Source: Hymenobacter daecheongensis DSM 21074
GTDB lineage: Bacteria > Bacteroidota > Bacteroidia > Cytophagales > Hymenobacteraceae
Direction of reading: 5' to 3'
Length of the DNA stretch: 64,000 nucleotides
Assembly: GCF_900141805.1 (NCBI RefSeq)
Contig: NZ_FQYN01000012.1
Coordinates: 1-64,000, forward strand
Shown: positions 1 through 64,000 of the stretch, in pieces
Position numbering within the stretch: position 1 is the stretch's first letter
Layout: the number at the start of each line of letters is the position of its first letter
Notes under the pieces: generated by a model
The model's database searches: none
What the model was told of the DNA's origin: nothing
What the model saw: only the letters and a program-made list of their open reading frames with translations
Program-made: the position numbers and the translations under genes

Positions 1-224
1 TCCCGAACGTAGGACTCGGCGGCCTGACGAATCTGGTCGCGCTGGGTGGTCGTGAGGCCGCCGGGAATGCCCTGCTCAAAGCGGTTGAGAATAGCGGCTG
101 CCTGGGCGGTGGTGCTTTGCTGCAGGGTGGTAGTGGGCAGCAGGGACGTGGGGGCCGCGGCAAACACGGGAGCGTGCAGGGCTAGAGCAACAAGGAACTG
201 GGGGAATATGGTAGTGTATTTCAT
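1..224 (-). CDS. Secreted hypothetical protein (N-terminal part, cut by window edge)
   Basis: The first 74 codons of a gene that runs off the left edge of the window, starting with ATG at 224 on the minus strand. The N-terminus (MKYTTIFPQFLVALALHAPV) is hydrophobic and is followed by an Ala-rich stretch, as in a signal peptide cleaved near residue 23, so export is inferred. The remaining part, with a segment reading RFEQGIPGGLTTTQRDQIRQ, matches no family I recognise. The promoter should lie in the 225-678 gap, which is shared with a divergent permease gene. Confidence 0.6.
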   Translation of the reverse strand, partial: MKYTTIFPQFLVALALHAPVFAAAPTSLLPTTTLQQSTTAQAAAILNRFEQGIPGGLTTTQRDQIRQAAESYVR

Positions 225-678
225 CAGAATTTTTTGTGAAAAGGAAAGAAAATTCAGGAGCTATCGAATGCTTGCCAATTGTCGTACCAAAAACGAAAGC
301 CGATCTGATCCGAAGCGCGGTTTATACGTGGGCGGCGCCGGATGGATGATTCTGCGCCGTTTTTAATTTGTATAACCCCACTATCCCTATAAATTGAGAC
401 TATGGGTTTAAGTAGGTCAGCGGAGCTGCTAGGATGGTAGGGCTGTTAGCACCGTCAGCTTCCGGGAAAAAATACCCCTTGGCTGGCCTAGTTGAAGATT
501 CGGATGGGTCGCGGACCGCTCTGTGCTTTACAGCGGCCAACCAGTGATGCTGCGGCGCAACTATCAGCCTAGGTACGGCTCTTTAGCCACCGAATGCCAA
601 CTATCGCCTATATTCGGGCTTTCCGTATCAACTTCTGACTTTCACAACACTTCATCTCTCTTCTCTCTTTCACTCTGT
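225..678. other. Divergent intergenic region
   Basis: A 454-bp gap between a minus-strand secreted protein and the plus-strand permease. It must hold both promoters. An A/T-rich stretch (TTAATTTG at 363-370) is a near match to the Bacteroidota -7 box TAnnTTTG on the plus strand. No convincing coding potential is visible. The permease frame stays open upstream to 523, but that extension lacks any membrane or signal character. Confidence 0.4.
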
Positions 679-2247
679 ATGGCAAATATTTTCGCCAAAA
701 AACCACTCGCCCAATTGCTGGGCGAGGCTAACTCGACCGGCCACGGCACGCTGAAGCGGACGCTGGGGGCCGGCAACCTCGTCGCGCTGGGCGTGGGGGC
801 CATCATCGGGGCGGGCCTGTTTGTGCGCACCGCCGCCGCCGCCGCCCAGGCCTCCGGGCCGGGCGTTACGCTGGCCTTCATCGTGGCCGCCATCGGCTGC
901 GTGTTTGCGGGCCTGTGCTACGCCGAGTTTGCCGCCATGATTCCCATTGCCGGCTCGGCCTACACCTACGCCTACACCACCATGGGCGAGTTTGTGGCCT
1001 GGATTATCGGCTGGGCCCTGATTATGGAATACGCGCTGGGCGCGGCCACGGTGAGCATTGCCTGGAGCGAATACCTGAATAAGCTGCTGGAGGTCTTCGG
1101 CACCAGCATACCGTATAGTATGAGCCATTCGCCCTTCGAAAGCGCCGTGGTGAACGGCGTGACGGAGCACGGCATCATCAACCTGCCGGCCCTGCTGGTC
1201 ATTGCGGCCCTGAGCCTGCTGCTGATTAAGGGCACCCAGGAATCGGCCCTGTTCAATGCCATAGTGGTGTTCCTGAAAGTGGCCATCGTGTTGGTTTTCA
1301 TTGCTGTGGGCTGGCAGTTTATCAACCCCGCCAACCACACGCCCTACTTGATTCCGGAAGATGCCGAGCCCGTGAAAAACGCGGCCGGCGCAATCGTGCG
1401 CGAGTACACGGCCTGGAACAAGCATGGCTGGGGTGGCGTGCTGGGCGGGGCGGCCATTGTATTTTTCGCCTTCATCGGCTTCGATGCCGTGAGCACCGCC
1501 GCGCAGGAAGCCAAGAACCCGAAGCGCGACATGCCCATCGGTATTCTCGGCTCGCTGGCCGTGTGCACCGTGCTCTACATTCTGTTCGGCCACGTGCTGA
1601 CCGGTGTAGCCAACTGGCGCGAATTTGCTGACCCGGCCCTGGGCGGCGAGGCTTCCGTGACCTACGCCATCAAGGCGCACATGCCCGGCTACGAGTGGCT
1701 GAGCACGGCCGTGACGGTGGCCATTCTGCTGGGTTTCTCCTCCGTAATTCTGGTAATGCTGATGGGGCAGAGCCGCGTATTCTTCTCCATGGCCAAAGAT
1801 GGTCTGATGCCGAAGGCGTTTTCGGAGCTGCACCCGCGCTTCGGTACTCCTTATAAGTCGAACATTGCGCTGCTGATTTTCGTGGGCGGTTTCGCCGCGT
1901 TCGTGCCCGGCTCTTTGGCCGGTGATCTGACCTCGTTCGGTACGCTGCTGGCCTTCGTGCTGGTGTCGGCCGGCATCTGGATCATGCGCCGCTCCGACCC
2001 CGCGCAGCCCCGGCCGTTCCGCGCGCCGCTGTCGTCGCCGTCGTTCCCGTTCGTGCCCATCATGGGCGTGCTGGTCTGCACGAGCATGATTCTGGCCCTC
2101 GACTCATTCACGCTGAAAGTGGCTTTGGGCTGGATGCTGCTGGGCTTCATCGTCTATTTCCTCTATGGCAAGCGCAATTCCATGCTGCAGAAAGGCATCG
2201 TGGTGATGCCGACGGAAATGGAAGAAGAGGCGACCATTAAAAGCTAG
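679..2247 (+). CDS. APC-superfamily amino acid permease (CAT/YfnA-like)
   Basis: 522 residues, an inner-membrane transporter of the amino acid-polyamine-organocation superfamily. The first membrane helix carries the family motif GAIIGAGLF (about residues 40-48), and about twelve to fourteen hydrophobic segments follow. Conserved stretches such as YAEFAAMIP and GFDAVSTAAQEAKNPKRDMP are typical of the cationic amino acid transporter branch. Substrate is inferred only: probably an amino acid taken up by proton symport. ATG at 679 (MANIFAKK) is chosen because the in-frame upstream extension to 523 has no helix or homology. The gene is monocistronic and followed by a strong terminator at 2274. Confidence 0.9.
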   Translation: MANIFAKKPLAQLLGEANSTGHGTLKRTLGAGNLVALGVGAIIGAGLFVRTAAAAAQASGPGVTLAFIVAAIGCVFAGLCYAEFAAMIPIAGSAYTYAYTTMGEFVAWIIGWALIMEYALGAATVSIAWSEYLNKLLEVFGTSIPYSMSHSPFESAVVNGVTEHGIINLPALLVIAALSLLLIKGTQESALFNAIVVFLKVAIVLVFIAVGWQFINPANHTPYLIPEDAEPVKNAAGAIVREYTAWNKHGWGGVLGGAAIVFFAFIGFDAVSTAAQEAKNPKRDMPIGILGSLAVCTVLYILFGHVLTGVANWREFADPALGGEASVTYAIKAHMPGYEWLSTAVTVAILLGFSSVILVMLMGQSRVFFSMAKDGLMPKAFSELHPRFGTPYKSNIALLIFVGGFAAFVPGSLAGDLTSFGTLLAFVLVSAGIWIMRRSDPAQPRPFRAPLSSPSFPFVPIMGVLVCTSMILALDSFTLKVALGWMLLGFIVYFLYGKRNSMLQKGIVVMPTEMEEEATIKS

Positions 2248-2273
2248 CTTTTAGCCGATGGGCCTGCTGGCCC

Positions 2274-2320
2274 AAAACCGAAAAGCGTCCTGCTGCGAAG
2301 CGGGGCGCTTTTCGGTTTTA
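2274..2320 (+). terminator. Rho-independent terminator after the permease
   Basis: AAAACCGAAAAGCG at 2274-2287 pairs perfectly with CGCTTTTCGGTTTT at 2306-2319, and TCC/GGG extends the stem. The A-rich left arm and T-rich right arm make it usable in both directions, serving the permease and the convergent DUF2945 gene that ends at 2339. Confidence 0.8.
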
Positions 2321-2338
2321 TGGAAGTGCCGCTGGACG

Positions 2339-2557
2339 CTACTTTTTCGCGGCTGCCGCCTTCACCTCGCTTTGCAGCTTGAGCACCCGGTCGCCGTTTT
2401 CCTGCACGATGACATACGCGGGATTGTCAGGGGTGCCGTGGCGGGTGATGTCGGCACCTTTGAACTTGCGGGTGACGGTTTCCTTGTGGGTTTCCTCAAT
2501 CTTGCCGGTGGCCGTGCCGGTGCCGTATTTCCAGGTGACTTGGGTGCCTTTGCGCAT
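2339..2557 (-). CDS. DUF2945 (HVA1/TUDOR-like) family protein
   Basis: 72 residues starting MRKGTQVTWKYGTGTATGKI. This is the signature of the small cytoplasmic DUF2945 family, also named hypervirulence-associated TUDOR domain. The pattern is a short SH3/Tudor-like barrel: VxWKYGxGxAxGKIxE, then TRKFKGADITRHGTPDNPAY, then a C-terminal GDRVLKLQSEV. It has the usual family length. Function is unknown; members are mostly annotated as conserved hypotheticals in stress-tolerant bacteria. The gene stands alone between the permease terminator and the serine hydrolase on the same strand. Confidence 0.85.
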   Translation of the reverse strand: MRKGTQVTWKYGTGTATGKIEETHKETVTRKFKGADITRHGTPDNPAYVIVQENGDRVLKLQSEVKAAAAKK

Positions 2558-2590
2558 AAGGTTTTCGGGGTTAAATGAGTAGCCCGCCGA

Positions 2591-3751
2591 CTACGGCACC
2601 TGGTCCAGCAGCTGCCAGATGGCCTTGAACCGCGCCAGACTGCGGGGCGAGTCGTGGATTTCGGTGTTGGTAACGAAAATTTTACCCGTGCGGGTTACGG
2701 GGTCGAAAAACAGGAAGGTGGTCAGGCCCGTGTCGCCGCCGGTGTGGCCTACGGTGCCATTGCGGCGGTGCGCCCAAAACAGGCCCTGGTTGGGCTCGGC
2801 GGGGTCGAGGTGCGCGGGCAGTCGGGCCGCCGCAAACTGCGGGCGCAGCAAGGAATCGACGGCGGCCGCGGGCAGGGGTGCGCCGGGGCTGGCCGGATTC
2901 AGAACACTGCGCAGGTACAGAGCCAGGCTGTGGGTGCTGGTGAGCAGGCCGCCATCGGGGTAGGTGATGGTGTAGTAGGGCGGTACGGCCCGCCCGCGCG
3001 GGCTGTAGAGCGTGGCGTGGCGGGCGGAGTCGGTATCGGCGAAGCGCCAGCCCGAGTCCGACATGCCCAGCGGCAGCAGGATGCGCTGGCGGGTGTAGGC
3101 GTCGTAGGGCTGGCCGGTAGCTTTTTCCAGGGCCAGCGCAGCCAGGGCGGCGCTTTCGTTGCTGTAGGCATAGTAGGTGCCGGGCGCGTGGTTCACGAAG
3201 CGGCGGCGGCTATACCACCGGCCGCCGGGGCTGAGCGTGCGGCGCAGGTATTCCTCGTTGCTGAGCGCAGAACTGCGGCCCTTGGCGTAGGCGCGGCGGC
3301 CGTAGAAGCCCTGCTTGTCGGTGAGGCCGGCCGTCATGGTGGCCAGCTGGCGCAGGGTGATGGGTTGGTCGGGGAAATACGGATTGACGACGCGGAAGGG
3401 CAGCAGCTCATTCACGGGCTGGTCGAGGCGCAGCTTGCCCTCGGCGGCGGCCTGCAACAGCGCTACGCCGATGAGGGTTTTGCTCACCGAGCCCACGCAC
3501 TGCACCGTAGCGGGCGTATAGGCAGTCTGGCGGGCCTTGTTGGCGTAGCCGAAGCCGTGCTCATATACAATGCCTTCGGGCCGCACCACGGCCACGGCAA
3601 AACCCGGAAAATCAGATTGCTGCCAGTGCTGGCGCAGAGCCGTGGTCAGCGCGGCGGTGTCGGGCGGTGTGGGCGGGGCAGGTTGGCTTCGTGCGGGTGT
3701 GGCAAGCAGCGTGAAAGCCGTGAAGCCGGCCAGGAGCAGGATAGGGAACAT
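2591..3751 (-). CDS. Secreted serine hydrolase of the beta-lactamase (class C/PBP4*) family
   Basis: 386 residues, periplasmic. A hydrophobic N-terminus (MFPILLLAGFTAFTLLA, then TPARSQ) acts as signal peptide. All three beta-lactamase-fold motifs are visible: SxxK as S88-V-S-K91 (GSVSKTL), YxN as Y196-S-N198, and HTGG at 336-339, the KTG equivalent. Family members hydrolyse esters, D-amino acid peptides or beta-lactams; the substrate here cannot be told. ATG at 3751 is used. The frame remains open to a TTG at 3808, which would add a 19-residue extension with arginines, so that start is possible but less likely. Divergent from the amidohydrolase gene at 3912. Confidence 0.88.
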   Translation of the reverse strand: MFPILLLAGFTAFTLLATPARSQPAPPTPPDTAALTTALRQHWQQSDFPGFAVAVVRPEGIVYEHGFGYANKARQTAYTPATVQCVGSVSKTLIGVALLQAAAEGKLRLDQPVNELLPFRVVNPYFPDQPITLRQLATMTAGLTDKQGFYGRRAYAKGRSSALSNEEYLRRTLSPGGRWYSRRRFVNHAPGTYYAYSNESAALAALALEKATGQPYDAYTRQRILLPLGMSDSGWRFADTDSARHATLYSPRGRAVPPYYTITYPDGGLLTSTHSLALYLRSVLNPASPGAPLPAAAVDSLLRPQFAAARLPAHLDPAEPNQGLFWAHRRNGTVGHTGGDTGLTTFLFFDPVTRTGKIFVTNTEIHDSPRSLARFKAIWQLLDQVP

Positions 3752-3911
3752 AAGCCAGAAAGTTGGGAGCAGGAAAGACGCGGCCCGAATGTACGCCCGC
3801 GCCTGCAACCTGCCCAGCCCGGCCGGTTTCTTTGCCGCAGCCGCGGCAATGTGCCGCGCCGCCGCTACCTTACGGCCCTGACTTGTTTTTCCCCTACTGT
3901 ACCATTCTTCA

Positions 3912-6900
3912 ATGCCAAAATTTTTACCCCAATTAGGCCTGGCCGGCGGCCTGCTGCTCGGCAGCGCCGCCGCCTACGCCCAGCAGCCCAGCACCTACCC
4001 GCGCAATGGCGTGTACGACCAGCGCCCGGGCCTCTACGCCTTCACCCATGCCATCATCTTCACCGACTACAAAACCCGCCTGAATGACGCTACGCTGCTG
4101 ATTCGGGACGGCAAAGTGGAGGCCGTGGGCACGGCCGTGAAGATTCCGGCCGGGGCCGTGGTGCAGGATCTGAAGGGCAAGTTTATCTACCCCGGCTTCG
4201 TGGATCTGTACGCCAGCTACGGTGTGCCAGAGGTGAAAGCGCCCGAACGCCAGAGCCGCCGCAGCGGGCCGCAGTTTGAGAGCCAGAAAGCCGGCGCCTA
4301 CGACTGGAACCAGGCCGTGCACCCCGAAATCAATGCCGCGGAGCTGTTCAAAGCCAACGACGAGCAGGCCGATGTGTACCGCAAGCTGGGCTTCGGGGCG
4401 GTACTCACCCAGCAGCCCGACGGCATCGTGCGCGGCACGGCGGCATTGGTAAGCCTGAACACCAGCCGCAAGGAGCAGGAACTGGTGCTCACCGACCGCG
4501 CCGCCACCGCGCTTTCGTTCGACAAGGGCACCAGCACCCAGGACTACCCCAGCTCCCTGATGGGCAGCATCGCGCTATTGCGCCAGACTTACCTCGACGC
4601 CGACTGGAACCAGCGCAACCCGGCCCGGGAGCAGAACCTCTCGCTGCGGGCCTTCAACCAGCAGCGCACGCTGCCCCAGATCTTTGTGGTGCGCGACAAG
4701 CAGTCGGCGCTGCGGGCTGATCGGGTGGGCGACGAGTTCGGAACCCAGTACATTATCAAGGGCAACGGCGACGAGTACCAGCGCCTGCCCGATATTCAGG
4801 CTACTAGGGCTCCGCTCATCGTCAGCCTCAACTTCCCCGATGCCTACAACGTGGACGACGTGTACGACGCCTCCCGCATCGACCTGAGCGAGCTGAAACA
4901 CTGGGAAATGGCCCCCGCTAACGCCGGTCTGCTGGCCAAAGCCGGCGTGCCCTTCGCCCTCTCCGCCGCCGACCTCAAAGACAAGAAGAAATTCCTGCCC
5001 AACCTCAAAAAGGCCATTCAATACGGCCTCACGGAGGAGCAGGCCCTGCGCGCCCTCACCGCCACGCCGGCCGAATTAATCAAGGCCCAGAACCAAGTGG
5101 GCAGCCTGAAAGCGGGCATGCAGGCCAACTTTCTGGTGTGCTCCAACCGCCTCTTCGCCGACGACAACGTGCTGCTCGACAACTGGGTGCAGGGCGAGCG
5201 GTATCAGCTCAGCACCGTGCCCGCCGACTACCGCGGCGTGTACACGCTGAAAGTGGCCGGGCAGCCCGAGGTGAAAATGCTGGTGGCCGGCAAGCCCGAA
5301 GCTCCCGAGATGCGCCTCGTGCTGGCCCCCAAGGACACTGTGCGCGGCTCCCTGCTGGTAGCCGGCGAGCTGGCCACCATCGTGTATAACCCCACGCCCA
5401 AAACCAAAAACAGCGGCTCGGTGCGCCTGAGCGGCTATTACACCCCCGAAAGCCGCCTGCTGCAGGGCGACGGCCAGCTGCCCGATGCCACGGCCGTGAA
5501 GTGGAGCGCCCAGCGCCAGGAGGAAGCCACCCGCGCTGCCCGCCGCGACTCGGTAAAGGCCCCCGAGCCCATCCAGCTCGGCCAGGTGCTGTACCCGTTC
5601 GTGGCCTTCGGCCGGCCGGAGGTGCCGAAGCAGGAAACCGTGCTCATCAAGAACGCTACCGTATGGACCAGTGAGGCCGCCGGCAAGCTCGAAAACACCG
5701 ATGTGCTGCTGCAAAACGGCAAAATCCAGAAGATTGGCAAAAACCTGAGTGTGCCTAGTGGCGGCCGCAGCATCGACGGCACCGGCAAGCACTTAGCCCC
5801 CGGCATTATTGATGAGCACTCCCATATTGCCATCAGTGAGGGCGTGAACGAGGGCACCCAGGCCGTGACGAGCGAGGTGCGCGTGAGCGACGTGGTGGAC
5901 GGTGAGGACATTGACGTGTACCGCGACCTGGCTGGCGGCGTGGTGGCTTCGCAGCTGCTGCACGGCTCGGCCAACCCCATCGGCGGCCAGTCGGCCCTGA
6001 TTAAGATGCGCTGGGGCATGACGCCCGAGCAGATGAAGATTCAGGGGGCGCCCGGCTTCATCAAGTTTGCTCTGGGCGAAAACGTGAAGCAGAGCAACTG
6101 GGGCGAGCTGAACGTGCTGCGCTTCCCCCAAACGCGCATGGGCACCGAGCAGGTGTTCGTGGATGCCTTCACCCGCGCCAAAGAATACGAGCAGGAGTGG
6201 AAAGCCTGGAACAAGCTCGGCAAGGGCAAACAGGCCAAAGCCGAGGCCCCGCGCCGCGACCTGGAGCTGGAGGCGCTGGTCGAAATCCTGAACCAGCGGC
6301 GCTTCATCAGCTGCCACAGCTACGTGCAGAGCGAAATCAACATGCTGCTGGGCGTAGCCGACCGCCTGGGCTTTCAGGTGAACACCTTCACCCACATTCT
6401 GGAAGGCTACAAGGTGGCCGACAAGATGAAGGCCCACGGCGCCAACGCCAGCACCTTTTCCGACTGGTGGGCCTACAAAAACGAGGTGCGCGACGCCATT
6501 CCCTACAACGCCGCCATCATGCACGACGCGGGCCTGAACGTGGCCATCAATTCCGACGACGCCGAAATGAGCCGCCGCCTCAACCAGGAAGCCGCCAAAA
6601 CTGTGAAGTACGGCGGCCTTTCCGAGGAGGAAGCCCTGAAGCTGGTCACCATCAACCCCGCCAAAATGCTCCACCTCGACAGCCACATGGGCAGCATCAA
6701 GGAGGGCAAGGACGCCGACGTGGTACTGTGGTCTGATAACCCGTTAAGCATCTACGCCCACGCCGAGCGCACCTTCGTGGATGGCCGCCAGCTGTTCGAC
6801 CTCGAGTCTGACAAGGTATTGCGCCAGCAGGTGCAACAGGAGCGTCTGCGTCTGATTCAGAAGATGCTGCTGGCCAAAAAAGCCGGCGCCCCCACCCAAA

Positions 6901-6971
6901 CGCCCACCGCCAAATCCACCAGCCATTTCCACTGCGACACGGTAGGCGAGGGCAAGGAGCTGGATAAGTAG
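3912..6971 (+). CDS. Secreted double amidohydrolase-domain protein
   Basis: 1019 residues with a signal peptide ending at AYAQ (about residue 24). It holds two amidohydrolase-like halves. The first (about 40-450) has the usual N-terminal beta-sandwich and PGFVDLY, but no HxH metal motif follows. The second (about 580-990) has PGIIDEHSHI with H636/H638, then H802 (SCHSYV), H828 (FTHILEG) and D882 (INSDD), so it looks metal-competent. Related Bacteroidota proteins are annotated as imidazolonepropionase-like secreted amidohydrolases or peptidases. The reaction is inferred only as hydrolysis of a cyclic amide or peptide in the periplasm. It is followed by a single-domain relative at 7339, probably working with it. 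Confidence 0.85.
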   Translation: MPKFLPQLGLAGGLLLGSAAAYAQQPSTYPRNGVYDQRPGLYAFTHAIIFTDYKTRLNDATLLIRDGKVEAVGTAVKIPAGAVVQDLKGKFIYPGFVDLYASYGVPEVKAPERQSRRSGPQFESQKAGAYDWNQAVHPEINAAELFKANDEQADVYRKLGFGAVLTQQPDGIVRGTAALVSLNTSRKEQELVLTDRAATALSFDKGTSTQDYPSSLMGSIALLRQTYLDADWNQRNPAREQNLSLRAFNQQRTLPQIFVVRDKQSALRADRVGDEFGTQYIIKGNGDEYQRLPDIQATRAPLIVSLNFPDAYNVDDVYDASRIDLSELKHWEMAPANAGLLAKAGVPFALSAADLKDKKKFLPNLKKAIQYGLTEEQALRALTATPAELIKAQNQVGSLKAGMQANFLVCSNRLFADDNVLLDNWVQGERYQLSTVPADYRGVYTLKVAGQPEVKMLVAGKPEAPEMRLVLAPKDTVRGSLLVAGELATIVYNPTPKTKNSGSVRLSGYYTPESRLLQGDGQLPDATAVKWSAQRQEEATRAARRDSVKAPEPIQLGQVLYPFVAFGRPEVPKQETVLIKNATVWTSEAAGKLENTDVLLQNGKIQKIGKNLSVPSGGRSIDGTGKHLAPGIIDEHSHIAISEGVNEGTQAVTSEVRVSDVVDGEDIDVYRDLAGGVVASQLLHGSANPIGGQSALIKMRWGMTPEQMKIQGAPGFIKFALGENVKQSNWGELNVLRFPQTRMGTEQVFVDAFTRAKEYEQEWKAWNKLGKGKQAKAEAPRRDLELEALVEILNQRRFISCHSYVQSEINMLLGVADRLGFQVNTFTHILEGYKVADKMKAHGANASTFSDWWAYKNEVRDAIPYNAAIMHDAGLNVAINSDDAEMSRRLNQEAAKTVKYGGLSEEEALKLVTINPAKMLHLDSHMGSIKEGKDADVVLWSDNPLSIYAHAERTFVDGRQLFDLESDKVLRQQVQQERLRLIQKMLLAKKAGAPTQTPTAKSTSHFHCDTVGEGKELDK

Positions 6972-6985
6972 CCGGTAGAACAAAG

Positions 6986-7313
6986 CTCCCCTCCTCAGAG
7001 GAGGAGGGGACGCGGTGGCGAAGCCGCCGCTGGGGTGGTTGACCCGCGTGCTGATGTTGTTTAGCAGGAACGACAAGCCAGAACGAGCAGCCAGCCCGTC
7101 ATTCCGAGCTTATTGAGGAATTTCGCCCGCTTCTTTGGAGTGGTATTGTCATCCTGAGTAAAGCAAAGGACCTCTGCCGCTTTGTCTGCTTACTAACCCA
7201 ACGTCAGCACGCGAGATTCCTCGGCTACGCTCAGAATGACGTGCTGGTAAACAACCAAACAACGCCCAACCACCCCGCCCTTCGGGCACCCCTCCTTGAA
7301 AAAAGGAGGGGAG
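6986..7313. repeat. Cluster of dispersed intergenic repeats between the amidohydrolase genes
   Basis: This 367-bp gap holds no gene. At its left end is a hairpin of CTCCCCTCC/GGAGGAGGGGA (6986-7010) followed by GGGGTGGTTG (7032-7041). At its right end is CAACCACCCC (7267-7276) followed by a second hairpin of CCCCTCCTT/AAGGAGGGG (7289-7312), giving an overall inverted arrangement. Between them are three short modules of the kind GTCATTCCGAG, GTCATCCTGAG and CGCGAGATTCCTCGG (about 7098, 7148, 7208), which recur elsewhere in the window (12690, 49372, 54777, 57745). Confidence 0.6.
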
Positions 7314-7338
7314 TGTGATTCCCAACTCAACGAACCCA

Positions 7339-8643
7339 ATGAAACATATTTTCTTCTCCCTAACGCTGCTCACTGCCCTGCCGGCCCTGGCCCAGGTGCC
7401 CACGCCGGCCCCGGCCCAGAGCAAGCCCCTGCTGCTCATGGGCGGCACCCTGCACGTAGGCAACGGCACCGTGATTCCCGATGCCACCGTTGCCTTCGAC
7501 AAGGGCCGCCTCACCTACGCCGGCCCCCAGGCTGGTTTCACCCAGGATAAATCCGGCTATGAAGTAGTGGATGTGAAAGGCCAGCAGATCTATCCCGGCC
7601 TGATTCTGCCCAACACCACCCTCGGCCTCACCGAAGTGGAAGCTATCCGCGCCACCGTGGACGAGGCCGAAGTAGGCGCCATCAACCCCAACGTGCGGGC
7701 CCTGATTGCCTACAACACCGACTCCGACATTCTGCCCACCGTGCGCACCAACGGCGTATTGCTGGCCCAGATTACGCCCCGCGGCGGCGTCATCTCGGGC
7801 CAGAGCAGCATTGTGCAGCTCGATGCCTGGAACTGGCAGGATGCGGCCGTCCGGGCCGACGACGGCCTGCACCTGAACTGGCCCGCGCTGATTCTCAAGC
7901 TGAATCCCGCCGAAGATGCCGCCGCCCTCGAAAAGCGCGAAAAGGCCCGCCAGCAGCAATTGCGCGACCTGGAGCAGCTTTTGTCGGAAGCCGCGGCCTA
8001 CCGTAGCTTGCCCGCTGGCCGCAAGGAAAACCTGCGCCTCTCGTCGCTGGCCGGCCTGTTCGACGGCTCCAAAACCCTGTTTCTGCACGCCGACTACGGC
8101 AAGGAAATCATTGAAGGTGTGCGGTTTGCCAAGCGCCTCGGGGTGCAGAAAGTGACCGTAGTAGGCGCCCGCGACGCCTGGATGATGCTCGACTTCATCA
8201 AGCAGAACGACGTGGCCGTGATTCTGTCCCGGGTACACGCGCTGCCCCGCCGCACCGGCGACGACTACGACCAGCCCTATAAGCTGCCCGCCCAGCTCCA
8301 GCAGGCCGGCATCCGCTACTGCCTCGACTACGAGGGCGGCATGGAAGCCCCCGGCGCCCGCAACCTGGCCTTCATTGCCGGCACCGCCGCCGGCCACGGC
8401 CTCACCCCGGAGCAGGCCCTCACGGCCGTCACCCTGAGCCCGGCCCGCATTCTGGGCATTGATAAGGACTACGGCAGCCTCGAAGCCGGCAAATCGGCCA
8501 CGCTGGTGGTAAGCACCGGCGACCTGCTGGATATGCGCACCAACAACGTGACCCGCGCCTACATCGATGGCCGCGGCTTCAACCTGACCAACAAGCAAAC
8601 CTACCTGCGCGACAAGTTCAAGGGCAAGTACGGGCAGAAATAA
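7339..8643 (+). CDS. Secreted amidohydrolase-family protein, probable pseudoenzyme
   Basis: 434 residues with a clear signal peptide (MKHIFFSLTLLTALPALAQ). ATG at 7339 is preferred over the in-frame start at 7315, which lacks this fit. The amidohydrolase frame is recognisable: LLLMGGTLHVGNG beta-sandwich start, IYPGLILPNTTLG at 84-96 where active members have PGxIDxHxH, and the C-terminal LTPEQALTAVTLSPARILGID plus GSLEAGKSATLVV. The HxH pair is absent and no obvious metal-ligand set replaces it. It therefore resembles the first half of the 1019-residue neighbour and may be a non-catalytic partner. Export to the periplasm is inferred from the signal peptide. Confidence 0.82.
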   Translation: MKHIFFSLTLLTALPALAQVPTPAPAQSKPLLLMGGTLHVGNGTVIPDATVAFDKGRLTYAGPQAGFTQDKSGYEVVDVKGQQIYPGLILPNTTLGLTEVEAIRATVDEAEVGAINPNVRALIAYNTDSDILPTVRTNGVLLAQITPRGGVISGQSSIVQLDAWNWQDAAVRADDGLHLNWPALILKLNPAEDAAALEKREKARQQQLRDLEQLLSEAAAYRSLPAGRKENLRLSSLAGLFDGSKTLFLHADYGKEIIEGVRFAKRLGVQKVTVVGARDAWMMLDFIKQNDVAVILSRVHALPRRTGDDYDQPYKLPAQLQQAGIRYCLDYEGGMEAPGARNLAFIAGTAAGHGLTPEQALTAVTLSPARILGIDKDYGSLEAGKSATLVVSTGDLLDMRTNNVTRAYIDGRGFNLTNKQTYLRDKFKGKYGQK

Positions 8644-8665
8644 ATGACCGGCCACCGCCGCGTCG

Positions 8666-8702
8666 AAAAGGCTCTGTCCAGGTCGGACAGGGCCTTTTTT
8701 TG
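8666..8702 (+). terminator. Rho-independent terminator after the second amidohydrolase
   Basis: AAAAGGCTCTGTCC (8666-8679) pairs with GGACAGGGCCTTTT (8685-8698) across a short loop and runs into eight or more T residues. Confidence 0.85.
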
Positions 8703-8915
8703 GTCGTTTGAGCGCGCCGCGCCGCCCTGCTTCGGGCTAGCGGCCAACTTAAATATGGATGAATGACTATTTTTGGTAATCAGCTCTCCTGACGGCATAC
8801 TCTGCGCCAGGAGCTGCGCACAGGGCCGGCCGGTAATTTCCTGCTGGCTTGCCGGCCTTATTCCGCTGCTAATAGTAGTGGCTGACAGGGTTTTAGTTTG
8901 AATACCTGCATTCCC

Positions 8916-9599
8916 ATGACCGCTCCCCGACCTGAACCCGAACCCGACCTTATCCAGGTGCTGCTGGTTGATGACCACCAGATGATAATCGAAGGCATAA
9001 AAACGCTGCTGCAGGGCGAAGCCGACATTCGGGTGGTAGCGCAGGCCACCAGCGGAGCCGAGGCCCTGCGCCTGCTGCAGACGCAGCCGGGCGTGAACGT
9101 GGCCATTTTGGACCTGAATATGCCGCAGATGTCGGGCGTGGAGTTGGCGCGGGCCATTCATACCGCCTACCCCCAGATCGGGATTATGGCGCTGAGCATG
9201 TTTCACGACCATGCCTCGGTGGCGGAGGTGCTGGAAGCCGGCGGCTCGGGCTACCTGCTCAAGAGCACGAACAAGCAGGAGCTGAGCGCCGCCATTCGGC
9301 AGGTGGCGGCGGGAAATACGTTTTTCAGCCCCGAAGTGGCCTCCACGCTGCTGGCCAACCTGCAAATAATGGCCAACCGCGACCGAAACCGCGACGACCG
9401 CGCCGCCGAGCTAACCAACCGCGAGCGGGAAATTTTGCAGCTCATTGCCCGCGAATACTCCAACTCCCACATTGCCGAAACCCTCTTCATCAGCGAGCGA
9501 ACCGTGGAGACGCACCGCAAAAATATCCTGACCAAGACCAATTCCAAGTCAGTCGTCGGCTTGATTCAGTACGCCTTGCGTCATAAGCTAATTGTCTGA
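8916..9599 (+). CDS. NarL/FixJ-type response regulator (REC plus LuxR HTH)
   Basis: 227 residues. The N-terminal receiver domain (about 13-130) has the acidic pair D19-D20 (VLLVDDHQ), the phospho-acceptor D66 in AILDLNMPQMSG, and a conserved lysine in GYLLKST. The C-terminal LuxR helix-turn-helix (about 162-225) reads LTNREREILQLIAREYSNSH then IAETLFISERTVETHRKNI. It is a DNA-binding transcription factor controlled by phosphorylation. No histidine kinase lies next to it, so it is an orphan here. ATG at 8916 is used; an in-frame TTG at 8898 would add six residues. Target genes are unknown. Confidence 0.92.
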   Translation: MTAPRPEPEPDLIQVLLVDDHQMIIEGIKTLLQGEADIRVVAQATSGAEALRLLQTQPGVNVAILDLNMPQMSGVELARAIHTAYPQIGIMALSMFHDHASVAEVLEAGGSGYLLKSTNKQELSAAIRQVAAGNTFFSPEVASTLLANLQIMANRDRNRDDRAAELTNREREILQLIAREYSNSHIAETLFISERTVETHRKNILTKTNSKSVVGLIQYALRHKLIV

Positions 9600-10012
9600 T
9601 TGAAAATGTATTGATTATTGATAAATGGATTTAAGCGCTGCCTTGTACTGGCCGGTTCGGCCACCAGCGCAACCGAATAAGTCAATTTTGCCTTTATAGT
9701 TAAAGTAGCTGCTTGCACCTGCCATATTTGGTGCCGGGGCGCGTTACGGTTGAGAACAGCTGACTGGGTAGGGTTCAGCTTAGCCGCTATGAATAAATAC
9801 ATGCTTTCTGTTGGGCGGGCGAGAGGGAATAATCAATTCCGAAGCCAGAGCAGAATAAGCTGAAACGCCCTGGAAATGCCGAAAAAGCCTGATTTGTAGG
9901 CCGCCGACGTCATTTTTGGAGAATGCCGGTAGGAGAGGGCTTAAGCCCATCTGCCGCTGAAGTGGGCGGTACTACTTATAAAGCTCAGTAGCCCTTATTT
10001 TACTCAAATATC

Positions 10013-10048
10013 CGTGCTGGCACGGATAGGCATATCCGTGCCAGCACG
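10013..10048. repeat. Perfect 16-bp inverted repeat
   Basis: CGTGCTGGCACGGATA at 10013-10028 is the exact reverse complement of TATCCGTGCCAGCACG at 10033-10048, with loop GGCA. Each arm itself contains the dyad CCGTGC-TG-GCACGG, so both a long cruciform and two small hairpins are possible. There is no T-tract, so it is not a simple terminator. It may be an operator or an RNA element upstream of the promoter at 10134. Confidence 0.75.
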
Positions 10049-10102
10049 TACCCAAACTTCCGGGGTACTACTGATTTTACTGATTTTCTGAAAAAAATTA
10101 AC

Positions 10103-10141
10103 TTGACAATGGTCAATCAAATAATAATATCTTTATATTTG
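10103..10141 (+). promoter_or_regulatory. Promoter with dyad operator for the small gene at 10246
   Basis: TATATTTG at 10134-10141 is an exact match to the Bacteroidota -7 consensus TAnnTTTG. Just upstream is a dyad TTGAC-AATG-GTCAA (10103-10116), overlapping where a -33 TTG would be expected, so a repressor or activator site is plausible. The spacing from TTG to the -7 box (28 bp) is longer than usual. Confidence 0.5.
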
Positions 10142-10245
10142 TTCAGGGGGTTACAACAAGGTCACTGCTACTTAATCAGTGTCTGTTCTCTCTCAAAACA
10201 TTGCTGCTCTTATCCTTGACTTCAAACCTTAACGGAAACCAAACC

Positions 10246-10449
10246 ATGCCGTCAAAGATCCTCTCCTTCATCTGTCATGTGCCCGGTATGATGCCCGGAG
10301 CCTATCCTACTATGCCTGCTACTCCGGCACCCAGGCCAGCCGAACGCAGAGCAGCGGCCGAGTCCAAAGCCGATGGCGGGCATTTCACGGCCATCTATGA
10401 GAACGAGCGGTTTGTCCGTTTCAAGTACATCAATAACACTGGCAACTAA
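10246..10449 (+). CDS. Small hypothetical protein
   Basis: 67 residues starting MPSKILSFICHVPGMMPGAY, then a Pro/Ala-rich middle and a conserved-looking C-terminus HFTAIYENERFVRFKYINN. No family recognised. Evidence that it is a real gene comes from its setting: an exact -7 promoter box 105 bp upstream, an ATG after an A-rich leader, and a strong terminator 34 bp after its stop. Cellular location is unclear; there is no proper signal peptide or membrane helix. Possibly a regulated small cytoplasmic protein. Confidence 0.5.
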   Translation: MPSKILSFICHVPGMMPGAYPTMPATPAPRPAERRAAAESKADGGHFTAIYENERFVRFKYINNTGN

Positions 10450-10482
10450 GGCCTTTGCAGCCCCTGCCTGGTGGTTTTAGCT

Positions 10483-10525
10483 AAGCGCCGTGCTTCCCTG
10501 GCGGGATGAAGCACGGCGCTTTTTG
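10483..10525 (+). terminator. Rho-independent terminator after the small gene
   Basis: AAGCGCCGTGCTT (10483-10495) pairs perfectly with AAGCACGGCGCTT (10509-10521), followed by TTT. Confidence 0.85.
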
Positions 10526-10595
10526 CTGCCTGGGCCTGGCCGTGCGCCGCGCATATTTCATCTAACTTGCGACCCGGTTCATCCGTTTTGCGTGC

Positions 10596-12629
10596 ATGCC
10601 CAATCCGCTCCTTTGCCTTTTGCTGCCCCTGCTGCTCGTGCTCAGCCCCCTGGTGGGGCAGGCCCAGCAGGCTGGCTTTCAGCCCGATGAAAACGCCTGG
10701 TACGGCCTAGTAGCCCGCGGTAGTGGCCGCTCCCTCGATATTACCGGCTCTTCGGCCGAGGCGGGCGTGCCGGCCGTGCAGTGGGAGTTTACGCACGCGC
10801 CCAGCCAGCAATGGCGCTTCGTGCGGGCCGCAGCGGGCAGCGAGTACTACCGCATCGAGGCTAAAAGTAGCGGCAAGTGCCTGACGGTGGAAAAGCCCGA
10901 CGAAAACGCCGTTATCACGCAGCGACCCTGGACGGGCGGCTTTTATCAGCAGTGGAAGCTGGTGCCGGCCGGGCCGGCCGGCAGCTGGCAGCTGGTGAGC
11001 CGCGGCAATGACAAGTGCGCCGCCGTGGCCGCCTCCGACAAATTCAACGGTACGCCCATCGTGGCGCAGCGGCCCATGAACCGCGCCACCCAGCAGTGGC
11101 GGCTCTTTAAGCTGCACCTCAACCTGGATGCCAGCCAGACTGGTTTCGGCCCCGCCGAGCCGCTGAAGGCCCTGAACACGCCCGGCAACGAACTGCAGCC
11201 TGTGCTGGCCCCGGATGGCAAAACCCTGTATCTGGCCCGCACCAAGTTTGCCGGCAACACGGAAGGCAGCACCGACTCGGGCGACATCTGGGTGAGCCAG
11301 TCGGCGGATGAGGGGCAGACCTGGGGGCCGGCCTCGCGCCTCGATGCCCTGAATACGCAGCAGAACAATGGCGTGATGGCCGTGCTGGGCCCCAGCGGCA
11401 GCCACCTGCTGGTGCGCGGCACCTACGACCGCGACGGCGGCTTCCGCGACGATGGCGTGTCGCGGGTGGCGCGGGCGGGCGGGGCCAAGAGCAAGAGCGG
11501 CCGCCCCGAGGCGCTGACGATCCGCAACTACTACTCGGCTGCCGCGGCCACTACGTTCTTCCAGAGCGCCGACGAGAAAATTCTGCTCCTCTCACTGGAG
11601 CGCGGCGACTCGTTCGGCGGCAACGATCTGTACGTGAGCTTCCCCGCCGCCGACGGCACCTGGACCGAGCCGCGCAACCTGGGCGGCGTGCTCAATTCGC
11701 CGGGCTTCGAGTTTGCGCCCTGGCTGGATCCGGATGGCAAAACACTGTACTTCTCTTCCTACGGCCACGCCGGCTACGGCAGCTCCGACATCTTCGTGAG
11801 CACCCGCCTCGACGACAGCTGGACCGCTTGGAGCGAGCCGCGCAACTTAGGGCCCAGCCTCAACACGGCCGGCTTCGATGCCTATTTCATGCTGAGCCCC
11901 GACGGCAAGCAGGCCTACTACGCCGCCGCCCGCACCCCCAACGGCCCCGCCGACCTGTACCGGGCCACTGCCAGCGGCGTAGCGCCCCCCGATACGGTGC
12001 CGCCGCCCGTGGTGCCCAATGTGGCCCAGCGCGCCCTGTTCACGGGCCAGGTGCTGGATGCCAAAACCCGCCTGCCAGTAGTGGCCGAGGTAAAAGCCAT
12101 TCGGATGGGCAACGACATTGCCTTCAATGCCACCTCTCGCACCGATGCCACCGGCCGGTTCCAGTTCACGCTGCCGCAGGGGCCCTACCGGCTGGCGGTG
12201 GCCGGCAAAGGCTACCTCACGGCCACCGATACGGTGCGCATGGTGGGCACGCTCACGCGGGAGCTGCTGCTGGTGCCCGCCGCCGTGGGGGCCAGCCTCG
12301 ACCTGCCCACGCTCATTTTTGCCCAGGGCAAAGCCAGCCTGCTGCCCGCTTCCTACGCAGAACTGAACCGCCTGGCCCGCACTCTCACCGATAACCCCGC
12401 GGTCAACATCCGGCTGGAAGGCCACACCGACAACCAGGGCCGGGCCGAGCTGAACCAGCAGCTCAGCGAAGACCGCGTGGCCGAAGTAAGGCGCTACCTC
12501 GTCACGCGCGGCGTTGCGGAAGGGCGCATCAGCACCATCGGCTTCGGGGGCACTAAGCCGCGGGCCAGCAATGCCAAAGAGGAAACCCGCAAGCTGAACC
12601 GCCGGGTGGAGTTTACGATTACGAAGTAG
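10596..12629 (+). CDS. RICIN lectin - PD40 propeller - CarboxypepD_reg - OmpA fusion protein
   Basis: 677 residues with signal peptide (MPNPLLCLLLPLLLVLSPLV, cut after QAQ). Domains in order: a RICIN-type beta-trefoil (about 33-175) with three QxW marks (QQWRF, QQWKL, QQWRL); PD40/WD40-like propeller repeats (about 185-460), seen as LAPDGKTLY, LDPDGKTLYFSSYGHAG and LSPDGKQAYY; a carboxypeptidase-regulatory beta-sandwich (about 480-560, FTGQVLDAKTRLPV); and a C-terminal OmpA peptidoglycan-binding domain (about 570-677) with LEGHTDNQGRAELN. It is probably anchored between outer membrane and peptidoglycan and may bind sugars. The last three domains are a common Bacteroidota combination; the N-terminal lectin is less usual. 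Confidence 0.88.
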   Translation: MPNPLLCLLLPLLLVLSPLVGQAQQAGFQPDENAWYGLVARGSGRSLDITGSSAEAGVPAVQWEFTHAPSQQWRFVRAAAGSEYYRIEAKSSGKCLTVEKPDENAVITQRPWTGGFYQQWKLVPAGPAGSWQLVSRGNDKCAAVAASDKFNGTPIVAQRPMNRATQQWRLFKLHLNLDASQTGFGPAEPLKALNTPGNELQPVLAPDGKTLYLARTKFAGNTEGSTDSGDIWVSQSADEGQTWGPASRLDALNTQQNNGVMAVLGPSGSHLLVRGTYDRDGGFRDDGVSRVARAGGAKSKSGRPEALTIRNYYSAAAATTFFQSADEKILLLSLERGDSFGGNDLYVSFPAADGTWTEPRNLGGVLNSPGFEFAPWLDPDGKTLYFSSYGHAGYGSSDIFVSTRLDDSWTAWSEPRNLGPSLNTAGFDAYFMLSPDGKQAYYAAARTPNGPADLYRATASGVAPPDTVPPPVVPNVAQRALFTGQVLDAKTRLPVVAEVKAIRMGNDIAFNATSRTDATGRFQFTLPQGPYRLAVAGKGYLTATDTVRMVGTLTRELLLVPAAVGASLDLPTLIFAQGKASLLPASYAELNRLARTLTDNPAVNIRLEGHTDNQGRAELNQQLSEDRVAEVRRYLVTRGVAEGRISTIGFGGTKPRASNAKEETRKLNRRVEFTITK

Positions 12630-12631
12630 CC

Positions 12632-12730
12632 ATTGTCATCCTTCGCTTTGCGTACGCCAGATGAAGGATGACAATACTTTGGCAACGAGCGGACGCGAGA
12701 TTCCTCGGCTGCGCTCGGAATGACGTTCTG
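12632..12730. repeat. Intergenic inverted repeat plus dispersed repeat module
   Basis: ATTGTCATCCTTC (12632-12644) pairs perfectly with GAAGGATGACAAT (12663-12675). It is followed by CGCGAGATTCCTCGGCTGCG and GGAATGACG (about 12690-12723), nearly identical to the module at 7208-7242. It lies just after the OmpA-like gene and could help end transcription. Confidence 0.6.
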
Positions 12731-12802
12731 GTAGATTCTGATCGGCTTTCTAAACAGCTTGTCTAACAGGCCTGAAGTCGCACCCCTTTTTAGCGCGCGT
12801 AT

Positions 12803-13708
12803 ATGCAAGCCATCATCCGTCAGCAACTGGAGTTGCCGGGGCTGCCATCTGCCTCGGGAATCGAAATAGTGGGCTCCGTGGCCTACGTTATCGGCGACGA
12901 CTCGCCGTTTCTGTACTGCCTCGATGCCCGGACGCTGGGCATTACAGACCGCGTGCCGCTGTTTGAGACGACACAATTTGACACCGGCCGCATTCCCAAA
13001 ATGCGCAAGCCTGATCTGGAGTGCCTCACCACCCTTACTGCGCCAACTGGCGAAACCGGCCTGCTGATCTGCGGCTCGGGCGCAACGGAGCAGCGCGAAA
13101 TTGGGTTCTGGGTCACGTTTTCGGCGGCCGGGGCGGCGCGGGTGCAGCCGCTGGCGCTGGGTGGGCTGTATGCGGCGCTGCGCGGGGCGCTGCCGGCCGG
13201 TATCCCGCTGAACCTGGAAGCGGTGGCGGCTTCGGCTACCGAGCTGCTGCTGTTTCAGCGCACGGTGGGAGCGGCCGGCGGCAACCTGCTATATCGGCTG
13301 TCGCTGGGCGCGGCGTGGGCCTTTATCTGGGGCCACACGGCGCAGGTGCCGGCTTTCGGGGTTCAGGATTATACGTTGCCCACCATCGACGGGCAGCCAG
13401 CGGGCTTTTCCGGGGCCAGCATCTTTCAGGAGCAGCTTTTTATTACGGCTACCGTGGAAGACACGCTGGACCCCGTGGCCGATGGCGCAGTGCTGGGCAG
13501 CTTCGTAGGCGTGCTGGATCTGGCCGCGCCGCCCGGCACCGCCGCCACGCTCACCCGGCTGCAGTGGCCAGATGGCCGGCCGTACCGGGGCAAGGTAGAA
13601 AGCCTGGCCGTGCGGCAGCAAATCGGGCCGGGCCAGTGGGAAGCCGTGCTGGTAACCGACGACGACGCGGGCGGCTCGACGGCGGTAGTGGTGGAATTGC
13701 GGGTCTGA
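12803..13708 (+). CDS. Conserved hypothetical protein (DUF6929-like)
   Basis: 301 residues without signal peptide. The sequence starts MQAIIRQQLELPGLPSASGI and has repeated beta-rich blades (YVIGDDSPFLYCLDA, LLICGSGATEQRE, GFSGASIFQEQLFITATVE), which suggests a propeller fold. From memory it fits the uncharacterised Bacteroidota family DUF6929; I cannot confirm this. No catalytic motif is evident. It ends 108 bp before the large transporter-like gene at 13817 and may be co-transcribed with it, though a possible -7 box (TACTTTCG, 13798) sits between them. Confidence 0.7.
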   Translation: MQAIIRQQLELPGLPSASGIEIVGSVAYVIGDDSPFLYCLDARTLGITDRVPLFETTQFDTGRIPKMRKPDLECLTTLTAPTGETGLLICGSGATEQREIGFWVTFSAAGAARVQPLALGGLYAALRGALPAGIPLNLEAVAASATELLLFQRTVGAAGGNLLYRLSLGAAWAFIWGHTAQVPAFGVQDYTLPTIDGQPAGFSGASIFQEQLFITATVEDTLDPVADGAVLGSFVGVLDLAAPPGTAATLTRLQWPDGRPYRGKVESLAVRQQIGPGQWEAVLVTDDDAGGSTAVVVELRV

Positions 13709-13797
13709 CGCTCTTTTGCGGAAAAAGCTGGCTATGCCTTATGATCGGCTCGTTTTCGCCGCTGGTTTTCTGCAGAAGGCACTACCTTGCCACCCTA

Positions 13798-13809
13798 TAC
13801 TTTCGGAGG
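13798..13809 (+). promoter_or_regulatory. Possible -7 box and Shine-Dalgarno before the nucleotide-transporter-like gene
   Basis: TACTTTCG (13798-13805) matches TAnnTTTG at seven of eight positions. It merges into GGAGG (13805-13809), seven bases before ATG 13817, one of the few real Shine-Dalgarno sequences in this window. The latter fixes the start. Confidence 0.4.
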
Positions 13810-13816
13810 CTACTTA

Positions 13817-16528
13817 ATGATTCCTACCACCTGGCACCGCTCCCTCGGCATCCGTCCGGATGAGGGAAAAACAGTCTGGCTGTTTTTCCTGCACAACTTC
13901 CTGCTGGGCATCGGCACCATTCTGGTCTACGTGTCGGCCAACGTGATTCTGCTCGAAAACAACCCCGAGCGCAACCTGCCGCTGGCCTACGGCGTGGCCG
14001 CCCTGGCCATGATGGTGGTGGGCCGCGTGTATACTTACTACGAGCACCACCTGCTGCTGCAAAAGCTGGCCGTGCGCGTGCTGCTGGCCGTGGTGGCCCT
14101 CACCGGCGTGCTGGGCGTGCTGGTGGTGGTGGGCCACTCGGTGGCGGCGGCCGTAGCCATCATGGCCGGCTACCGCGTCATCTACCTGCTCACCAATCTG
14201 GAGTTCTGGGGCGTGTCGGCGGTGGTGTTTGACGTGCGGCAGGGCCGGCGGCTGTTCAGCATCATCAGCTCCGGCGACATGCCCGCCAAGGCCCTGGGCG
14301 CGGTGCTGGCCATCCTCATTCACGCCCACACCGACCTGCTCTACCTGCTGCTCACGGCCTTCGGGGCCTATCTGGGGGCCTTGTATACGCTGCGCACCAC
14401 GCTTCGCTCGCATGTGATAGATGCCCGCGCCGCGCCGCGCCGGGAGCGGCGGCAGGCCATGGCCGCGCAACTGCAGCGCTGGTTCGGCAACAGCCGCATG
14501 GTGCTGTCGGTGTGCCTGAGCATGACGGCCATTGCGGCCGTAACCACAGGCGTGGAATTCGCCTTTTTCGTCAATGTGAAGCACAAGTTTCACGATCAGG
14601 CCACTGTGATGCAGTACGTGGGCAGCGTGCTGGCCGTCACGTATCTGCTGGCCATGCTGTTTAAGCTGCTGCTTTCCGGCCAGCTGCTCGACCGCCTGGG
14701 CGTGCGCTGGACGCTGGTAACCCTGCCCGTGGTGGTGCTGAGCGGCATTTTCGTATTCTATGGCCTGTGGCTGACGGGCGTGGGCGAAAGCGCGCTGCTG
14801 CTGTATTTCTGCGGCCTGTATCTGGTGATGGAAGTGCTGCGCCGGGGCGTGTTCGATCCGGTGTTTCTGGTACTGTTTCAGCCACTCTCGCCGCCCGAGC
14901 GCCTGCAGGCGCACACGCTGGCCAAGGGCTTTTTCGAGCCGCTGGGTATGGCCCTGGCCGGGCTGCTGCTGTTTGGGCTGCACCGCTTTCCGCAGCTCAG
15001 CCAGTGGGCTCCGTTTGGCTGGATGGGCCTGCTTATGGTGGGGGCGCTGTATCTGCTGCACCACACCTACGGCCACTACCTCACGGAGCTGCAGCACTCA
15101 CTGAGCCGCCGCTTCAGCGCCGAAGATGGGGAGCCGGAGCCCGACCAGCTGCTGACCGATGCCGAGGCCGCGCCCACCGAGGCCGATACCGTGCCCGACC
15201 TGCTGGCCGCCCTGCGCGACAAAGCCACCCGCGCCCCCGCCGCCGACCGCCTCATCCGGCTCGGGGCCGCGGCCCTGCCCGCCCTGCGCGAGGTGCTGGC
15301 CACCACTTCCGATGAGGCTCTGGTGCGGCGCGTGGCCCATATCTGCGGCCGCATACCGCTGCCGGCCAGCCGCGAGGCCCTGGTGGCGCTGGCCCGGCAG
15401 CCCAATCTGTTTCGGCGCGAGGTGGCGCTGCGGGCCCTGCGCAGTTTTGCGCCGGTAGCGGCCGATGCGGCGGGCTTCCAAGCCTTGGTGCAGGAAGAAA
15501 TGCGCCTGGCCCAGCACCTGCTCCACGGCCTCGATGCCAACCCCGACGAAGACCTCGCCAGCGCCCTACAGTATGAGCTGACCAAGGTCGAGCAGCGCGT
15601 TTTTGGCCTGCTGCTCCAGCTTTATCCGCCCCACATCATTGCCGATGCTCAGCGCGGCGTGGCCCACGCCACCCGCGAGCGACAGGCCAACGCCCTCGAG
15701 ATTCTCGACAACATCATTCCGCGCTCCGTGTACCAGGGCCTCCAGGCCTTGCTGGATATGATGCCCATCTCAGAAAAAATAGCAACATTCGATGCGCTGT
15801 TCGGTAGTATAGTCAGGCCCGTGGCTGTGGTGCCCGGCATCGTGCAGCGCGGCGAGGCCGCTTTTTCCGACTGGACCATCAGCGTGGCGCTGCGGCAGTG
15901 GCACCCTACGGCCGGCACGCTGCCCGCGCTGCTGCCCCATTTGGCCAGTGCCAGCCTCCTGATCCGGGAAAGCGCCCTGGCAGTGCTGGCCGCGCTGGCC
16001 CGGCAGCAGCCGGGTTTGCACCGGCAGTTTCTGGCCGATTATCCTACTCTTACCGCCTCCGCTATGAGCCATTCTGCCACCACTGCCCACATTTCCGCCG
16101 CCGAGCGGGTGAATGCGCTGAAAAACACGGCCCTGTTTGCCGAAACCCCCGAAAACGTGCTCAGCAGCATCGTGCCCATCATGAAGGAGGTGTCGTTTGT
16201 GGATGGGCAGCTGATTTTTGCCAAGGGCGAGCTGGGCACTTCGCTGTTTATTCCCTATGAGGGCGAAGTCGGGATTTTCAACGGCCCGCAGCGGTTGGCC
16301 ACGTTCCGCAAGGGCGACTTTTTCGGCGAGCTGGCCCTGCTCGATGCCGAGCCCCGTTCAGCCTCAGCCATTGCGCAAGGCCACGTCGTCGCCTTCCGCC
16401 TCGATCAGGAAGATTTTTATGACGTGATGGAGGAGCGCGGGGAGGTGCTGCGCAACATTCTGCGGGTGCTGTGCCAGCGCCTGCGCCGCCAAAACGAGAA
16501 GATCCACCAGCCCATCGGCACGGCCTAA
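13817..16528 (+). CDS. Nucleotide-transporter-like (NTT/MFS) membrane protein with HEAT-like and cNMP-binding domains
   Basis: 903 residues. The N-terminal half (about 15-420) has around twelve hydrophobic helices and resembles the ATP:ADP translocase/Npt branch of the MFS fold (WLFFLHNFLLGIGTILVY, FFEPLGMALAGLLLFG). The middle (about 460-760) is alpha-helical and HEAT-like, with repeats such as AALPALREVLATTSDEALVR. The C-terminus (about 773-895) is a cyclic-nucleotide-binding domain with the phosphate-binding cassette KGDFFGELALLDAEPRSASA. It is an inner-membrane protein; a role in transport or sensing gated by a cyclic nucleotide is inferred. Start fixed by GGAGG at 13805. The substrate is unknown. 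Confidence 0.85.
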   Translation: MIPTTWHRSLGIRPDEGKTVWLFFLHNFLLGIGTILVYVSANVILLENNPERNLPLAYGVAALAMMVVGRVYTYYEHHLLLQKLAVRVLLAVVALTGVLGVLVVVGHSVAAAVAIMAGYRVIYLLTNLEFWGVSAVVFDVRQGRRLFSIISSGDMPAKALGAVLAILIHAHTDLLYLLLTAFGAYLGALYTLRTTLRSHVIDARAAPRRERRQAMAAQLQRWFGNSRMVLSVCLSMTAIAAVTTGVEFAFFVNVKHKFHDQATVMQYVGSVLAVTYLLAMLFKLLLSGQLLDRLGVRWTLVTLPVVVLSGIFVFYGLWLTGVGESALLLYFCGLYLVMEVLRRGVFDPVFLVLFQPLSPPERLQAHTLAKGFFEPLGMALAGLLLFGLHRFPQLSQWAPFGWMGLLMVGALYLLHHTYGHYLTELQHSLSRRFSAEDGEPEPDQLLTDAEAAPTEADTVPDLLAALRDKATRAPAADRLIRLGAAALPALREVLATTSDEALVRRVAHICGRIPLPASREALVALARQPNLFRREVALRALRSFAPVAADAAGFQALVQEEMRLAQHLLHGLDANPDEDLASALQYELTKVEQRVFGLLLQLYPPHIIADAQRGVAHATRERQANALEILDNIIPRSVYQGLQALLDMMPISEKIATFDALFGSIVRPVAVVPGIVQRGEAAFSDWTISVALRQWHPTAGTLPALLPHLASASLLIRESALAVLAALARQQPGLHRQFLADYPTLTASAMSHSATTAHISAAERVNALKNTALFAETPENVLSSIVPIMKEVSFVDGQLIFAKGELGTSLFIPYEGEVGIFNGPQRLATFRKGDFFGELALLDAEPRSASAIAQGHVVAFRLDQEDFYDVMEERGEVLRNILRVLCQRLRRQNEKIHQPIGTA

Positions 16529-16768
16529 GCGGGAGCAGCTTTCAGCCAGCGGCAGCCGCAGATCTTTGGAAAGAATGAAGGCTTGGCAGCCCGCGGGAAT
16601 ATCGAGTATTGACAATGCATAACGTATTTGTCTACTATTATCTTATTATGATGCTTTTGTTACCATTCACTCTTTAACGAATTGTTATGCATATATCACT
16701 AAATGATGAACCTACCTTCGCGGCGAAATTCAGGGGATGCCCTTCTGATAAACAAAAAAGCCCTTTGT
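16529..16768. other. Upstream region of the TonB receptor
   Basis: 240 bp, turning markedly A/T-rich after 16610. It contains TTGACAATG (16609-16617), the same 9-mer found before the small gene at 10246, but no exact TAnnTTTG box. In-frame ATGs at 16703/16706 leave the receptor start open. Confidence 0.35.
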
Positions 16769-19700
16769 ATGACCATCAACCGCTTACTCCTGCTGCTGTT
16801 AGGCTTTACGCTTTTCACTAACAGCCCCCTGGCCACTGCCCAAGGCGTGACCACCGCCGCCATGAAAGGCCTCATTACGGATGCCAAAGGCCAACCGCTG
16901 CCGGGCGCTACCGTGCTGGCGACTCACCTGCCCACCGGCACCACCTACGGCACCGCCACCCGCGACAACGGCCAGTATGACCTGCTGAACATGCGCATTG
17001 GCGGCCCCTACGAGCTGAAAGTGTCGTTTGTCGGCTCCCAGACCTACACCGAGTCGGGGATTCAGTTGGCGCTGGGCAAGACGTTTGAGAGCCGCATTGC
17101 GCTCAGCGACGGCGCGCAGGCCCTGAGCGAAGTGGTGGTGAAAGGCAACCGCGACGGCCAGATCAACAAGGACCGCACGGGCGCTTCTACCAACGTGAGC
17201 AGCACCGCCATTCGCACGCTGCCCACCATCAGCCGCTCGCAGGAGGACTTCACGCGCCTCACGCCGCAGAGCAATGGCCTGAGCTTCGGCGGCCGCAACA
17301 CGCTGTATAACAACTTCTCCCTCGACGGCTCCATCTTCAACAACTCCTTCGGGCTGGATGCGCCCACGCCCGGCGGCCAGACCAACTCGCAGCCGGTGAG
17401 CCTCGATGCCATTGAGCAGCTGGAAGTGAGCCTGGCTCCGTTTGATGTGCGCCAGGGCGGCTTTACGGGGGCCGGCGTGAATGCCGTGACCAAGAGCGGC
17501 ACCAACGCCATTAAGGGCACTGTGTACTCGTATCTGCGCAATGAAAACCTGATCGGGGAGAAGGTGGGCGATGTGAAAATCAAGAACCCTGACCTGAAGT
17601 TCAACCAGAGCGGCTTCGCGCTGGGTGGCCCCATTATCAAAAACAAGCTGTTCTTCTTCACGAATGCCGAAATCACGCGCCGCGACGATCCGGGCGTGAC
17701 CTTCCGGCCCGCCCGCGACGCCGCCGAGGCCCAGCGCGCCGTCGACGGCCAGGCCGACGGCGTGAGCCGGGTATTAGAAAGTGACCTGATTGCCATCCGT
17801 GAGGGCCTGCGCCGCGAATACGGCTACGACCCCGGTGATTACCAGGGCTTCAAGTACCGCACTTCCAGCGACAAGTTCCTGGCGAAGTTCGACTGGAACA
17901 TCAACCCCAAAAACACCTTCTCGCTGCGCTACAACTACCTGCGGAGCTTCCGTGAGCAGGGTCCGCACCCGGTGGCCATTTCGCCCAACAACTCGACGCG
18001 GGTGCAGGGCGTGAGCGTGCTGCAATACGCCAACTCGGGCTACACCATCAACAACAACCTGAACTCGGTGGTGGGCGAGCTGAACTCGCGCTTCGGCGAG
18101 AAACTCAGCAACAAGGCGCAGCTCAGCTTCTCGGCCTTCCGCGACTTCCGCGAGCTGCCCGATGCCCCGCTCTTCCCCCAGATCGACATCACCCGCGGCG
18201 GCACCACCTACGTCAGCTTCGGCACGGAGCAGTTTTCGGCCGAAAATACGCTGGATCAGAACATCACCCAGTTCACCGACAACCTGAGCTACTTTGCCGG
18301 GGCGCACGTGCTGACGGCGGGCCTGACCTACGAGCGGTTTGCGTTCGTGAATGCTTTCAACCTGCAACGCCACGGCTACCCCTACTTCGGCGGCATCACC
18401 CCGGAGCTGTTCTTGCGCACGCTGACCCCGGGCGACCCACTTTACAAGCGCAATGCATTCCCCAATAGGCTTGGTGTTAACGTGCCGCTGGACCTAAATG
18501 AACTGGCCCAGGCTGGGGGGCGGCGTCCGGTTAAATCGGTGGACGTGAACGTGGCGCAGCTGGGCCTGTACCTTCAGGACGAATGGACCGTTAACCCGGC
18601 CTTCAAGCTGACGCTGGGTGTGCGGGCTGATATGCCAATCTACGACACCGAGGTAGAGCAGAACCAGCAGATTGCGGATGCTTCCTTCCTCGACTCAGAA
18701 GGTAAGCCGGCTAAAGTTGATCTGACGCGCTTCCCGAAGGCTACCCCGCTCTGGTCGCCGCGTCTGGGCTTCAACTACTCCGCTGGCAGCAGCGACTACA
18801 CCACCCAGGTGCGCGGCGGAACCGGTATTTTCACCGGCCGCATTCCGTTCGTCTGGATCAGCAACCAGGCTTCCAATAGCAAGTTTGACAATGAGTACAC
18901 GTTCCAGATCAACGGCACGGCCCGCGACTTCAAGTTTCCGCAGGTTTGGCGCTCCAATCTGGCCATCGACCAGCAACTGCCTGGCGGTATCGTTGCTACG
19001 GTCGAGGGCATCTATTCCAAAGATATCAACGCCGCTATTCATCGCAACTACAACCTGGTGACGCCGACAGCCCGTGCGGCCGGCGCCGACAACCGCCTGA
19101 TTTACCCAGCCGCTGGCCCGCGCATCACTCCCGGCTTCACCGGTCCCGAAGGCGGCTTCAGCTTCCTGGATGCGGGCGTAATCGTGCTCGAAAACACCAA
19201 GAAAGGCTACCAATACTCGCTCACAGGGCAGCTGAAGAAGGACTTTGCCAACGGCCTCTACCTGACCACGGCCTACACCTACTCGCAGGCTAAAGACGTA
19301 ACGTCGAACCCCGGCGAAATTGCCGGCGACGCCTTCCAGCGCAATCCGGTGGTCGGCAACGCTAATCAGCCCCAGCTGGCCTACAGCGACTTTGGTTTGC
19401 AGCACCGCATCATCGGGGCGGCCGGCAAGCGCTTCAGCTACGCCGATGACAAGCTGGCCACTACGCTGAGCTTCTTCTTCGAGGCCGCCCAGGGCAACCG
19501 CTTCACCTACACTTACGCCGGCGACATGAACCGCGACGGAGTGCCCGGCAACGACCTGATCTTCGTGCCCGCCTCGCAGGACCAGATCCGGCTGGTGGAT
19601 ATCACCCGAGTGGACAACGGCGGCAATACGGTGCTGGTGGCCACGGCCGCCCAGCAGTGGCAGCAACTGAACGCCTATATCGCGCAGGACAAATACCTCA

Positions 19701-20041
19701 GCACCCGTCGCGGCCAGTATGCCGAGCGCAACGGCAACCTGAGCCCGTGGTATACCCAGCTCGATGCCAAGCTGCTCCAGGACTTCTCCTTGACGGCCAA
19801 CGAGAAAAAGCACACGTTCCAGCTGAGCTTCGACATCCAGAACCTGGGCAACCTGATCAGCTCTGACTGGGGTGTGCGGAAGGCCTTCGCCAACAACCGC
19901 CCGATTACGTTTGCGGGCTACCAGGGCACTACCGACATCCCGACCTACCAATTCCGCGGCGGCAACCAGACTTTCGTGAACAACACCGACCTGAACAGCC
20001 GCTGGCGCGCCCAGCTGGGTCTGCGCTACATTCTCGACTAG
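16769..20041 (+). CDS. TonB-dependent outer-membrane receptor, Oar-like, with N-terminal carboxypeptidase-like domain
   Basis: 1090 residues from ATG 16769, which gives a clean signal peptide (MTINRLLLLLLGFTLF ending LATAQ). An in-frame ATG at 16703 would add 22 residues. Domains: CarboxypepD_reg-like beta-sandwich (about 30-115, GLITDAKGQPLPGATVLA); TonB plug (about 125-260) with SRSQEDFTRLTPQSNGLSFG and IEQLEVSLAPFDVRQGGFTG, the pattern of Oar-type receptors; then a long beta-barrel with many aromatic strands ending LGLRYILD. It should take up or help export a large substrate across the outer membrane with TonB-ExbBD energy. It is not followed by a SusD partner, so a SusC role is unlikely. 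Followed by a strong terminator. Confidence 0.92.
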   Translation: MTINRLLLLLLGFTLFTNSPLATAQGVTTAAMKGLITDAKGQPLPGATVLATHLPTGTTYGTATRDNGQYDLLNMRIGGPYELKVSFVGSQTYTESGIQLALGKTFESRIALSDGAQALSEVVVKGNRDGQINKDRTGASTNVSSTAIRTLPTISRSQEDFTRLTPQSNGLSFGGRNTLYNNFSLDGSIFNNSFGLDAPTPGGQTNSQPVSLDAIEQLEVSLAPFDVRQGGFTGAGVNAVTKSGTNAIKGTVYSYLRNENLIGEKVGDVKIKNPDLKFNQSGFALGGPIIKNKLFFFTNAEITRRDDPGVTFRPARDAAEAQRAVDGQADGVSRVLESDLIAIREGLRREYGYDPGDYQGFKYRTSSDKFLAKFDWNINPKNTFSLRYNYLRSFREQGPHPVAISPNNSTRVQGVSVLQYANSGYTINNNLNSVVGELNSRFGEKLSNKAQLSFSAFRDFRELPDAPLFPQIDITRGGTTYVSFGTEQFSAENTLDQNITQFTDNLSYFAGAHVLTAGLTYERFAFVNAFNLQRHGYPYFGGITPELFLRTLTPGDPLYKRNAFPNRLGVNVPLDLNELAQAGGRRPVKSVDVNVAQLGLYLQDEWTVNPAFKLTLGVRADMPIYDTEVEQNQQIADASFLDSEGKPAKVDLTRFPKATPLWSPRLGFNYSAGSSDYTTQVRGGTGIFTGRIPFVWISNQASNSKFDNEYTFQINGTARDFKFPQVWRSNLAIDQQLPGGIVATVEGIYSKDINAAIHRNYNLVTPTARAAGADNRLIYPAAGPRITPGFTGPEGGFSFLDAGVIVLENTKKGYQYSLTGQLKKDFANGLYLTTAYTYSQAKDVTSNPGEIAGDAFQRNPVVGNANQPQLAYSDFGLQHRIIGAAGKRFSYADDKLATTLSFFFEAAQGNRFTYTYAGDMNRDGVPGNDLIFVPASQDQIRLVDITRVDNGGNTVLVATAAQQWQQLNAYIAQDKYLSTRRGQYAERNGNLSPWYTQLDAKLLQDFSLTANEKKHTFQLSFDIQNLGNLISSDWGVRKAFANNRPITFAGYQGTTDIPTYQFRGGNQTFVNNTDLNSRWRAQLGLRYILD

Positions 20042-20083
20042 CGCTAGCGCCACCCCGGGCCGCTGCGGCGGCTCGTAGCATGG

Positions 20084-20121
20084 AAAAGCCCGGAGCACAT
20101 TCGCTGCTCCGGGCTTTTTTT
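20084..20121 (+). terminator. Rho-independent terminator after the TonB receptor
   Basis: AAAAGCCCGGAGCA (20084-20097) pairs with TGCTCCGGGCTTTT (20105-20118) and continues into a T-tract. Confidence 0.88.
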
Positions 20122-20147
20122 GTGGATTTGGGTTTGGCCCGTAAGCC

Positions 20148-20249
20148 TCAGAGGAGCAGCACCAGGGCGCTGCCGGGGGGCGGGCCCAGCGTGGCCGGAC
20201 CCAGCGCAGCAGTGAGCCGGCGCAGCCAGCGTTTGAGCAGAGTTTTCAT
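20148..20249 (-). CDS. Possible small basic peptide
   Basis: A 33-codon minus-strand frame, ATG at 20249, starting MKTLLKRWLRRLTAAL and ending ALVLLL. The basic amphipathic start and hydrophobic end could be a membrane-associated peptide. Nothing else supports it beyond the MKT-type start shared with small genes in this window (31388). It may be noise. The rest of the 20042-20497 gap holds a terminator and a TATCTTCT box (20383-20390). Confidence 0.25.
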   Translation of the reverse strand: MKTLLKRWLRRLTAALGPATLGPPPGSALVLLL

Positions 20250-20497
20250 AGGCAGGTTAAAATTCGGGAGCTGGTTTGCGGCGCAAAGGTCCGGCCGGAA
20301 GATTATGCCGACGTTGCGGCAGGGTCACGGTTAGATTAAGCCCGCTCAGGCGCGGGCAGTAGCCATTGGCCGGATCTTTTGCTATCTTCTGCCCAACAAT
20401 GCCGGCGGGCTTTTCGCCGGCGGCTGCCCTGGCCGCGGCCGCCCCGGAGCCCAGCAGTCTTCGCCGGCCAGCTCATGGCTACTAACCCAGCTGTACC

Positions 20498-21256
20498 ATG
20501 TCCGCCAACGCTCTGCTTGCCGAAACCGGCGCTCTGACCCGGTTTACCGCCCGGTTTTTTCGCGAGGGGTTTCGGCCGCGCTACGAGGTACCCGAGCTGC
20601 TGTATCAGTGCTACGTCATCGGCTATCAGTCCTTGCCGATGGTGGGCATCACCGGGTTCATCATGGGCATGGTGCTCACGCTGCAGAGCCGGCCCACCAT
20701 GGCCCAGTTCGGGGCCGAATCCTGGATTCCGACCATGGTGGGCCTCACTATTATTCGCGAAATGGGCCCCATCATTACGGCCCTGATCTTCGCCGGCAAA
20801 ATCGGCTCCAGCATCGGGGCCGAGCTGGGCTCGATGCGCGTGACCGAGCAGATTGACGCCATGGAAGTATCGGGTACCAATCCGTTTAAGTACCTGGTGG
20901 TCACGCGGGTGCTGGCCACCACGCTCATGCTGCCGGTGCTCACCATTCTGGCCGATGCCATTGGACTGTATGCGTCCTATGTGGGCATCAACATGAAGGG
21001 CGTGACCACGCTGGCGCTATTTGTGAACAACATTTTTGCGGGCCTCACCTTCGGCGACGTGCTGCCGGCGGTCATCAAAACCTTCTTCTTCGGCTTCGCC
21101 ATCGGCCTGATCGGCTGCTACAAAGGGTATTATTCCGATAAGGGCACCGAGGGCGTGGGGCAGGCCGCCAACTCCGCCGTGGTGGTGTCGTCGCTGGTGG
21201 TGTTCATCATCGATCTGGTGGCCGTGCAGCTTACCGGCCTGCTGGGCCTTAACTAA
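20498..21256 (+). CDS. mlaE: MlaE-family ABC transporter permease
   Basis: 252 residues, the membrane subunit of an Mla-type phospholipid/MCE transporter in the inner membrane. Family signatures are clear: GITGFIMGMVLTLQSRP, TIIREMGPIITALIFAGKIG, GSSIGAELGSMRVTEQIDAM and FFGFAIGLIGCYKGYYSDKG. It has about five to six helices and the normal family length. It is first in an apparent operon with the ATPase (9-bp gap) and the MCE protein downstream. MlaFED-type complexes move lipids between inner and outer membranes, maintaining outer-membrane asymmetry; direction is not settled. A TATCTTCT box at 20383 is a possible promoter. Confidence 0.93.
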   Translation: MSANALLAETGALTRFTARFFREGFRPRYEVPELLYQCYVIGYQSLPMVGITGFIMGMVLTLQSRPTMAQFGAESWIPTMVGLTIIREMGPIITALIFAGKIGSSIGAELGSMRVTEQIDAMEVSGTNPFKYLVVTRVLATTLMLPVLTILADAIGLYASYVGINMKGVTTLALFVNNIFAGLTFGDVLPAVIKTFFFGFAIGLIGCYKGYYSDKGTEGVGQAANSAVVVSSLVVFIIDLVAVQLTGLLGLN

Positions 21257-21265
21257 CCGCGCCGT

Positions 21266-22042
21266 ATGCTCGCCCCCGAACCCCAGGCCCAACCCACCGC
21301 CACGCCGCCCGCCGCCGAAGCCGTGCTCACGGTGGAGCATTTGTATAAGTCGTTCGGCGACAACCACGTACTGCAGGACTTTTCGCTCACGCTGCACCGG
21401 GGCGAAAACGTGGTAGTGCTGGGCAAGTCGGGCTCCGGCAAATCAGTGCTCATCAAGTGCATCATCGGGCTGCTGCGGGCCGAGGCGGGCCGCATTGTGG
21501 TGCTAGGGCAGGATGTAGCCACCCTCGACCACGAGGCCATGGACCGCCTGCGGGCCAAAGTGGGCTTCCTGTTCCAGAGCAACGCCCTCTACGACTCGAT
21601 GACGGTGCGCGAAAACCTGCTGTTCCCCTTGCGCCGGCACTGGCTCGACCACCCCCGCGCCCAGGAAGGCGAGCTGGTGATGCAGGCCCTGGAAGACGTG
21701 AGTTTGGCTCACACCGCCGACATGATGCCGGCCGAGCTGTCGGGCGGCATGCGCAAGCGCATTGCCCTGGCCCGCACGCTCATTCTGCGCCCCGACATCA
21801 TTCTCTACGACGAGCCCACCACCGGCCTCGACCCGGTGACGGCCCGCGAAATCGACCACCTCATTCGGGAAGTGCAGCACAAATACGGCACCACGGCCCT
21901 CATCATCTCCCACGACATGAGCTGCGTGCGCCTCACCGCCGACCGCGTGGCCCTGCTGGTAGAAGGCCGCTGCTACGCCGAAGGCCCCTACGACGAGCTA
22001 AGCCACCGCGACGACCCGAAAATCCGGGAGTTTTTTGCCTAA
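21266..22042 (+). CDS. mlaF: MlaF-family ABC transporter ATP-binding protein
   Basis: 258 residues, the cytoplasmic ATPase partner of the permease at 20498. Walker A GKSGSGKS (53-60), signature ELSGGM (157-162), Walker B IILYDE (178-183) with the catalytic E183, TTGLDP, and the H-loop histidine at 216 (ISHDMS) are all intact. The N-terminal 18 residues are Pro/Ala-rich and probably disordered. It starts 9 bp after mlaE and is followed 99 bp later by the MCE protein. ATP hydrolysis should power lipid transfer. Confidence 0.93.
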   Translation: MLAPEPQAQPTATPPAAEAVLTVEHLYKSFGDNHVLQDFSLTLHRGENVVVLGKSGSGKSVLIKCIIGLLRAEAGRIVVLGQDVATLDHEAMDRLRAKVGFLFQSNALYDSMTVRENLLFPLRRHWLDHPRAQEGELVMQALEDVSLAHTADMMPAELSGGMRKRIALARTLILRPDIILYDEPTTGLDPVTAREIDHLIREVQHKYGTTALIISHDMSCVRLTADRVALLVEGRCYAEGPYDELSHRDDPKIREFFA

Positions 22043-22141
22043 GTGCCTAAGGAAGAACTTGTGTTTGGAATGAATAAAGAACGTCGTGTTGAGCCAAGTC
22101 GAAGCATGACCGATTCTTGTACGTCTTAACCCTACCTCGCC

Positions 22142-23149
22142 ATGTCGCAGCGCACCGCCAGTAATCATGTTCGCCTGGGCCTGTTTGTGCTGGTCGGGCT
22201 GGGAATTCTGCTCGTCACGCTGTTTTTGCTGGGGCGGCAGCAGAATCTGTTCAGCCGCAGCTTTCTGGTGCAGGCCGATTTTCGCAACGTCTCGGGCCTG
22301 CTCACCGGCAACAACGTGCGGCTGGGCGGCATTCCGGTGGGCACGGTGCGCAAAATCCAGATCTTGAACGATACCACCGTGCGCGTGGTGATGAACCTGA
22401 ACCGCGACGCGCAGCCTTTCGTGCGCAAAAACGCCGTGGCCGCCATCGGCACCGATGGGCTGGTGGGCAACACCATTATCAACCTGAGCGCCCGCCCTGG
22501 CCCGGCCCCGGCCGTGCAGCCCGGCGACGTGCTGCGCACCAAAAGCCCGGTGGGCATTGATGATATTCTGAGCACGCTCGCTGTTTCCAACAAAAACCTG
22601 GTGCGCATCACCCGAAACATGACCAGCATCACCGAGAAGCTGAACACCAGCCCCGCACTCTGGGGGCTGCTCAGCGATGAGGAGCTGGCCGCCAATCTGC
22701 GGCAGAGCGTGCGCAACACGGCCGCCGCCACGGCCCTGGCGCAGGGCACCGGCGAGCATCTGCACGCCGCTGCGCACGATGTAAAAGTGCTTACCCGCGG
22801 TGCCCGGCAGGGCCGTGGCCCCCTCGGCTACCTGTTCACCGATACGGCCTTCGCCGGCCAGCTCGGGCACGCCGCCCGGCAGCTGGCCGGCACCTCCGAC
22901 ACGATGGCCACCATGCTCAACGGCCTGAAAACCCAGGTCCGGACCGGTGAAGGCCCCATGAGCACGCTGCTCACCGATACCACTTTCAGCCGTCAGATGC
23001 GCCAGAGCATGGGCCATGTCGCGCAGGGCACGCAGGACTTCAGTCAGACCATGCAGGCCCTGCAGCACAACTTTCTGTTTCGGGGCTACTTCCGGCGGCA
23101 GCAGAAGCGCCAGGCCCGCGCCGCCGCCCAGCCCGAGGCAAACAAATAG
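22142..23149 (+). CDS. mlaD: MCE/MlaD-family lipid-transport protein
   Basis: 335 residues. One N-terminal membrane helix (about 11-31, LGLFVLVGLGILLVTLFLL) is followed by an MCE domain (about 38-112) with FRNVSGLLTGNNVRLGGIPV and GTDGLVGNTIINL. The long helical tail (about 130-320, Gln/Ala-rich) probably extends into the periplasm. It should form a hexameric lipid-binding ring on the MlaE-MlaF complex. It is larger than E. coli MlaD because of the tail, as in many Bacteroidota. No MlaB, MlaC or MlaA gene is adjacent. The 99-bp gap before it holds a GTCGAAGCATGAC repeat module. Confidence 0.9.
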   Translation: MSQRTASNHVRLGLFVLVGLGILLVTLFLLGRQQNLFSRSFLVQADFRNVSGLLTGNNVRLGGIPVGTVRKIQILNDTTVRVVMNLNRDAQPFVRKNAVAAIGTDGLVGNTIINLSARPGPAPAVQPGDVLRTKSPVGIDDILSTLAVSNKNLVRITRNMTSITEKLNTSPALWGLLSDEELAANLRQSVRNTAAATALAQGTGEHLHAAAHDVKVLTRGARQGRGPLGYLFTDTAFAGQLGHAARQLAGTSDTMATMLNGLKTQVRTGEGPMSTLLTDTTFSRQMRQSMGHVAQGTQDFSQTMQALQHNFLFRGYFRRQQKRQARAAAQPEANK

Positions 23150-23203
23150 CGCCGGCAGCAATCCCGCTGGGGCTTATTGCCGGTTGTCCGCAGCTTAGGT
23201 TAA

Positions 23204-24082
23204 TTACGCGTCGGTGGCGGGCACTACCAGCACGGGCACCGGGCTGTTGCGCAACAGCCGGCTCGTTACGCTACGGTGAAAAAGCTGGCCCAGCACACTG
23301 CGTCGCCGGGCCGGCAGCACCAGCCAGTCGGCCTGGGTGGTGGTCAGGGCTTGCAGCAGGCCGTCTTCGGGATGCGTGCCGTAGAAGCCCGCCACCGTGG
23401 GCGACGGCAGTCGGTCGGGCAGCAGGCGGCTGGTGCGCACATGGTGCAGGGCCGCAGCACAGGCCATATCATCCTGCATGGGTGAGGCCGTGACGACCGT
23501 GGCGGGCAGCGCCGGCAGCTGGTGCAGCAACTGCTGCGCAGCTCCGGCTCCGGCAGGCAGCCCGAAAGGCTCTTCATCGGCGGCAATGGCCAGCTGCCGC
23601 GGCAGGGTGGGGCCGGCGTAGGTTTCGGGCACCAGCAGGAGCGGCAGCCGGGCATTGCGCAACACTTCCAGTACCGCCGCGCTTATATCAGTGTCGGTCT
23701 GCGCATTGGCCGGGCGGCCCACCACAAACACGGCCGGCCCGTAGCGTCGGGCCAGTGCCTCCACGCCATCGGGCAGCAGATCGGTGACCAGCTCCATGCT
23801 GGCCGGCACGGGCAGGCCGGCGGTCAGCGTTTGCAGTGCCTGGCGCAGCTGTTGTATCACCTGGGGCGGCTCAGCAAGGTGCAGCTCGTCGCCGGCCAGC
23901 AGGGCCAGCTGATTGACGTGCAGCAGCACCAGCCGGCCGCCCAGCGCCCCCGCCAGCGCCGCCCCAAACCGCAGGGCCCGGCGGGCTTCGGGAAAAAAGC
24001 TCGTCAGCACAATAAAGGTCAGCGCGGGTCGCGCCGCGCCGCCTTCCGTGCTGGATGCGGGCTGCTTGGCTGGGGGATTCAT
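23204..24082 (-). CDS. Tandem universal stress protein (UspA family) 1
   Basis: 292 residues, two Usp folds in one chain (about 20-150 and 160-290). The first starts LTFIVLTSFFPEARRALRFG then LVLLHVNQL; the second ends RRRSVLGQLFHRSVTSRLL then SPVPVLVVP. The classical ATP-binding G-2x-G-9x-G(S/T) is not intact; the region reads LFHRSVT instead. It is a cytoplasmic stress protein of unknown partner. It is the last gene of a minus-strand stress island (23.2-31.4 kb) and lies convergent to the mla operon. Confidence 0.88.
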   Translation of the reverse strand: MNPPAKQPASSTEGGAARPALTFIVLTSFFPEARRALRFGAALAGALGGRLVLLHVNQLALLAGDELHLAEPPQVIQQLRQALQTLTAGLPVPASMELVTDLLPDGVEALARRYGPAVFVVGRPANAQTDTDISAAVLEVLRNARLPLLLVPETYAGPTLPRQLAIAADEEPFGLPAGAGAAQQLLHQLPALPATVVTASPMQDDMACAAALHHVRTSRLLPDRLPSPTVAGFYGTHPEDGLLQALTTTQADWLVLPARRRSVLGQLFHRSVTSRLLRNSPVPVLVVPATDA

Positions 24083-24126
24083 GGCGGTAGGGATAAATGC
24101 CCGGATTGGTTTCCAGAATAGGAATA

Positions 24127-24235
24127 TAGCGCGAAAATCGGGGGCGCGGCGCGCAAAGCGGGAATGGGCGCGGGCCCCGGTCGGGCAGAGCGCCTGCTTC
24201 TCACTTCACGGGCCGTACCCCCGATTTTCGCGCTA
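24127..24235. repeat. MITE-like element with perfect 18-bp inverted ends
   Basis: TAGCGCGAAAATCGGGGG (24127-24144) is the exact reverse complement of CCCCCGATTTTCGCGCTA (24218-24235), separated by 73 bp with no coding potential. It lies between two usp genes. There is no T-tract and no evident target-site duplication. Confidence 0.65.
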
Positions 24236-24259
24236 CGGCGGGGCTGCCGGGCAGCGCTA

Positions 24260-25084
24260 TCAGGTGGTGGTAGGCAGAATGAGCACGGGCAAGGGGCTGC
24301 GCCGCATTACCTGCGCCGTGACGCTGCGGTGAAACAGGCCACCCACGAACGTGTGGGGCCGGGCCAGCACCACAATGAGCTGGGCCTGCAGGTCGGCGGC
24401 GGCGTGCAGAATGCCTTCTACCGGAGTTTCTTCGCGCACTTCGTAGAGGCTGTTGCTGTTCAGGGCCCCAAAAAGCTCGGTGCGGCGCACGGCTTCCAAC
24501 CCCACATCGGCGCGGGAAGCGCCGGCACCGGCGGCTACGTGCACTACCGTGGTGGTGGGCTTGAGGGCCGCTAGCAGCTCAGTAAGCGCCAAAGAGGAGC
24601 TGCTGAGCTGAAAAGGCCGGTCGTCGGCGGCTACCACCACGCGGCTGGGCAGTGCCTGATCGGTCCAGCCTTCGGGCACGAGCAGCAGCGGATAGTGCGC
24701 CGCCTGCAGAATGGGCAGCGCCTGGTGCCCGATTAGGCGGTCGAGCATCGTGTCAGGATGCTCGCGGCCCAGCGCCAGCAGCAGCGGATGGTGGTGGCGC
24801 ACCACCTCGGCAACGGCCGTGCCCAGGCCCTCCGCCGACAGCTCGGCCACGGCGGGCACGGCCAGCCGCCGCACGCGGCGCACCAGCTGGCTCATTATCT
24901 GTTTGCGGCTGTCGAGCACGGCGGGGGCGGCCCCGGCGTGCGCCTCATGTTCCAGCAGCGGGTCCTGATACACGTGCAGCAGTACCAAGCGGCCGTTGAG
25001 CTGGCTGACCAGGCGGGCAGTATACGTCAACGCCGTCTCGGCGGCCTCCGACAGATCGGTAAGAATTACAAAAGCTGGTTTCAT
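24260..25084 (-). CDS. Tandem universal stress protein (UspA family) 2
   Basis: 274 residues with two Usp domains. It starts MKPAFVILTDLSEAAETALT then NGRLVLLHVYQDP, and ends PHTFVGGLFHRSVTAQVM then PLPVLILP. Compared with gene 1 the first half has a long insert around a Pro/Ala segment. Same LFHRSVT variant of the nucleotide-binding loop. It sits between the Usp gene at 23204 and hsp20, all on the minus strand with gaps of about 180-195 bp, so each may have its own promoter. Confidence 0.88.
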   Translation of the reverse strand: MKPAFVILTDLSEAAETALTYTARLVSQLNGRLVLLHVYQDPLLEHEAHAGAAPAVLDSRKQIMSQLVRRVRRLAVPAVAELSAEGLGTAVAEVVRHHHPLLLALGREHPDTMLDRLIGHQALPILQAAHYPLLLVPEGWTDQALPSRVVVAADDRPFQLSSSSLALTELLAALKPTTTVVHVAAGAGASRADVGLEAVRRTELFGALNSNSLYEVREETPVEGILHAAADLQAQLIVVLARPHTFVGGLFHRSVTAQVMRRSPLPVLILPTTT

Positions 25085-25277
25085 AGCAAAAGGGGTGTTG
25101 GGGCCAGATTCCGTTCCGTCCGGCTAATGAGAGCGAGGGTGCGGGGTTGCGCCGGTTGGGGCCGCCGCACGGGTCGTTGGGGAGGGGAGCACAGAGCGCG
25201 GCAACGGATTCCGCGCGGGTCGTGTCAGAGATTTGAACCGGGCGGGTGGCACCAGCCGCCCGCCCGGTTGTCGGGAG

Positions 25278-25760
25278 TCAGGCGCTTTTTGGGGCATTGC
25301 CCGAAGCGCCATTGCTGGACCCGCTACGCACCGGAATCTGGTGTTGCGAGGGCTGCTGCTGGCCTTTGGGCACGTGCACGTGCAGCACGCCATTGTCGAA
25401 AGAGGCCTCAATCTTGCCGGGCTCGGCGACAGTGGGCAGTTGGAACGTGCGCGTAAACGATCCGTAGGAGCTTTCCACCACATGATACTGACGCTCGGTG
25501 CGCTCCTTATCAAACTTCCGCTCGCCCGAGATGGTGAGACGGCCCTGGTCGAAGCTGACCTTCACATCATCTTGCTTCAGGCCGGGCAGGGCGGCCTCAA
25601 TGTCGTAGCTCTGGTCGGTTTCGTAGGCATCCACTTTAGGCGAGAAGCTGGTCCACTGCCCGCGCGTGGTTACGGTGTCATTGAAAAAGCGGTCCAGCAT
25701 GGTGCTGAAGCTGCTAGGCATCACGTCAAAGAACGGATCCTGGTATTTCTGGATGGCCAT
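25278..25760 (-). CDS. Hsp20/alpha-crystallin small heat-shock protein
   Basis: 160 residues, a cytoplasmic ATP-independent chaperone that holds unfolding proteins. The alpha-crystallin domain (about 37-132) shows SPKVDAYETDQSYDIEAALP, LTISGERKF and the signature NGVLHVHVPK (123-132). The C-terminal I-x-V anchor (I142-P-V144) needed for oligomers is present, followed by a Ser/Gly tail. Normal length for the family. It lies within the Usp/BON stress island, which supports a role in the same stress response. The leader (25761-25861) contains a GGCAAAG/CTTTGCC hairpin. Confidence 0.93.
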   Translation of the reverse strand: MAIQKYQDPFFDVMPSSFSTMLDRFFNDTVTTRGQWTSFSPKVDAYETDQSYDIEAALPGLKQDDVKVSFDQGRLTISGERKFDKERTERQYHVVESSYGSFTRTFQLPTVAEPGKIEASFDNGVLHVHVPKGQQQPSQHQIPVRSGSSNGASGNAPKSA

Positions 25761-26012
25761 GGCTTTGAAGAGTTAGATGGATGAAAAAGAAAGAAAGCGG
25801 ATCGGATGGGGGCGCCGGAAAGCGGGACGCAGTGAGTGGCAAAGGGCTTAGTGCTTTGCCGGCCCCTGATTGGGAGCGGAGTGGGGCACCGGACGGGTGC
25901 CGGTAGTGCGCGGCCTGCCCGGCGCAGTATCAGGCGGCCCAGGAAACGCGGCCGCGCCGAGCGTGTGTAAAGGAAAAGACGGTACTCTCGCCCCCAGGCT
26001 GCTCGAACGCGC

Positions 26013-27443
26013 CTACAGCGGCATTTCGGCCCTGGTGCGCAGCTTATTGACGATAGTGCTGGCCCCCACCGTCAGAGCGCAGTGCGTGGCCATCTGGGCC
26101 TGCTGCCACGTGTCCACGGTGCCGCGCAGCGTGGCCTGGGCGTTTTTCACCGTCACGCGCAGGTGCTGGCCGTGCAGGAAGGCATTCCAGTACAGCTCCT
26201 GCCGAATGGCCTGCTCCAGAGCCTGATCCTGGCTGCCGGAAGCGGCAGGGGGCGCGTCGGTGGGCTCCCGGAAAAGCGCCGCCGCCGTGGGCACCTGCAG
26301 GTGGTTGTCTACCTGCACCACGCCGCTGACCCCGGCCGCTACCTGCCCAGCGTGCGCCTGCTGAAAATGCGTGTGCACGCTGCCGCTCAGGCTCACCACG
26401 CCGCCGTGTACCTGCACCGCCACGCCGAAGCGGCCCACGTACGGGTCGCGAAACAGCGCCCCCTGCACCCGCGTCTGAATGAACGGGTCTTCGTGCAGGC
26501 CCACGGGGCGCACCTTCAGCAGATTATGCACCAGCCCCACGCCCACCACGTTGCGGGCATCCTGCCCGGCGGCGTGCCGGGCGGCCAGATTGCTCACAAT
26601 GCCGCGCAGCGTCACTACGCCGTTGTGCACTTCTACCAGCGGCTCGAAGGAAACCACCCGCGAGTCATATTTGAAGGTGGCCCGGATGGCCTGGGCAATG
26701 TCGGCATCGGGGTGGTAGTCGTATTTATCCTGCCGCAGCTCTTCCCAGGGCACGCCCGGCTCCACGCGCAGCTCCTGGGCCGCTACCTGGCTGGCCCCCG
26801 CGGCCCAGGCCGTGGCCACCACCTCGCTGCGCTCGGCGGCACTGCCCACTATGCCGCTCAGCTGCACGTGCCCGTCCTGGGCCGCCACCTGCACCAGGCC
26901 GGCGTGCACGCGCACGTTCCAGCGCAGCAGCTCCCGGATCTGGGTGGTCAACTCGGCATCGGGGCAGGGCGTGGCCGGGGCGGCGTAGAGCAGGTGGTCG
27001 GTGAGGCGGCGGATGCCCCGCACGCCGCTGGCCACGCGCAACGCCAGCTGCCGCTCGGCCCAGTTGCGCACGGTGCCGCGCAGCTCCGCCTCACCCTCGC
27101 GAACGTGGCACACCAGCGCGTAGGCGTGCGTGGCCGCATCGGCGGCCAGGGCTTCTTCCAGATCGAGCAGCAGCTGCGCGTCGGGAATTTCCGGCGTGCG
27201 GATTTCCAGCTCGTTCACCACCCCGCGCACGCCGCGCACGGCTTTGGCAATTTCCTCGGCGCGGCTGAGCGAGAGCAGGTTATCGGTGAAGCCGGTGAGC
27301 GTGACAATGCCTTCGGTGGTGGCCACATCAATCCAGGCGGCCGATACGCCGTGCTTTAGAGCAAACAGCCGCTCAATGGCCGTCGTGATGGCCTCATCGG
27401 AGAGCTGGGGGAGGGTTTCGGTCAGAGTTTCGGCGGTTTCCAT
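26013..27443 (-). CDS. Multi-BON-domain protein
   Basis: 476 residues made of six BON domains of about 65-75 residues. Each carries the strand motif GxVxLxGxVxx: GIVTLTGFTDN, GEAELRGTVRN, GHVQLSGIVGS, GVVTLRGIVSN, GVVSLSGSVHT and, degenerate, AQATLRGTVDT. No signal peptide is present (METAETLTETLPQLSDEAIT), so it is probably cytoplasmic, unlike OsmY, its periplasmic relative. BON domains are thought to bind lipid or protein surfaces; function here is unknown. It is flanked by hsp20 and usp genes, so a stress role is inferred. Confidence 0.85.
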   Translation of the reverse strand: METAETLTETLPQLSDEAITTAIERLFALKHGVSAAWIDVATTEGIVTLTGFTDNLLSLSRAEEIAKAVRGVRGVVNELEIRTPEIPDAQLLLDLEEALAADAATHAYALVCHVREGEAELRGTVRNWAERQLALRVASGVRGIRRLTDHLLYAAPATPCPDAELTTQIRELLRWNVRVHAGLVQVAAQDGHVQLSGIVGSAAERSEVVATAWAAGASQVAAQELRVEPGVPWEELRQDKYDYHPDADIAQAIRATFKYDSRVVSFEPLVEVHNGVVTLRGIVSNLAARHAAGQDARNVVGVGLVHNLLKVRPVGLHEDPFIQTRVQGALFRDPYVGRFGVAVQVHGGVVSLSGSVHTHFQQAHAGQVAAGVSGVVQVDNHLQVPTAAALFREPTDAPPAASGSQDQALEQAIRQELYWNAFLHGQHLRVTVKNAQATLRGTVDTWQQAQMATHCALTVGASTIVNKLRTRAEMPL

Positions 27444-28050
27444 AGCAAAGGAAGGGGGAAAGGAAGGGGAAGGAAGCAGCGGCGGGAGCCGCCGGAAGCG
27501 GCCGGGCCGGCAGCGCAGAACCGCGGCGGCCTACGAAGCCAGGGAAGCCGGCCGGGCGCACGAAGCCCGGCCCGCCGGGGGCGCATAGTGCGGCAGAAAT
27601 AGTGCAGCAGGAGAAGGGAGCCGACCGGACGCAGATGCTGCCCGGTTTCCGCAGGACAGGCATCAGTCGGCGGCGACAAAACGGCGGCCCGAGCGGGGAT
27701 GGTGGCTACAGAACGGTGGTGGCTGGTACGACAAAGAACCGAAAAAGGCCCGCCGGTTCCGATGATTCCTGTCACGTCGAAACATGATTTATATCATTGA
27801 ATCTGAACGGTATGACCGCTCTTGTGTGCCCGTCGGCGGTAGGGGCGACGGGCCTGCCGGGAGCGGCTGGCCGCCATAGCCCGCACCTGCGGAGGGGCAT
27901 GAGACGAGGCCCGCAGGTGCTAGTGGTGGTGGCGTGGGTGAATATGGCTTCGAAGCGCCGCACACTCTGGGTCCGGGCGCAGCACCCGCTCGCGCAGCTG
28001 CATTCATTCAGTGGCGTCTCGCACGCCTGGTTTCACTTAGATCGTGGAAC
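27444..28050. other. Non-coding stretch upstream of the BON gene
   Basis: About 600 bp without a credible gene. It contains a very GC-rich leader (27480-27590, rich in CCGG) and an A/T-rich patch around 27780-27800 (TTTATATCATTGAATC), a likely promoter zone for the minus-strand BON gene. Short open frames on both strands have no family resemblance or signal character. Confidence 0.35.
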
Positions 28051-28205
28051 AGCCGCAGCGCGGCGGCAGGTTTGTAGCAACCCATAAGCAGCAAGTTTAA
28101 AGCCGGGTGGCGGTAACAGAGTCGTTCGGGCGGTTCTGTCACCGCTACGCGGCTTTGGGTTTTCTCCCCGCCCATGTTCTACAAACCTGCCGCCGCGCTG
28201 CGGCT
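28051..28205. repeat. Large palindromic MITE-like element
   Basis: AGCCGCAGCGCGGCGGCAGG (plus TTTGTAG; 28051-28077) is a perfect 27-bp inverted repeat of 28179-28205. Inside it a second, imperfect inverted pair (AAAGCCGGGTGGCGGTAACA near 28099 and TGTCACCGCTACGCGGCTTT near 28138) makes the whole 155 bp a nested palindrome. There is no coding potential. It could fold as a long hairpin RNA or be a non-autonomous transposable element; no target-site duplication is visible. Confidence 0.75.
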
Positions 28206-28313
28206 AATCCGATACTTGGGCTAATTGATTTGCTGACGCAACAACAGAGGCCCTTCGGCAAATAAAGGCTGACATTGTCATTCAATACAATTGCCCGCCA
28301 AAGGCGGATCAGA

Positions 28314-29195
28314 TCAGCGGGCAGCGGCAGTAGCGCGGCTTTCCGGGGCCGACTGGGGCACCTCGGCGGCGGTGGGCACCACCAGCACCGGCACCGGGCA
28401 GTGCGCCAGCAGCCGGGCCGTCACGCTCCGATGAAACAGCTCGCCCAGGTAGCTGCGCTCCCGCGCCATCACCAGCACCAGGTCGGCCCCGGTATCCTGC
28501 ACGGCCGCTAGCAGACCATCGGCGTAGTCGTCGTGCTCGTAGCCGCGCAGCTCGGGCGTGGGCAGGTCGGCCAGCAGGCCGCTGGCCTGCACGGCCCGCA
28601 GGGCGGCGGCGCACCCGGCATCGTCCTGCACCCCGCTCGATACGTGGGCCACCACTACCGTGGCCCCCAGGCCGGCAAGCAGCTGGTGCAGCGGGTGCGC
28701 GGTGGGAGCCAGGGCGAAGGCTTCGCGGTCGGCGGCAATGAGCACGCGGCGCGGGGGCGGCGCGGCGGTGGCCGTGGCGGGCACCAGCAGCAGCGGGTAG
28801 TGGCCAGCCCGCAGCAGCTCGGCGCAAGCCTGGGCCACGCTGGCGGCGGCGGCGTGCTCGTGGTGGGGCTGCCCCAGCACAAACAGCGCCGGCCGATACC
28901 GGGCGGCCAGATCCTGGGCCACCACGGGCAGCAGGTCGGTGGCCAGCTCCACGGTGGCGGGCGTGCGCAGCGCGGCGGCCTGCTCATACAGCGTGGCGGC
29001 CGTGTCGGTCTGGCGGGTCAGCTCCTCCTCGCGGTAGGCTTCGCCCACCAGCTCGTAGGGGTCGAAGAGAGAGGCGCGGTTCACGTGCAGCAGCACCAGA
29101 TTAGCCCGCAGCGCCTGGGCCAGCGCATCGGCGTAGCGCACGGCCTGGCGGGCCGCGGAGTAGAAACCGGCAAAGGCAATCAGGGTGAGAGACAT
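28314..29195 (-). CDS. Tandem universal stress protein (UspA family) 3
   Basis: 293 residues, two Usp domains. Start MSLTLIAFAGFYSAARQAVR and NLVLLHVNRASLFDP; end ERSYLGELFHRSVTARLL then CPVPVLVVP, with a short Ala/Ser tail. Highly GC-rich. The first-domain core DLLPVVAQDLAARYRPALFV resembles gene 1 (DLLPDGVEALARRYGPAVFV), so the two look like paralogues from local duplication. It is the third Usp when moving upstream, with the Usp at 29258 only 62 bp upstream, so the two are probably co-transcribed. Confidence 0.88.
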   Translation of the reverse strand: MSLTLIAFAGFYSAARQAVRYADALAQALRANLVLLHVNRASLFDPYELVGEAYREEELTRQTDTAATLYEQAAALRTPATVELATDLLPVVAQDLAARYRPALFVLGQPHHEHAAAASVAQACAELLRAGHYPLLLVPATATAAPPPRRVLIAADREAFALAPTAHPLHQLLAGLGATVVVAHVSSGVQDDAGCAAALRAVQASGLLADLPTPELRGYEHDDYADGLLAAVQDTGADLVLVMARERSYLGELFHRSVTARLLAHCPVPVLVVPTAAEVPQSAPESRATAAAR

Positions 29196-29257
29196 GGCAG
29201 AACGGAAATTAGGTGGCAGAAAAAACCTGGCGGCCGCCCACGGCCCGCGGCCGCGCG

Positions 29258-30103
29258 TCAGCTTTCAACTGCTTCCGTCGGGGCCGAGAGCAGCAGCACG
29301 GGCACCCGCGTGTGGCGCAGCACATGGTCGGTTACGCTGCCGCTGAAAAGCTTATGCACCCAGCCGTGGCCCCGGTCGAGCAGGGCCAGCACATCGGCCT
29401 GCAGCTCGCGCACGCCCTGCAGAATGCCGGAGGCCGGCAGCTCGCTCACCACTTTGTGCAGGCCGCTATGGGCCATAGTGGAGGCGAGGCCGCAGCGCTG
29501 GGCCGCACACAAGCCGTCCCAGCCGCCCGTGCGCTGCTCGGGTGTCAGCACGCATAGGGTCACGATTTCGGTGCCCAGCGCATCCAGCATCGGAGCGGCG
29601 GCCCGGGCTCCGGGAGCCAGCCGAAAGTCTTGGTCCTCCACGGCCAGGGCCAGGCGGTGGGGCGGGCGCAGGGCGGCATCGGGCAGGTGTTCGGGCACCA
29701 GCAGCAGCGGGTAGCCCGTCTGGTGGGCTAGGGGCAGGGCGCGGTTGCTCAGCCATTCGTCCAGCAGCCCGTTGGTAGCCGTGAGGCCCGCCACCAGCAC
29801 CAGCGGGTGGTACTTGTCGAGGGCCTGCTCCACGGCATCGGTCCAGCTGGTTTCGAGCAGCTCGGCGGTGGCGGGCACGGGCAGCGCCGCGGCCACCATT
29901 TCCAGCGAGCGGCGCGTGTCTGGCACGTAGCTCGTATCCAGAATGGGCAATACGGTGCCGTATTCGGTGGTGGTGGGCATGGGCAAAAACACATGAATCA
30001 GATGCAGCTCGGCCCCCAGCGGGGCGGCCAGCGCGGCGGCGTAGGCCCGGGCCCGCTCGGCAGCAGGCGAAAAATCCGTCAGAACAACAAAGCAGGGTTT
30101 CAT
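29258..30103 (-). CDS. Tandem universal stress protein (UspA family) 4
   Basis: 281 residues, two Usp domains, starting MKPCFVVLTDFSPAAERARA and LHLIHVFLPM. It is the most divergent of the cluster: its C-terminal loop reads HGWVHKLFSGSVTDHVLRHT, keeping the glycine-serine of the classical nucleotide-binding loop that the other copies have lost. It ends VPVLLLSAPTEAVES. It lies 54 bp from the Usp at 30158 and 62 bp from the Usp at 28314 on the same strand, fitting one transcript. Confidence 0.88.
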   Translation of the reverse strand: MKPCFVVLTDFSPAAERARAYAAALAAPLGAELHLIHVFLPMPTTTEYGTVLPILDTSYVPDTRRSLEMVAAALPVPATAELLETSWTDAVEQALDKYHPLVLVAGLTATNGLLDEWLSNRALPLAHQTGYPLLLVPEHLPDAALRPPHRLALAVEDQDFRLAPGARAAAPMLDALGTEIVTLCVLTPEQRTGGWDGLCAAQRCGLASTMAHSGLHKVVSELPASGILQGVRELQADVLALLDRGHGWVHKLFSGSVTDHVLRHTRVPVLLLSAPTEAVES

Positions 30104-30157
30104 GGCGAAGCAGGCAAAAAGATGAGAGAATGACCGGCCGCTTTTCAGAATTCAGGC

Positions 30158-31021
30158 TCAGCTCAGGCCGGGCATCCAGCCGGGCAGCGTGGGGGCCTCG
30201 GCCGGCAGCAGCAGCACCGGCACGCGGCTGTGGCGCAGCACCTGCGCCGTGACGCTCTGATGAAACAGCCGCCCCAGAAAGCTGCGCGGCCGCGCTATCA
30301 GCACCACCAGATCGGCCTGCACGTCGTCCAGGGCCTGCAGCACGCCGGTGGCCGGACTCAGGTGGCTTTCCTCGTACAGCTCCAGCGGGGTGGCGACGGG
30401 CAGCAGGCCGCTCAGGTGCACCTGCCCCAGCGCCCGCTGGCCCGGAAACGCCTGCCGCTCATGCGCAGCCGCTACGTGCACCACCGTATAGGCGGCCGGC
30501 CAGGCCCGCAGCAGCGGAGCCAGGGCCCGGGCCGCGGCATTCAGCGTGAAGCGCTCAGCATCGATGGCCAGCACTACGCGGCGCGGCACGCGGGCCGGCG
30601 GCGCGGCCTCGGGCACCAGCAGCAGCGGCCGGTGGGTGGCCCGCAGCACGGGTAGGGCCTGGTTGTGCAGCAGGTGGTCGAGCAGGTCGTGCTCGGTGCT
30701 CAGGCCCATAGCCAGCAGCAGCGGCTGGTGGCGCTGCACGGCCTCTTCTACTGCCGCGGGCATGGCCTGCACCGATACCGTTACCTCGGCCGGAGCCGGC
30801 AGCCGCCCGGCCATATCGGCCAGCCCGGCGGCCACTTCGGCCTGGGTGCGGTAGGCCTGGGCGGTGGTCACGGTGGCCAGCTCGGGGTCCAGCAGCGGGT
30901 CGTGGTAGAGGTGCAGCAGGGCCACGCGGGCGTGCAGCGGCTCGCCCAGCACGGCCGCGTACCGCGCGGCCTGCTCGGCGGTATCCGTCAGATTGGCCAG
31001 CACAACAAAGGTCGGATTCAT
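30158..31021 (-). CDS. Tandem universal stress protein (UspA family) 5
   Basis: 287 residues from ATG 31021 (MNPTFVVLANLTDTAEQAAR). The frame is open far upstream, but that part has no Usp similarity and is rejected. Two Usp folds: RVALLHLYHDPLLDPE in the first and PRSFLGRLFHQSVTAQVL with SRVPVLLLP in the second. It is the most upstream Usp of the 28.3-31.0 kb run. Close to the Usp at 37350 in its last 40 residues, suggesting common origin. Confidence 0.88.
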   Translation of the reverse strand: MNPTFVVLANLTDTAEQAARYAAVLGEPLHARVALLHLYHDPLLDPELATVTTAQAYRTQAEVAAGLADMAGRLPAPAEVTVSVQAMPAAVEEAVQRHQPLLLAMGLSTEHDLLDHLLHNQALPVLRATHRPLLLVPEAAPPARVPRRVVLAIDAERFTLNAAARALAPLLRAWPAAYTVVHVAAAHERQAFPGQRALGQVHLSGLLPVATPLELYEESHLSPATGVLQALDDVQADLVVLIARPRSFLGRLFHQSVTAQVLRHSRVPVLLLPAEAPTLPGWMPGLS

Positions 31022-31148
31022 AGCAGGCAAAAAAGGAGTGGAGAAACGAAGCGTCTCGCGGGCTGACAGATGAGGCATGACGTTCGGGGAGCTTTCCGGG
31101 CTACCCCGCCTGATCTTCGGCCGGAAGTAGCGGCACCAGAATGGGGCT

Positions 31149-31388
31149 TTACTGCAGCAGCAGGGCCAGCGGCAGCGGCGTGGGCGGCAGGTTTTCGTCG
31201 GAAGCCGCTTCCTGGGCTTCGGCGGCCAGCTCAGGGTAGTCGCAGCCCCACACGTCCATCGACATCGTGGCATCGGCCTCCTGCGCTACCTGGAGCGTGG
31301 AGGGGCTGATGGTGAGAGTCGCCGTGGTCGGGGCCCGGCTTTCGGCGCGGAGCTGCCCGCGCCCGGCGGGGTTCAGCATAGTTTTCAT
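31149..31388 (-). CDS. Small hypothetical protein upstream of the usp run
   Basis: 79 residues from ATG 31388, starting MKTMLNPAGRGQLRAESRAP and ending PPTPLPLALLLQ. The middle is acidic (DVWGCDYPELAAEAQEAASD). No family recognised. It lies on the same strand as the usp genes, 127 bp before the first, and may be a regulator or accessory protein of the island. Length, strand and an MKT start support it moderately. Confidence 0.42.
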   Translation of the reverse strand: MKTMLNPAGRGQLRAESRAPTTATLTISPSTLQVAQEADATMSMDVWGCDYPELAAEAQEAASDENLPPTPLPLALLLQ

Positions 31389-31450
31389 AGGCGGTAGCGG
31401 CGGTGCGGGGCCACCTGTTGTTTGGAAGGGGGAAGTGGAGCGCGGGGCGC

Positions 31451-31549
31451 TCAGGTGGTAGCGTGGCGGCGCGGGGCACCGAGCTGCCAACCCAACATAG
31501 CCAGCGCGGCTACCAGCAGCACCGAAAACAGCAGCGTGGGAGTTACCAT
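31451..31549 (-). CDS. Putative single-helix membrane peptide
   Basis: 32 codons from ATG 31549. The sequence is almost entirely one membrane helix (MVTPTLLFSVLLVAALAMLG) followed by a basic tail (WQLGAPRRHATT), so N-out/C-in insertion is expected. It lies 62 bp upstream of the 79-residue gene on the same strand. Too short for statistics, but composition is typical of small stress-linked membrane peptides. Function unknown. Confidence 0.4.
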   Translation of the reverse strand: MVTPTLLFSVLLVAALAMLGWQLGAPRRHATT

Positions 31550-31868
31550 GACGGAGGTGGGGGGTAAAAAGTGGACGGCTCCGCGGGAGCCAGCAGCAGG
31601 AGTCAAATGTCGATGCTAGGTGGGGCCAATGCGCTGACGACAGTTGCCGCCGCTGATTTTTGTCATTCCAACCCCATCCTTCCACCAACATTCCATCAAC
31701 CGCACCCACCCGACCCAAGGGTGGCTGCGCACAAGGCCGGTCGCGGCCCGGAAACTCTCTTAAAGATAACGCTTCTGCACGTCAATCTTGCTTTTGCGCT
31801 ACTTTTTCCGGCTTTCCTACTGAAAGACTCCCGGCTTCGCCCCACGTTGCACCGGCCCCGGTCGCCCC
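31550..31868. other. Upstream region of the stress island
   Basis: 319 bp with no gene seen. It lies between the tiny membrane peptide and the stop of the L,D-transpeptidase, and should contain the promoter for the minus-strand run from 31549. No exact -7 consensus box was found. Confidence 0.35.
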
Positions 31869-33380
31869 TTAGCGCCTCGCCCCAAACAGACCCCGCCGAA
31901 TCACCTCGTCGCGCTGATAGATGTCGGGCAGGAAGCGCAGGTGGCCGTTTTCGCCGATGCAGGTGGCATAGCGCACGTGCAGGGCGATGGGGCGGCGCAG
32001 GCGCACGTCGCGGGGGCGGGGCTGGCGGGCGCACTCTTCCTCGCTGGGCAGGCGCAGAGGCTGACCGTCGCGGCGCAGCAGCAGGGCGGCCAGCTGCATG
32101 GGCTGCTCCAGCCGGATGCAGCCGTGGCTCAGCGCCCGCTCGGGCTGCGCAAACAGCTGGCGCGTGGGCGTATCGTGCAGATACACCGAGTACGGATTCT
32201 CGAACCGGAACACGATGTTGCCCAGCGCATTCTCACAGCCCGCCGACTGCCGGATGACGTAGCGAAAATTCTGCGCCGTCACGCGCCGCCAATTGATGCG
32301 GTAGGGGTCCAGCAGCCGGCCCCGCTCGTCGTAGAGCGTGTAGTTGTTGCGGGCCAGGTAGCCGGGGCTCACCTTCAGGCGGGGCAATATCTCCTTGGTG
32401 GCAATGGAGCGCGGCACGTGCCAGTCGGGGGCCAGGGTGAAGTAGCCGATGGCGCTGCTGAGTGTGGGCGTGGGCGTTTTGGGCTTGCCTACCACCACGG
32501 GGCGGCGGTGCAGCACCGAGTCGTGGGCCACCACCTGCAGCTCGTAGGCCGGAATGTTGATGAGCAGGTATTCCGAGTCGGCAATGGCATCCCAGCGCCA
32601 GCGCTCCAGGTTCAGGGCCGCTTGCTGGTAGCGGGCCTCGTGCTGCCGCCCCGAATCGGGGGGCACGGGCCGGGTCAGCCACTGCGCCAGGGCCCGCTGC
32701 AGCTCCCGGTACTCGCGGTTGGGGGGCTGGCCGGCCAGCATGGTGGCGGGCACCGCGCCGTGGCCCAGCGCCGCCCGCAGCCCCAGGGCCGGCTGCCAGG
32801 CCCGCCCCGCCGCCTTTTCCCGCCCCGACAGCGTGTAGGGCCGCAGCCGGCCCCGGCTCAGGTCGCGCATGAAGCGCAGCACTGCATCCGTAAGGTATAC
32901 CTCCAGCCGCGCCTGCTGCCGGGCGCGGGCTTCCGCCAGCGCCGGCCCGGCCGGCTGCCGCAACGAGTCGCGCAGGGCCTGCAGGCGGGGCCAGCCGTAG
33001 TCGGTGGGGCGCAGGCCGTGGGCGGGGGCGCGGGCCAGCAGCCCCAGCGCGGCCGAGGCATCGGGGTTGAGGCTGTCGGTGGGCTGGGTCCAGGCGGGGG
33101 CGAAGGTGGAACCGTAGAAAGTGCGCACATCGGAGCCGGCCCGCAGGCCCAGGCGGGCATCGGCGGCGCGGGCGGGGCCGGCAGCCGTATCGAGCAGCGC
33201 CCGAATCAGCGGGGCCACGGGCACGGCCGGGGCCGTAGTCGGCGGCAGCGCCCGGACTGGTTTGGGAGCCGTTAGCAGACTTGGCGGCGGCGCGGAGCTG
33301 CACCACTGCACCGCCAGCAGCAGCCCCACACCCCCAACAAACGGGCGCATGGCGGCGAGCAAAGGCACAAAGATGGCCAT
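31869..33380 (-). CDS. L,D-transpeptidase (YkuD domain, LdtD/YcbB type)
   Basis: 503 residues. A membrane/signal segment (about 11-27, MRPFVGGVGLLLAVQW) leads into a long helical scaffold domain (about 60-270) with LGLLARAPAHGLRPTDYGW, then the YkuD catalytic domain (about 285-450). The active-site motif is SHGCIR at 417-422 with C420, preceded by HDTPTRQLF. Such enzymes form 3-3 cross-links in peptidoglycan or attach proteins to it in the periplasm. The size and long N-terminal region match the YcbB group. The start could also be the ATG at 33350. It is divergent from the LOG gene. Confidence 0.9.
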   Translation of the reverse strand: MAIFVPLLAAMRPFVGGVGLLLAVQWCSSAPPPSLLTAPKPVRALPPTTAPAVPVAPLIRALLDTAAGPARAADARLGLRAGSDVRTFYGSTFAPAWTQPTDSLNPDASAALGLLARAPAHGLRPTDYGWPRLQALRDSLRQPAGPALAEARARQQARLEVYLTDAVLRFMRDLSRGRLRPYTLSGREKAAGRAWQPALGLRAALGHGAVPATMLAGQPPNREYRELQRALAQWLTRPVPPDSGRQHEARYQQAALNLERWRWDAIADSEYLLINIPAYELQVVAHDSVLHRRPVVVGKPKTPTPTLSSAIGYFTLAPDWHVPRSIATKEILPRLKVSPGYLARNNYTLYDERGRLLDPYRINWRRVTAQNFRYVIRQSAGCENALGNIVFRFENPYSVYLHDTPTRQLFAQPERALSHGCIRLEQPMQLAALLLRRDGQPLRLPSEEECARQPRPRDVRLRRPIALHVRYATCIGENGHLRFLPDIYQRDEVIRRGLFGARR

Positions 33381-33577
33381 GATGCTGAATTTGAAACTGT
33401 TTTTCCGACTTTCCCCGCTACTGTTTCGGCCGGCCGGCCCGGCGCGGATTTCTGGTGAAAAACAGCCGCCAGCCCGGAGCCAGTGAAACTGCTATAAGTT
33501 ACGAAATAGGTGCGGAGCGGCCCGAAGAGCAGAATTCTGCCCACCTTAGACTTTCTCCACCGCCTGGTCCCTGCCCC

Positions 33578-34318
33578 ATGTCCCCCAACGCCTCGTCTGC
33601 CGCCGTACCCGGTGCCCGCGCCGAGCGCCGCTTTCTGGCCGGCCCCCGCAGCCGCCGCAGCGAGCTGCGCTTTCTCTGGACGATGCTGCGCGAGTTCACG
33701 CACGGCTTTCGGGTGCTGCATTTTGTGGGGCCGTGCGTGTCGGTGTTCGGGTCGGCGCGGGTGGCCGACGGCTCGCTGTATTACACCCTGGCCCGGCAGC
33801 TGGGCGCGGGCCTGAGCCGGCAGGGCTTCACGGTACTCACCGGCGGCGGGCCGGGCATCATGGAGGCCGCCAACCGCGGAGCCCGCGACGCGGGTGGCCC
33901 CTCGGTGGGCTGCAACATCGTGCTGCCCCAAGAGCAGCAGCCCAACCCGTATCTGGACCGCTGGCTGGCCTGCCGGTATTTCTTTGTGCGTAAAGTGTTG
34001 CTGGTGAAGTACTCCTACGCCTTCGTAATAATGCCCGGCGGCCTGGGCACGCTCGACGAGCTGTTTGAGGCCCTCACCCTGATCCAGACCAAAAAGATTC
34101 TCGACTTTCCGGTGGTGATAGTGGGGCGCGACTACTGGCAGCCGCTGCTAACGCTGCTGGCCCGCATGGAGGAGCAGGGCATGGTAGCGCCCGCCGATCT
34201 GCGCCTGCTCACCTACACCGACTCGGTGGAAGAAGCTTTGGCCTACATCGAGCGGCATGCCGTGGTGAAGTTTAAGCTGGTGCCGCCCCCGCGGCGGCGC
34301 TGGTGGCTGGGCGAGTAG
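33578..34318 (+). CDS. LOG-family nucleotide 5'-monophosphate nucleosidase
   Basis: 246 residues from ATG 33578 (MSPNASSAAVPG); an upstream in-frame extension to 33455 has no homology. Rossmann-like fold with SVFGSARVADG, LTGGGPGIMEAANRGARDAG and the LOG catalytic motif PGGLGTLDE (153-161). Enzymes of this family release the base from purine or cytokinin nucleoside monophosphates; older annotations as lysine decarboxylase are wrong. The cytosolic product may act in nucleotide recycling. Its 3' end overlaps the convergent gene ending at 34272 by 47 bp. Confidence 0.9.
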   Translation: MSPNASSAAVPGARAERRFLAGPRSRRSELRFLWTMLREFTHGFRVLHFVGPCVSVFGSARVADGSLYYTLARQLGAGLSRQGFTVLTGGGPGIMEAANRGARDAGGPSVGCNIVLPQEQQPNPYLDRWLACRYFFVRKVLLVKYSYAFVIMPGGLGTLDELFEALTLIQTKKILDFPVVIVGRDYWQPLLTLLARMEEQGMVAPADLRLLTYTDSVEEALAYIERHAVVKFKLVPPPRRRWWLGE

Positions 34319-35165
34319 CCGCGCCCCCGCAAAAAGGCTGCAGCGGCTCAAATTCAAGAGTTTGCACCCGAAAGCGCGCGTACGGCTGCCGCACGCCTTC
34401 CACCACGTAGCTGGCCTCACCCACGCCGGGGATGAGCACGCCCTGCCAGCGGCGGTACTGCTCGAAACGGCACAACCAAAGCCCTTGCGTGGCCTCGTCC
34501 ATCTGGCGCATGGCTTCGCATTCGGTCACTTCGTTCTGCGCATTAAACCGGACCAGGCACGACACCACCTGGCCCTGATGGCTGAGCGTGAGGCGGGCCG
34601 ATTGGTCGTCGATGGCCGTCCAGGTTATGTTTTTGCCGGGTAGCAGGGTGGTGGGCAGCCAAGTGCTTTCAATCAGCCAGCGCAGCAGCTCGCCTTGGTT
34701 GTAGGCGGGGCCAGTGCCGCCGGCAATGGGCACGGCCCCGAGCAGGCGCACCGCCAGCCGGCCGCGGCCAGCCACATACTCGTCGCGGGCCGTGAACCAG
34801 CGCGTGATGCCCTGCCAGATGAAGCCTGGCGGGTCGGCGGTGATGTACTGCTGGCCCTCAATGGCTATCCAGTCGTTCTTCAAATCGGTTTTGAACTGCC
34901 CCGTATGGCGCAGGCGCAGCCCACGCAGGTAGGGCTGGCCCTCGGGCAACACGTGGCGGAAGTAGCGCTGCACCGGCGCGGGCAGCCCGGCCAGCTCCGC
35001 CGCCCGAAACACCTGGCCGGCAGTGGGCGGCACGCGGGCAAAAAGCCGGGTCACATCCCGGCGCAGCCGGTAGGCGGCCAAGGCGCGGCCCAGCGCTAGC
35101 GTCAGCACGGGCATCGTCAGGGCCGTGGCGGCCAGCAGCAGCGTGTTTTTGCGGTTCATACGCAT
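34272..35165 (-). CDS. DUF6544/DUF6920-like conserved protein
   Basis: 297 residues from ATG 35165 (MRMNRKNTLLLAATALTMPV), with an N-terminal membrane helix. The family pattern is visible: LPAPVQRYFRHVLPEGQPY, GFIWQGITRWFTARDEYVAG, GELLRWLIESTWLPTTLLPG and ITWTAIDDQSARLTL. This matches the uncharacterised DUF6544/DUF6920 proteins as I recall them. Its Ala-rich C-terminal tail (about 16 residues) is encoded inside the end of the convergent LOG gene. It lies 46 bp downstream of the beta-CASP nuclease on the same strand and may share its transcript. Function unknown. Confidence 0.75.
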   Translation of the reverse strand: MRMNRKNTLLLAATALTMPVLTLALGRALAAYRLRRDVTRLFARVPPTAGQVFRAAELAGLPAPVQRYFRHVLPEGQPYLRGLRLRHTGQFKTDLKNDWIAIEGQQYITADPPGFIWQGITRWFTARDEYVAGRGRLAVRLLGAVPIAGGTGPAYNQGELLRWLIESTWLPTTLLPGKNITWTAIDDQSARLTLSHQGQVVSCLVRFNAQNEVTECEAMRQMDEATQGLWLCRFEQYRRWQGVLIPGVGEASYVVEGVRQPYARFRVQTLEFEPLQPFCGGAATRPATSAAAGAAPA

Positions 35166-35211
35166 AGTAGTAAGGAGCAGGCTACGGGAACGGATCAGTG
35201 AAATCGGCTTT

Positions 35212-36615
35212 TCAGATACCCTCAAACAGCAGCTGTTTCTCCAGATAGTCGGGTACGGTCACATTGGGCCAACCGCGGTCCTGGCGCAGCGTGTGGGCCA
35301 GGGCCTCGGCGGCGGCGGGCTCGCCGTGCACGATAAACGTGCGCTTGGGCGGCTGCCGGAAGTTGCCCAGCCAGTGCAGCAGCTCCTGGCGGTCGGCGTG
35401 GGCCGAAAAGCCGTCTAGCTGGGCCACGTGGCAGCGCACGGGCACCATCTCGCCGAACATTTTGATGGCAGTGGCGCCTTCCTGCAGGCTGCGGCCGCGG
35501 GTGCCCTCGGCCTGGTAGCCGATGAGCAGCAGCGTATCCTGGGGGCGGGGCAGGCGGTGAAACAGGTGGTGCACAATGCGCCCGCCCGTGCACATGCCGC
35601 TCGACGAGATGATGATGGCCGGCCCCGTCTTGTCGTTCAGCTGCTTCGATTCGGCGGCCTCCGTGATGAAGCGCAGGCCCGCGAAGTCGAACACATTGCC
35701 GTGGCCCAGCCGGTGCGCGGCTGGGTGGCGCGGATACAGATCCGACACCCGGATGCCCATCGGACTATCCACGTACACCGGCACCGGCGGCACGCGGCCC
35801 TCGGCGCGCAGCTTTTTCAGGTAGTAGAGCAGCGTTTGGGTGCGGCCCACGGCAAAGGCCGCAATCAGCAGCACGCCGCCGGGAGGGTCCAGGGCTGCGT
35901 GCACCACGCGGGCCAGCTCCGCCTCGGGGTCTGAGATGCGCGTGTCCCGGTCGCCGTAAGTGGATTCGACCAGCAGCACATCGGCCTGGGCAATGGCAGC
36001 CGGGTCGTGCATCACGGGGTTGTCGTAGCGGCCCAGGTCGCCTGAAAATGCGAGCTGCTTGCGCTGGGTAGCGCCCTGCACGCTCACCTCGGCCACGGCC
36101 GAGCCCAGAATGTGGCCGGCCTCGCGGAAGGTGAGCGTGAGTTGGCCGTCGAGGAAGGCCAGGGGCGCGTCGTAGGCCACGCTTTCTACCAGCGGCAGCA
36201 CCTGCTGCACGTCGGCCTGGGTATAGAGCGGCAGGGCGGGGTGGTGCCTGGAAAAGCCTTTTTTGTTGGCAAAAGCCGCCTCTTCCTCTTGCAGCTTAGC
36301 CGAGTCGAGCAGCATGATGCTGAGCAGGTCGGCGGTGGGTTCGGTGCAGAAGATGCGGCCCCGGAACCCATCTTTCACCAGCCGGGGCAGGTAGCCGCTG
36401 TGGTCGATGTGGGCGTGAGTGAGAATGACGGCCGCCAGCTGCGCGGGCTCCAGCGGCAGCGCCTCGCGGTTGCGCAGGCGCAGCTCCTTCAGCCCCTGAA
36501 ACAGGCCGCAGTCGACGAGCACCTGCTGCCGCGCGGGCGGGGTATCGAGCGTGAGCAGGTACTTGGACCCCGTGACGCAATGGGCCGCACCGAGAAACTG
36601 GAGGCTGACATCCAT
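35212..36615 (-). CDS. Metallo-beta-lactamase/beta-CASP ribonuclease
   Basis: 467 residues from ATG 36615 (MDVSLQFLGAAHCVTGSKYL). Metal motif HAHIDH at 67-72, followed by HSGYLPRLVKDG; beta-CASP middle domain; and the C-terminal ISSSGMCTGGRIVHHL and GFSAHADRQELLHWL with the RMMBL end FIVHGEPAAAEALAHTLR. This is the architecture of CPSF73-like/YSH1-type RNA-processing nucleases, widespread in bacteria. It should cut RNA in the cytosol with two zinc ions. The intergenic dyad at 36695-36717 lies upstream of its start. Confidence 0.92.
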   Translation of the reverse strand: MDVSLQFLGAAHCVTGSKYLLTLDTPPARQQVLVDCGLFQGLKELRLRNREALPLEPAQLAAVILTHAHIDHSGYLPRLVKDGFRGRIFCTEPTADLLSIMLLDSAKLQEEEAAFANKKGFSRHHPALPLYTQADVQQVLPLVESVAYDAPLAFLDGQLTLTFREAGHILGSAVAEVSVQGATQRKQLAFSGDLGRYDNPVMHDPAAIAQADVLLVESTYGDRDTRISDPEAELARVVHAALDPPGGVLLIAAFAVGRTQTLLYYLKKLRAEGRVPPVPVYVDSPMGIRVSDLYPRHPAAHRLGHGNVFDFAGLRFITEAAESKQLNDKTGPAIIISSSGMCTGGRIVHHLFHRLPRPQDTLLLIGYQAEGTRGRSLQEGATAIKMFGEMVPVRCHVAQLDGFSAHADRQELLHWLGNFRQPPKRTFIVHGEPAAAEALAHTLRQDRGWPNVTVPDYLEKQLLFEGI

Positions 36616-36694
36616 GTCGTTGGCAATGAAGGTGATTTTGCCCCAAGGTTCCGGCAATTACCGCCTCCGAACTATGACCGAAATCATGCGCCGG

Positions 36695-36717
36695 CGCTAA
36701 TATTTTGCATATTAGCG
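36695..36717. promoter_or_regulatory. Dyad operator candidate in divergent promoter region
   Basis: CGCTAATAT (36695-36703) and ATATTAGCG (36709-36717) form a perfect 9-bp inverted repeat around TTTGC. It lies in the A/T-rich gap between the minus-strand nuclease (start 36615) and the plus-strand VOC gene (start 36877), as a regulator-binding site would. Confidence 0.45.
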
Positions 36718-36876
36718 GTTGTTCCGCCGCTGGTTCTTTGCCCGTCTAGGCTTTGTGGACAGTAGAATAGCACGAACATCAGATTCGCCCTTGCCTGGAC
36801 GCCTAATTGGCAAAGAGTCCCCATTTTGCCCCGCAATACTGGCCCCCTTCCGCAGTATTCTTCATCTCCTCACACT

Positions 36877-37242
36877 ATGCCCTCCCAAGTCATTTCTCTC
36901 CGTCCCTTTATTGGAGCCAGAGACTTCACCGTTTCGCGTAACTTCTACCGCGCTTTCGGCTTCAGCGAAATGATTCTCTCACCCGTTATGTCATATTTCT
37001 CTCGGCAAGGCGTGGGCTTTTATCTGCAGCATGCCTACGTGCAGGACTGGGTTGATAACACTATGCTGTTTCTGGAAGTAGCGGATGTAGAGCAGTATTG
37101 GGCTGAGCTAACGGCGCTGGACCTACCCGGTAAATACAAAGGCGTACGAATTATGCCTATCCGGCAGGAAGCCTGGGGCAAGGAGGGTTTTATCTTCGAC
37201 CCCTCCGGTATTCTGTGGCACATAGGCGAGTTTAATTCGTAA
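36877..37242 (+). CDS. VOC-superfamily protein (glyoxalase/bleomycin-resistance fold)
   Basis: 121 residues from ATG 36877. A compact pair of beta-alpha-beta-beta-beta modules: SLRPFIGARDFTVSRNFYRA FGF-type start, FYLQHAYVQDW, then MLFLEVADVEQYWAEL and the closing FIFDPSGILWHIGEF. It fits small VOC proteins, cytosolic metal-binding or drug-binding enzymes of very varied function. Codon use is less GC-rich than neighbours, so recent acquisition is possible. No partner gene. An upstream TTG at 36826 is not needed. Confidence 0.82.
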   Translation: MPSQVISLRPFIGARDFTVSRNFYRAFGFSEMILSPVMSYFSRQGVGFYLQHAYVQDWVDNTMLFLEVADVEQYWAELTALDLPGKYKGVRIMPIRQEAWGKEGFIFDPSGILWHIGEFNS

Positions 37243-37349
37243 AGGAGAGCAAGTTGCATTGCCAACTGCTGCGCACTTACTCGCTACTCCTGATTTGATA
37301 CGCTAGCTGTCCACACACTCTGTTTTCCCATCCGATACCCTTCCCGCTC

Positions 37350-38165
37350 ATGGCCGTCTCCCTGCTCATCCTCACCGATTTTTTCCAGGCCGCCAACCGC
37401 GCCCTCGACTACGCCACCAATCTGGCTGGCCCGCTTAGCGCCCGCCTGGTACTGCTACACGTGCGCCGCGACTCGCTCCTCGACCCGGATACCTTTACTG
37501 GCGAGCTGTCGAACCTCAATCAGGAAGCCATTGGGCTGGCTCTCAACCGGGTGGCCTCCAACCTGTCGGTGCCGGTGGTGGCCGAGGTGGGGCACGGGCA
37601 GGTGCTGGAAGCCCTGGCCGATGCCGTGAGCCGCCACCAGCCGGCCCTCATCGTGCTGGGCCGCCCCGACTATTCGGGCACGCCCGACGAGCTGGTTGAA
37701 ACCACGTCGCTCGACATTCTGCGCACCGCGCCCTATCCCATGCTGGTGGTGCCGCACACCGTGAGCACCACCGCCCCGCCCCGGCGCGTGCTGCTGGCCG
37801 TCGATGGTGAGCCGTTCACGCTGGGCGAGCACACCGGCATGGCCCGCCACCTGCTCACTTCCCTGGGTTGCGAGCTGACCGTGCTGCACGTAGCCGCGGC
37901 CGCGGCGGCCGAAATCGACCCGGCGGCCCTGAGCGCGGTGCACGATACGGGCCTGCTGATTGATTTGCCCGCCGTGCACACCCGCACCGTGGCCGGCACC
38001 AGCCCCGCCGACGCCATCCTGCAGGCTGCCCGCGCCGCCGATTTCGATCTGGTGGTGCTCATTGCCCGCCGCCGCAGCTTCCTCGGCAGTCTTTTTCACC
38101 ACAGCGTCACGGCGCAGGTGCTGCTGAATAGCCGCCTGCCCGTGCTGGTGCTGCCGGCCGAATAG
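37350..38165 (+). CDS. Tandem universal stress protein (UspA family) 6
   Basis: 271 residues with two Usp domains, on the opposite strand from the five-gene island and about 6 kb away. Start MAVSLLILTDFFQAANRALD then RLVLLHVRRDSLLDPDTFTG; end RRRSFLGSLFHHSVTAQVLL then RLPVLVLPAE. The same LFHxSVT loop as the island copies shows it belongs to the same expansion. Monocistronic, with its own terminator at 38187. Confidence 0.9.
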   Translation: MAVSLLILTDFFQAANRALDYATNLAGPLSARLVLLHVRRDSLLDPDTFTGELSNLNQEAIGLALNRVASNLSVPVVAEVGHGQVLEALADAVSRHQPALIVLGRPDYSGTPDELVETTSLDILRTAPYPMLVVPHTVSTTAPPRRVLLAVDGEPFTLGEHTGMARHLLTSLGCELTVLHVAAAAAAEIDPAALSAVHDTGLLIDLPAVHTRTVAGTSPADAILQAARAADFDLVVLIARRRSFLGSLFHHSVTAQVLLNSRLPVLVLPAE

Positions 38166-38186
38166 CCCCGTTTTCGCGTCCAAAAA

Positions 38187-38224
38187 GAAAGCCCCGCCGG
38201 AATGTTCCGGCGGGGCTTTCTGCT
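38187..38224 (+). terminator. Rho-independent terminator after usp 6
   Basis: GAAAGCCCCGCCGGA (38187-38201) pairs perfectly with TCCGGCGGGGCTTTC (38206-38220) across ATGT. The 5' side is A-rich, so it can also serve the convergent gene ending at 38248. Confidence 0.88.
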
Positions 38225-38247
38225 GAAAATATGCGGGAGAAGCGGGG

Positions 38248-38496
38248 CTAGGCCACCAGCCGCTCCCTGGTCACGACGGCCTGATAGGCGGGGAATTCGT
38301 CGGCTAAGGCAAATTCGGCCAGCGTAATCTCGCCGTCGATGTAGCGTTGCAGCTCAGAAATTATTTCGGGGCTGGGAGGAGTGCCGCCCAGCGCTGCCAC
38401 GGCCACGCCCCATTCGGCGCACCGCTGCCGCTTGAGTCGGGCCGCTGTCTCGGCTTCGCTCAAACCCGCTGGCAAAGGGTTGAATGGCGTTTTCAT
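38248..38496 (-). CDS. VbhA-like antitoxin-domain protein (orphan)
   Basis: 82 residues from ATG 38496 (MKTPFNPLPAGLSEAETAAR). The C-terminal half, PPSPEIISELQRYIDGEITL then AEF, resembles the antitoxin VbhA domain, whose helix blocks Fic-domain AMP transferases. The preceding segment RLKRQRCAEWGVAVAALGG may correspond to the inhibitory helix region, but the Fic-inhibition motif [S/T]xxxE[G/N] is not clear. No fic gene is adjacent; the next gene on that side is an SDR. It is therefore either an orphan antitoxin or a protein using the fold for another purpose. Terminates toward the shared terminator at 38187. Confidence 0.6.
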   Translation of the reverse strand: MKTPFNPLPAGLSEAETAARLKRQRCAEWGVAVAALGGTPPSPEIISELQRYIDGEITLAEFALADEFPAYQAVVTRERLVA

Positions 38497-38638
38497 TGGT
38501 TGAGTTGGGTGATACGGGATTTTATACGGACCACCACTCAAAAAGGCTACACACTCCTACCTCCGTGGCGGCAGCCTCACCAGCCCAAAGCCCGCTGACA
38601 GTCAGCAGAAACCCTTTTTCAGCGCCGAGAAAAAGCTG

Positions 38639-39355
38639 CTAGGGATTGGTGCTCCACATGCCGGCCTCTTTGATGAAGATGCGGCGGTTGAGCCGGAGCT
38701 GGGCAATGATGAACTCGGCCAGATCTTCGGGCTGCATCACCTTGGCCGGGTTGCCGTCGGTGAGGTTGTTGCTGATGGCCAGTTCGGTAGCCACGGTGCT
38801 GGGCGTGAGGGCCGACACGCGGATGTTGTGCTTGCGCACCTCCTGCATCAACGACTCGGTGAGGCCCATGATGGCGAACTTGGAGGCGCTGTAGGCGCTG
38901 GTGGTGGCTGCTCCGCGCAGGCCGGCGGTAGAGGCAATGTTGATGATGTCGCCGGTTTCGCGGGCAATCATGTCGGGCAGCACGGCGCGGGTGGCGTAGT
39001 AGGTGCCCATCAGGTTCACCTGCACGATATGCTCCCACTCGGCGGGCGGCATATCCACCAGCTTGGCGAAGGTGCCGATGCCGGCGTTGTTGATAAGAAT
39101 ATCGATGGGGCCGAGCTGGCTGATTATCTGCTTTATGGCGGCCTCTACGGCGGCGCGGTCGGCCACGTCGGCGGCGGCTACGGCGGTTTTGCCGCCCAGC
39201 GCCTCAATTTCCTTCGCTACCGACTGCAGCTGGCTTTCGGTGCGGGCCAGCAGGCCTACGTGTACGCCTTCGTGGGCCAGGGCAATAGCGACGGCGCGGC
39301 CAATGCCTTTGCCCGCGCCCGTGACGAGGGCAATTTTTCCGGTGAGTGATTCCAT
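38639..39355 (-). CDS. Short-chain dehydrogenase/reductase (3-ketoacyl-ACP-reductase-like)
   Basis: 238 residues. Classical SDR: NAD(P) motif TGAGKGIG (12-19), NNAG at 89-92 (LINNAGIG), catalytic S142, Y155 and K159 (AYSASKF). Arg/Lys placement after the glycine motif (KGIGR) suggests NADPH. The sequence is close to the FabG/sepiapterin-reductase-like SDRs common in Bacteroidota; the substrate cannot be assigned. Cytosolic. It ends 143 bp from the VbhA-like gene and is followed upstream by a hairpin (CGCGGAA/TTCCGCG near 39382) and a ureC remnant. Confidence 0.9.
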
Positions 39356-39552
39356 GGGGGAGGAGTAAGGATGAAAAAGTAGCGCGGAAATCCGTTCCGC
39401 GATGAGCGGAGCGAGTTACCCCGCGCCGGGGGCCATATTCCAACCGGAGAACGGCTGCAAGGATGGGCAGATACTACGCGGCCGGACTACGAAAGGCTAC
39501 AACCGACGACCAGGGAATTGGTTGGCTAGCCCCCCTCTAAGTTTTGATTCTA

Positions 39553-39714
39553 GTATATTCTGTCGTGTAACACCCTACCGCCGCCCGATTTGCAACTCAA
39601 GCCATATAAGCGGTAGCTGCGTTAGATTTCAATTAGCAGGCCGGTATTGCCGAGGCGCACCCAGTTGCCGGTGGTGGGGCCGTGCATGTCGGCATACGTG
39701 CGGCGGGAGATGCA
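39553..39714 (-). pseudogene. ureC: Remnant of urease alpha subunit gene (ureC), N-terminal part
   Basis: Minus-strand translation from 39714 gives C-ISRRTYADMHGPTTGNWVRL then GNTGLLIEI, a stop (TAA 39622-39624), and in the same frame RSYRLYGLSCKSGGGRVLHD then RIY and another stop. UreC proteins begin ISRxxYAxMxGPTxGDxVRL then ADTxLxIEIExDxTxYGxE(C/V)KFGGGKxxRDGM. The match runs through both parts in one frame, so this is a decayed ureC start with two nonsense codons. The motif HGPTTG for the usual FGPTTG and other changes fit relaxed selection. No other urease gene is nearby. The upstream end adjoins the A/T-rich nuclease gene. Confidence 0.75.
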
Positions 39715-39769
39715 AGGGATATGGCAAGTATGTTGATTTTCCAACTTTCAAGTTAGTGTTTAGAACAAA

Positions 39770-40393
39770 TCATACATTTAGTTCTCGCCAACTAACTCTG
39801 TCATTTTCAACCGCATCCCTGATTAATCTTTGCCGCTTGCTTAAAGATGATTTACCAGTTTTTATTTCGAGAATATAAATATCAACAACGTCTTCGTTTT
39901 CTATTCCTTCGAACACAATCATATCAATTGGACTTCCTATAAACCTAGCTTCTTTAGGATTAAAGGGGAAGTTTTGATGAAAAGGAATTAGATGTTCGGT
40001 GACTTTGCCTAAAATTACTGACTGGCTTCGATTAATTGCATCTTGCCGATAAAACATCTCATATTTGGTTTTCCATGCTTCCAAGTCAGCAAGAGCAGTC
40101 TTAGCAGCGGCTGCAGATAAGACTGCTCTCAAACTTTCAATCTCATTATTTTTGAATTCGTCAAATTGCTGATTTGCCAGAATAGGTATATTTTTATAGG
40201 TGTCATTAAGTTTTGACTGAATATCTTCTATTTCTTTTCTGAAAAAGGTCTCTCTTTCAAATTGCAAAGTCTCTGATTCTTTCATTAGTAAGACTTCTCT
40301 GTTCTTTATGACTTTTATCTCTTGTCCTCTGAAATAATAAAGAATAAAAAATATTATTGCAATAATGAATGCCAGAATTGTGCTTGTCTCCAT
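39770..40393 (-). CDS. Membrane-anchored nuclease related to archaeal Holliday junction resolvase (Endonuc_Holl)
   Basis: 207 residues, clearly more A/T-rich than its neighbours, so probably acquired. An N-terminal membrane helix (about 7-21, LAFIIAIIFFILYYF) is followed by a charged coiled-coil (about 25-95) and a PD-(D/E)xK-type domain (about 125-205). The latter has GKVTEHLIPF (E133), RFIGSPIDMIVFEG (D157) and ILEIKTGKS (E176, K178), then SLSKRQRLIRDAVENDRVSW. This matches the Pfam family of endonucleases related to archaeal Holliday junction resolvases as I recall it. DNA cleavage next to the membrane is inferred; defence or recombination are both possible. No partner gene seen. Confidence 0.8.
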   Translation of the reverse strand: METSTILAFIIAIIFFILYYFRGQEIKVIKNREVLLMKESETLQFERETFFRKEIEDIQSKLNDTYKNIPILANQQFDEFKNNEIESLRAVLSAAAAKTALADLEAWKTKYEMFYRQDAINRSQSVILGKVTEHLIPFHQNFPFNPKEARFIGSPIDMIVFEGIENEDVVDIYILEIKTGKSSLSKRQRLIRDAVENDRVSWRELNV

Positions 40394-40625
40394 GAGTTAA
40401 GTTTGTTTTTGTTGGTTCAACTTCTCCAAAGCTATCTGCTTCTTTCCAACATCATTCAGATTCTCATCAATGTATTGCCGCCGTACGCGATACGCTCGAC
40501 AGCTAGGGCCACCAGCCGCACATGCTTCCGCCCACACGCTCGAAGCGCACCACCGTGCCAGCCGGAACGTGGAGGCAGAAGCCGCAAGCAGCGGCGCGGG
40601 GTAGCCTGGCGATGCTATTCGGCGC
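40394..40625. other. Junction between A/T-rich island and hicB
   Basis: 232 bp. Sequence is A/T-rich up to about 40480 and then changes sharply to GC-rich. On the minus strand one frame reads CGFCLHVPAGTVVRFERVGG then SMCGWWP and stops (about 40514-40590), which looks like the end of a decayed gene, but I cannot name it. Confidence 0.3.
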
Positions 40626-41006
40626 TCAAAAAGCAAAGTCCATTTCTGCCAGCTCGCGGCCTACGGCCCGCACACCTTCCAGAATCCGCCGCGTCTGGGT
40701 GGGGCTGGGCTTCTTGTTGCCGGAAACATACTGGCTGAGCAGGCTTTGGGTCATGCCCAGACGCTTAGCCAGCGCGGCGGCGTTGATGACTTTGTAGGCG
40801 TCGAAAAACGATTTCAAGTCATAGGTGATTTTCACGTCTTCGATGCTGATAGTGCGGCCCGTGTCGCTCAGGGCTAGGTTCAGCACTTCTACCATGTTGG
40901 CCTTCAACTCCTCGAAGTTGGTTCCCACTGTGTAAGCGCCTTCGCCTTCGTTGTAGGCGCTGTAGCCCGTGGCGGTGCGCTCTACTATCATCTCATATTT
41001 TTTCAT
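40626..41006 (-). CDS. hicB: HicB-family antitoxin with C-terminal HTH
   Basis: 126 residues from ATG 41006 (MKKYEMIVERTATGYSAYNE). N-terminal partial RNase H-like HicB fold (about 1-70) with GAYTVGTNFEELKANMVEVL, then an XRE-type helix-turn-helix (about 85-126): ALAKRLGMTQSLLSQYVSGN then KKPSPTQTRRI. It should bind the HicA toxin at 41118 and repress the operon through the HTH. The toxin gene is upstream (41118-41318), in the normal hicA-hicB order, though the 111-bp gap between them is longer than usual. Confidence 0.85.
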   Translation of the reverse strand: MKKYEMIVERTATGYSAYNEGEGAYTVGTNFEELKANMVEVLNLALSDTGRTISIEDVKITYDLKSFFDAYKVINAAALAKRLGMTQSLLSQYVSGNKKPSPTQTRRILEGVRAVGRELAEMDFAF

Positions 41007-41117
41007 CGTCTGGCTTGCTACTTGAGTAGATTGGGCATCTGGTTCTATTCTCAAAGGTAGTTAATTCACTACCAATATCGCAGCCGCCCAGCGGGGCATC
41101 ATGCTTTAGCAGCGGCG

Positions 41118-41318
41118 CTACTTGAGGCCCGCCTGTTTCAGCAGCACCGCCGCCAGCCCTTTGCCGACCTCCGCGCTGCCGTGGAGCGGAAATTCCAGGT
41201 AGCCGCTTCGGGTGAGAGCTTTCTTGGTGGCGTGCGCCAGCTTGATGTGGCTGCCCGTCTGGGCAATCTTGTACCAGCCGTCTCTGGTCAGCCTGCGGTA
41301 GAGTTCCGAGCTTTTCAT
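41118..41318 (-). CDS. hicA: HicA-family mRNA interferase toxin
   Basis: 66 residues from ATG 41318 (MKSSELYRRLTRDGWYKIAQ). The double-stranded-RNA-binding-like fold is recognisable, with the catalytic histidine H24 in TGSHIKLAHATKK, followed by LEFPLHGSAEVGKGLAAVLL. HicA enzymes cut mRNA on ribosomes or free RNA to stop growth; HicB neutralises them. Full family length and intact active-site histidine indicate a working toxin. It lies in the 38.2-41.6 kb mosaic zone, which fits horizontal acquisition. Confidence 0.88.
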   Translation of the reverse strand: MKSSELYRRLTRDGWYKIAQTGSHIKLAHATKKALTRSGYLEFPLHGSAEVGKGLAAVLLKQAGLK

Positions 41319-41636
41319 AGCTGAATGCAAGCAATCAGTTGGCCGGTAGCGTCGGCGCGCGCGCTCAGGAGGAGGGGGAAAAACATGGTTTTAAGGTAGA
41401 GAGGAGAAGCGTAAATGTCGTTTATCCGTTGTCAATAACGGCTCGATGGGTTTGCGGCCGATGAGGTTGCTGTAGAATTGATTATTCCAACTAAAGCTAC
41501 TGGTATCGGGAATACGGTTTGCTACGCCCAAAGTACTCGATGTAGGTGCCGGTACAAAGTTCAGGTGGCCCGCAATACCGCCCAAATGCCCCGAACTTCC
41601 TACATTCCGCCTCCGAACCACACGCCTTCTTTCCGC
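41319..41636. other. Intergenic region with a possible gene remnant
   Basis: 318 bp between hicA and the DUF885 gene. On the minus strand, 41391 to about 41590 gives about 60 codons reading HLNFVPAPTSSTLGVANRIP, then DTSSFSWNNQFYSNLIGRKP, ending in a stop. This looks like the C-terminus of a secreted hydrolase-like protein, cut off by the DUF885 gene. No start or upstream part survives, so a remnant is only suspected. Confidence 0.3.
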
Positions 41637-43496
41637 ATGAAAAACCTTGCCCTCACCGGCCTGCTGGCCGCCGCTTTGCTGGCCGGCTGCAACCAGCAGA
41701 AAACCACCACCGCCAACACCGCCGACGCGAAAGAGCTGCCCGCGCTGTTCGATACGTATTGGGAAGAGCAAGCCAAGCTGTTTCCGCTGGCCGCCACCGC
41801 CCAGGGCGACAACCGCTACAACGACCAGCTGCCCAACGACCAGACCCGCGCCTTTCGCCAAAGCCTGGCCGCCTTCTACCAGCGCTACCTCACCCAGCTC
41901 GGCCGCTTCGAGCGCGAAAAGCTGTCGGCCAACGACCGCACCAGCTACGATATCTTCCAGTATGATCTGCAAACGCGGCTCGACGGCCTGCAGCAGGGCA
42001 TTCTGGTGGGCAGCGACTATCCCGCCCACTGGATGATTCCCTTCAGCCAGTTTGGCGGCCTGCCCATCTCGCTGGGCCAGTTCGGGGCCGGCACCGGCAG
42101 TCAGCCGTTCAAAACCGCCAAAGACTACGACAACTGGCTGGGCCGCGTCCACGGTTTCCCGGTGTGGGCCGATTCGGCCATCAGCAACTTCCGGGCGGGG
42201 ATGCGGGCCAGCGTGGTGCTGCCCCGGGCCCTGGTGCAGAAAATGATTCCGCAAATGCGGGCGCTGGTGGTCACGGACCCCGCCAAAAGTCTGTTCTACG
42301 GCCCCATCAGCACTTTCCCCAAAGACCTGGCCGCCGCCGACCGGCCGCGCCTGACCACGGCCTACCAGCAGGCCATCGGGCAGGAGCTGGTGCCGGCCTA
42401 CCGGAAGCTGGCCGATTTCCTGGAGCAGGAATACCTGCCCAAAGCCCGCGCCACCACCGGCATCAGCGCCCTGCCGGCCGGCCCGGAGCAATATCGGTTT
42501 CTGGTGAAATACTGGACCACCACCGACAAGACCCCGGAGGAAATCTACCGGACCGGCCGGAGCGAAGTGGCGCGCATTCGCACGGAGATGGAGCGGGTGA
42601 AAGCCCAGACGGGCTTCAAAGGCGACCTGAAAGCCTTCTTCGAGTACATGAAAACCGACCGCCGGTTTATGCCCTACAAGTCGCCGGAGCAGGTGCTGAG
42701 CGCTTTTCGCGGCATCCAGGCGCGCATCACGCCCAACCTGAAAAAAATGTTTGGGCGCACGCCCAAAACCGGGTTTGAAGTCCGGCAGACCGAGGCCTTC
42801 CGCGCCGCCTCGGCTTCGGCCGAGTATAATCCCGGCACCCCCGACGGCTCCCGGCCTGGCATCTTCTACGTGCCCATTCTGGATGCCACCACCTTCAACA
42901 CCACTTCCGGCATGGAGTCGCTGTTTCTGCACGAGGCCATTCCGGGGCACCACTACCAGGTTTCGCTGCAGCAGGAAAATGAAAGCCTGCCCAAATTCCG
43001 CCGCTTTGCCTGGTACGGAGCCATGGGCGAGGGCTGGGCGATGTACACCGAAAGCCTGGGCAAAGAGCTGGGCCTCTACACCGACCCCTACCAGTACATG
43101 GGCGCGCTGGGCGACGAAATTCACCGCGCCATCCGGCTGGTGGTAGATGTGGGCATGCACACCCAGAACCTGACCCGCGAGCAGGCCATCGACTACATGA
43201 TGGCCAACGAAGCCATCGGCGAGCAGGGCGCGACGGCCGAGATTGAGCGCTACATGGCCATTCCGGGGCAGGCGCTGTCGTATAAGATCGGGTCGCTGAA
43301 AATCGGGGAGCTGCGTCGCAAATACGAGCAGCAGCTCGGGCCGGGCGCGGCGGGTAAGCTCCGCGAGAAGTACCCGCACCAGAACGGCAATCATTTCCAC
43401 CTCAACGCCTTTCATGATGAGCTGCTGCGGGATGGCGTGATGCCGCTGGCCGTGCTGGAGCGCAAGATGGACGACTGGGCCGCCGGGGAGAAGTAG
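41637..43496 (+). CDS. DUF885 lipoprotein, probable metallopeptidase-like hydrolase
   Basis: 619 residues from ATG 41637. Lipoprotein signal MKNLALTGLLAAALLAGC with Cys18 in an LAGC lipobox, so it is anchored to a membrane and exposed to the periplasm. The DUF885 family metal-like motif HEAIPGHHYQ (432-441) and the following GEGWAMYTESLGKELG are intact. Structures of relatives show a zinc-peptidase-like helical fold; the substrate is unknown. Normal length for the family. An upstream frame to 41478 has no homology. Monocistronic. Confidence 0.9.
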   Translation: MKNLALTGLLAAALLAGCNQQKTTTANTADAKELPALFDTYWEEQAKLFPLAATAQGDNRYNDQLPNDQTRAFRQSLAAFYQRYLTQLGRFEREKLSANDRTSYDIFQYDLQTRLDGLQQGILVGSDYPAHWMIPFSQFGGLPISLGQFGAGTGSQPFKTAKDYDNWLGRVHGFPVWADSAISNFRAGMRASVVLPRALVQKMIPQMRALVVTDPAKSLFYGPISTFPKDLAAADRPRLTTAYQQAIGQELVPAYRKLADFLEQEYLPKARATTGISALPAGPEQYRFLVKYWTTTDKTPEEIYRTGRSEVARIRTEMERVKAQTGFKGDLKAFFEYMKTDRRFMPYKSPEQVLSAFRGIQARITPNLKKMFGRTPKTGFEVRQTEAFRAASASAEYNPGTPDGSRPGIFYVPILDATTFNTTSGMESLFLHEAIPGHHYQVSLQQENESLPKFRRFAWYGAMGEGWAMYTESLGKELGLYTDPYQYMGALGDEIHRAIRLVVDVGMHTQNLTREQAIDYMMANEAIGEQGATAEIERYMAIPGQALSYKIGSLKIGELRRKYEQQLGPGAAGKLREKYPHQNGNHFHLNAFHDELLRDGVMPLAVLERKMDDWAAGEK

Positions 43497-43587
43497 GTCG
43501 GCGCTTGGGCCCGAATTTCGTCCCAACGCCGGGCCGGCTCCTGCGTTTAGGCCAGAAACTCATTCTTCTACCCATCCCTTTCTTCTT

Positions 43588-44130
43588 ATGGCAAATCTTC
43601 TTTGGAAAACCCTGGGCGCGGGTGCCCTGGCCGGCCTGCGCAGCATGACCCCGCTGGCCACGCTGAGCAGCTCGCTGGCCAAGCACAACTCCGCCAATCT
43701 GGCCGCCTCGCCGCTGCGGTTTCTGCAGTCGAAAGCGGCCGCTACGGGCCTCAAGCTGCTGGCCGGCGGCGAAATGGTGGCCGACAAAATCCCCGGTATG
43801 CCCAACCGCACCAACCCAACCGCTCTGCTGGGCCGTGCCCTTTCCGGGGCCCTGATTGGGGCCACGATGTATAAAGCGGGCAAAAACCGGCAGGTAGCCG
43901 TGGGGGCCGCGCTAGGCAGCGTGGCCGCCGTGGCCGCCACTTTCGCCAGCTTCCACCTGCGCAAAAGCCTGGGCAAGCAAACCCAGGTGCCCGACACGGC
44001 TTGGGCTCTGGCCGAAGATGCCGCCACGCTGGGCAGCAGCCTGGCCGTGGCTAAAGCGCCCAAAGAGGCCCGGCCGCGGTTTGGCCGCTACGCCTGGCCC
44101 CGCTACGGGCAGCGCGGGTTTTGGGGCTGA
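43588..44130 (+). CDS. DUF4126-like membrane protein
   Basis: 180 residues, starting MANLLWKTLGAGALAGLRSM then TPLATLSSSL. Contains the GLRSMTPL element, LLAGGEMVADKIPGMPNRTN and GRALSGALIGATMYKAGKN, typical of DUF4126 proteins with three to four weak membrane helices. Function unknown. It is followed by a large inverted repeat (44163-44259). C-terminus is basic (RPRFGRYAWPRYGQRG). Confidence 0.75.
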   Translation: MANLLWKTLGAGALAGLRSMTPLATLSSSLAKHNSANLAASPLRFLQSKAAATGLKLLAGGEMVADKIPGMPNRTNPTALLGRALSGALIGATMYKAGKNRQVAVGAALGSVAAVAATFASFHLRKSLGKQTQVPDTAWALAEDAATLGSSLAVAKAPKEARPRFGRYAWPRYGQRGFWG

Positions 44131-44162
44131 GCCGGCCGGTCAGGCTGATTTTTAAACTGCCC

Positions 44163-44259
44163 GAACAATGAAGCGACGCGACTTTCCGCGTCTTGGCGTT
44201 GAACGACTCCCGAGGGTCGCGAATGCCGAGACGTGGAAAGTCGCGTCGCTTCATCGTTC
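44163..44259. repeat. Long imperfect inverted repeat
   Basis: The 36-nt left arm (44163-44198, core ATGAAGCGACGCGACTTTCC) matches the right arm (44224-44259) in reverse complement at 32 of 36 positions, with a 25-nt centre that itself can pair (CGACTC/GGGTCG). It reads the same on both strands, has no coding potential and resembles dispersed palindromic units of this genus. Confidence 0.7.
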
Positions 44260-44298
44260 AGAATCTTCACGGACTGGCTCTGCGGTAGGCCGATTGGG

Positions 44299-44433
44299 TG
44301 TGACAAAATAATGCTGACTGCCTGTTGTTGTCACAAGCCAGTGTGTGACACAATTCTGTACATTACCGATTGTTGTCACACGCTGGCTTGTGACACGATG
44401 TGCATCTTCCTTATTTTTTGTCACACCCACCCG
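44299..44433 (+). promoter_or_regulatory. Three phased 45-bp units with TGTGACA-N22-TTGTCACA, before an HTH gene
   Basis: Six boxes alternate in orientation: TGTGACA at 44299, 44344 and 44389, and TTGTCACA at 44328, 44373 and 44418. Every unit is exactly 45 bp, with 22 bp between the two half-sites and 8 bp to the next unit, and with different filler in each. The array ends two bases before the ATG at 44436. The two inner 23-bp palindromes are also reverse complements of each other with one mismatch, and the outer ends TGGGTGTGACAAAA and TTTTGTCACACCCA are inverted repeats. It is most simply an operator array read by the HTH protein encoded next to it. Confidence 0.65.
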
Positions 44434-44435
44434 CT

Positions 44436-44993
44436 ATGCCCAATTACCTCCGCGACCAGTTCGGATTAACCCAGGAGCGCCTGGCCTCGTGGCTAGGCAT
44501 TGCCCGCGGCACGCTGGCGATGGGCGAAGGCAACGGCAGCCGCGGGCTGCCGGGGGCCAACTGGGTGAATAATCTGCGCCTGCTGCTGGCCGGCCAGGGC
44601 AAAGTGTACGACCCCGCCACCCCCGACGCGCCCCACCCGGCCCCGCCGCCGCTGCCGCCTCCACCCATCACCACCGACCCGCTGGCCTGGCGCGTGCGGG
44701 TAGCCCGCCACGAGATGTACCAGCTAACCCGCCGCCTGGAGCGGATGCAGGCCCGCGCCGCCCAGCATAATTTGCGGCTGGCGGCCCTGCCCGCCCTGCG
44801 GGCCTACGCCGGCCCGGTAGAGAACCCCGCCCGCGAAGCCGGCTGGCTGGCCCTGTTCGAGGGCGAGGCCGTGGACGAGCTTCGCGACCTGTGCGGAGCC
44901 GGCCCCCAGCGCCTGCTGGAAGCCCGCCTCGCGGGCCTGGTCCGCGAAGTGGAGCTGTTGGAAGAGCTGCTGCCCCCGCCGGAGCCGGCGTAA
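44436..44993 (+). CDS. HTH (XRE-like) DNA-binding protein with coiled-coil tail
   Basis: 185 residues. The N-terminus MPNYLRDQFGLTQERLASWL then GIARGTLAMGEGNGSRG reads as a helix-turn-helix (about 3-40). A Pro-rich linker (PHPAPPPLPPPPITT, about 64-82) leads to a helical region (about 85-185) rich in Arg/Leu/Glu, ending LVREVELLEELLPPPEPA. It looks like a two-part DNA-binding regulator. Its start lies two bases after the three-unit TGTGACA array, so autoregulation through those boxes is inferred. No known family name. Confidence 0.65.
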   Translation: MPNYLRDQFGLTQERLASWLGIARGTLAMGEGNGSRGLPGANWVNNLRLLLAGQGKVYDPATPDAPHPAPPPLPPPPITTDPLAWRVRVARHEMYQLTRRLERMQARAAQHNLRLAALPALRAYAGPVENPAREAGWLALFEGEAVDELRDLCGAGPQRLLEARLAGLVREVELLEELLPPPEPA

Positions 44994-45006
44994 GGCCCGA
45001 ATCAAT

Positions 45007-45047
45007 CAAAAAGAGGCCCGCAACGTGCGTTGCGGGCCTCTTTTTTG
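45007..45047. terminator. Bidirectional terminator
   Basis: GAGGCCCGCAAC (45013-45024) pairs perfectly with GTTGCGGGCCTC (45029-45040) with an A-run before and a T-run after. It serves the HTH gene and the convergent lipoprotein gene ending at 45064. Confidence 0.9.
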
Positions 45048-45063
45048 GGCGGCTGATTCGGCC

Positions 45064-45432
45064 TTACTTCTGGGTGGTGCCGGAGTTGGTGCCGCTCTTG
45101 GTGTTGTTGTAGGAGGCCGCGCCGGGCGGTGGCGGGCCGCCGGCCGCCCCTTTCACTGGCGTCGACTCGTTGAGGCCGGCCGGCGGGGTAGCCGTGCCCT
45201 GGTCGGTGGCCTGCTGCTGATCGGCGGCGGAGCCGGTGCCGGCGGGCGGATTCACGTTTTGCGCGGTGTTCACGCTATCCATGTCGGTTTCCATCTTGCG
45301 GGCCGGCGGAGCATCGGAGAAGTCGTTGTTGGTTTGCTGGTCGGTGCCGGGGGTGCGGCTTCGGTCGCAGGCGGCGAAGGTGGCGGAAGCGGCCAGCGCC
45401 CCGGCCAGCAGCACTCGTTGGGATAGTTTCAT
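45064..45432 (-). CDS. Small low-complexity lipoprotein
   Basis: 122 residues from ATG 45432. Signal MKLSQRVLLAGALAASATFA then AC gives a lipobox with Cys22, so a lipid anchor is expected. The rest is disordered, rich in Thr, Pro, Gly and Asn (TDQQTNNDFSDAPPARKMET; PPPPGAASYNNTKSGTNSGT). No domain recognised. It is divergent from the Dph6-like gene at 45540. Possibly a cell-envelope stress or spacer lipoprotein. Confidence 0.7.
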   Translation of the reverse strand: MKLSQRVLLAGALAASATFAACDRSRTPGTDQQTNNDFSDAPPARKMETDMDSVNTAQNVNPPAGTGSAADQQQATDQGTATPPAGLNESTPVKGAAGGPPPPGAASYNNTKSGTNSGTTQK

Positions 45433-45527
45433 TTGGGGTTGGGTTGGTTGGGCGATGCTATGTCGGTTTGAAGTGCGGTATACGCGGGATGGCCGGGCCG
45501 TGGCTAACCCACGCCGGCCCAAACCGC

Positions 45528-45535
45528 TAGCTTTG
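45528..45535 (+). promoter_or_regulatory. -7 promoter box immediately before a start codon
   Basis: TAGCTTTG is an exact TAnnTTTG box ending four bases before ATG 45540. If used, transcription would begin at or just inside the start codon, giving a leaderless or nearly leaderless mRNA. Confidence 0.45.
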
Positions 45536-45539
45536 CCGC

Positions 45540-46238
45540 ATGGCAATTCCGGTTCTTATCAATTGGAGCGGGGGCAAAGACTCGGCCCTGGCCCTGTACC
45601 ACCTCCTGCACGATGCCCGCTACCAGGCCGCGCACCTGCTTACCAGCGTGAATGCCCACTACCAGCGCGTATCGATGCACGGCGTGCGCGTGGCGCTGCT
45701 GGAGGCGCAGGCCCGGCGCATCGGTCTGCCCCTCACCCAGCTGGCCCTGCCCGAAACTCCCGATATGGCCGCGTACGAGCAACTCATGCAGGCCGCCCTC
45801 GGCCCGCTGGTGGCCCAGGGAATCCGGCACGCCATGTTCGGCGACATCTTTCTCGAAGACCTGCGCACTTACCGCGAGCAGCAGCTGGCCCGCCTCGGCA
45901 TGCAGGCCCAGTTTCCGCTCTGGCAGCGCCCCGGTGCCGATATTCTGCGCGAATACCTCAGTCTGGGCTTTCGCGCCATCATCGTGTGCGTGAATGCGCG
46001 GCACCTCGACCAAAGCTTCTGCGGCCGCCTGCTCGACGAAGATTTTCTGCGCGACCTGCCTCCCGGCGTGGACCCCTGCGGCGAAAACGGGGAGTACCAC
46101 AGCTTCGTGTTCGACGCGCCGTATTTCTCCACGCCCATTCTCTTTACCAAAGGCGAAATCGTGCGCCGCACCTACCCAGCCCCCGGCGGCGGGGGCGAGG
46201 CCGCCTTTTGGTTCTGCGACCTGCTGCCAGCGGGCTGA
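45540..46238 (+). CDS. Dph6-like ATP-pyrophosphatase (diphthine-ammonia ligase family)
   Basis: 232 residues. The PP-loop SGGKDS (10-15) and the family pattern MFGDIFLEDLRTYREQQLAR and GENGEYHSFVFDAPYF are those of the diphthine-ammonia ligase (Dph6/MJ0570) family. The eukaryotic enzyme finishes diphthamide on EF-2. Bacteria lack diphthamide, so the true substrate here is unknown, perhaps another amidation. Cytosolic and monocistronic. A TAGCTTTG promoter box ends just before the ATG. Confidence 0.85.
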   Translation: MAIPVLINWSGGKDSALALYHLLHDARYQAAHLLTSVNAHYQRVSMHGVRVALLEAQARRIGLPLTQLALPETPDMAAYEQLMQAALGPLVAQGIRHAMFGDIFLEDLRTYREQQLARLGMQAQFPLWQRPGADILREYLSLGFRAIIVCVNARHLDQSFCGRLLDEDFLRDLPPGVDPCGENGEYHSFVFDAPYFSTPILFTKGEIVRRTYPAPGGGGEAAFWFCDLLPAG

Positions 46239-46258
46239 AGCAGTAATGCGGAAATCCG

Positions 46259-47275
46259 CTAAAACTCGTATTCGTCGCGGTGCCGGCTCGCGTAGCGGTT
46301 GGCATAAGGCCGATGCGGGGCCGCGCCGTTTTTGCGCTTGCGCAGCAACAAGTAGCCCAGCCCGCCCACCAGCGCCGCCCCGGCTACCCACTTGGGAAAC
46401 GCATCGGCCGGGGCCGGCGGCACCGACACCACGCCCGACTCGTCGGCTACGGCCGGGTGGCCCACGTAGCGGCCGTGGGCCGGCACGGCCTGCTGCTCAA
46501 AGTTGGTGGCCAGCGCGTGCAGCTGCCGCCGCAGCTCCTGGCCGTGCATCGGAATGCCGTGGCCGGTGGCCGCAATCTGGGGCTCCAGCGCCGCCAGCCG
46601 CTGCACCGATTCGCGGGCCTGCTGCCAGTCGGGGGTGAAGTAGGCGGGCGGGCCGTGCACCTCCTGGCGCTGCTCCCACACCGCCAGCCCCGATTCCTGC
46701 TGCACCGTCACGAAAGCATCGCCCGCCAGCAGTACCCGGTCGGAGTCGCGGAAGAACGCGACGTGGCCGGGCGTGTGACCGGGCGTATGAATCCAGCGCC
46801 ATTCGGTCAGAAACGGCAGGGTGCCGTTCACGGGCAGCGGCTTCACGCGGGAGCCCAGGTCGATGGGCTTTTTGGGGTAGAGAAACGACATGGCCGCCAT
46901 CATACCCCCGCCCACCGTGGGGTCCGGCGGCGGATACGACGAGCGGCCCGTGAGGTAGGGCATCTCCAACGGATGGGCATACACGGGCACGTTCCACTCT
47001 TCCGCCAGCGTTTTCAGCGCCCCGATGTGGTCGAAATGGCCGTGGGTAAGCACGATGGCCGCGGGCGGGTTGTTGGCCCCGAAAATGGCCTCGGCGTGGT
47101 GCTTGATCTTTTCGGCCGAGCCGTATAGGCCGGCATCAACGAGCACCCAGGGCTCCAGCGGCGACGATGTGTCGCGCACGAAATACAGGTTGACAAAAAC
47201 ATTGCGCAGCCCCCACACGCCCGGCGCAACGGCCTGCAGGGTAGGGGTGGTAGCACGATTCGCGTGTTCAGACAT
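46259..47275 (-). CDS. MBL-fold metallohydrolase with C-terminal membrane anchor
   Basis: 338 residues. Metal-binding motif HGHFDH (78-83), then HTPGHTPGHVAFF and GDAFVT give the zinc site of a metallo-beta-lactamase fold. A C-terminal helix (about 293-308, WVAGAALVGGLGYLLL) followed by a basic tail (RKRKNGAAPHRPYANRYASR) anchors it to the inner membrane with the catalytic domain on the same side as its N-terminus, probably cytoplasmic since no signal peptide exists. The reaction (lactone, glyoxalase II-like or other) is not determined. Convergent with the Dph6-like gene. Confidence 0.87.
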   Translation of the reverse strand: MSEHANRATTPTLQAVAPGVWGLRNVFVNLYFVRDTSSPLEPWVLVDAGLYGSAEKIKHHAEAIFGANNPPAAIVLTHGHFDHIGALKTLAEEWNVPVYAHPLEMPYLTGRSSYPPPDPTVGGGMMAAMSFLYPKKPIDLGSRVKPLPVNGTLPFLTEWRWIHTPGHTPGHVAFFRDSDRVLLAGDAFVTVQQESGLAVWEQRQEVHGPPAYFTPDWQQARESVQRLAALEPQIAATGHGIPMHGQELRRQLHALATNFEQQAVPAHGRYVGHPAVADESGVVSVPPAPADAFPKWVAGAALVGGLGYLLLRKRKNGAAPHRPYANRYASRHRDEYEF

Positions 47276-47491
47276 GGCAGACGGGTATCAGGGTTGAATG
47301 AATGAGCGTTATACAGAGCCTGCTTACGCAATTCGGCGCGGTAGGATGACTACGCTCCGGCCGTACTTTTCGCCTGGTTTTTTGTTAAAGTGCGCAGCAA
47401 GGGTGCCGACTGAAGAAAGCACGTCATGCTTCGACAAGCTCAGATGACGTTCTTTTAGTTCGTTAGCCTCTCCCCGCACTCACCCCGCCTC

Positions 47492-47899
47492 ATGCCCGCT
47501 GCTCCCGCTACCATCCTCTTCGACGGTGTCTGCAACCTCTGCAATGGCTTCGTGCAGTTCATCATCCGCCACGATGCCGCCGGCCGCTTCCGGTTTGCGG
47601 CGCTGCAGTCGGCAGGTGGACAGGCGCTACTGACCGCCAACGGCCTAGTGGCCCCGGCTGAGCCGGAAACGGTGCTGCTGGTAGAAGACGGCCAGATATA
47701 CACGCACTCCACCGCCGTGCTGCGCATTGCCCGTGGCCTGGGTGGCGGGTGGCGGGGGCTGGCGGCGGTAGGCGGGCTGCTGCCCCGGCGCTGGCGCGAT
47801 GCGCTCTACCGCTTCGTGGCCCGGCACCGCTACCGCTGGTTTGGCCGGCAGCAGGCCTGTATGCTGCCCACGCCGGCCCTGGCCGGGCGGTTTTTGTAG
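47492..47899 (+). CDS. DCC1-like thiol-disulfide oxidoreductase (DUF393)
   Basis: 135 residues. The defining DxxCxxC motif is at D11-GV-C14-NL-C17 (LFDGVCNLCNGF), followed by the family features RFAALQS, ILRIARGLGG and RHRYRWFGRQQACMLPT. These small proteins have a thioredoxin-like fold and are predicted redox or thiol-handling proteins; the partner is unknown. Ends 80 bp before the quinone reductase gene, which could share a transcript, although a TATCTTCG box at 47923 may serve the latter separately. Confidence 0.88.
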   Translation: MPAAPATILFDGVCNLCNGFVQFIIRHDAAGRFRFAALQSAGGQALLTANGLVAPAEPETVLLVEDGQIYTHSTAVLRIARGLGGGWRGLAAVGGLLPRRWRDALYRFVARHRYRWFGRQQACMLPTPALAGRFL

Positions 47900-47922
47900 C
47901 GGCGACGTTGGCCGCGGCGGGC

Positions 47923-47930
47923 TATCTTCG
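47923..47930 (+). promoter_or_regulatory. Possible -7 box for the quinone reductase gene
   Basis: TATCTTCG, one base from TAnnTTTG, 49 bp before ATG 47980, in the gap after the DCC gene. Confidence 0.3.
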
Positions 47931-47979
47931 CCCGCCGCGGCCGGTGGCTGCTTTTCTTCCCTCCTTAATTCTTCGACTT

Positions 47980-48984
47980 ATGCAGGCTCTCCAGCTCAAT
48001 GGCATCAACCAGCCCCTGGTTCTCACCGAAGTGCCCACTCCCGCACCCGGCCCCGGCGAGGTGCTGGTGCGGCTCCGCGCCGCCGCCCTCAATCACCGCG
48101 ACGTCTGGATTCAGAAGGGCCAGTACGCCGGGCTGAAATTCCCCTGCATCCTGGGTTCCGATGGGGCCGGCGTGGTAGCAGCCCTCGGCGAGGGCGTGGC
48201 CGCCGACCTGTTGGGCCAGGCCGTGCTCATCAACCCCGGCCAGAACTGGGGCGACAACCCCCACGCGCAGGCCAAAAGCTTCACCATTCTGGGCCTGCCC
48301 CATCAGGGCACCTTCGCTGAGTACGTGGCCGTGCCGGCCGAAAAAGTGCACGCTCTGCCAACGCACCTTGGGTTCGAGCAGGCCGCGGCCCTGCCGCTGG
48401 GCGGGCTCACGGCCTACCGGGCCGTGTTCACGCGGGCCGGGCTGCGGGCCGGCGAGCGGGTCTTGATTACCGGCGTGGGCGGCGGCGTGGCCATTCTGGC
48501 CCTGCAAATGGCTGTGGCCGCGGGGGCTGAAGTGTGGGTAACCTCCGGCTCGCCCGAAAAAATAACGCGGGCCGTGGCGCTGGGAGCCAGAGGCGGCGTT
48601 AGCTACAAGGACGAAAACTGGCCCGCCGACCTCGTGCGGCAGGCCGGCGGGGCCTTCGACGTGCTAGTGGACAGTGCGGCCGGGCCGGGCTTCGGGGCGC
48701 TGCTGGATGCCGCCGCGCCGGGCGGGCGCATCATGTTCTACGGCGGCACGCTGGGCGCTATTTCGCAACTGCCGCCGGCCAAAATCTTTTGGAAGCAGCT
48801 CTCCATCCTGGGCTCCACGATGGGCACCGACGACGATTTTGCTGCTATGGTGCGCTTCGTGGCCGAGCATAAGCTGGTGCCAATGGTAGATCAGGTGTTT
48901 GGGCTGGCCGAGGGCGAGCAGGCCATGCGCCGGATGGATGAAGGCCATCAGTTCGGCAAAATAGTGCTCCGGATTCCGGAGTGA
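47980..48984 (+). CDS. Zinc-type/quinone oxidoreductase of the MDR family
   Basis: 334 residues from ATG 47980 (MQALQLNGINQPLVLTEVPT). GroES-like N-terminal part (AAALNHRDVWIQKGQYAGL, GSDGAGVVAALGEGV) and Rossmann part (LITGVGGGVAILALQMAVAA). No structural four-cysteine zinc site is visible. It fits the NADPH-dependent quinone oxidoreductase/YogA-like branch of medium-chain dehydrogenases; substrate unknown. Cytosolic. The frame runs open upstream to 47749, overlapping the DCC gene, but only this ATG fits the family start. Confidence 0.88.
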   Translation: MQALQLNGINQPLVLTEVPTPAPGPGEVLVRLRAAALNHRDVWIQKGQYAGLKFPCILGSDGAGVVAALGEGVAADLLGQAVLINPGQNWGDNPHAQAKSFTILGLPHQGTFAEYVAVPAEKVHALPTHLGFEQAAALPLGGLTAYRAVFTRAGLRAGERVLITGVGGGVAILALQMAVAAGAEVWVTSGSPEKITRAVALGARGGVSYKDENWPADLVRQAGGAFDVLVDSAAGPGFGALLDAAAPGGRIMFYGGTLGAISQLPPAKIFWKQLSILGSTMGTDDDFAAMVRFVAEHKLVPMVDQVFGLAEGEQAMRRMDEGHQFGKIVLRIPE

Positions 48985-49093
48985 CTTTAGCGTAAATATT
49001 CTATTGAAAAAAAACCACTCTAAGGAATGTTGGAGCGGGTTTTTGTGTTCTAAATGCAGCTGTGAATAAGTTGATTTCAACCTGCTTTTCTTT

Positions 49094-49351
49094 ATGAAAA
49101 ACCCCGCTGGATACCTGGAGAATCACGTTTTTGAAGCCCGTCGTCCGCGCCGCGAGCTGCAGCCTGTAGTGGCCTACGCCGATGCCGTGCAAGCCATCGA
49201 AGCTGCGTTGGCTGATGCGGAAAAATACAAATATCTGCTCATGCGCGCCCTGCGCCGTCACGCCGACGATCTGGCTGCGCAAGCGCCGATGGCCGCCGCT
49301 CCGGAAATGGCAGTGGTGCCCATGTACAGGGAACTGGAACAAGCCGCCTGA
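49094..49351 (+). CDS. Small conserved-looking hypothetical protein
   Basis: 85 residues, MKNPAGYLENHVFEARRPRR then ELQPVVAYADAVQAIEAALA. A helical, charged small protein without signal peptide or recognised family. An A/T-rich leader precedes it (about 48990-49090), unlike the GC-rich coding neighbours, and a composite repeat follows at 49372. Supported by ATG, frame length and composition only. Confidence 0.55.
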   Translation: MKNPAGYLENHVFEARRPRRELQPVVAYADAVQAIEAALADAEKYKYLLMRALRRHADDLAAQAPMAAAPEMAVVPMYRELEQAA

Positions 49352-49371
49352 GTTGGCTACTGCCTATATTT

Positions 49372-49529
49372 TGTCATCCTGAGCTTGCGAAGGACCTTCC
49401 TCTTTTCGCACTACCAAAACTCCTTTCAACGCACAAAGCCCTCTACCGCACGCTAGTAAAGAGCTTTGCTCATTTAAAACAGCTTTGTACTGGCAAAGAG
49501 GAAGGTCCTTCGCTTTGCTCAGGATGACA
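49372..49529. repeat. Composite intergenic repeat with inverted ends
   Basis: Outer arms of about 34 nt begin TGTCATCCTGAGCTTGCGAA (49372) and end TTTGCTCAGGATGACA (49529). Inside is a hairpin CAACGCACAAAGCCCTCTAC / GTAAAGAGCTTTG (49427-49470) nearly identical to a stretch at 57808-57856. The right arm supplies the last two serine codons and the stop codon of the FAD protein ending at 49519. Confidence 0.65.
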
Positions 49530-50925
49530 GGCGTTTTTGGCTGTCAGACATCTCAGCCAGCCACTGGGCCAGCGCCAGCGCCTGCTGGCGCAGCTCCGGC
49601 ACGGCCGTCGATTCGAAGTAAGCCGGGCGGCGGCTGGGGCCGAGCGTGAAAAATACCGGCGACACCTGCTGCTCTTTGTCTAATAATGCACCGTGCGAAT
49701 CAGTCAGCATGCCCAAACCCAACGGATCTGGGACCAGCTGCCCGGCTTCGCGCAGACCTATTACCAGCGGGTCGTCGATGCGGCGGTAGTCGAGCAGCGG
49801 GCCGGTGCAGGTGATGACGTGGCGGGCCGTCAGCCAGTGTTGGTAGCCCCGCTTCTCAATCTGTACCGCTAAGTCTTCGCCCTGGGGCACCAGCTGCCGC
49901 ACCCGGCCCAGCTGCATCCTGACGATGCCCGCATCCAGCATGGCCTGCACGGCGGCCTGGTTTTGCGGCGGGCTCCGGTGCCGCACCACCGACCAGATGG
50001 AGGCCAGATGGCGCAGAAACCGCGCCTGCTCCGCCAGCGGCCACGCCGCCCAGATGCGGCCCAGATCCGGCCGCAGCGAATCCAGCACCGGCCGCCAGTC
50101 GATGCCCTGCCGGGCGGCGGCCCGCACCCGGCCGCGCACTGCCCGCAACACCGCGCCCACGGTGGTGAGACCCGCCAGCTCGGTGGCGTAGAAGCTGGGG
50201 TAGCCGGTCGTTATGGGGCCGTGCTCAGCGGGCCAGCGGCCGTTGCGCGAAACCACCGTCACGGGGCCGGTGTGGCCATCGGCGGCCAGCCCCAGCAGTA
50301 CATCCACCGCCGTCAGCCCCGAGCCGATGAGCAGCACTGAGTGCTCCGGCGCAATGCCGCGCAGCGCCCCTTTGGCCCAGGGGTTGCCGTGGTAGGTGGG
50401 GTGGTGGAGGTACGCCTGAGCCGGGCCGGTAGGAGGGAGGGGCGCAAAATTGCCCAGCGCCAGCACCACCTGATCGGTGCGCAGGGCGTGCCCACTGGCC
50501 AGCTGCACCGTCGCGGAGTACTTATCGGGGGCCACCGTAGCGGCCACGGCCGCATCCTGGTACCAGAAAAACCGCATGCCATTCATGGCTGGCTGCGCCA
50601 ATACCGTCGAAACCAGCTCCTGCAGATAGCGGCCGTAGATCTGGCGGGAGCAGAATTGCTGGGCGCAGGCGGGCAGTTCGGTGGTGGCCACCCAGTTCGT
50701 GAAGTGGTCGGGGTCGCCGGGGAAGGCGCTCAGGGCCGGCGTACGCACGTTTAGCAGGTATTCGGGCCGCCGCGCCGAGTAGGCCAGGCCGGGGCCGGGC
50801 GCCGGGCGCGGCTCCACCAGGTGGACGTCGATGGGGTGCGGGCCGCCGCGCAGGTGCGCCAGCTGCACCAGCAGCATCGCGCCCGAAAAGCCGCCCCCGA
50901 TAATCGTAATCGTTCGTCGTTGCAC
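49519..50925 (-). CDS. FAD/NAD(P)-binding oxidoreductase (NAD_binding_9 type)
   Basis: 468 residues from GTG 50925, giving MQRRTITIIGGGFSGAMLLV with the dinucleotide motif GGGFSGA at 10-16. No ATG lies near; an upstream TTG at 51036 would add 37 residues of no resemblance, so GTG is preferred. Conserved FAD features VVLALGN and CTGPLLDYRRIDDPLVIGL are present. It resembles the FAD-NAD(P)-binding proteins of unknown substrate (HcaD/NAD_binding_9 group). The C-terminal LSS and stop lie inside the repeat at 49372-49529. Cytosolic. Confidence 0.87.
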   Translation of the reverse strand: MQRRTITIIGGGFSGAMLLVQLAHLRGGPHPIDVHLVEPRPAPGPGLAYSARRPEYLLNVRTPALSAFPGDPDHFTNWVATTELPACAQQFCSRQIYGRYLQELVSTVLAQPAMNGMRFFWYQDAAVAATVAPDKYSATVQLASGHALRTDQVVLALGNFAPLPPTGPAQAYLHHPTYHGNPWAKGALRGIAPEHSVLLIGSGLTAVDVLLGLAADGHTGPVTVVSRNGRWPAEHGPITTGYPSFYATELAGLTTVGAVLRAVRGRVRAAARQGIDWRPVLDSLRPDLGRIWAAWPLAEQARFLRHLASIWSVVRHRSPPQNQAAVQAMLDAGIVRMQLGRVRQLVPQGEDLAVQIEKRGYQHWLTARHVITCTGPLLDYRRIDDPLVIGLREAGQLVPDPLGLGMLTDSHGALLDKEQQVSPVFFTLGPSRRPAYFESTAVPELRQQALALAQWLAEMSDSQKRLSS

Positions 50926-51041
50926 CCAGGTGTAATGTGAAAGCGTGAGGGAAGCTGGTGGCGAAAAGGTGAAAAAAGCGGGTGTAAAGTCCTGTATGCT
51001 GGTTGACAGGAGTTGCGGCGGCCTCGGTTTCGGCAAAACGC

Positions 51042-51075
51042 AAAAGCCCGGCCCCGAGTTAAGCGGAGCCGGGCT
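51042..51075 (-). terminator. Terminator after hldD
   Basis: On the minus strand AGCCCGGC (51068-51075) pairs with GCCGGGCT (51045-51052) followed by TTT. It lies 90 bp downstream of the hldD stop. Confidence 0.6.
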
Positions 51076-51163
51076 GCAATAAGGGCAATTGCGTAGAAAC
51101 GGCGAGCGGTCAGCCCATTGGCGGCCACACTAAAATTATGGCATTCGCTGCCGGGCCGCGCGG

Positions 51164-52129
51164 CTACAGATACGCGCCGGGCACCAGATAATTGCGCACG
51201 TAGTCATCAATACCGTCTTCCAGGCGCGTGAAGGGCCGGTCGTAGCCAATGCCGCGCAGCTTGCTCATATCAGCCTGGGTGTAGTACTGGTAGGTGTCGC
51301 GGATGTCCTCAGGCGTATCGCGGAACCGGATATCGGCGGTGCGGTCCAGGGCCTGGAAGGTGTTCAGGGTGAGGTCCATAAACGTACGAGCTTCGCCGGT
51401 GCCCAGGTTATAGATGCCGGAGTGCTTGCGGTTGTTCATCAGAAAGAAGCACACTTCTACCACGTCTTTCACATACACGAAGTCGCGCTGCTGCTCGCCG
51501 TCGGCGAAGTCGGGGTTGTGCGAGCGGAACAAGGTCATGGAGCCAGTCTTGCGGATCTGCTCGAAGGCGTGGAAAATCACCGAGGCCATGCGGCCCTTGT
51601 GGTATTCGTTGGGGCCATACACGTTGAAAAACTTCAGGCCCGCCCAGAAAAACGGCTTCTCCGGCTGCTGCACGGCCCAGTTGTCGAAGTCGTTCTTGGA
51701 GTCGCCGTAGGGATTCAGGGGCTTGAGCAAAGGCAGCAGCGCGTCGTCGTCGGAGTAGCCCAGCGTGCCCGAGCCGTAGGTGGCGGCTGAGGAGGCATAC
51801 ACCAGCGGCAGCTGATACTGGCAGCAGGCCCGCCACATCTTCTGCGAATACTCCAGGTTCAGCAGATCGAAAATGGCCTTGTCCTGCTCCGTGGTATCGG
51901 TGCGGGCCCCCAGGTGGAAGATGAACTCGACCTGCTCGTGGTTGGCGTCCAGCCACTCAAAAAACTCGTTGCGGTCCACGTATTCACGCAGGCGCTTGCC
52001 CTTCAGGTTGGCGAGCTTGCGCTCCACGGCAAAATTATCGACCACCACGATATCGTTGAAATTGGCGGCGTTCAGGCGGGTAACAAGGCAGCTGGCAATA
52101 AAGCCGGCCGCTCCGGTGACAACTATCAT
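51164..52129 (-). CDS. hldD: ADP-L-glycero-D-manno-heptose 6-epimerase
   Basis: 321 residues. Extended SDR epimerase with the NAD(P) motif GAAGFIA (6-12), HLGARTDTTEQD (72-83), Y141-xxx-K145 (NPYGDSKND) and the HldD-specific FFNVYGPNEYHKGRMASVIF and FVYVKDVVEVCFFLMNNRKH. It inverts C6 of ADP-D-glycero-manno-heptose to make the LPS inner-core heptose donor. Full length and well conserved. lpxB at 54917 is another LPS gene nearby. Terminator at 51042. Confidence 0.95.
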   Translation of the reverse strand: MIVVTGAAGFIASCLVTRLNAANFNDIVVVDNFAVERKLANLKGKRLREYVDRNEFFEWLDANHEQVEFIFHLGARTDTTEQDKAIFDLLNLEYSQKMWRACCQYQLPLVYASSAATYGSGTLGYSDDDALLPLLKPLNPYGDSKNDFDNWAVQQPEKPFFWAGLKFFNVYGPNEYHKGRMASVIFHAFEQIRKTGSMTLFRSHNPDFADGEQQRDFVYVKDVVEVCFFLMNNRKHSGIYNLGTGEARTFMDLTLNTFQALDRTADIRFRDTPEDIRDTYQYYTQADMSKLRGIGYDRPFTRLEDGIDDYVRNYLVPGAYL

Positions 52130-52290
52130 AAGGCGAAGATTTTGGCCAAAAGTAGGGAAAAACGGTGGGGTGGGAGGCGCGAAATAAACAACGACGGTTC
52201 CCGCAGAGGTACGCAGAGGAAAACGCAGAGGGCGCAGAGCATAAACGAAAAAACGCTGCCGGCTTTGCCGCGTCGCACTACCTTTAACGC
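52130..52290. other. Promoter region with short direct repeats
   Basis: Contains four copies of CGCAGAG (52205-52237) in near-regular spacing and, just before the BtuF-like gene, TACCTTTA (52279-52286), one base off the TAnnTTTG box, ending four bases before ATG 52291. The intergenic layout mirrors that of 45528. Confidence 0.4.
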
Positions 52291-53199
52291 ATGATTCGTT
52301 TCGTGCTCCGGCTCTCGCAGCCGCTTTTGCTGATCCTGCTGTTCAGCGCCTGCCAATCTGACAACCACGCCCGGCCGCCCGCCGCGGCCGCCGCGCCGCA
52401 TCAGCTCACCGACGACCTCGGCCGCCGCCTCACTGTGCCCGCCCACCCGCGCCGCATTATGGCCCTGGCCGCGTCCATGACCGAAATGCTCTACGCCGTG
52501 GCCGATACCGTTACCATCATCGGCCGCACCCAGGTCTGCGATTTTCCCAAAGCCGCCCTGCGCAAGCCTATCGTCAACAGCTACCCGCTCGACCTGGAAA
52601 GCCTCGTAAAGCTGCACCCCGACGTAGTCTTCACCACCGACGGCATCACCTCCCTGGACGACGCGGCCCGCCTGCAGAAGCTGGGCATCCCGGTTTATTA
52701 CCAGAAATATGAGAAAGTAGCCGATGTGTTGCGCGGCCTCCAAGATCTGGGCCGCATCCTGGGCCGGGAGCAGATGGCAAAGCGGCTTACCGACTCGCTG
52801 GCCACCGAGCTGCGAGCAATTCAGCCGAAACAGCCGCCCCAGCCGGCCCCGAAAGTGCTGGCCATCACTTGGCAGGACCCGATTTACGTGTACGGCCAAA
52901 ACACGCTGTTCACCGACAAAATCAGCCTTGCCGGCGGCCAGAATGCGGTGGTTGAAAAATTCCCCCAGCCCTACCCGGCCCTCACCCGCGAGTACATTCT
53001 GCAGCTTAACCCCGACATCCTCATCGGCGGCAGCTTCGGCAAGCTGGACAGCACGTTTTTCAAAAAATACCCCGAGCTGAAGCGCATCAAAGCCTACCAA
53101 AACCACCGCATCTACGCCATTACGGGTGATTTGATGGAGCGGCCCGGCCCGCGCGTGATGCAGTCGGTGCGGGAGCTGCAAGGGCTGCTGCGTCCATGA
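52291..53199 (+). CDS. BtuF-like periplasmic-binding lipoprotein (cobalamin/iron-complex ABC transport)
   Basis: 302 residues. Lipobox cysteine at 21 (LLLILLFSAC). TroA/BtuF-type solute-binding fold with MALAASMTEMLYAVADTVTI, PDVVFTTDGITSLDDAARLQ and VFFKKYPELKRI-like segments. It captures a cobalamin or Fe-siderophore-like ligand in the periplasm and hands it to the permease at 53196, whose start overlaps its stop by four bases (ATGA). B12 is inferred from family similarity only. No ATPase gene follows. Confidence 0.85.
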   Translation: MIRFVLRLSQPLLLILLFSACQSDNHARPPAAAAAPHQLTDDLGRRLTVPAHPRRIMALAASMTEMLYAVADTVTIIGRTQVCDFPKAALRKPIVNSYPLDLESLVKLHPDVVFTTDGITSLDDAARLQKLGIPVYYQKYEKVADVLRGLQDLGRILGREQMAKRLTDSLATELRAIQPKQPPQPAPKVLAITWQDPIYVYGQNTLFTDKISLAGGQNAVVEKFPQPYPALTREYILQLNPDILIGGSFGKLDSTFFKKYPELKRIKAYQNHRIYAITGDLMERPGPRVMQSVRELQGLLRP

Positions 53200-54194
53200 G
53201 CCGCCCTGCCGCGCCCTGGCTGCTGGCCGCGCTGCTCCTCATGGCCGCCTTAGTAGTGGTGGGCCTACGCGTGGGCAGCTTCGCGCTGGACTACGCCTTC
53301 ATCGGCCGCACCCTGCTCCACTACGATGCCACCGACCCCGCCCAGCTGGTGCTGGTGCAGCTGCGCCTGCCGCGCATTCTGATGGCTTTGCTGGCCGGAG
53401 CCGGCCTGGCCGTGAGCGGCTACCTCATGCAGGCTATGGTGAACAACGCTCTGGCCGACCCGTATCTGCTCGGAACCGCCTCGGGCGCTTCGCTGGGCGC
53501 TATTCTGTGCTTCGCCCTGCTGCCCGATGTAATGCTGCACGGCCTGTATCTGCCACCGCTGGCCGCGCTGGCTGGGGCTTTGGTCACTACGCTGGTGGTG
53601 GTAGCGCTGGGCACGCAGCGGGGCAAGATTATGCCGGCGCAATTGCTGCTGGCTGGCGTCGCGCTCAGCTCCCTCACCACGGCCATCGGCGGGCTGCTCA
53701 CGTTTCTTTCCACTTCCGAAGGCAAGCTGCGCACGGTGGTTTTCTGGGCAATGGGCAGCTTCGAGCGGGCCGGCTGGGACGTGCTGGCTTACCCCGCCGG
53801 GGCGCTGTTGCTGGCTTTGGGACTGCTGATTTTCCTGCAGAAAGGCATCAATATCCTGCTCCTGGGCGAGGAGCGGGCCCAGGCCCTGGGCGTGCCGGTA
53901 GCCCGCACGCGCTGGCTGCTGGTCATCACGGCTTCGGGGCTCACGGGCTGCATTGTGGCTTTGTGCGGCCCCGTAGGCTTCGTAGGCCTCATGATTCCGC
54001 ACCTCACGCGTTGGCTGCTGGGCGTCACGGGCAAGGCCAACCTGCTGTTCTGCGCCCTGCTCGGGGCCGACTTCCTGCTCGGCTGCGACCTGCTGGCCCG
54101 CCTGCTCTACCCGCCCGCCGGTTTGCCCGTCGGCCTCATTACGGCCCTGTTCGGCGTACCGTTCTTCGTATATTTGCTGCGGAAAAAGAGTTGA
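53196..54194 (+). CDS. FecCD/BtuC-family ABC permease
   Basis: 332 residues with about nine to ten membrane helices. Family motifs: LRLPRILMALLAGAGLAVSG, NNALADPYLLGTASGASLGA, TSEGKLRTVVFWAMGSFERA and GFVGLMIPHLTRWLLG. It forms the inner-membrane channel for the BtuF-like protein upstream (4-bp overlap). The matching ATPase (BtuD/FecE) is missing from this locus, because queD follows; it must be encoded elsewhere or a shared ATPase is used. Confidence 0.92.
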   Translation: MSRPAAPWLLAALLLMAALVVVGLRVGSFALDYAFIGRTLLHYDATDPAQLVLVQLRLPRILMALLAGAGLAVSGYLMQAMVNNALADPYLLGTASGASLGAILCFALLPDVMLHGLYLPPLAALAGALVTTLVVVALGTQRGKIMPAQLLLAGVALSSLTTAIGGLLTFLSTSEGKLRTVVFWAMGSFERAGWDVLAYPAGALLLALGLLIFLQKGINILLLGEERAQALGVPVARTRWLLVITASGLTGCIVALCGPVGFVGLMIPHLTRWLLGVTGKANLLFCALLGADFLLGCDLLARLLYPPAGLPVGLITALFGVPFFVYLLRKKS

Positions 54195-54352
54195 TGTGCT
54201 GATTTGCTGATGCGTTGATGTGTTGATTTCTATCGGCTTACGGCCGGTTTTCTCCATTGCTCAACTGCCTTCGGCACGAAGCCTGACCCGAGCCGCTCAA
54301 CTGCGGCATGTCCATCAGCACATCAGCAAATCAACACATTAGCACATCAACG
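54192..54352. repeat. Paired arrays of TGATGTGC-type octamers
   Basis: 54192-54231 reads as five tandem octamers of pattern TGAT(G/T)(T/C)G(C/T): TGATGTGC, TGATTTGC, TGATGCGT, TGATGTGT, TGATTTCT. 54313-54352 reads as five octamers in the opposite orientation (CATCAGCA, CATCAGCA, AATCAACA, CATTAGCA, CATCAACG). The second array ends one base before the queD ATG (54354), and the two are separated by about 80 bp. The first starts inside the permease stop codon. Confidence 0.7.
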
Positions 54353-54353
54353 A

Positions 54354-54770
54354 ATGATCTACGTCAGCCGGCAGGAGCACTTCAACGCCGCTCACAAGCT
54401 GTATAACCCTGCCTGGACCCAGGAGCGCAACCAGCAGGTATTCGGCCCCTGCGCCAATACCAACTGGCACGGCCACAACTACGACCTGATCGTAACCGTG
54501 AAGGGCCAGCCCGACCCGGAAACCGGCTTTGTCATCGACCTAAAGGCCCTCAGCTCCCTCATCCGCGAGCATGTCGTGGACCAGGTTGACCACAAAAACC
54601 TCAACCTCGACGTGCCCTTCATGAAGGACCAGCTCGCCAGCACCGAAAACCTGGTGGTGGCCTTCTGGCAAATTCTGGCCCCCGAAATCGCCAAAATCTC
54701 CGCTGCCCAACTGCACTGCATCAAGCTCTACGAAACCCCCCGCAACTTCGTGGAATATTACGGCGAGTAA
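54354..54770 (+). CDS. queD: 6-carboxy-5,6,7,8-tetrahydropterin synthase (QueD/PTPS family)
   Basis: 138 residues. The zinc-binding histidines are H14 (FNAAHKLY) and H39/H41 (WHGHNY), with catalytic C33 (GPCANTNWHGHNY), then FVIDLKALSSLIREHVVDQV then DHKNLN and the C-terminal glutamate in KLYETPRNFVEYYGE. It converts 7,8-dihydroneopterin triphosphate for queuosine or tetrahydropterin synthesis. Near-standard length. No queC/E/F neighbours. The promoter region is the octamer array. Confidence 0.94.
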   Translation: MIYVSRQEHFNAAHKLYNPAWTQERNQQVFGPCANTNWHGHNYDLIVTVKGQPDPETGFVIDLKALSSLIREHVVDQVDHKNLNLDVPFMKDQLASTENLVVAFWQILAPEIAKISAAQLHCIKLYETPRNFVEYYGE

Positions 54771-54776
54771 CTGTAC

Positions 54777-54871
54777 TGTCATGCTGAGTTTGTCGAAGCA
54801 TCTCTACTGCAATGCTAATTAGTGCCATTACAACGAAGCGGTAGAGATGCTTCGACAAGCTCAGCATGACA
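54777..54871. repeat. Inverted repeat GTCATGCTGAG/CTCAGCATGAC
   Basis: The 31-nt arms (54777-54807, TGTCATGCTGAGTTTGTCGA...; 54841-54871) match at 30 of 31 positions around a 33-nt loop. The right end is 45 bp before lpxB. The unit GTCATGCTGAG...GAAGCATCTCTAC is a frequent intergenic element in this phylum. Confidence 0.7.
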
Positions 54872-54916
54872 CGCACCGATTTTTGATTAGGCTCATAAAG
54901 GCCGCATTTCAACTAA

Positions 54917-56026
54917 ATGAAGTATTACCTGATAGCCGGTGAGCGTTCCGGCGACTTTCACGCCTCGCACCTCATGCGCGAACTGCGCCAACAAGACCCC
55001 GAAGCCGAATTCCGTGGCTGGGGCGGCGACATGATGCAGGCCGAAGGCGGCACGCTCGTGCACCACTACCAGGAAATGGCCATTATGGGCTTCTGGGAAG
55101 CGGCTACCAGCATCCTCAAGTTTCGCGGCTACCTCAAGGAGTGCCAGCGCGATATTCAGGCCTACCAGCCCGACGTCGTGATTCTGATTGATTACGCCGG
55201 CTTCAACCTGCGCGTGGCCAAGTTCGCCAAGGCCCAGGGCCTGAAAGTATTCTACTACATCTCGCCCAAAATCTGGGCCTGGAACCAAGGCCGCGTGCAT
55301 CAAGTGAAAGCCCTGGTAGACAAGATGTTCGTCATCCTGCCCTTCGAGAAGGAATTCTACCAGCGCTTCGGCTACGACGTGGACTACATCGGCAACCCCA
55401 CCGTGGATGCCATTGCTGAGCACCCCGTCACCACCGACTTCTACCAGCGCAACAACCTCGACTCGCAGAAGCCCATCATTGCTGTGCTGCCCGGCTCGCG
55501 CAAGCAGGAAATCGAGGAGATGCTCTACGAGATGCTCGCCATCCTGCCGCCCTTCCTCGACTACCAGTTCATCGTGGCCGGCGTGACGAACCTGGAGCGC
55601 AGCTACTACGCCAACTTCGAGCGCAACAACGTGCGCATCCTTTTCGACCAAACCTACGACCTGCTCGCTCACGCCAAAGCCGCCCTCGTCACCAGCGGCA
55701 CCGCCACCCTGGAAACAGCCCTGTTCAACGTGCCCCAGGTGGTCTGCTACCGCACCAGCGCTGTGTCTTACGCCATCGGCAAGGCCGTTATCAAAGTGCC
55801 CTACATTTCCCTGGTCAACCTGATTGCCGGCAAGGAAGTGGTAAAAGAACTGATTCAGGGCGAATTCAACTCCCGCAACCTGGTCACGGAACTGAAAAAA
55901 ATCACTGCCGACGAAGCATTTATTGCCGAGCAGAAAGCCGGCTACGCGGAACTACAGGAGAAACTCGGGCGCAATAATGCCGCGCAGAAAGCGGCGGAGT
56001 TGATGGTGGGGTATTTGAAAGAGTAA
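54917..56026 (+). CDS. lpxB: Lipid-A-disaccharide synthase
   Basis: 369 residues. MKYYLIAGERSGDFHASHLM is the typical LpxB start; other hallmarks are GWGGDMMQAEGG, DYAGFNLRVAKFAKAQGLKV, SPKIWAWNQGRVHQVK and GNPTVDAIAEH. It joins UDP-2,3-diacylglucosamine and lipid X to make the tetraacylated disaccharide of lipid A at the inner face of the inner membrane. Length is normal. Followed by a strong terminator. Confidence 0.96.
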   Translation: MKYYLIAGERSGDFHASHLMRELRQQDPEAEFRGWGGDMMQAEGGTLVHHYQEMAIMGFWEAATSILKFRGYLKECQRDIQAYQPDVVILIDYAGFNLRVAKFAKAQGLKVFYYISPKIWAWNQGRVHQVKALVDKMFVILPFEKEFYQRFGYDVDYIGNPTVDAIAEHPVTTDFYQRNNLDSQKPIIAVLPGSRKQEIEEMLYEMLAILPPFLDYQFIVAGVTNLERSYYANFERNNVRILFDQTYDLLAHAKAALVTSGTATLETALFNVPQVVCYRTSAVSYAIGKAVIKVPYISLVNLIAGKEVVKELIQGEFNSRNLVTELKKITADEAFIAEQKAGYAELQEKLGRNNAAQKAAELMVGYLKE

Positions 56027-56047
56027 GTGAGTGATATTTTAACTTAT

Positions 56048-56084
56048 AAAAAAGCCCCATTAGAACTTTCTAATGGGGCTTTTT
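56048..56084 (+). terminator. Rho-independent terminator after lpxB
   Basis: AAAAAGCCCCATTAGA (56049-56064) pairs perfectly with TCTAATGGGGCTTTTT (56069-56084) across ACTT. Confidence 0.9.
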
Positions 56085-56089
56085 GAGTC

Positions 56090-56117
56090 TGGTGGGAAGT
56101 GGAGGACTCGAACCTCC
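56090..56117 (-). other. Isolated 3' end of a tRNA gene (T-arm, acceptor strand, CCA)
   Basis: Minus strand reads GGAGG-TTCGAGT-CCTCC-ACTTCCC-A-CCA: a perfect 5-bp T-stem, 7-base TpsiC-type loop, 7-nt acceptor strand, discriminator A and encoded CCA. No matching 5' half (GGGAAGT) is found in the next 250 bp. It looks like an integration scar or attachment-site remnant. The sequence beyond it (to about 56340) is more A/T-rich than the neighbours. Confidence 0.5.
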
Positions 56118-56142
56118 GCTCTCTGTCCTGAATTAAGATTAC

Positions 56143-56307
56143 TTATTCTATGCTTTCAATATCTTGATAGCATGGAGCCGGAACCGTTCCTCCCACGAGA
56201 GCTACTCCACCTACTACACTTATGAGCGATGTCATCATGGCTGTCAAGTTTTGGGATAATACCATTTTTACAAATGAGAAGAAGTCCACAACCCCAGCTA
56301 CAGACAT
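56143..56307 (-). CDS. Possible small membrane protein
   Basis: 54 codons from ATG 56307: MSVAGVVDFFSFVKMVLSQN, then LTAMMTSLISVVGGVALVGG and a polar end. Two hydrophobic stretches suggest a membrane peptide or phage-holin-like protein, but no family is recognised. It lies in the A/T-rich patch beside the tRNA 3' fragment and may belong to a decayed mobile element. Confidence 0.3.
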   Translation of the reverse strand: MSVAGVVDFFSFVKMVLSQNLTAMMTSLISVVGGVALVGGTVPAPCYQDIESIE

Positions 56308-56374
56308 TGCAAAGTCAACAGTCAAAGTAACCTTTAAACTCAGGTCTTTGCCCAACAAGGCTTGTATCTAACGC

Positions 56375-57604
56375 TTACGCCGCCCGCAACTGCTTCAGCG
56401 GTGACTTTTCAAACTTGCTCTGGGCGTAGTCCAGATCAATAACCAGCTCCTTCACATCCGATTCCGACGGAATGTCGAACATGGCATCGGTCATGATGCT
56501 TTCGCAGATGCTGCGCAGGCCGCGGGCCCCGAGGCGGTACTCGTCGGCTTTTACCACGATATACTCCAGCGCTTCCTCGGTGAAGGTCAGTTCCACGCCT
56601 TCCATCTCGAAGAGGCGGTTGTACTGCTTCACAATCGAGTTTTTCGGCTCGGTCAGGATTTTGCGTAGCGTGGCGTGGTCGAGCGGGTTGAGGTGGGTGA
56701 GCACCGGCAGACGGCCAATCAGCTCCGGAATCAGGCCGAAGGCTTTCATGTCCATGGCCGTCACGTAGCGCAGGAAGTTGTTGGTGTCCACCTTATCGTC
56801 CAGCATCGTTTTGGCGAAGCCCATGGGCTTGGTATTCAGGCGGCTCTTGATGATGCGCTCGATGCCCACGAAGGCCCCGCCGCAGATGAACAGGATGTTC
56901 TCGGTGTTCACCGTAATCATCTTCTGCTCGGGGTGCTTGCGGCCGCCGTGAGGCGGTACGTTCACGGTGGTGCCTTCCAGCAGCTTCAGCATGGCCTGCT
57001 GCACGCCCTCGCCGCTCACGTCGCGCGTGATACTGGGGTTGTCGCTCTTACGGGCAATCTTGTCTACTTCGTCAATGTAGACGATGCCGCGCTCGGCGGC
57101 TTCCACGTTGTAGTCGGCGGCCTGGAGCAGGCGGGTTAGGATGCTTTCTACATCCTCGCCCACGTAGCCGGCCTCGGTGAGCACCGTGGCATCGGCAATG
57201 CAGAAGGGCACCTGCAGGATGTTAGCCAGCATTTTGGCCAAAAAGGTCTTGCCCGTGCCGGTTTCGCCCACCATCATGATGTTCGATTTCTCAATCACCA
57301 CATCGTCCTTGGTCGAAGCCTTCGGCTGCATCAGACGCTTGTAGTGGTTGTACACGGCCACCGACATCACCTTTTTAGCTTCCTCCTGGCCCACCACGTA
57401 CTGGTCGAGGTACTCCTTCATCTCGCGCGGCTTCACGAGGTTGAATTTCGGCGTCTTCGAGTTCGAGCGAATCTTATTCTCCTCGTTCAGAATTTGCTGG
57501 GCCTGCCCCACGCACCGCTCACAGATGTGCGCATTGATGCCGGAAATCATGACCGTGACGTCTTTTTTGCTTTTACCGCAGAAGGAGCACGTTATATCTG
57601 CCAT
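56375..57604 (-). CDS. clpX: ATP-dependent protease ATPase subunit ClpX
   Basis: 409 residues from ATG 57604 ([20 protein letters not shown]). Four-cysteine zinc finger C6-C9-C28-C31, Walker A GETGTGKT, pore loop GYVGEDVES, Walker [13 protein letters not shown] and the RKH loop (GGRKHPEQK) are all intact, ending [11 protein letters not shown]. It unfolds tagged proteins and feeds them to ClpP. clpP (57964) lies upstream on the same strand, 359 bp away, with tig before it. The usual tig-clpP-clpX order is kept though the gap is repeat-filled. Confidence 0.97.
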
Positions 57605-57963
57605 TGCTAGAACTCTCAGAAACAGGGTAGGGGAAGCCGAATGTAACACCGGCAACTCAAAGGTACGAAAACGCCAACGCCACCCGCACCGAAAAAAGTT
57701 GCTTTTGGCCCGAATGCGGTGTTGTTGGATCTTTTATTAGATCAGTCATCCTTTATCTGGCGTACGCCTGCGAAGGACCTTCCTCGCCGTTCACTACAAC
57801 TGTTATTCAACGCACAAAGCCCTTTACCGCACAACAGTAAAGGGCTTTGCTTGTTGAAAAAGGTTGCAAGAACAGCAGGAGCGAAGCCAAAGCATCTCGC
57901 GTGCTGACGAATGATTGCTAACCCAAGCCCCCTCGCTTTTGGAGAGGGGGTTGGGGATGAGGT
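57605..57963. repeat. Repeat-filled gap between clpX and clpP
   Basis: 359 bp without genes. 57808-57856 carries the hairpin CAACGCACAAAGCCCTTTAC / GTAAAGGGCTTTG shared with 49427-49470, flanked by GTCATCC and GCGAAGGACCTTCCTC (57745-57785). Near clpP a CCCCCTCGC/GGGGGTTGGGG hairpin (57928-57956) resembles the one at 62918. The clpX promoter must lie here. Confidence 0.55.
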
Positions 57964-58671
57964 TTACGCCACCTTCTTCTCCAGCACCTCGTCAATCAGG
58001 CCGTACTCTTTGGCCTCATCCGCGCGCATCCAGTAGTCACGGTCGGAGTTGTCGTGGATTTCCTGGTAGGTTTTGCCGGTGTGCTGAGCCAGAATATCGT
58101 ACAGCTCCTTCTTGAGCTTGAGAATCTCGCGGGCCGTGATTTCGATATCCGACGACTGGCCTTGCGCGCCACCCGAAGGCTGGTGAATCATCACGCGGGC
58201 GTGGGGGAGGGCCGAGCGCTTGTCCTTGGCCCCGCCGGCCAGCAGTACGGCGCCCATCGAGGCCGCCAGGCCGGTGCAGATCGTCGCTACATCCGGACCC
58301 ACATACTGCATGGTGTCATAAATGCCGAGGCCGGCATACACCGAGCCGCCGGGCGAGTTGATGTAGAGCAGAATGTCCTTCTTGGCATCCGCCGACTCCA
58401 GGAACAGCAGCTGGGCGGTGATGATGTTGGCGATATAATCATCCACGGCCGTGCCCAGGAACACGATGCGGTCCATGATGAGGCGGGAGAATACGTCAAT
58501 TTCGGCGAAGCGCGTGGGGCGCTCCTCAATCACCGAGCGGGTCATGCCGGTGGGCATAATCAGGCCGTTGCGTACCTGGCCTTCAACATGATTCAGGTAT
58601 TGGTCCACGCCCAGGCCGCTGAGGCCCTGGCCTTTGACGGCGAACTTGCGGAATTCTTGTTTATTCAGCAT
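57964..58671 (-). CDS. clpP: ATP-dependent Clp protease proteolytic subunit
   Basis: 235 residues. Catalytic triad S138 ([13 protein letters not shown]), H163 ([11 protein letters not shown]) and D212 (NSDRDYW). [31 protein letters not shown] and [20 protein letters not shown] are typical. The N-terminus is about 25-40 residues longer than E. coli ClpP, as in other Bacteroidota (propeptide or extended loop). It forms the tetradecameric chamber used with ClpX. The terminator at 58716 separates it from tig. Confidence 0.97.
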
Positions 58672-58715
58672 GATGGGAAAAGTAGAAGAAGAGAAGGTGA
58701 GACGAAACCAGCGGG

Positions 58716-58757
58716 CAACAAAAAAGCCCTAACGGCAAGTAAGGGCTTTTTTGTTGG
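58716..58757 (-). terminator. Rho-independent terminator after tig
   Basis: CAACAAAAAAGCCCT (58716-58730) pairs perfectly with AGGGCTTTTTTGTTG (58742-58756). On the minus strand the arm ends in a T-run, right after the tig stop (58781). Confidence 0.85.
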
Positions 58758-58780
58758 TTTAGAAACCGAAGCGCGAAGCG

Positions 58781-60115
58781 TTAGCCAGCGTTCTGAGTCC
58801 GGAAGTCCTCGGCCGAAATCGGGTTGTCATTAACAACAACTTTGCCGCGCAGGTTTTCGATGACTTTCTCTGCCAGAATGGCCTCATACTCCTGTACGTA
58901 GTTCTTGCCGTTCTCCTGACGCAGGAAGTTGTCGGCAAAGCCGCGCACCGATTCCTGCAGCTCCTCGCTGATTTCGGGCAGGTTGAACTGGCCCATAATC
59001 TTCTGCATAGTGCGCTCCACAATCTCGTCGTTCGACACCTTCAGGCCCTGCTCCTCCACTACTTTGTTGCGGATCATCGACCACTTCAGCTCCTTCTCAT
59101 AGTCGTTGTAGTGCTCCTCAATCTGCTCGGCAGTCAGCTTGCCTTCGTTGGCGCGCAGCAGCCACTTCTTGAAGAACTCCTTCGGAATCTGGATAGTGGT
59201 AGCGTCCACCATCTTGTCAATGATCTGACGGCTCACGAAGCCTTCTGCCTCGCGGTCGTAGTTCTCCTGGATGGTTTCGCGCACTTTCGTGTCAAACTCC
59301 TCGGCCGAAGTCACGATGTCCTTGCCGAATACCTTGTCGAACAGCTCCTGGTTCAGCTCGGGCTTCTCCGTGCGGTTGATTTTCTCCACCGTCAGGGCAT
59401 AGTCGCCGCTCACCTTGCCGGCTTCCTCTTTCGAAAGACCTGAGAATGAGGCAATGCTCGAAGCGTCGCCGCCGAAGGCATCGCTCAAATCGAAGGTCAG
59501 CACGTCGCCGGGCTTCAAGCCGATGAACTTCTCCGCGCCGTTCTTCACCTTGCTTATGGGCAGCAAAACGGGGCGCTCCGAAGCCTCGTCGTCAGCCTTT
59601 TTCAGCTTGCCGTAGAGGTAGTCGCCAGCCTCCGACACCTCGGGGTTGGTGCTCTCGCCAAACTGCCGGTTGATCTGGTCGTAGGTTTCGGTCAGCGTGT
59701 TATCGTCCAGGCTCACCTGGTGGCGGTCCACGTTCAGGCTCTGGTCGGCGGGCAGCTCGAAATCGGGCAGCAGGCCCAGCTCAAACTGGAAGTCGAACTC
59801 CTTCTGCATGTCGAAGTCGATGTCCTTCACCTGCACGGGCAGCGGCTCACCCAGGATTTTGATGTTGTTTTCCTTGATGTAGCCATCCACCGACTTGCCC
59901 AGCAGGCCGTTGATTTCTTCCACCAGAATGCCTTTGCCGTACATCTTGCGCACGAGTGCCACGGGCACTTTACCCGGCCGGAACCCTTTGATTTGCGCCT
60001 TCTTGCTGTAGTCTTTCAGCTTGTTTTCCACGGTAGCCGCGTAGTCAGCCTCCGTCAGGTGTACTGTCAGGATGGCACTCAGCTGGTCGTCGTTCTTGTC
60101 GAGGGTGATATTCAA
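58781..60115 (-). CDS. tig: Trigger factor
   Basis: 444 residues from TTG 60115, giving MNITLDKNDDQLSAILTVHL. Family members begin MNITLD, and no ATG lies between here and the tRNA-Leu gene upstream, so TTG is the start. Ribosome-binding domain with GFRPGKVPVALVRKMYGKGI, a divergent PPIase-like middle (about 150-240) and a long helical C-terminus. It is a ribosome-bound chaperone with prolyl-isomerase fold, placed upstream of clpP-clpX as in many bacteria. Terminator at 58716. Confidence 0.93.
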   Translation of the reverse strand: MNITLDKNDDQLSAILTVHLTEADYAATVENKLKDYSKKAQIKGFRPGKVPVALVRKMYGKGILVEEINGLLGKSVDGYIKENNIKILGEPLPVQVKDIDFDMQKEFDFQFELGLLPDFELPADQSLNVDRHQVSLDDNTLTETYDQINRQFGESTNPEVSEAGDYLYGKLKKADDEASERPVLLPISKVKNGAEKFIGLKPGDVLTFDLSDAFGGDASSIASFSGLSKEEAGKVSGDYALTVEKINRTEKPELNQELFDKVFGKDIVTSAEEFDTKVRETIQENYDREAEGFVSRQIIDKMVDATTIQIPKEFFKKWLLRANEGKLTAEQIEEHYNDYEKELKWSMIRNKVVEEQGLKVSNDEIVERTMQKIMGQFNLPEISEELQESVRGFADNFLRQENGKNYVQEYEAILAEKVIENLRGKVVVNDNPISAEDFRTQNAG

Positions 60116-60225
60116 AACGGGTCGTCGGTTAGGGTAAACAGAGGAAAGCAGCCGGCCGGAGCCGTGAAAAAGAAACCCCCAACGGGTGGGTTGAGGGTTT
60201 TTCAAGCTGTTAAAGAAACTAAAAG

Positions 60226-60307
60226 TGCGGATGGAGGGACTCGAACCCACACGCCTTGCGGCACCAGATCCTAAGTCTGGCACGTCTACCAATTTCGCCA
60301 CATCCGC
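60226..60307 (-). tRNA. tRNA-Leu (anticodon UAG)
   Basis: 82 nt on the minus strand. Acceptor GCGGATG/CATCCGC, D-arm GGCGAAATTGGTAGACGTGC, anticodon stem-loop CCAGACTTAGGATCTGG with loop ACTTAGGAT holding TAG, a long variable arm (TGCCGCAAGGCGT) and T-arm TGGGTTCGAGTCCC. Long variable arm and anticodon identify leucine. CCA is not encoded. Lies 110 bp before tig. Confidence 0.93.
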
Positions 60308-60489
60308 GGGTGAGGCCGTCTGCCTCGGGGGCGCAAAGCTACGCAAGCAATGTTGAAATTCAAATCCGGGCGCAAAGTTGGATGGGCAGAAATGAGTGGT
60401 GCTACTGATAAGGAGCAAATTGGTACCGTTTCCGGTGGGGTTGGTGTTATAAAAAACTCTTTGCGCCCCAAACCCTGGCAGCGTCGTAG

Positions 60490-60497
60490 TACTTTCG
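60490..60497 (+). promoter_or_regulatory. Possible -7 box for the Rel gene
   Basis: TACTTTCG, one base from TAnnTTTG, 46 bp before ATG 60543, with TTTG at 60460-60463 as a possible -33 element (26 bp apart, longer than usual). Confidence 0.35.
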
Positions 60498-60542
60498 TAT
60501 AGATCATCAGTTCTTGGGGCCTTTCCGCCCCGCCCCGCATAC

Positions 60543-62750
60543 ATGGCAACCCTCATCGACCCCGAAGTAGAGCGCAACGAGATTCTGCGCCACTACCGCC
60601 GCCTGCTCCGCACCGCCAAGCCTTACCTCTCCGGCAACGACGCCAAGCTGATCAAAAAGGCCTTCAACACGTCCCTGGAGGCCCACAAGGAAATGCGCCG
60701 CAAGTCCGGCGAGCCCTACATTCTGCACCCGCTGGCCGTGGCCCAAATTGTGGTGGAGGAAATCGGGCTGGGCACCACCAGCATCGTGGCGGCCCTGCTG
60801 CACGACGTGGTGGAAGATACGCCCTGGGAAATTGCCGACGTGGAGCGCGAGTTCGGCAGCAAAGTAGCCCGCATCGTGGACGGGCTGACCAAGATTTCGG
60901 GCGTGTTCGAGTACGGCACCTCGGAGCAGGCCGAGAACTTCCGCAAGATGCTGCTCACGCTCTCGGAGGACGTGCGCGTTATCCTCATCAAGCTCGCCGA
61001 CCGCCTGCACAACATGCGGACCCTGGACTCGATGCCGCGCCACAAGCAGCTCAAGATTGCCTCCGAAACCATTTACCTTTACGCCCCGCTGGCCCACCGC
61101 CTGGGCCTCTACGCCATCAAGAGCGAGCTGGAAGACCTCTACCTGAAGTACACCGATACGGAGGTTTTCAACGAGCTGACCAACAAGGTGCGCCAGAGCC
61201 GGGGGGCCCGCAACCGCTTCATCAAGGAGTTTGTGGCCCCCGTCGATGAGGAGCTGAAGGCCCAGGGCTTCGACTTCGAAATCAAGGGCCGGCCCAAAAG
61301 CATCTACTCTATATTAAGGAAGATGCGCAAGCAGAACGTGACCTTCGACGAGGTGTACGACCTGTTTGCCATCCGCGTGATTCTGGACGTGCCCCCGGAG
61401 CAGGAAAAAGCCGCCTGCTGGCAGGTCTACAGCATCGTGACGGACTTCTACCAGCCCAACCCCGACCGCCTGCGCGACTGGGTGAGCACGCCCAAGGCCA
61501 ACGGCTACGAGAGCCTGCACACGACAGTGATGTCGCGCACCGGGCAGTGGGTGGAAGTGCAGATCCGCAGCCGCCGCATGGACGACATTGCCGAGAAGGG
61601 CTACGCCGCCCACTGGAAATACAAGGACACCGGGGCCCCCCAGCCCGAATCGACGCTGGAAGCCTGGATTGCCAAAGTGCGCGAGATGCTGGAAACCAAC
61701 AACTCCAGCGCCCTCGAATTCATGGACGAGTTCCGCCAGAACCTGTTCGTGAAGGAGGTCTACGCCTTTACGCCCAAGGGCAAGCTGGTTATCCTGCCCG
61801 AGAAGTCCACGGCCCTGGATTTTGCCTTCGAAATCCACACCCACATCGGGATGCAGTGCCTGGGTGCGAAGGTCAACCAAAAGCTTCAGCCCCTGAGCTA
61901 TCAGCTCCGCAACGGCGACCAGATCGAGATTCTGACCTCGCAGAAGCAGAAGCCTACCGAGGAATGGCTGCAGTACGTGAGCACCGCCAAGGCCCGCAAC
62001 AAGATCCGCGAGTTCCTGCGCGACGACAAGCGCACCAAGGCCGAGGATGGCCGCTACCTGGTGGAAAAGCGCCTGGAGCTACTCGGCGTGCCCAGCACCC
62101 CCGACAACCTTAACCGCCTCTTCGCCCACTTCAACGTCTACAACCCCCAGGATTTCTTCTACCGCCTCGCCATCGGCCAGATCGACGGCCGCGAAATCAA
62201 AGAAAGCCTCTTCGACCCCACCACAGAAGTGCCGCGCTTGCCGTCCATCCTGGAGCCCAAAACCTTCGATAAGGAAGTGCAGAAAATCCGTGGCGTACGG
62301 GCCGATATGCTAGTGATAGGGGAGCACACCGACAAGTTCGACTACACCATCGCGCCCTGCTGCAACCCGATTCCCGGCGACGACGTGTTCGGCTTCGAAA
62401 CCGACGAGGGCATCGTCATCCACCGCACCTCCTGCCCGAAGGCCGTAGGCATGATGTCGAACTACGGCAACCGCATCGTGCGCGCCAAGTGGACCGACCA
62501 GCTGGAGCTGGCCTTTCTGGCCGGCATCCGCATCCAGGGCTCCGACCGCGTGGGCCTCGTTAACGATGTGACCAAGATCATCAGCAACAGCCTGAAAGTA
62601 AACATGCGCTCCATCACCATCGACTCCAACGACGGTATGTTCGAAGGCCAGATCATCGTCTACGTCAACGACACCAGCCACCTGACCAAACTCATTCAGC
62701 GCCTGAGCAAAGTAAATGGCGTGCTCTTGGTGGAGAGGTTCGATAGTTAG
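60543..62750 (+). CDS. rel: Rel-type bifunctional (p)ppGpp synthetase/hydrolase
   Basis: 735 residues. N-terminal HD hydrolase (about 40-190) with HDVVEDT (H87-D88, E91-D92); synthetase (about 240-350) with RPKSIYSILRKMRKQ, DWVSTPKANGYESLHTTVMS and EVQIRSRRMDDIAEKGYAAH; TGS domain (about 395-455, VYAFTPKGKLVILPEKSTAL); and a C-terminal ACT domain (about 660-735). Both catalytic parts look complete, so it should make and degrade (p)ppGpp during the stringent response. Cytoplasmic and ribosome-associated. Usual length. Confidence 0.93.
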   Translation: MATLIDPEVERNEILRHYRRLLRTAKPYLSGNDAKLIKKAFNTSLEAHKEMRRKSGEPYILHPLAVAQIVVEEIGLGTTSIVAALLHDVVEDTPWEIADVEREFGSKVARIVDGLTKISGVFEYGTSEQAENFRKMLLTLSEDVRVILIKLADRLHNMRTLDSMPRHKQLKIASETIYLYAPLAHRLGLYAIKSELEDLYLKYTDTEVFNELTNKVRQSRGARNRFIKEFVAPVDEELKAQGFDFEIKGRPKSIYSILRKMRKQNVTFDEVYDLFAIRVILDVPPEQEKAACWQVYSIVTDFYQPNPDRLRDWVSTPKANGYESLHTTVMSRTGQWVEVQIRSRRMDDIAEKGYAAHWKYKDTGAPQPESTLEAWIAKVREMLETNNSSALEFMDEFRQNLFVKEVYAFTPKGKLVILPEKSTALDFAFEIHTHIGMQCLGAKVNQKLQPLSYQLRNGDQIEILTSQKQKPTEEWLQYVSTAKARNKIREFLRDDKRTKAEDGRYLVEKRLELLGVPSTPDNLNRLFAHFNVYNPQDFFYRLAIGQIDGREIKESLFDPTTEVPRLPSILEPKTFDKEVQKIRGVRADMLVIGEHTDKFDYTIAPCCNPIPGDDVFGFETDEGIVIHRTSCPKAVGMMSNYGNRIVRAKWTDQLELAFLAGIRIQGSDRVGLVNDVTKIISNSLKVNMRSITIDSNDGMFEGQIIVYVNDTSHLTKLIQRLSKVNGVLLVERFDS

Positions 62751-63143
62751 GCTTAAAAAAGTCTAAAAAGTCCTAGCTGGTATAAAAAAACATGTGTCAC
62801 CAGTCTATCACTTCGAGCGAAGCAGAATGAGGCACGCTAAACTAGAGAAGCATCCTGTCCCCACACTTCCGTTGGTTTAAGTGGTCGAGCGGAAGTAAAG
62901 ACATCTTTACCATCTGGCTCCCCCTCTCCTTTTAGGAGATGGTGCCCGGGGGTGAGGCGCTCCGAAGAACGACCATGCCGCACTACTTTCACCTGACCAC
63001 TTTTCACGCCCTCATTCTGCAAGCCATATTCTTATAAAAAATCCGTCAGGCTGTTGTAAAACTTCCGGCCAAACTGATACGTCGCTCCCCGGTTTCTATG
63101 CTTTCTGCCTACCTTCGCCACTCCTTATATATAGGGCTACAAA
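62751..63143. other. Intergenic region between rel and the fur operon
   Basis: 393 bp with no gene. It holds an ATCACTTCGAGCGAAGCAGA module (62808) and a GCATCC-containing piece like the GTCATGCTGAG family, plus a CTCCCCCTC/GAGATGGTG-type hairpin (62918-62960) similar to 57928. A TATATATA stretch (63126) just before the fur start may be part of its promoter. Confidence 0.45.
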
Positions 63144-63617
63144 ATGCTGGATAAAGAGAAGTTTGAGGAGGTCAAAAAGATCTTCACCGCCTACCTCGAA
63201 AATAAAGGCCTGCGCAAGACCTCGGAGCGCTACGCCATTCTGGAAGAAATCTACTCGCGCACTGGCCACTTTGATGTAGAAGAGCTATTTGCCGGTATGA
63301 AAAACCAGGGCCTGCAGGTCAGCCGCGCTACCGTCTACAACACCCTCGACCTACTCGTGGAGCATGGCCTCGTCAGCAAGCACCAGTTTGGTCGCAACCT
63401 CGCCCAGTACGAGAAGTCCTATGGCTACCGTCAGCACGACCATGTCATCTGCACCGAGTGCCATAAAGTCGTCGAGTTCTGCGACCCACGCATACACGGC
63501 ATCCAGACCATGGTCGGCGACCTTTTGAATTTCCATATCTTGCACCACTCTTTAAACCTGTACGGCGTGTGCGGCGATTGTCGCGCCAAAGCCGCCGCAC
63601 ACGCCGCCAACGCATGA
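63144..63617 (+). CDS. Fur-family transcriptional regulator
   Basis: 157 residues. Winged helix (about 15-85) with [55 protein letters not shown]; metal-binding part with HDH (98-100), structural zinc cysteines C103/C106 (VICTECH) and C143/C146 (YGVCGDC). It should sense iron, zinc or peroxide and repress by binding DNA; the exact branch (Fur, Zur, PerR) cannot be told. Its stop overlaps the ATG of the next gene (ATGA). Confidence 0.93.
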
Positions 63618-63961
63618 AAACTGAATCCTCTGTCAGCAACGGCATCCTGCACGTTGCGCTTTCCGGCGACCTGATCGGTAGCCCCGACACCCAGCAGTTG
63701 CTCCATTCCGTGGATGAGCACCTCGGCGAGTCCGTCATGCTCTGCGCCATCGATTTGTCGGGCGTGCGCTACATCAACAGCACCGGCATCGGCGTGCTGG
63801 TGTCGCTGCTCACCAAATTCCGCAGTCGCGGCGGCGAGTTGGTGCTCATTAACCCTGCTGATCACCCCAAAAAAATGCTGGCCCTCACCAAGCTTAACGC
63901 CATTTTCACGGTTGCCGAAAGCGAATCGGCCGCCACCGAGTTACTCAAAACCCCGCACTAA
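63614..63961 (+). CDS. STAS-domain anti-sigma factor antagonist-like protein
   Basis: 115 residues from ATG 63614, overlapping the fur stop by four bases. STAS fold with [20 protein letters not shown] and the regulatory serine in [11 protein letters not shown] (S56), the position phosphorylated in SpoIIAA-like antagonists. It may switch partner binding in a sigma or signalling pathway; no anti-sigma factor is in view. Its stop TAA overlaps the purA start by one base (TAATG), so three genes form one translation-coupled unit. Confidence 0.85.
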
Positions 63962-64000
63962 TGCCCGTAGATGTACTAGTAGGCCTCCAATGGGGCGATG
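63961..64000 (+). CDS. purA: Adenylosuccinate synthetase, start only
   Basis: The last 40 bases encode [13 protein letters not shown], the conserved N-terminus of PurA (V-L-x-G-x-Q-W-G-D, GTP-binding). The gene continues past the window. It makes adenylosuccinate from IMP and aspartate. ATG at 63961 shares a base with the STAS stop codon. Confidence 0.85.
   Translation, partial: MPVDVLVGLQWGD

Follow-up and report, generated by a model that had tools for sequence, protein, structure and literature searches.

The controller (C) proteins of restriction-modification (R-M) systems, such as C.BclI, C.AhdI, C.Esp1396I and C.Csp231I, combine an N-terminal XRE-type helix-turn-helix (HTH) domain with an operator of repeated palindromic sites located directly upstream of the regulator gene itself. 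In the case of C.Csp231I, it is the length of the spacer, rather than its sequence, that is critical for the binding of two dimers (PMC4321490). In C.Kpn2I the site lies inside the transcribed region, within its coding region, and blocks the elongating RNA polymerase (PMC6237814). The XRE HTH and autoregulation via own operators are also features of the HipB and Xre antitoxins and of phage repressors of the Cro/CI type.

A locus from Hymenobacter daecheongensis, which we analyzed within a 64-kb stretch of DNA (the window, part of contig C7 of the 4.39-Mb genome), shares several of these features. It codes for a protein with an N-terminal XRE-type HTH, has repeated palindromic sites immediately 5' of the corresponding gene and, as we propose here from comparisons of sequences, might likewise be autoregulated via these sites. 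As in C.Csp231I, the spacers of the Hymenobacter arrays are fixed in length and free in sequence. In contrast to the R-M C proteins, the Hymenobacter protein is approximately 185 residues long and contains a Pro-rich linker and long helices at its C-terminus, its sites form three units at a 45-bp phase, and genomes contain many paralogues that differ in their boxes. R-M controllers are encoded alongside a restriction enzyme and a methyltransferase, whereas no R-M genes were noticed around the loci that we inspected, the recurring neighbors of the homologues being read as housekeeping genes. Unlike with the HipB and Xre antitoxins, no recurring partner or toxin was recognized beside the homologues among ORFs of 110 aa or more. 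Unlike in these proteins and the Cro/CI-type repressors, the C-terminal domain has no significant fold match, with a Foldseek search of the predicted model against the PDB recovering none at E<=0.001. A single array of this sort is ordinary in kind; the interesting part is a spacing rule held across the family together with private box spellings.

Architecture of the array

The HTH gene (44436..44993, + strand) encodes the putative binder of an array of six boxes. TGTGACA starts at 44299, 44344 and 44389 and TGTCACA at 44329, 44374 and 44419, giving alternating orientations, start-to-start spacings of 30/15/30/15/30 and a repeating unit of 45 bp, in agreement with the exact phasing of six half-sites reported in the initial annotation. 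These are the only TGTGACA/TGTCACA heptamers in the 64-kb window, with every one of the six inside 44299-44425. On the + strand, unit 1 (44299..44335) consists of TGTGACA (44299-44305), a 22-bp spacer and TTGTCACA (44328-44335); the same three elements make up unit 2 (44344..44380; TGTGACA at 44344-44350, 22-bp spacer, TTGTCACA at 44373-44380) and unit 3 (44389..44425; TGTGACA at 44389-44395, 22-bp spacer, TTGTCACA at 44418-44425). The units are separated by two 8-bp linkers, of which linker 1 (AGCCAGTG, 44336..44343) is an inverted copy of linker 2 (CGCTGGCT, 44381..44388) with one mismatch. Spacers and linkers are thus as previously described.

The two inner palindromes had been noted to be mutually reverse-complementary, and this holds with one mismatch for the 22-mers at 44329-44350 and 44374-44395. 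The outer ends, also noted earlier as inverted repeats, form a perfect inverted repeat of 14 bp (TGGGTGTGACAAAA, 44295-44308, and TTTTGTCACACCCA, 44416-44429), so that the whole array (44295..44429) is an imperfect palindrome of 135 bp. The palindromic character extends beyond the boxes, with 48 of the 93 non-box positions being self-complementary as against 22 expected. We speculate that the extended palindromic character of the arrays, spacers included, may stem from template switching in hairpin-prone DNA and not from function. The array had been said to end two bases before the ATG, a figure that counts an 8-bp tail up to 44433; the last box itself stops at 44425, and the ATG at 44436 lies 10 bp further. 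This start codon is backed by the orthologue from another Hymenobacter genome, G097, which begins at the same residue.

The -7 element of Bacteroidota promoters is TAnnTTTG. A weak match to it, TTATTTTTTG (44411..44420, + strand), overlaps the last box and is a putative promoter, and in the homologous loci L026, L027 and L029 the last box overlaps with an exact TAnnTTTG. Over the family, the element is found at 11 of 74 loci, which is not a significant enrichment (shuffle mean 5.8, maximum 12). The array itself is probably situated within the 5' leader of the HTH gene.

Between the array and the neighboring DUF4126 gene there is another inverted repeat, of 38 bp and 89% complementary (44163-44259), whose RNA fold reaches -76.7 kcal/mol (z=-12.8). 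About 40-50 bp of it are found at four other sites in the genome, on contigs C8 and C12, and it is therefore REP/MITE-like and separate from the array.

The HTH protein and its family

The 185-aa protein has its HTH helices at residues 2-53, followed by the Pro-rich linker and three long C-terminal helices at 80-178. The HTH helices are present in the predicted structure, which has a mean pLDDT of 94.8. Profile searches against the PDB recovered C.BclI (8.9e-5), C.AhdI (2.9e-4) and HipB. In Pfam, the window protein matches HTH_19 alone (8.6e-4, under the gathering cutoff); among 34 family members, matches at E<0.01 are to HTH_31 in 21, HTH_3 in 18 and HTH_19 in 12, an N-terminal XRE HTH that places the family in the XRE/Cro-CI class. 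No family of NCBIfam or PHROG gives the window protein a name; the HipB-like TIGR03070 of NCBIfam matches paralogues below the cutoff, and a search for defense systems returned generic HTH matches in paralogues only, with none for the window protein.

Within the genus, homologues are present in 54 of 120 genomes. For the GTDB family as a whole, a profile made from the 34 members gives matches in 63 of 205 genomes (two of six genera); in an order-level sample of 292 genomes, matches are limited to four of 116 genera and are weak in two of these. A profile from a narrower family alignment gives matches in six Hymenobacter genomes. Copy number per genome goes up to at least 16, this being the number of candidates scored. 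The genome of the window itself has seven full-length paralogues with seven different arrays or box sets, and these differently spelled arrays make insulation between the paralogues probable. A search of a literature collection for Hymenobacter with such regulators returned no paper. This is a large, lineage-specific and apparently undescribed family in Hymenobacter.

Co-inheritance of arrays and HTH genes

The initial annotation had proposed seeking the boxes upstream of homologues. A significant inverted-box array is present just upstream of 59 of 70 homologues, as against 12 of 140 control windows taken from the same loci, with significance assessed by a per-locus shuffle; by this test 8-11 of the 70 (e.g. 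L082 and L088) lack one. An array can be seen at all but a few of the 30 closest homologues and at most of 40 more distant loci. Direct repeats spaced by exactly 15 bp occur at 36 of 74 loci versus 3.6 in shuffles, and inverted pairs are enriched at about 27-31 bp. Two layouts recur: in one there are three or two inverted pairs approximately 30 bp apart, and the other is a long palindrome in which two direct boxes 14-16 bp apart face two inverted ones, with boxes F1-R2 and F2-R1 being again approximately 29 bp apart. Some arrays consist mostly of direct repeats spaced by 15 bp (L053, L043), an example being L053:1290-1470, where seven direct boxes ATGCAACAAAGCGGG at exact 15-bp intervals are followed by one inverted box. 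The 30 closest homologues spell their boxes as TTGTCACA, TTGTAGCA, TTGTAACA, TTGTTACA, TTGTTGCA, TTGTTTAG, TTGTTTCA or ATGTCGCA, and more distant members have TTGTCTCC, TGACACAA, ACGTCACA and others.

The two-unit pattern TGTGACA-N20..25-TGTCACA-N7..9-TGTGACA was also searched for in the 120 Hymenobacter genomes, with the reversed pattern as control. The pattern is present in the genome of the window, in G097 and, irregularly, in G036 (3/120), and the control in none (0/120); it is hence not due to chance, the strict phasing and double symmetry having been called unlikely by chance in the initial annotation. In G097, one three-unit array stands directly before the gene for the 77%-identical orthologue, with the same 45-bp phase and in the same place as in the window, and another is found downstream of a gene for a 309-aa protein. 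Between the window and its G097 counterpart, 41 of 42 box positions are kept as against 30 of 85 spacer positions. Arrays of the type TTGTCTCC-N20..25-GGAGACAA occur in exactly eight of the 120 genomes, and the matching HTH subtype is in each case encoded no more than about 150 bp away.

Furthermore, the letters of the boxes vary with the protein. In a set of 33 loci, with boxes partly assigned by eye, the distance between recognition helices correlates with that between boxes after removal of the distance between C-terminal domains (partial Mantel r=0.25; 0 of 2000 permutations). In the same set, Met or His at residue 7 of the helix goes with TTGTCACA and Gln with TTGTAGCA (one exception), Glu is paired with TGTCGCA, and for Leu the box is mostly TTGTTnnn. 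The sites are thus conserved with the regulator's own gene and covary with its recognition helix, as is characteristic of an autoregulatory array. This covariation offers comparative support for operator binding by the XRE-type HTH protein, and favors the cooperative autoregulatory operator that was one of two possibilities raised in the initial annotation. We accordingly consider it quite probable, judging from the sequences, that the array serves as operator for the gene next to it in a negative autoregulatory circuit.

The link between boxes and protein also bears on two other explanations. The core of the CRP half-site is TGTGA, the complete site being TGTGA-N6-TCACA, and TGTGACA includes this core; the boxes could be sites for an unrelated global regulator of the CRP/FNR type that controls the HTH gene by chance. 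However, the spacing in the array is 8 (outward) or 22-23, the box letters vary with the HTH paralogue, and the array occurs in few places per genome, making this explanation very unlikely. Alternatively, the array could act at the RNA level, with the transcribed leader folding as a large hairpin that attenuates or stabilizes the HTH mRNA (and the mRNA of trpC, a gene with a similar array discussed below). Consistent with this, the array is in the probable 5' leader and its RNA fold as a whole reaches -74.1 kcal/mol (z=-10), with a median z of -5.5 across 76 arrays of the family; yet good folding is expected of any array of inverted boxes. A stem would preserve pairing and not letters, whereas it is the letters of the boxes that are kept between the orthologues and that track the recognition helix, and the arrays composed mostly of direct repeats spaced by 15 bp form no hairpins. 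A search of 40000-48000 against Rfam gave no match to a known RNA family. A role as an RNA hairpin explains less than the operator reading and appears unlikely to us.

Distal arrays

Some array types also occur at a distance, as a small number of copies located in intergenic gaps. The flanking genes, which we take from reading of the sequences rather than from databases to be trpD, trpC, hisS, hutH and pectinesterase genes, include those of the trp operon, where a second three-unit TGTGACA array is located in the trpD-trpC gap of the same genome as the window (L004:6970-7095). Its units are of 37, 36 and 37 bp with 8-bp linkers, it fills about half of the 232-bp gap, and it matches the window array over 59 bp at 80%. 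TGTGACA-type boxes are also found in the trpD-trpC gap of G014 and G016, and are absent in most relatives; these include G051, which is the closest at the trp locus, implying that the regulon is not well conserved. G015, G016, G036 and G039 have one TGTCACA-N22-TGTGACA group beside an HTH homologue, with further such groups elsewhere in G016, G036 and G039. Similarly, a three-unit copy of the array of the paralogue on C12, with ACTGACACG boxes, is seen in the hisS-hutH gap of the window's own genome (L199:1460-1590), two of its units being identical and inverted relative to each other. Arrays of the TTGTCTCC type are found in the same gap between two pectinesterase genes in G005 and G036. Taken together, the distal copies have the appearance of small regulons that change quickly.

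The other possibility raised in the initial annotation was a small transposon-like element, namely a MITE-like mobile element or its pair of ends that was inserted before the HTH gene and in the trp operon. The perfect terminal inverted repeats, the 59-bp match to the second array, the gains and losses in the trp gap between species and the identical inverted units of the hisS-hutH array are all in line with insertion. Set against this, there are just two copies in 4.39 Mb and no dispersed family with conserved ends, neither a transposase nor, by eye, a target-site duplication was seen, and the spacers are largely unrelated between copies and orthologues. Moreover, in many homologues the HTH gene is accompanied by an array, the boxes of which vary in sequence, and two kinds of distal site each occupy the same operon gap in more than one species. 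Searches of plasmid and viral-contig collections, which reach only close relatives, recovered no relative. The mobile element is thereby largely refuted and we regard it as highly improbable. The same searches provide no candidate for a phage or plasmid origin.

It had also been suggested that the operator idea would fall if homologues lacked the boxes and the same array adjoined unrelated genes with no HTH partner. The trpD-trpC array does adjoin an unrelated gene, but the homologues do not lack the boxes, and the distal copies are therefore better read as a small regulon than as a refutation.

A proposed mode of action

As far as can be read from sequence, the most likely role of the protein is to bind the boxes in a cooperative manner, to repress its own gene and to act on a small regulon. 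One HTH domain would read one box as a half-site, and inverted boxes approximately 30 bp apart, which is near three helical turns, might be bridged by a dimer or higher oligomer through the long C-terminal helical domain, as the Pro-rich linker would allow. Three bridged pairs side by side at the 45-bp phase could then bind cooperatively, and we infer a complex with this geometry. Occupancy of the array over promoter and leader would repress the regulator's own gene, with the three bridged pairs blocking the promoter or the early transcript. For arrays within operons, such as that between trpD and trpC, the elongation roadblock of C.Kpn2I offers a possible model by analogy; unlike the C.Kpn2I site, the Hymenobacter arrays are intergenic, and a roadblock here is our proposal.

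More tentatively, we envisage an expanding Hymenobacter family of mutually insulated regulators that have a common operator geometry (15, 30 and 45 bp) and private box spellings, and in which arrays in operon gaps connect individual paralogues with a handful of genes each, probably by blocking a promoter or by acting as a roadblock to transcription. If this is true, a single genus would contain a large natural set of paralogous repressors whose cognate operators lie beside their genes, so that a recognition code could be read from sequence alone. Such a set would open the insulation of paralogous regulators after duplication to study, and provide ready-made orthogonal repressor/operator pairs.

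Gene neighborhoods

In the window, the neighbors of the HTH gene are DUF885, DUF4126 and Diphthami_syn_2 genes. Also in the window, an ORF on the - strand (40626-41054) resembles a HicB-type antitoxin with an HTH, making this its candidate identity. Among the homologous loci, the HTH genes of L066, L068, L077 and L083 are divergent from what reads from its sequence as hisS, and those of L061-L063, L073, L074, L076, L078 and L092 are divergent from a glycosyltransferase-like gene.
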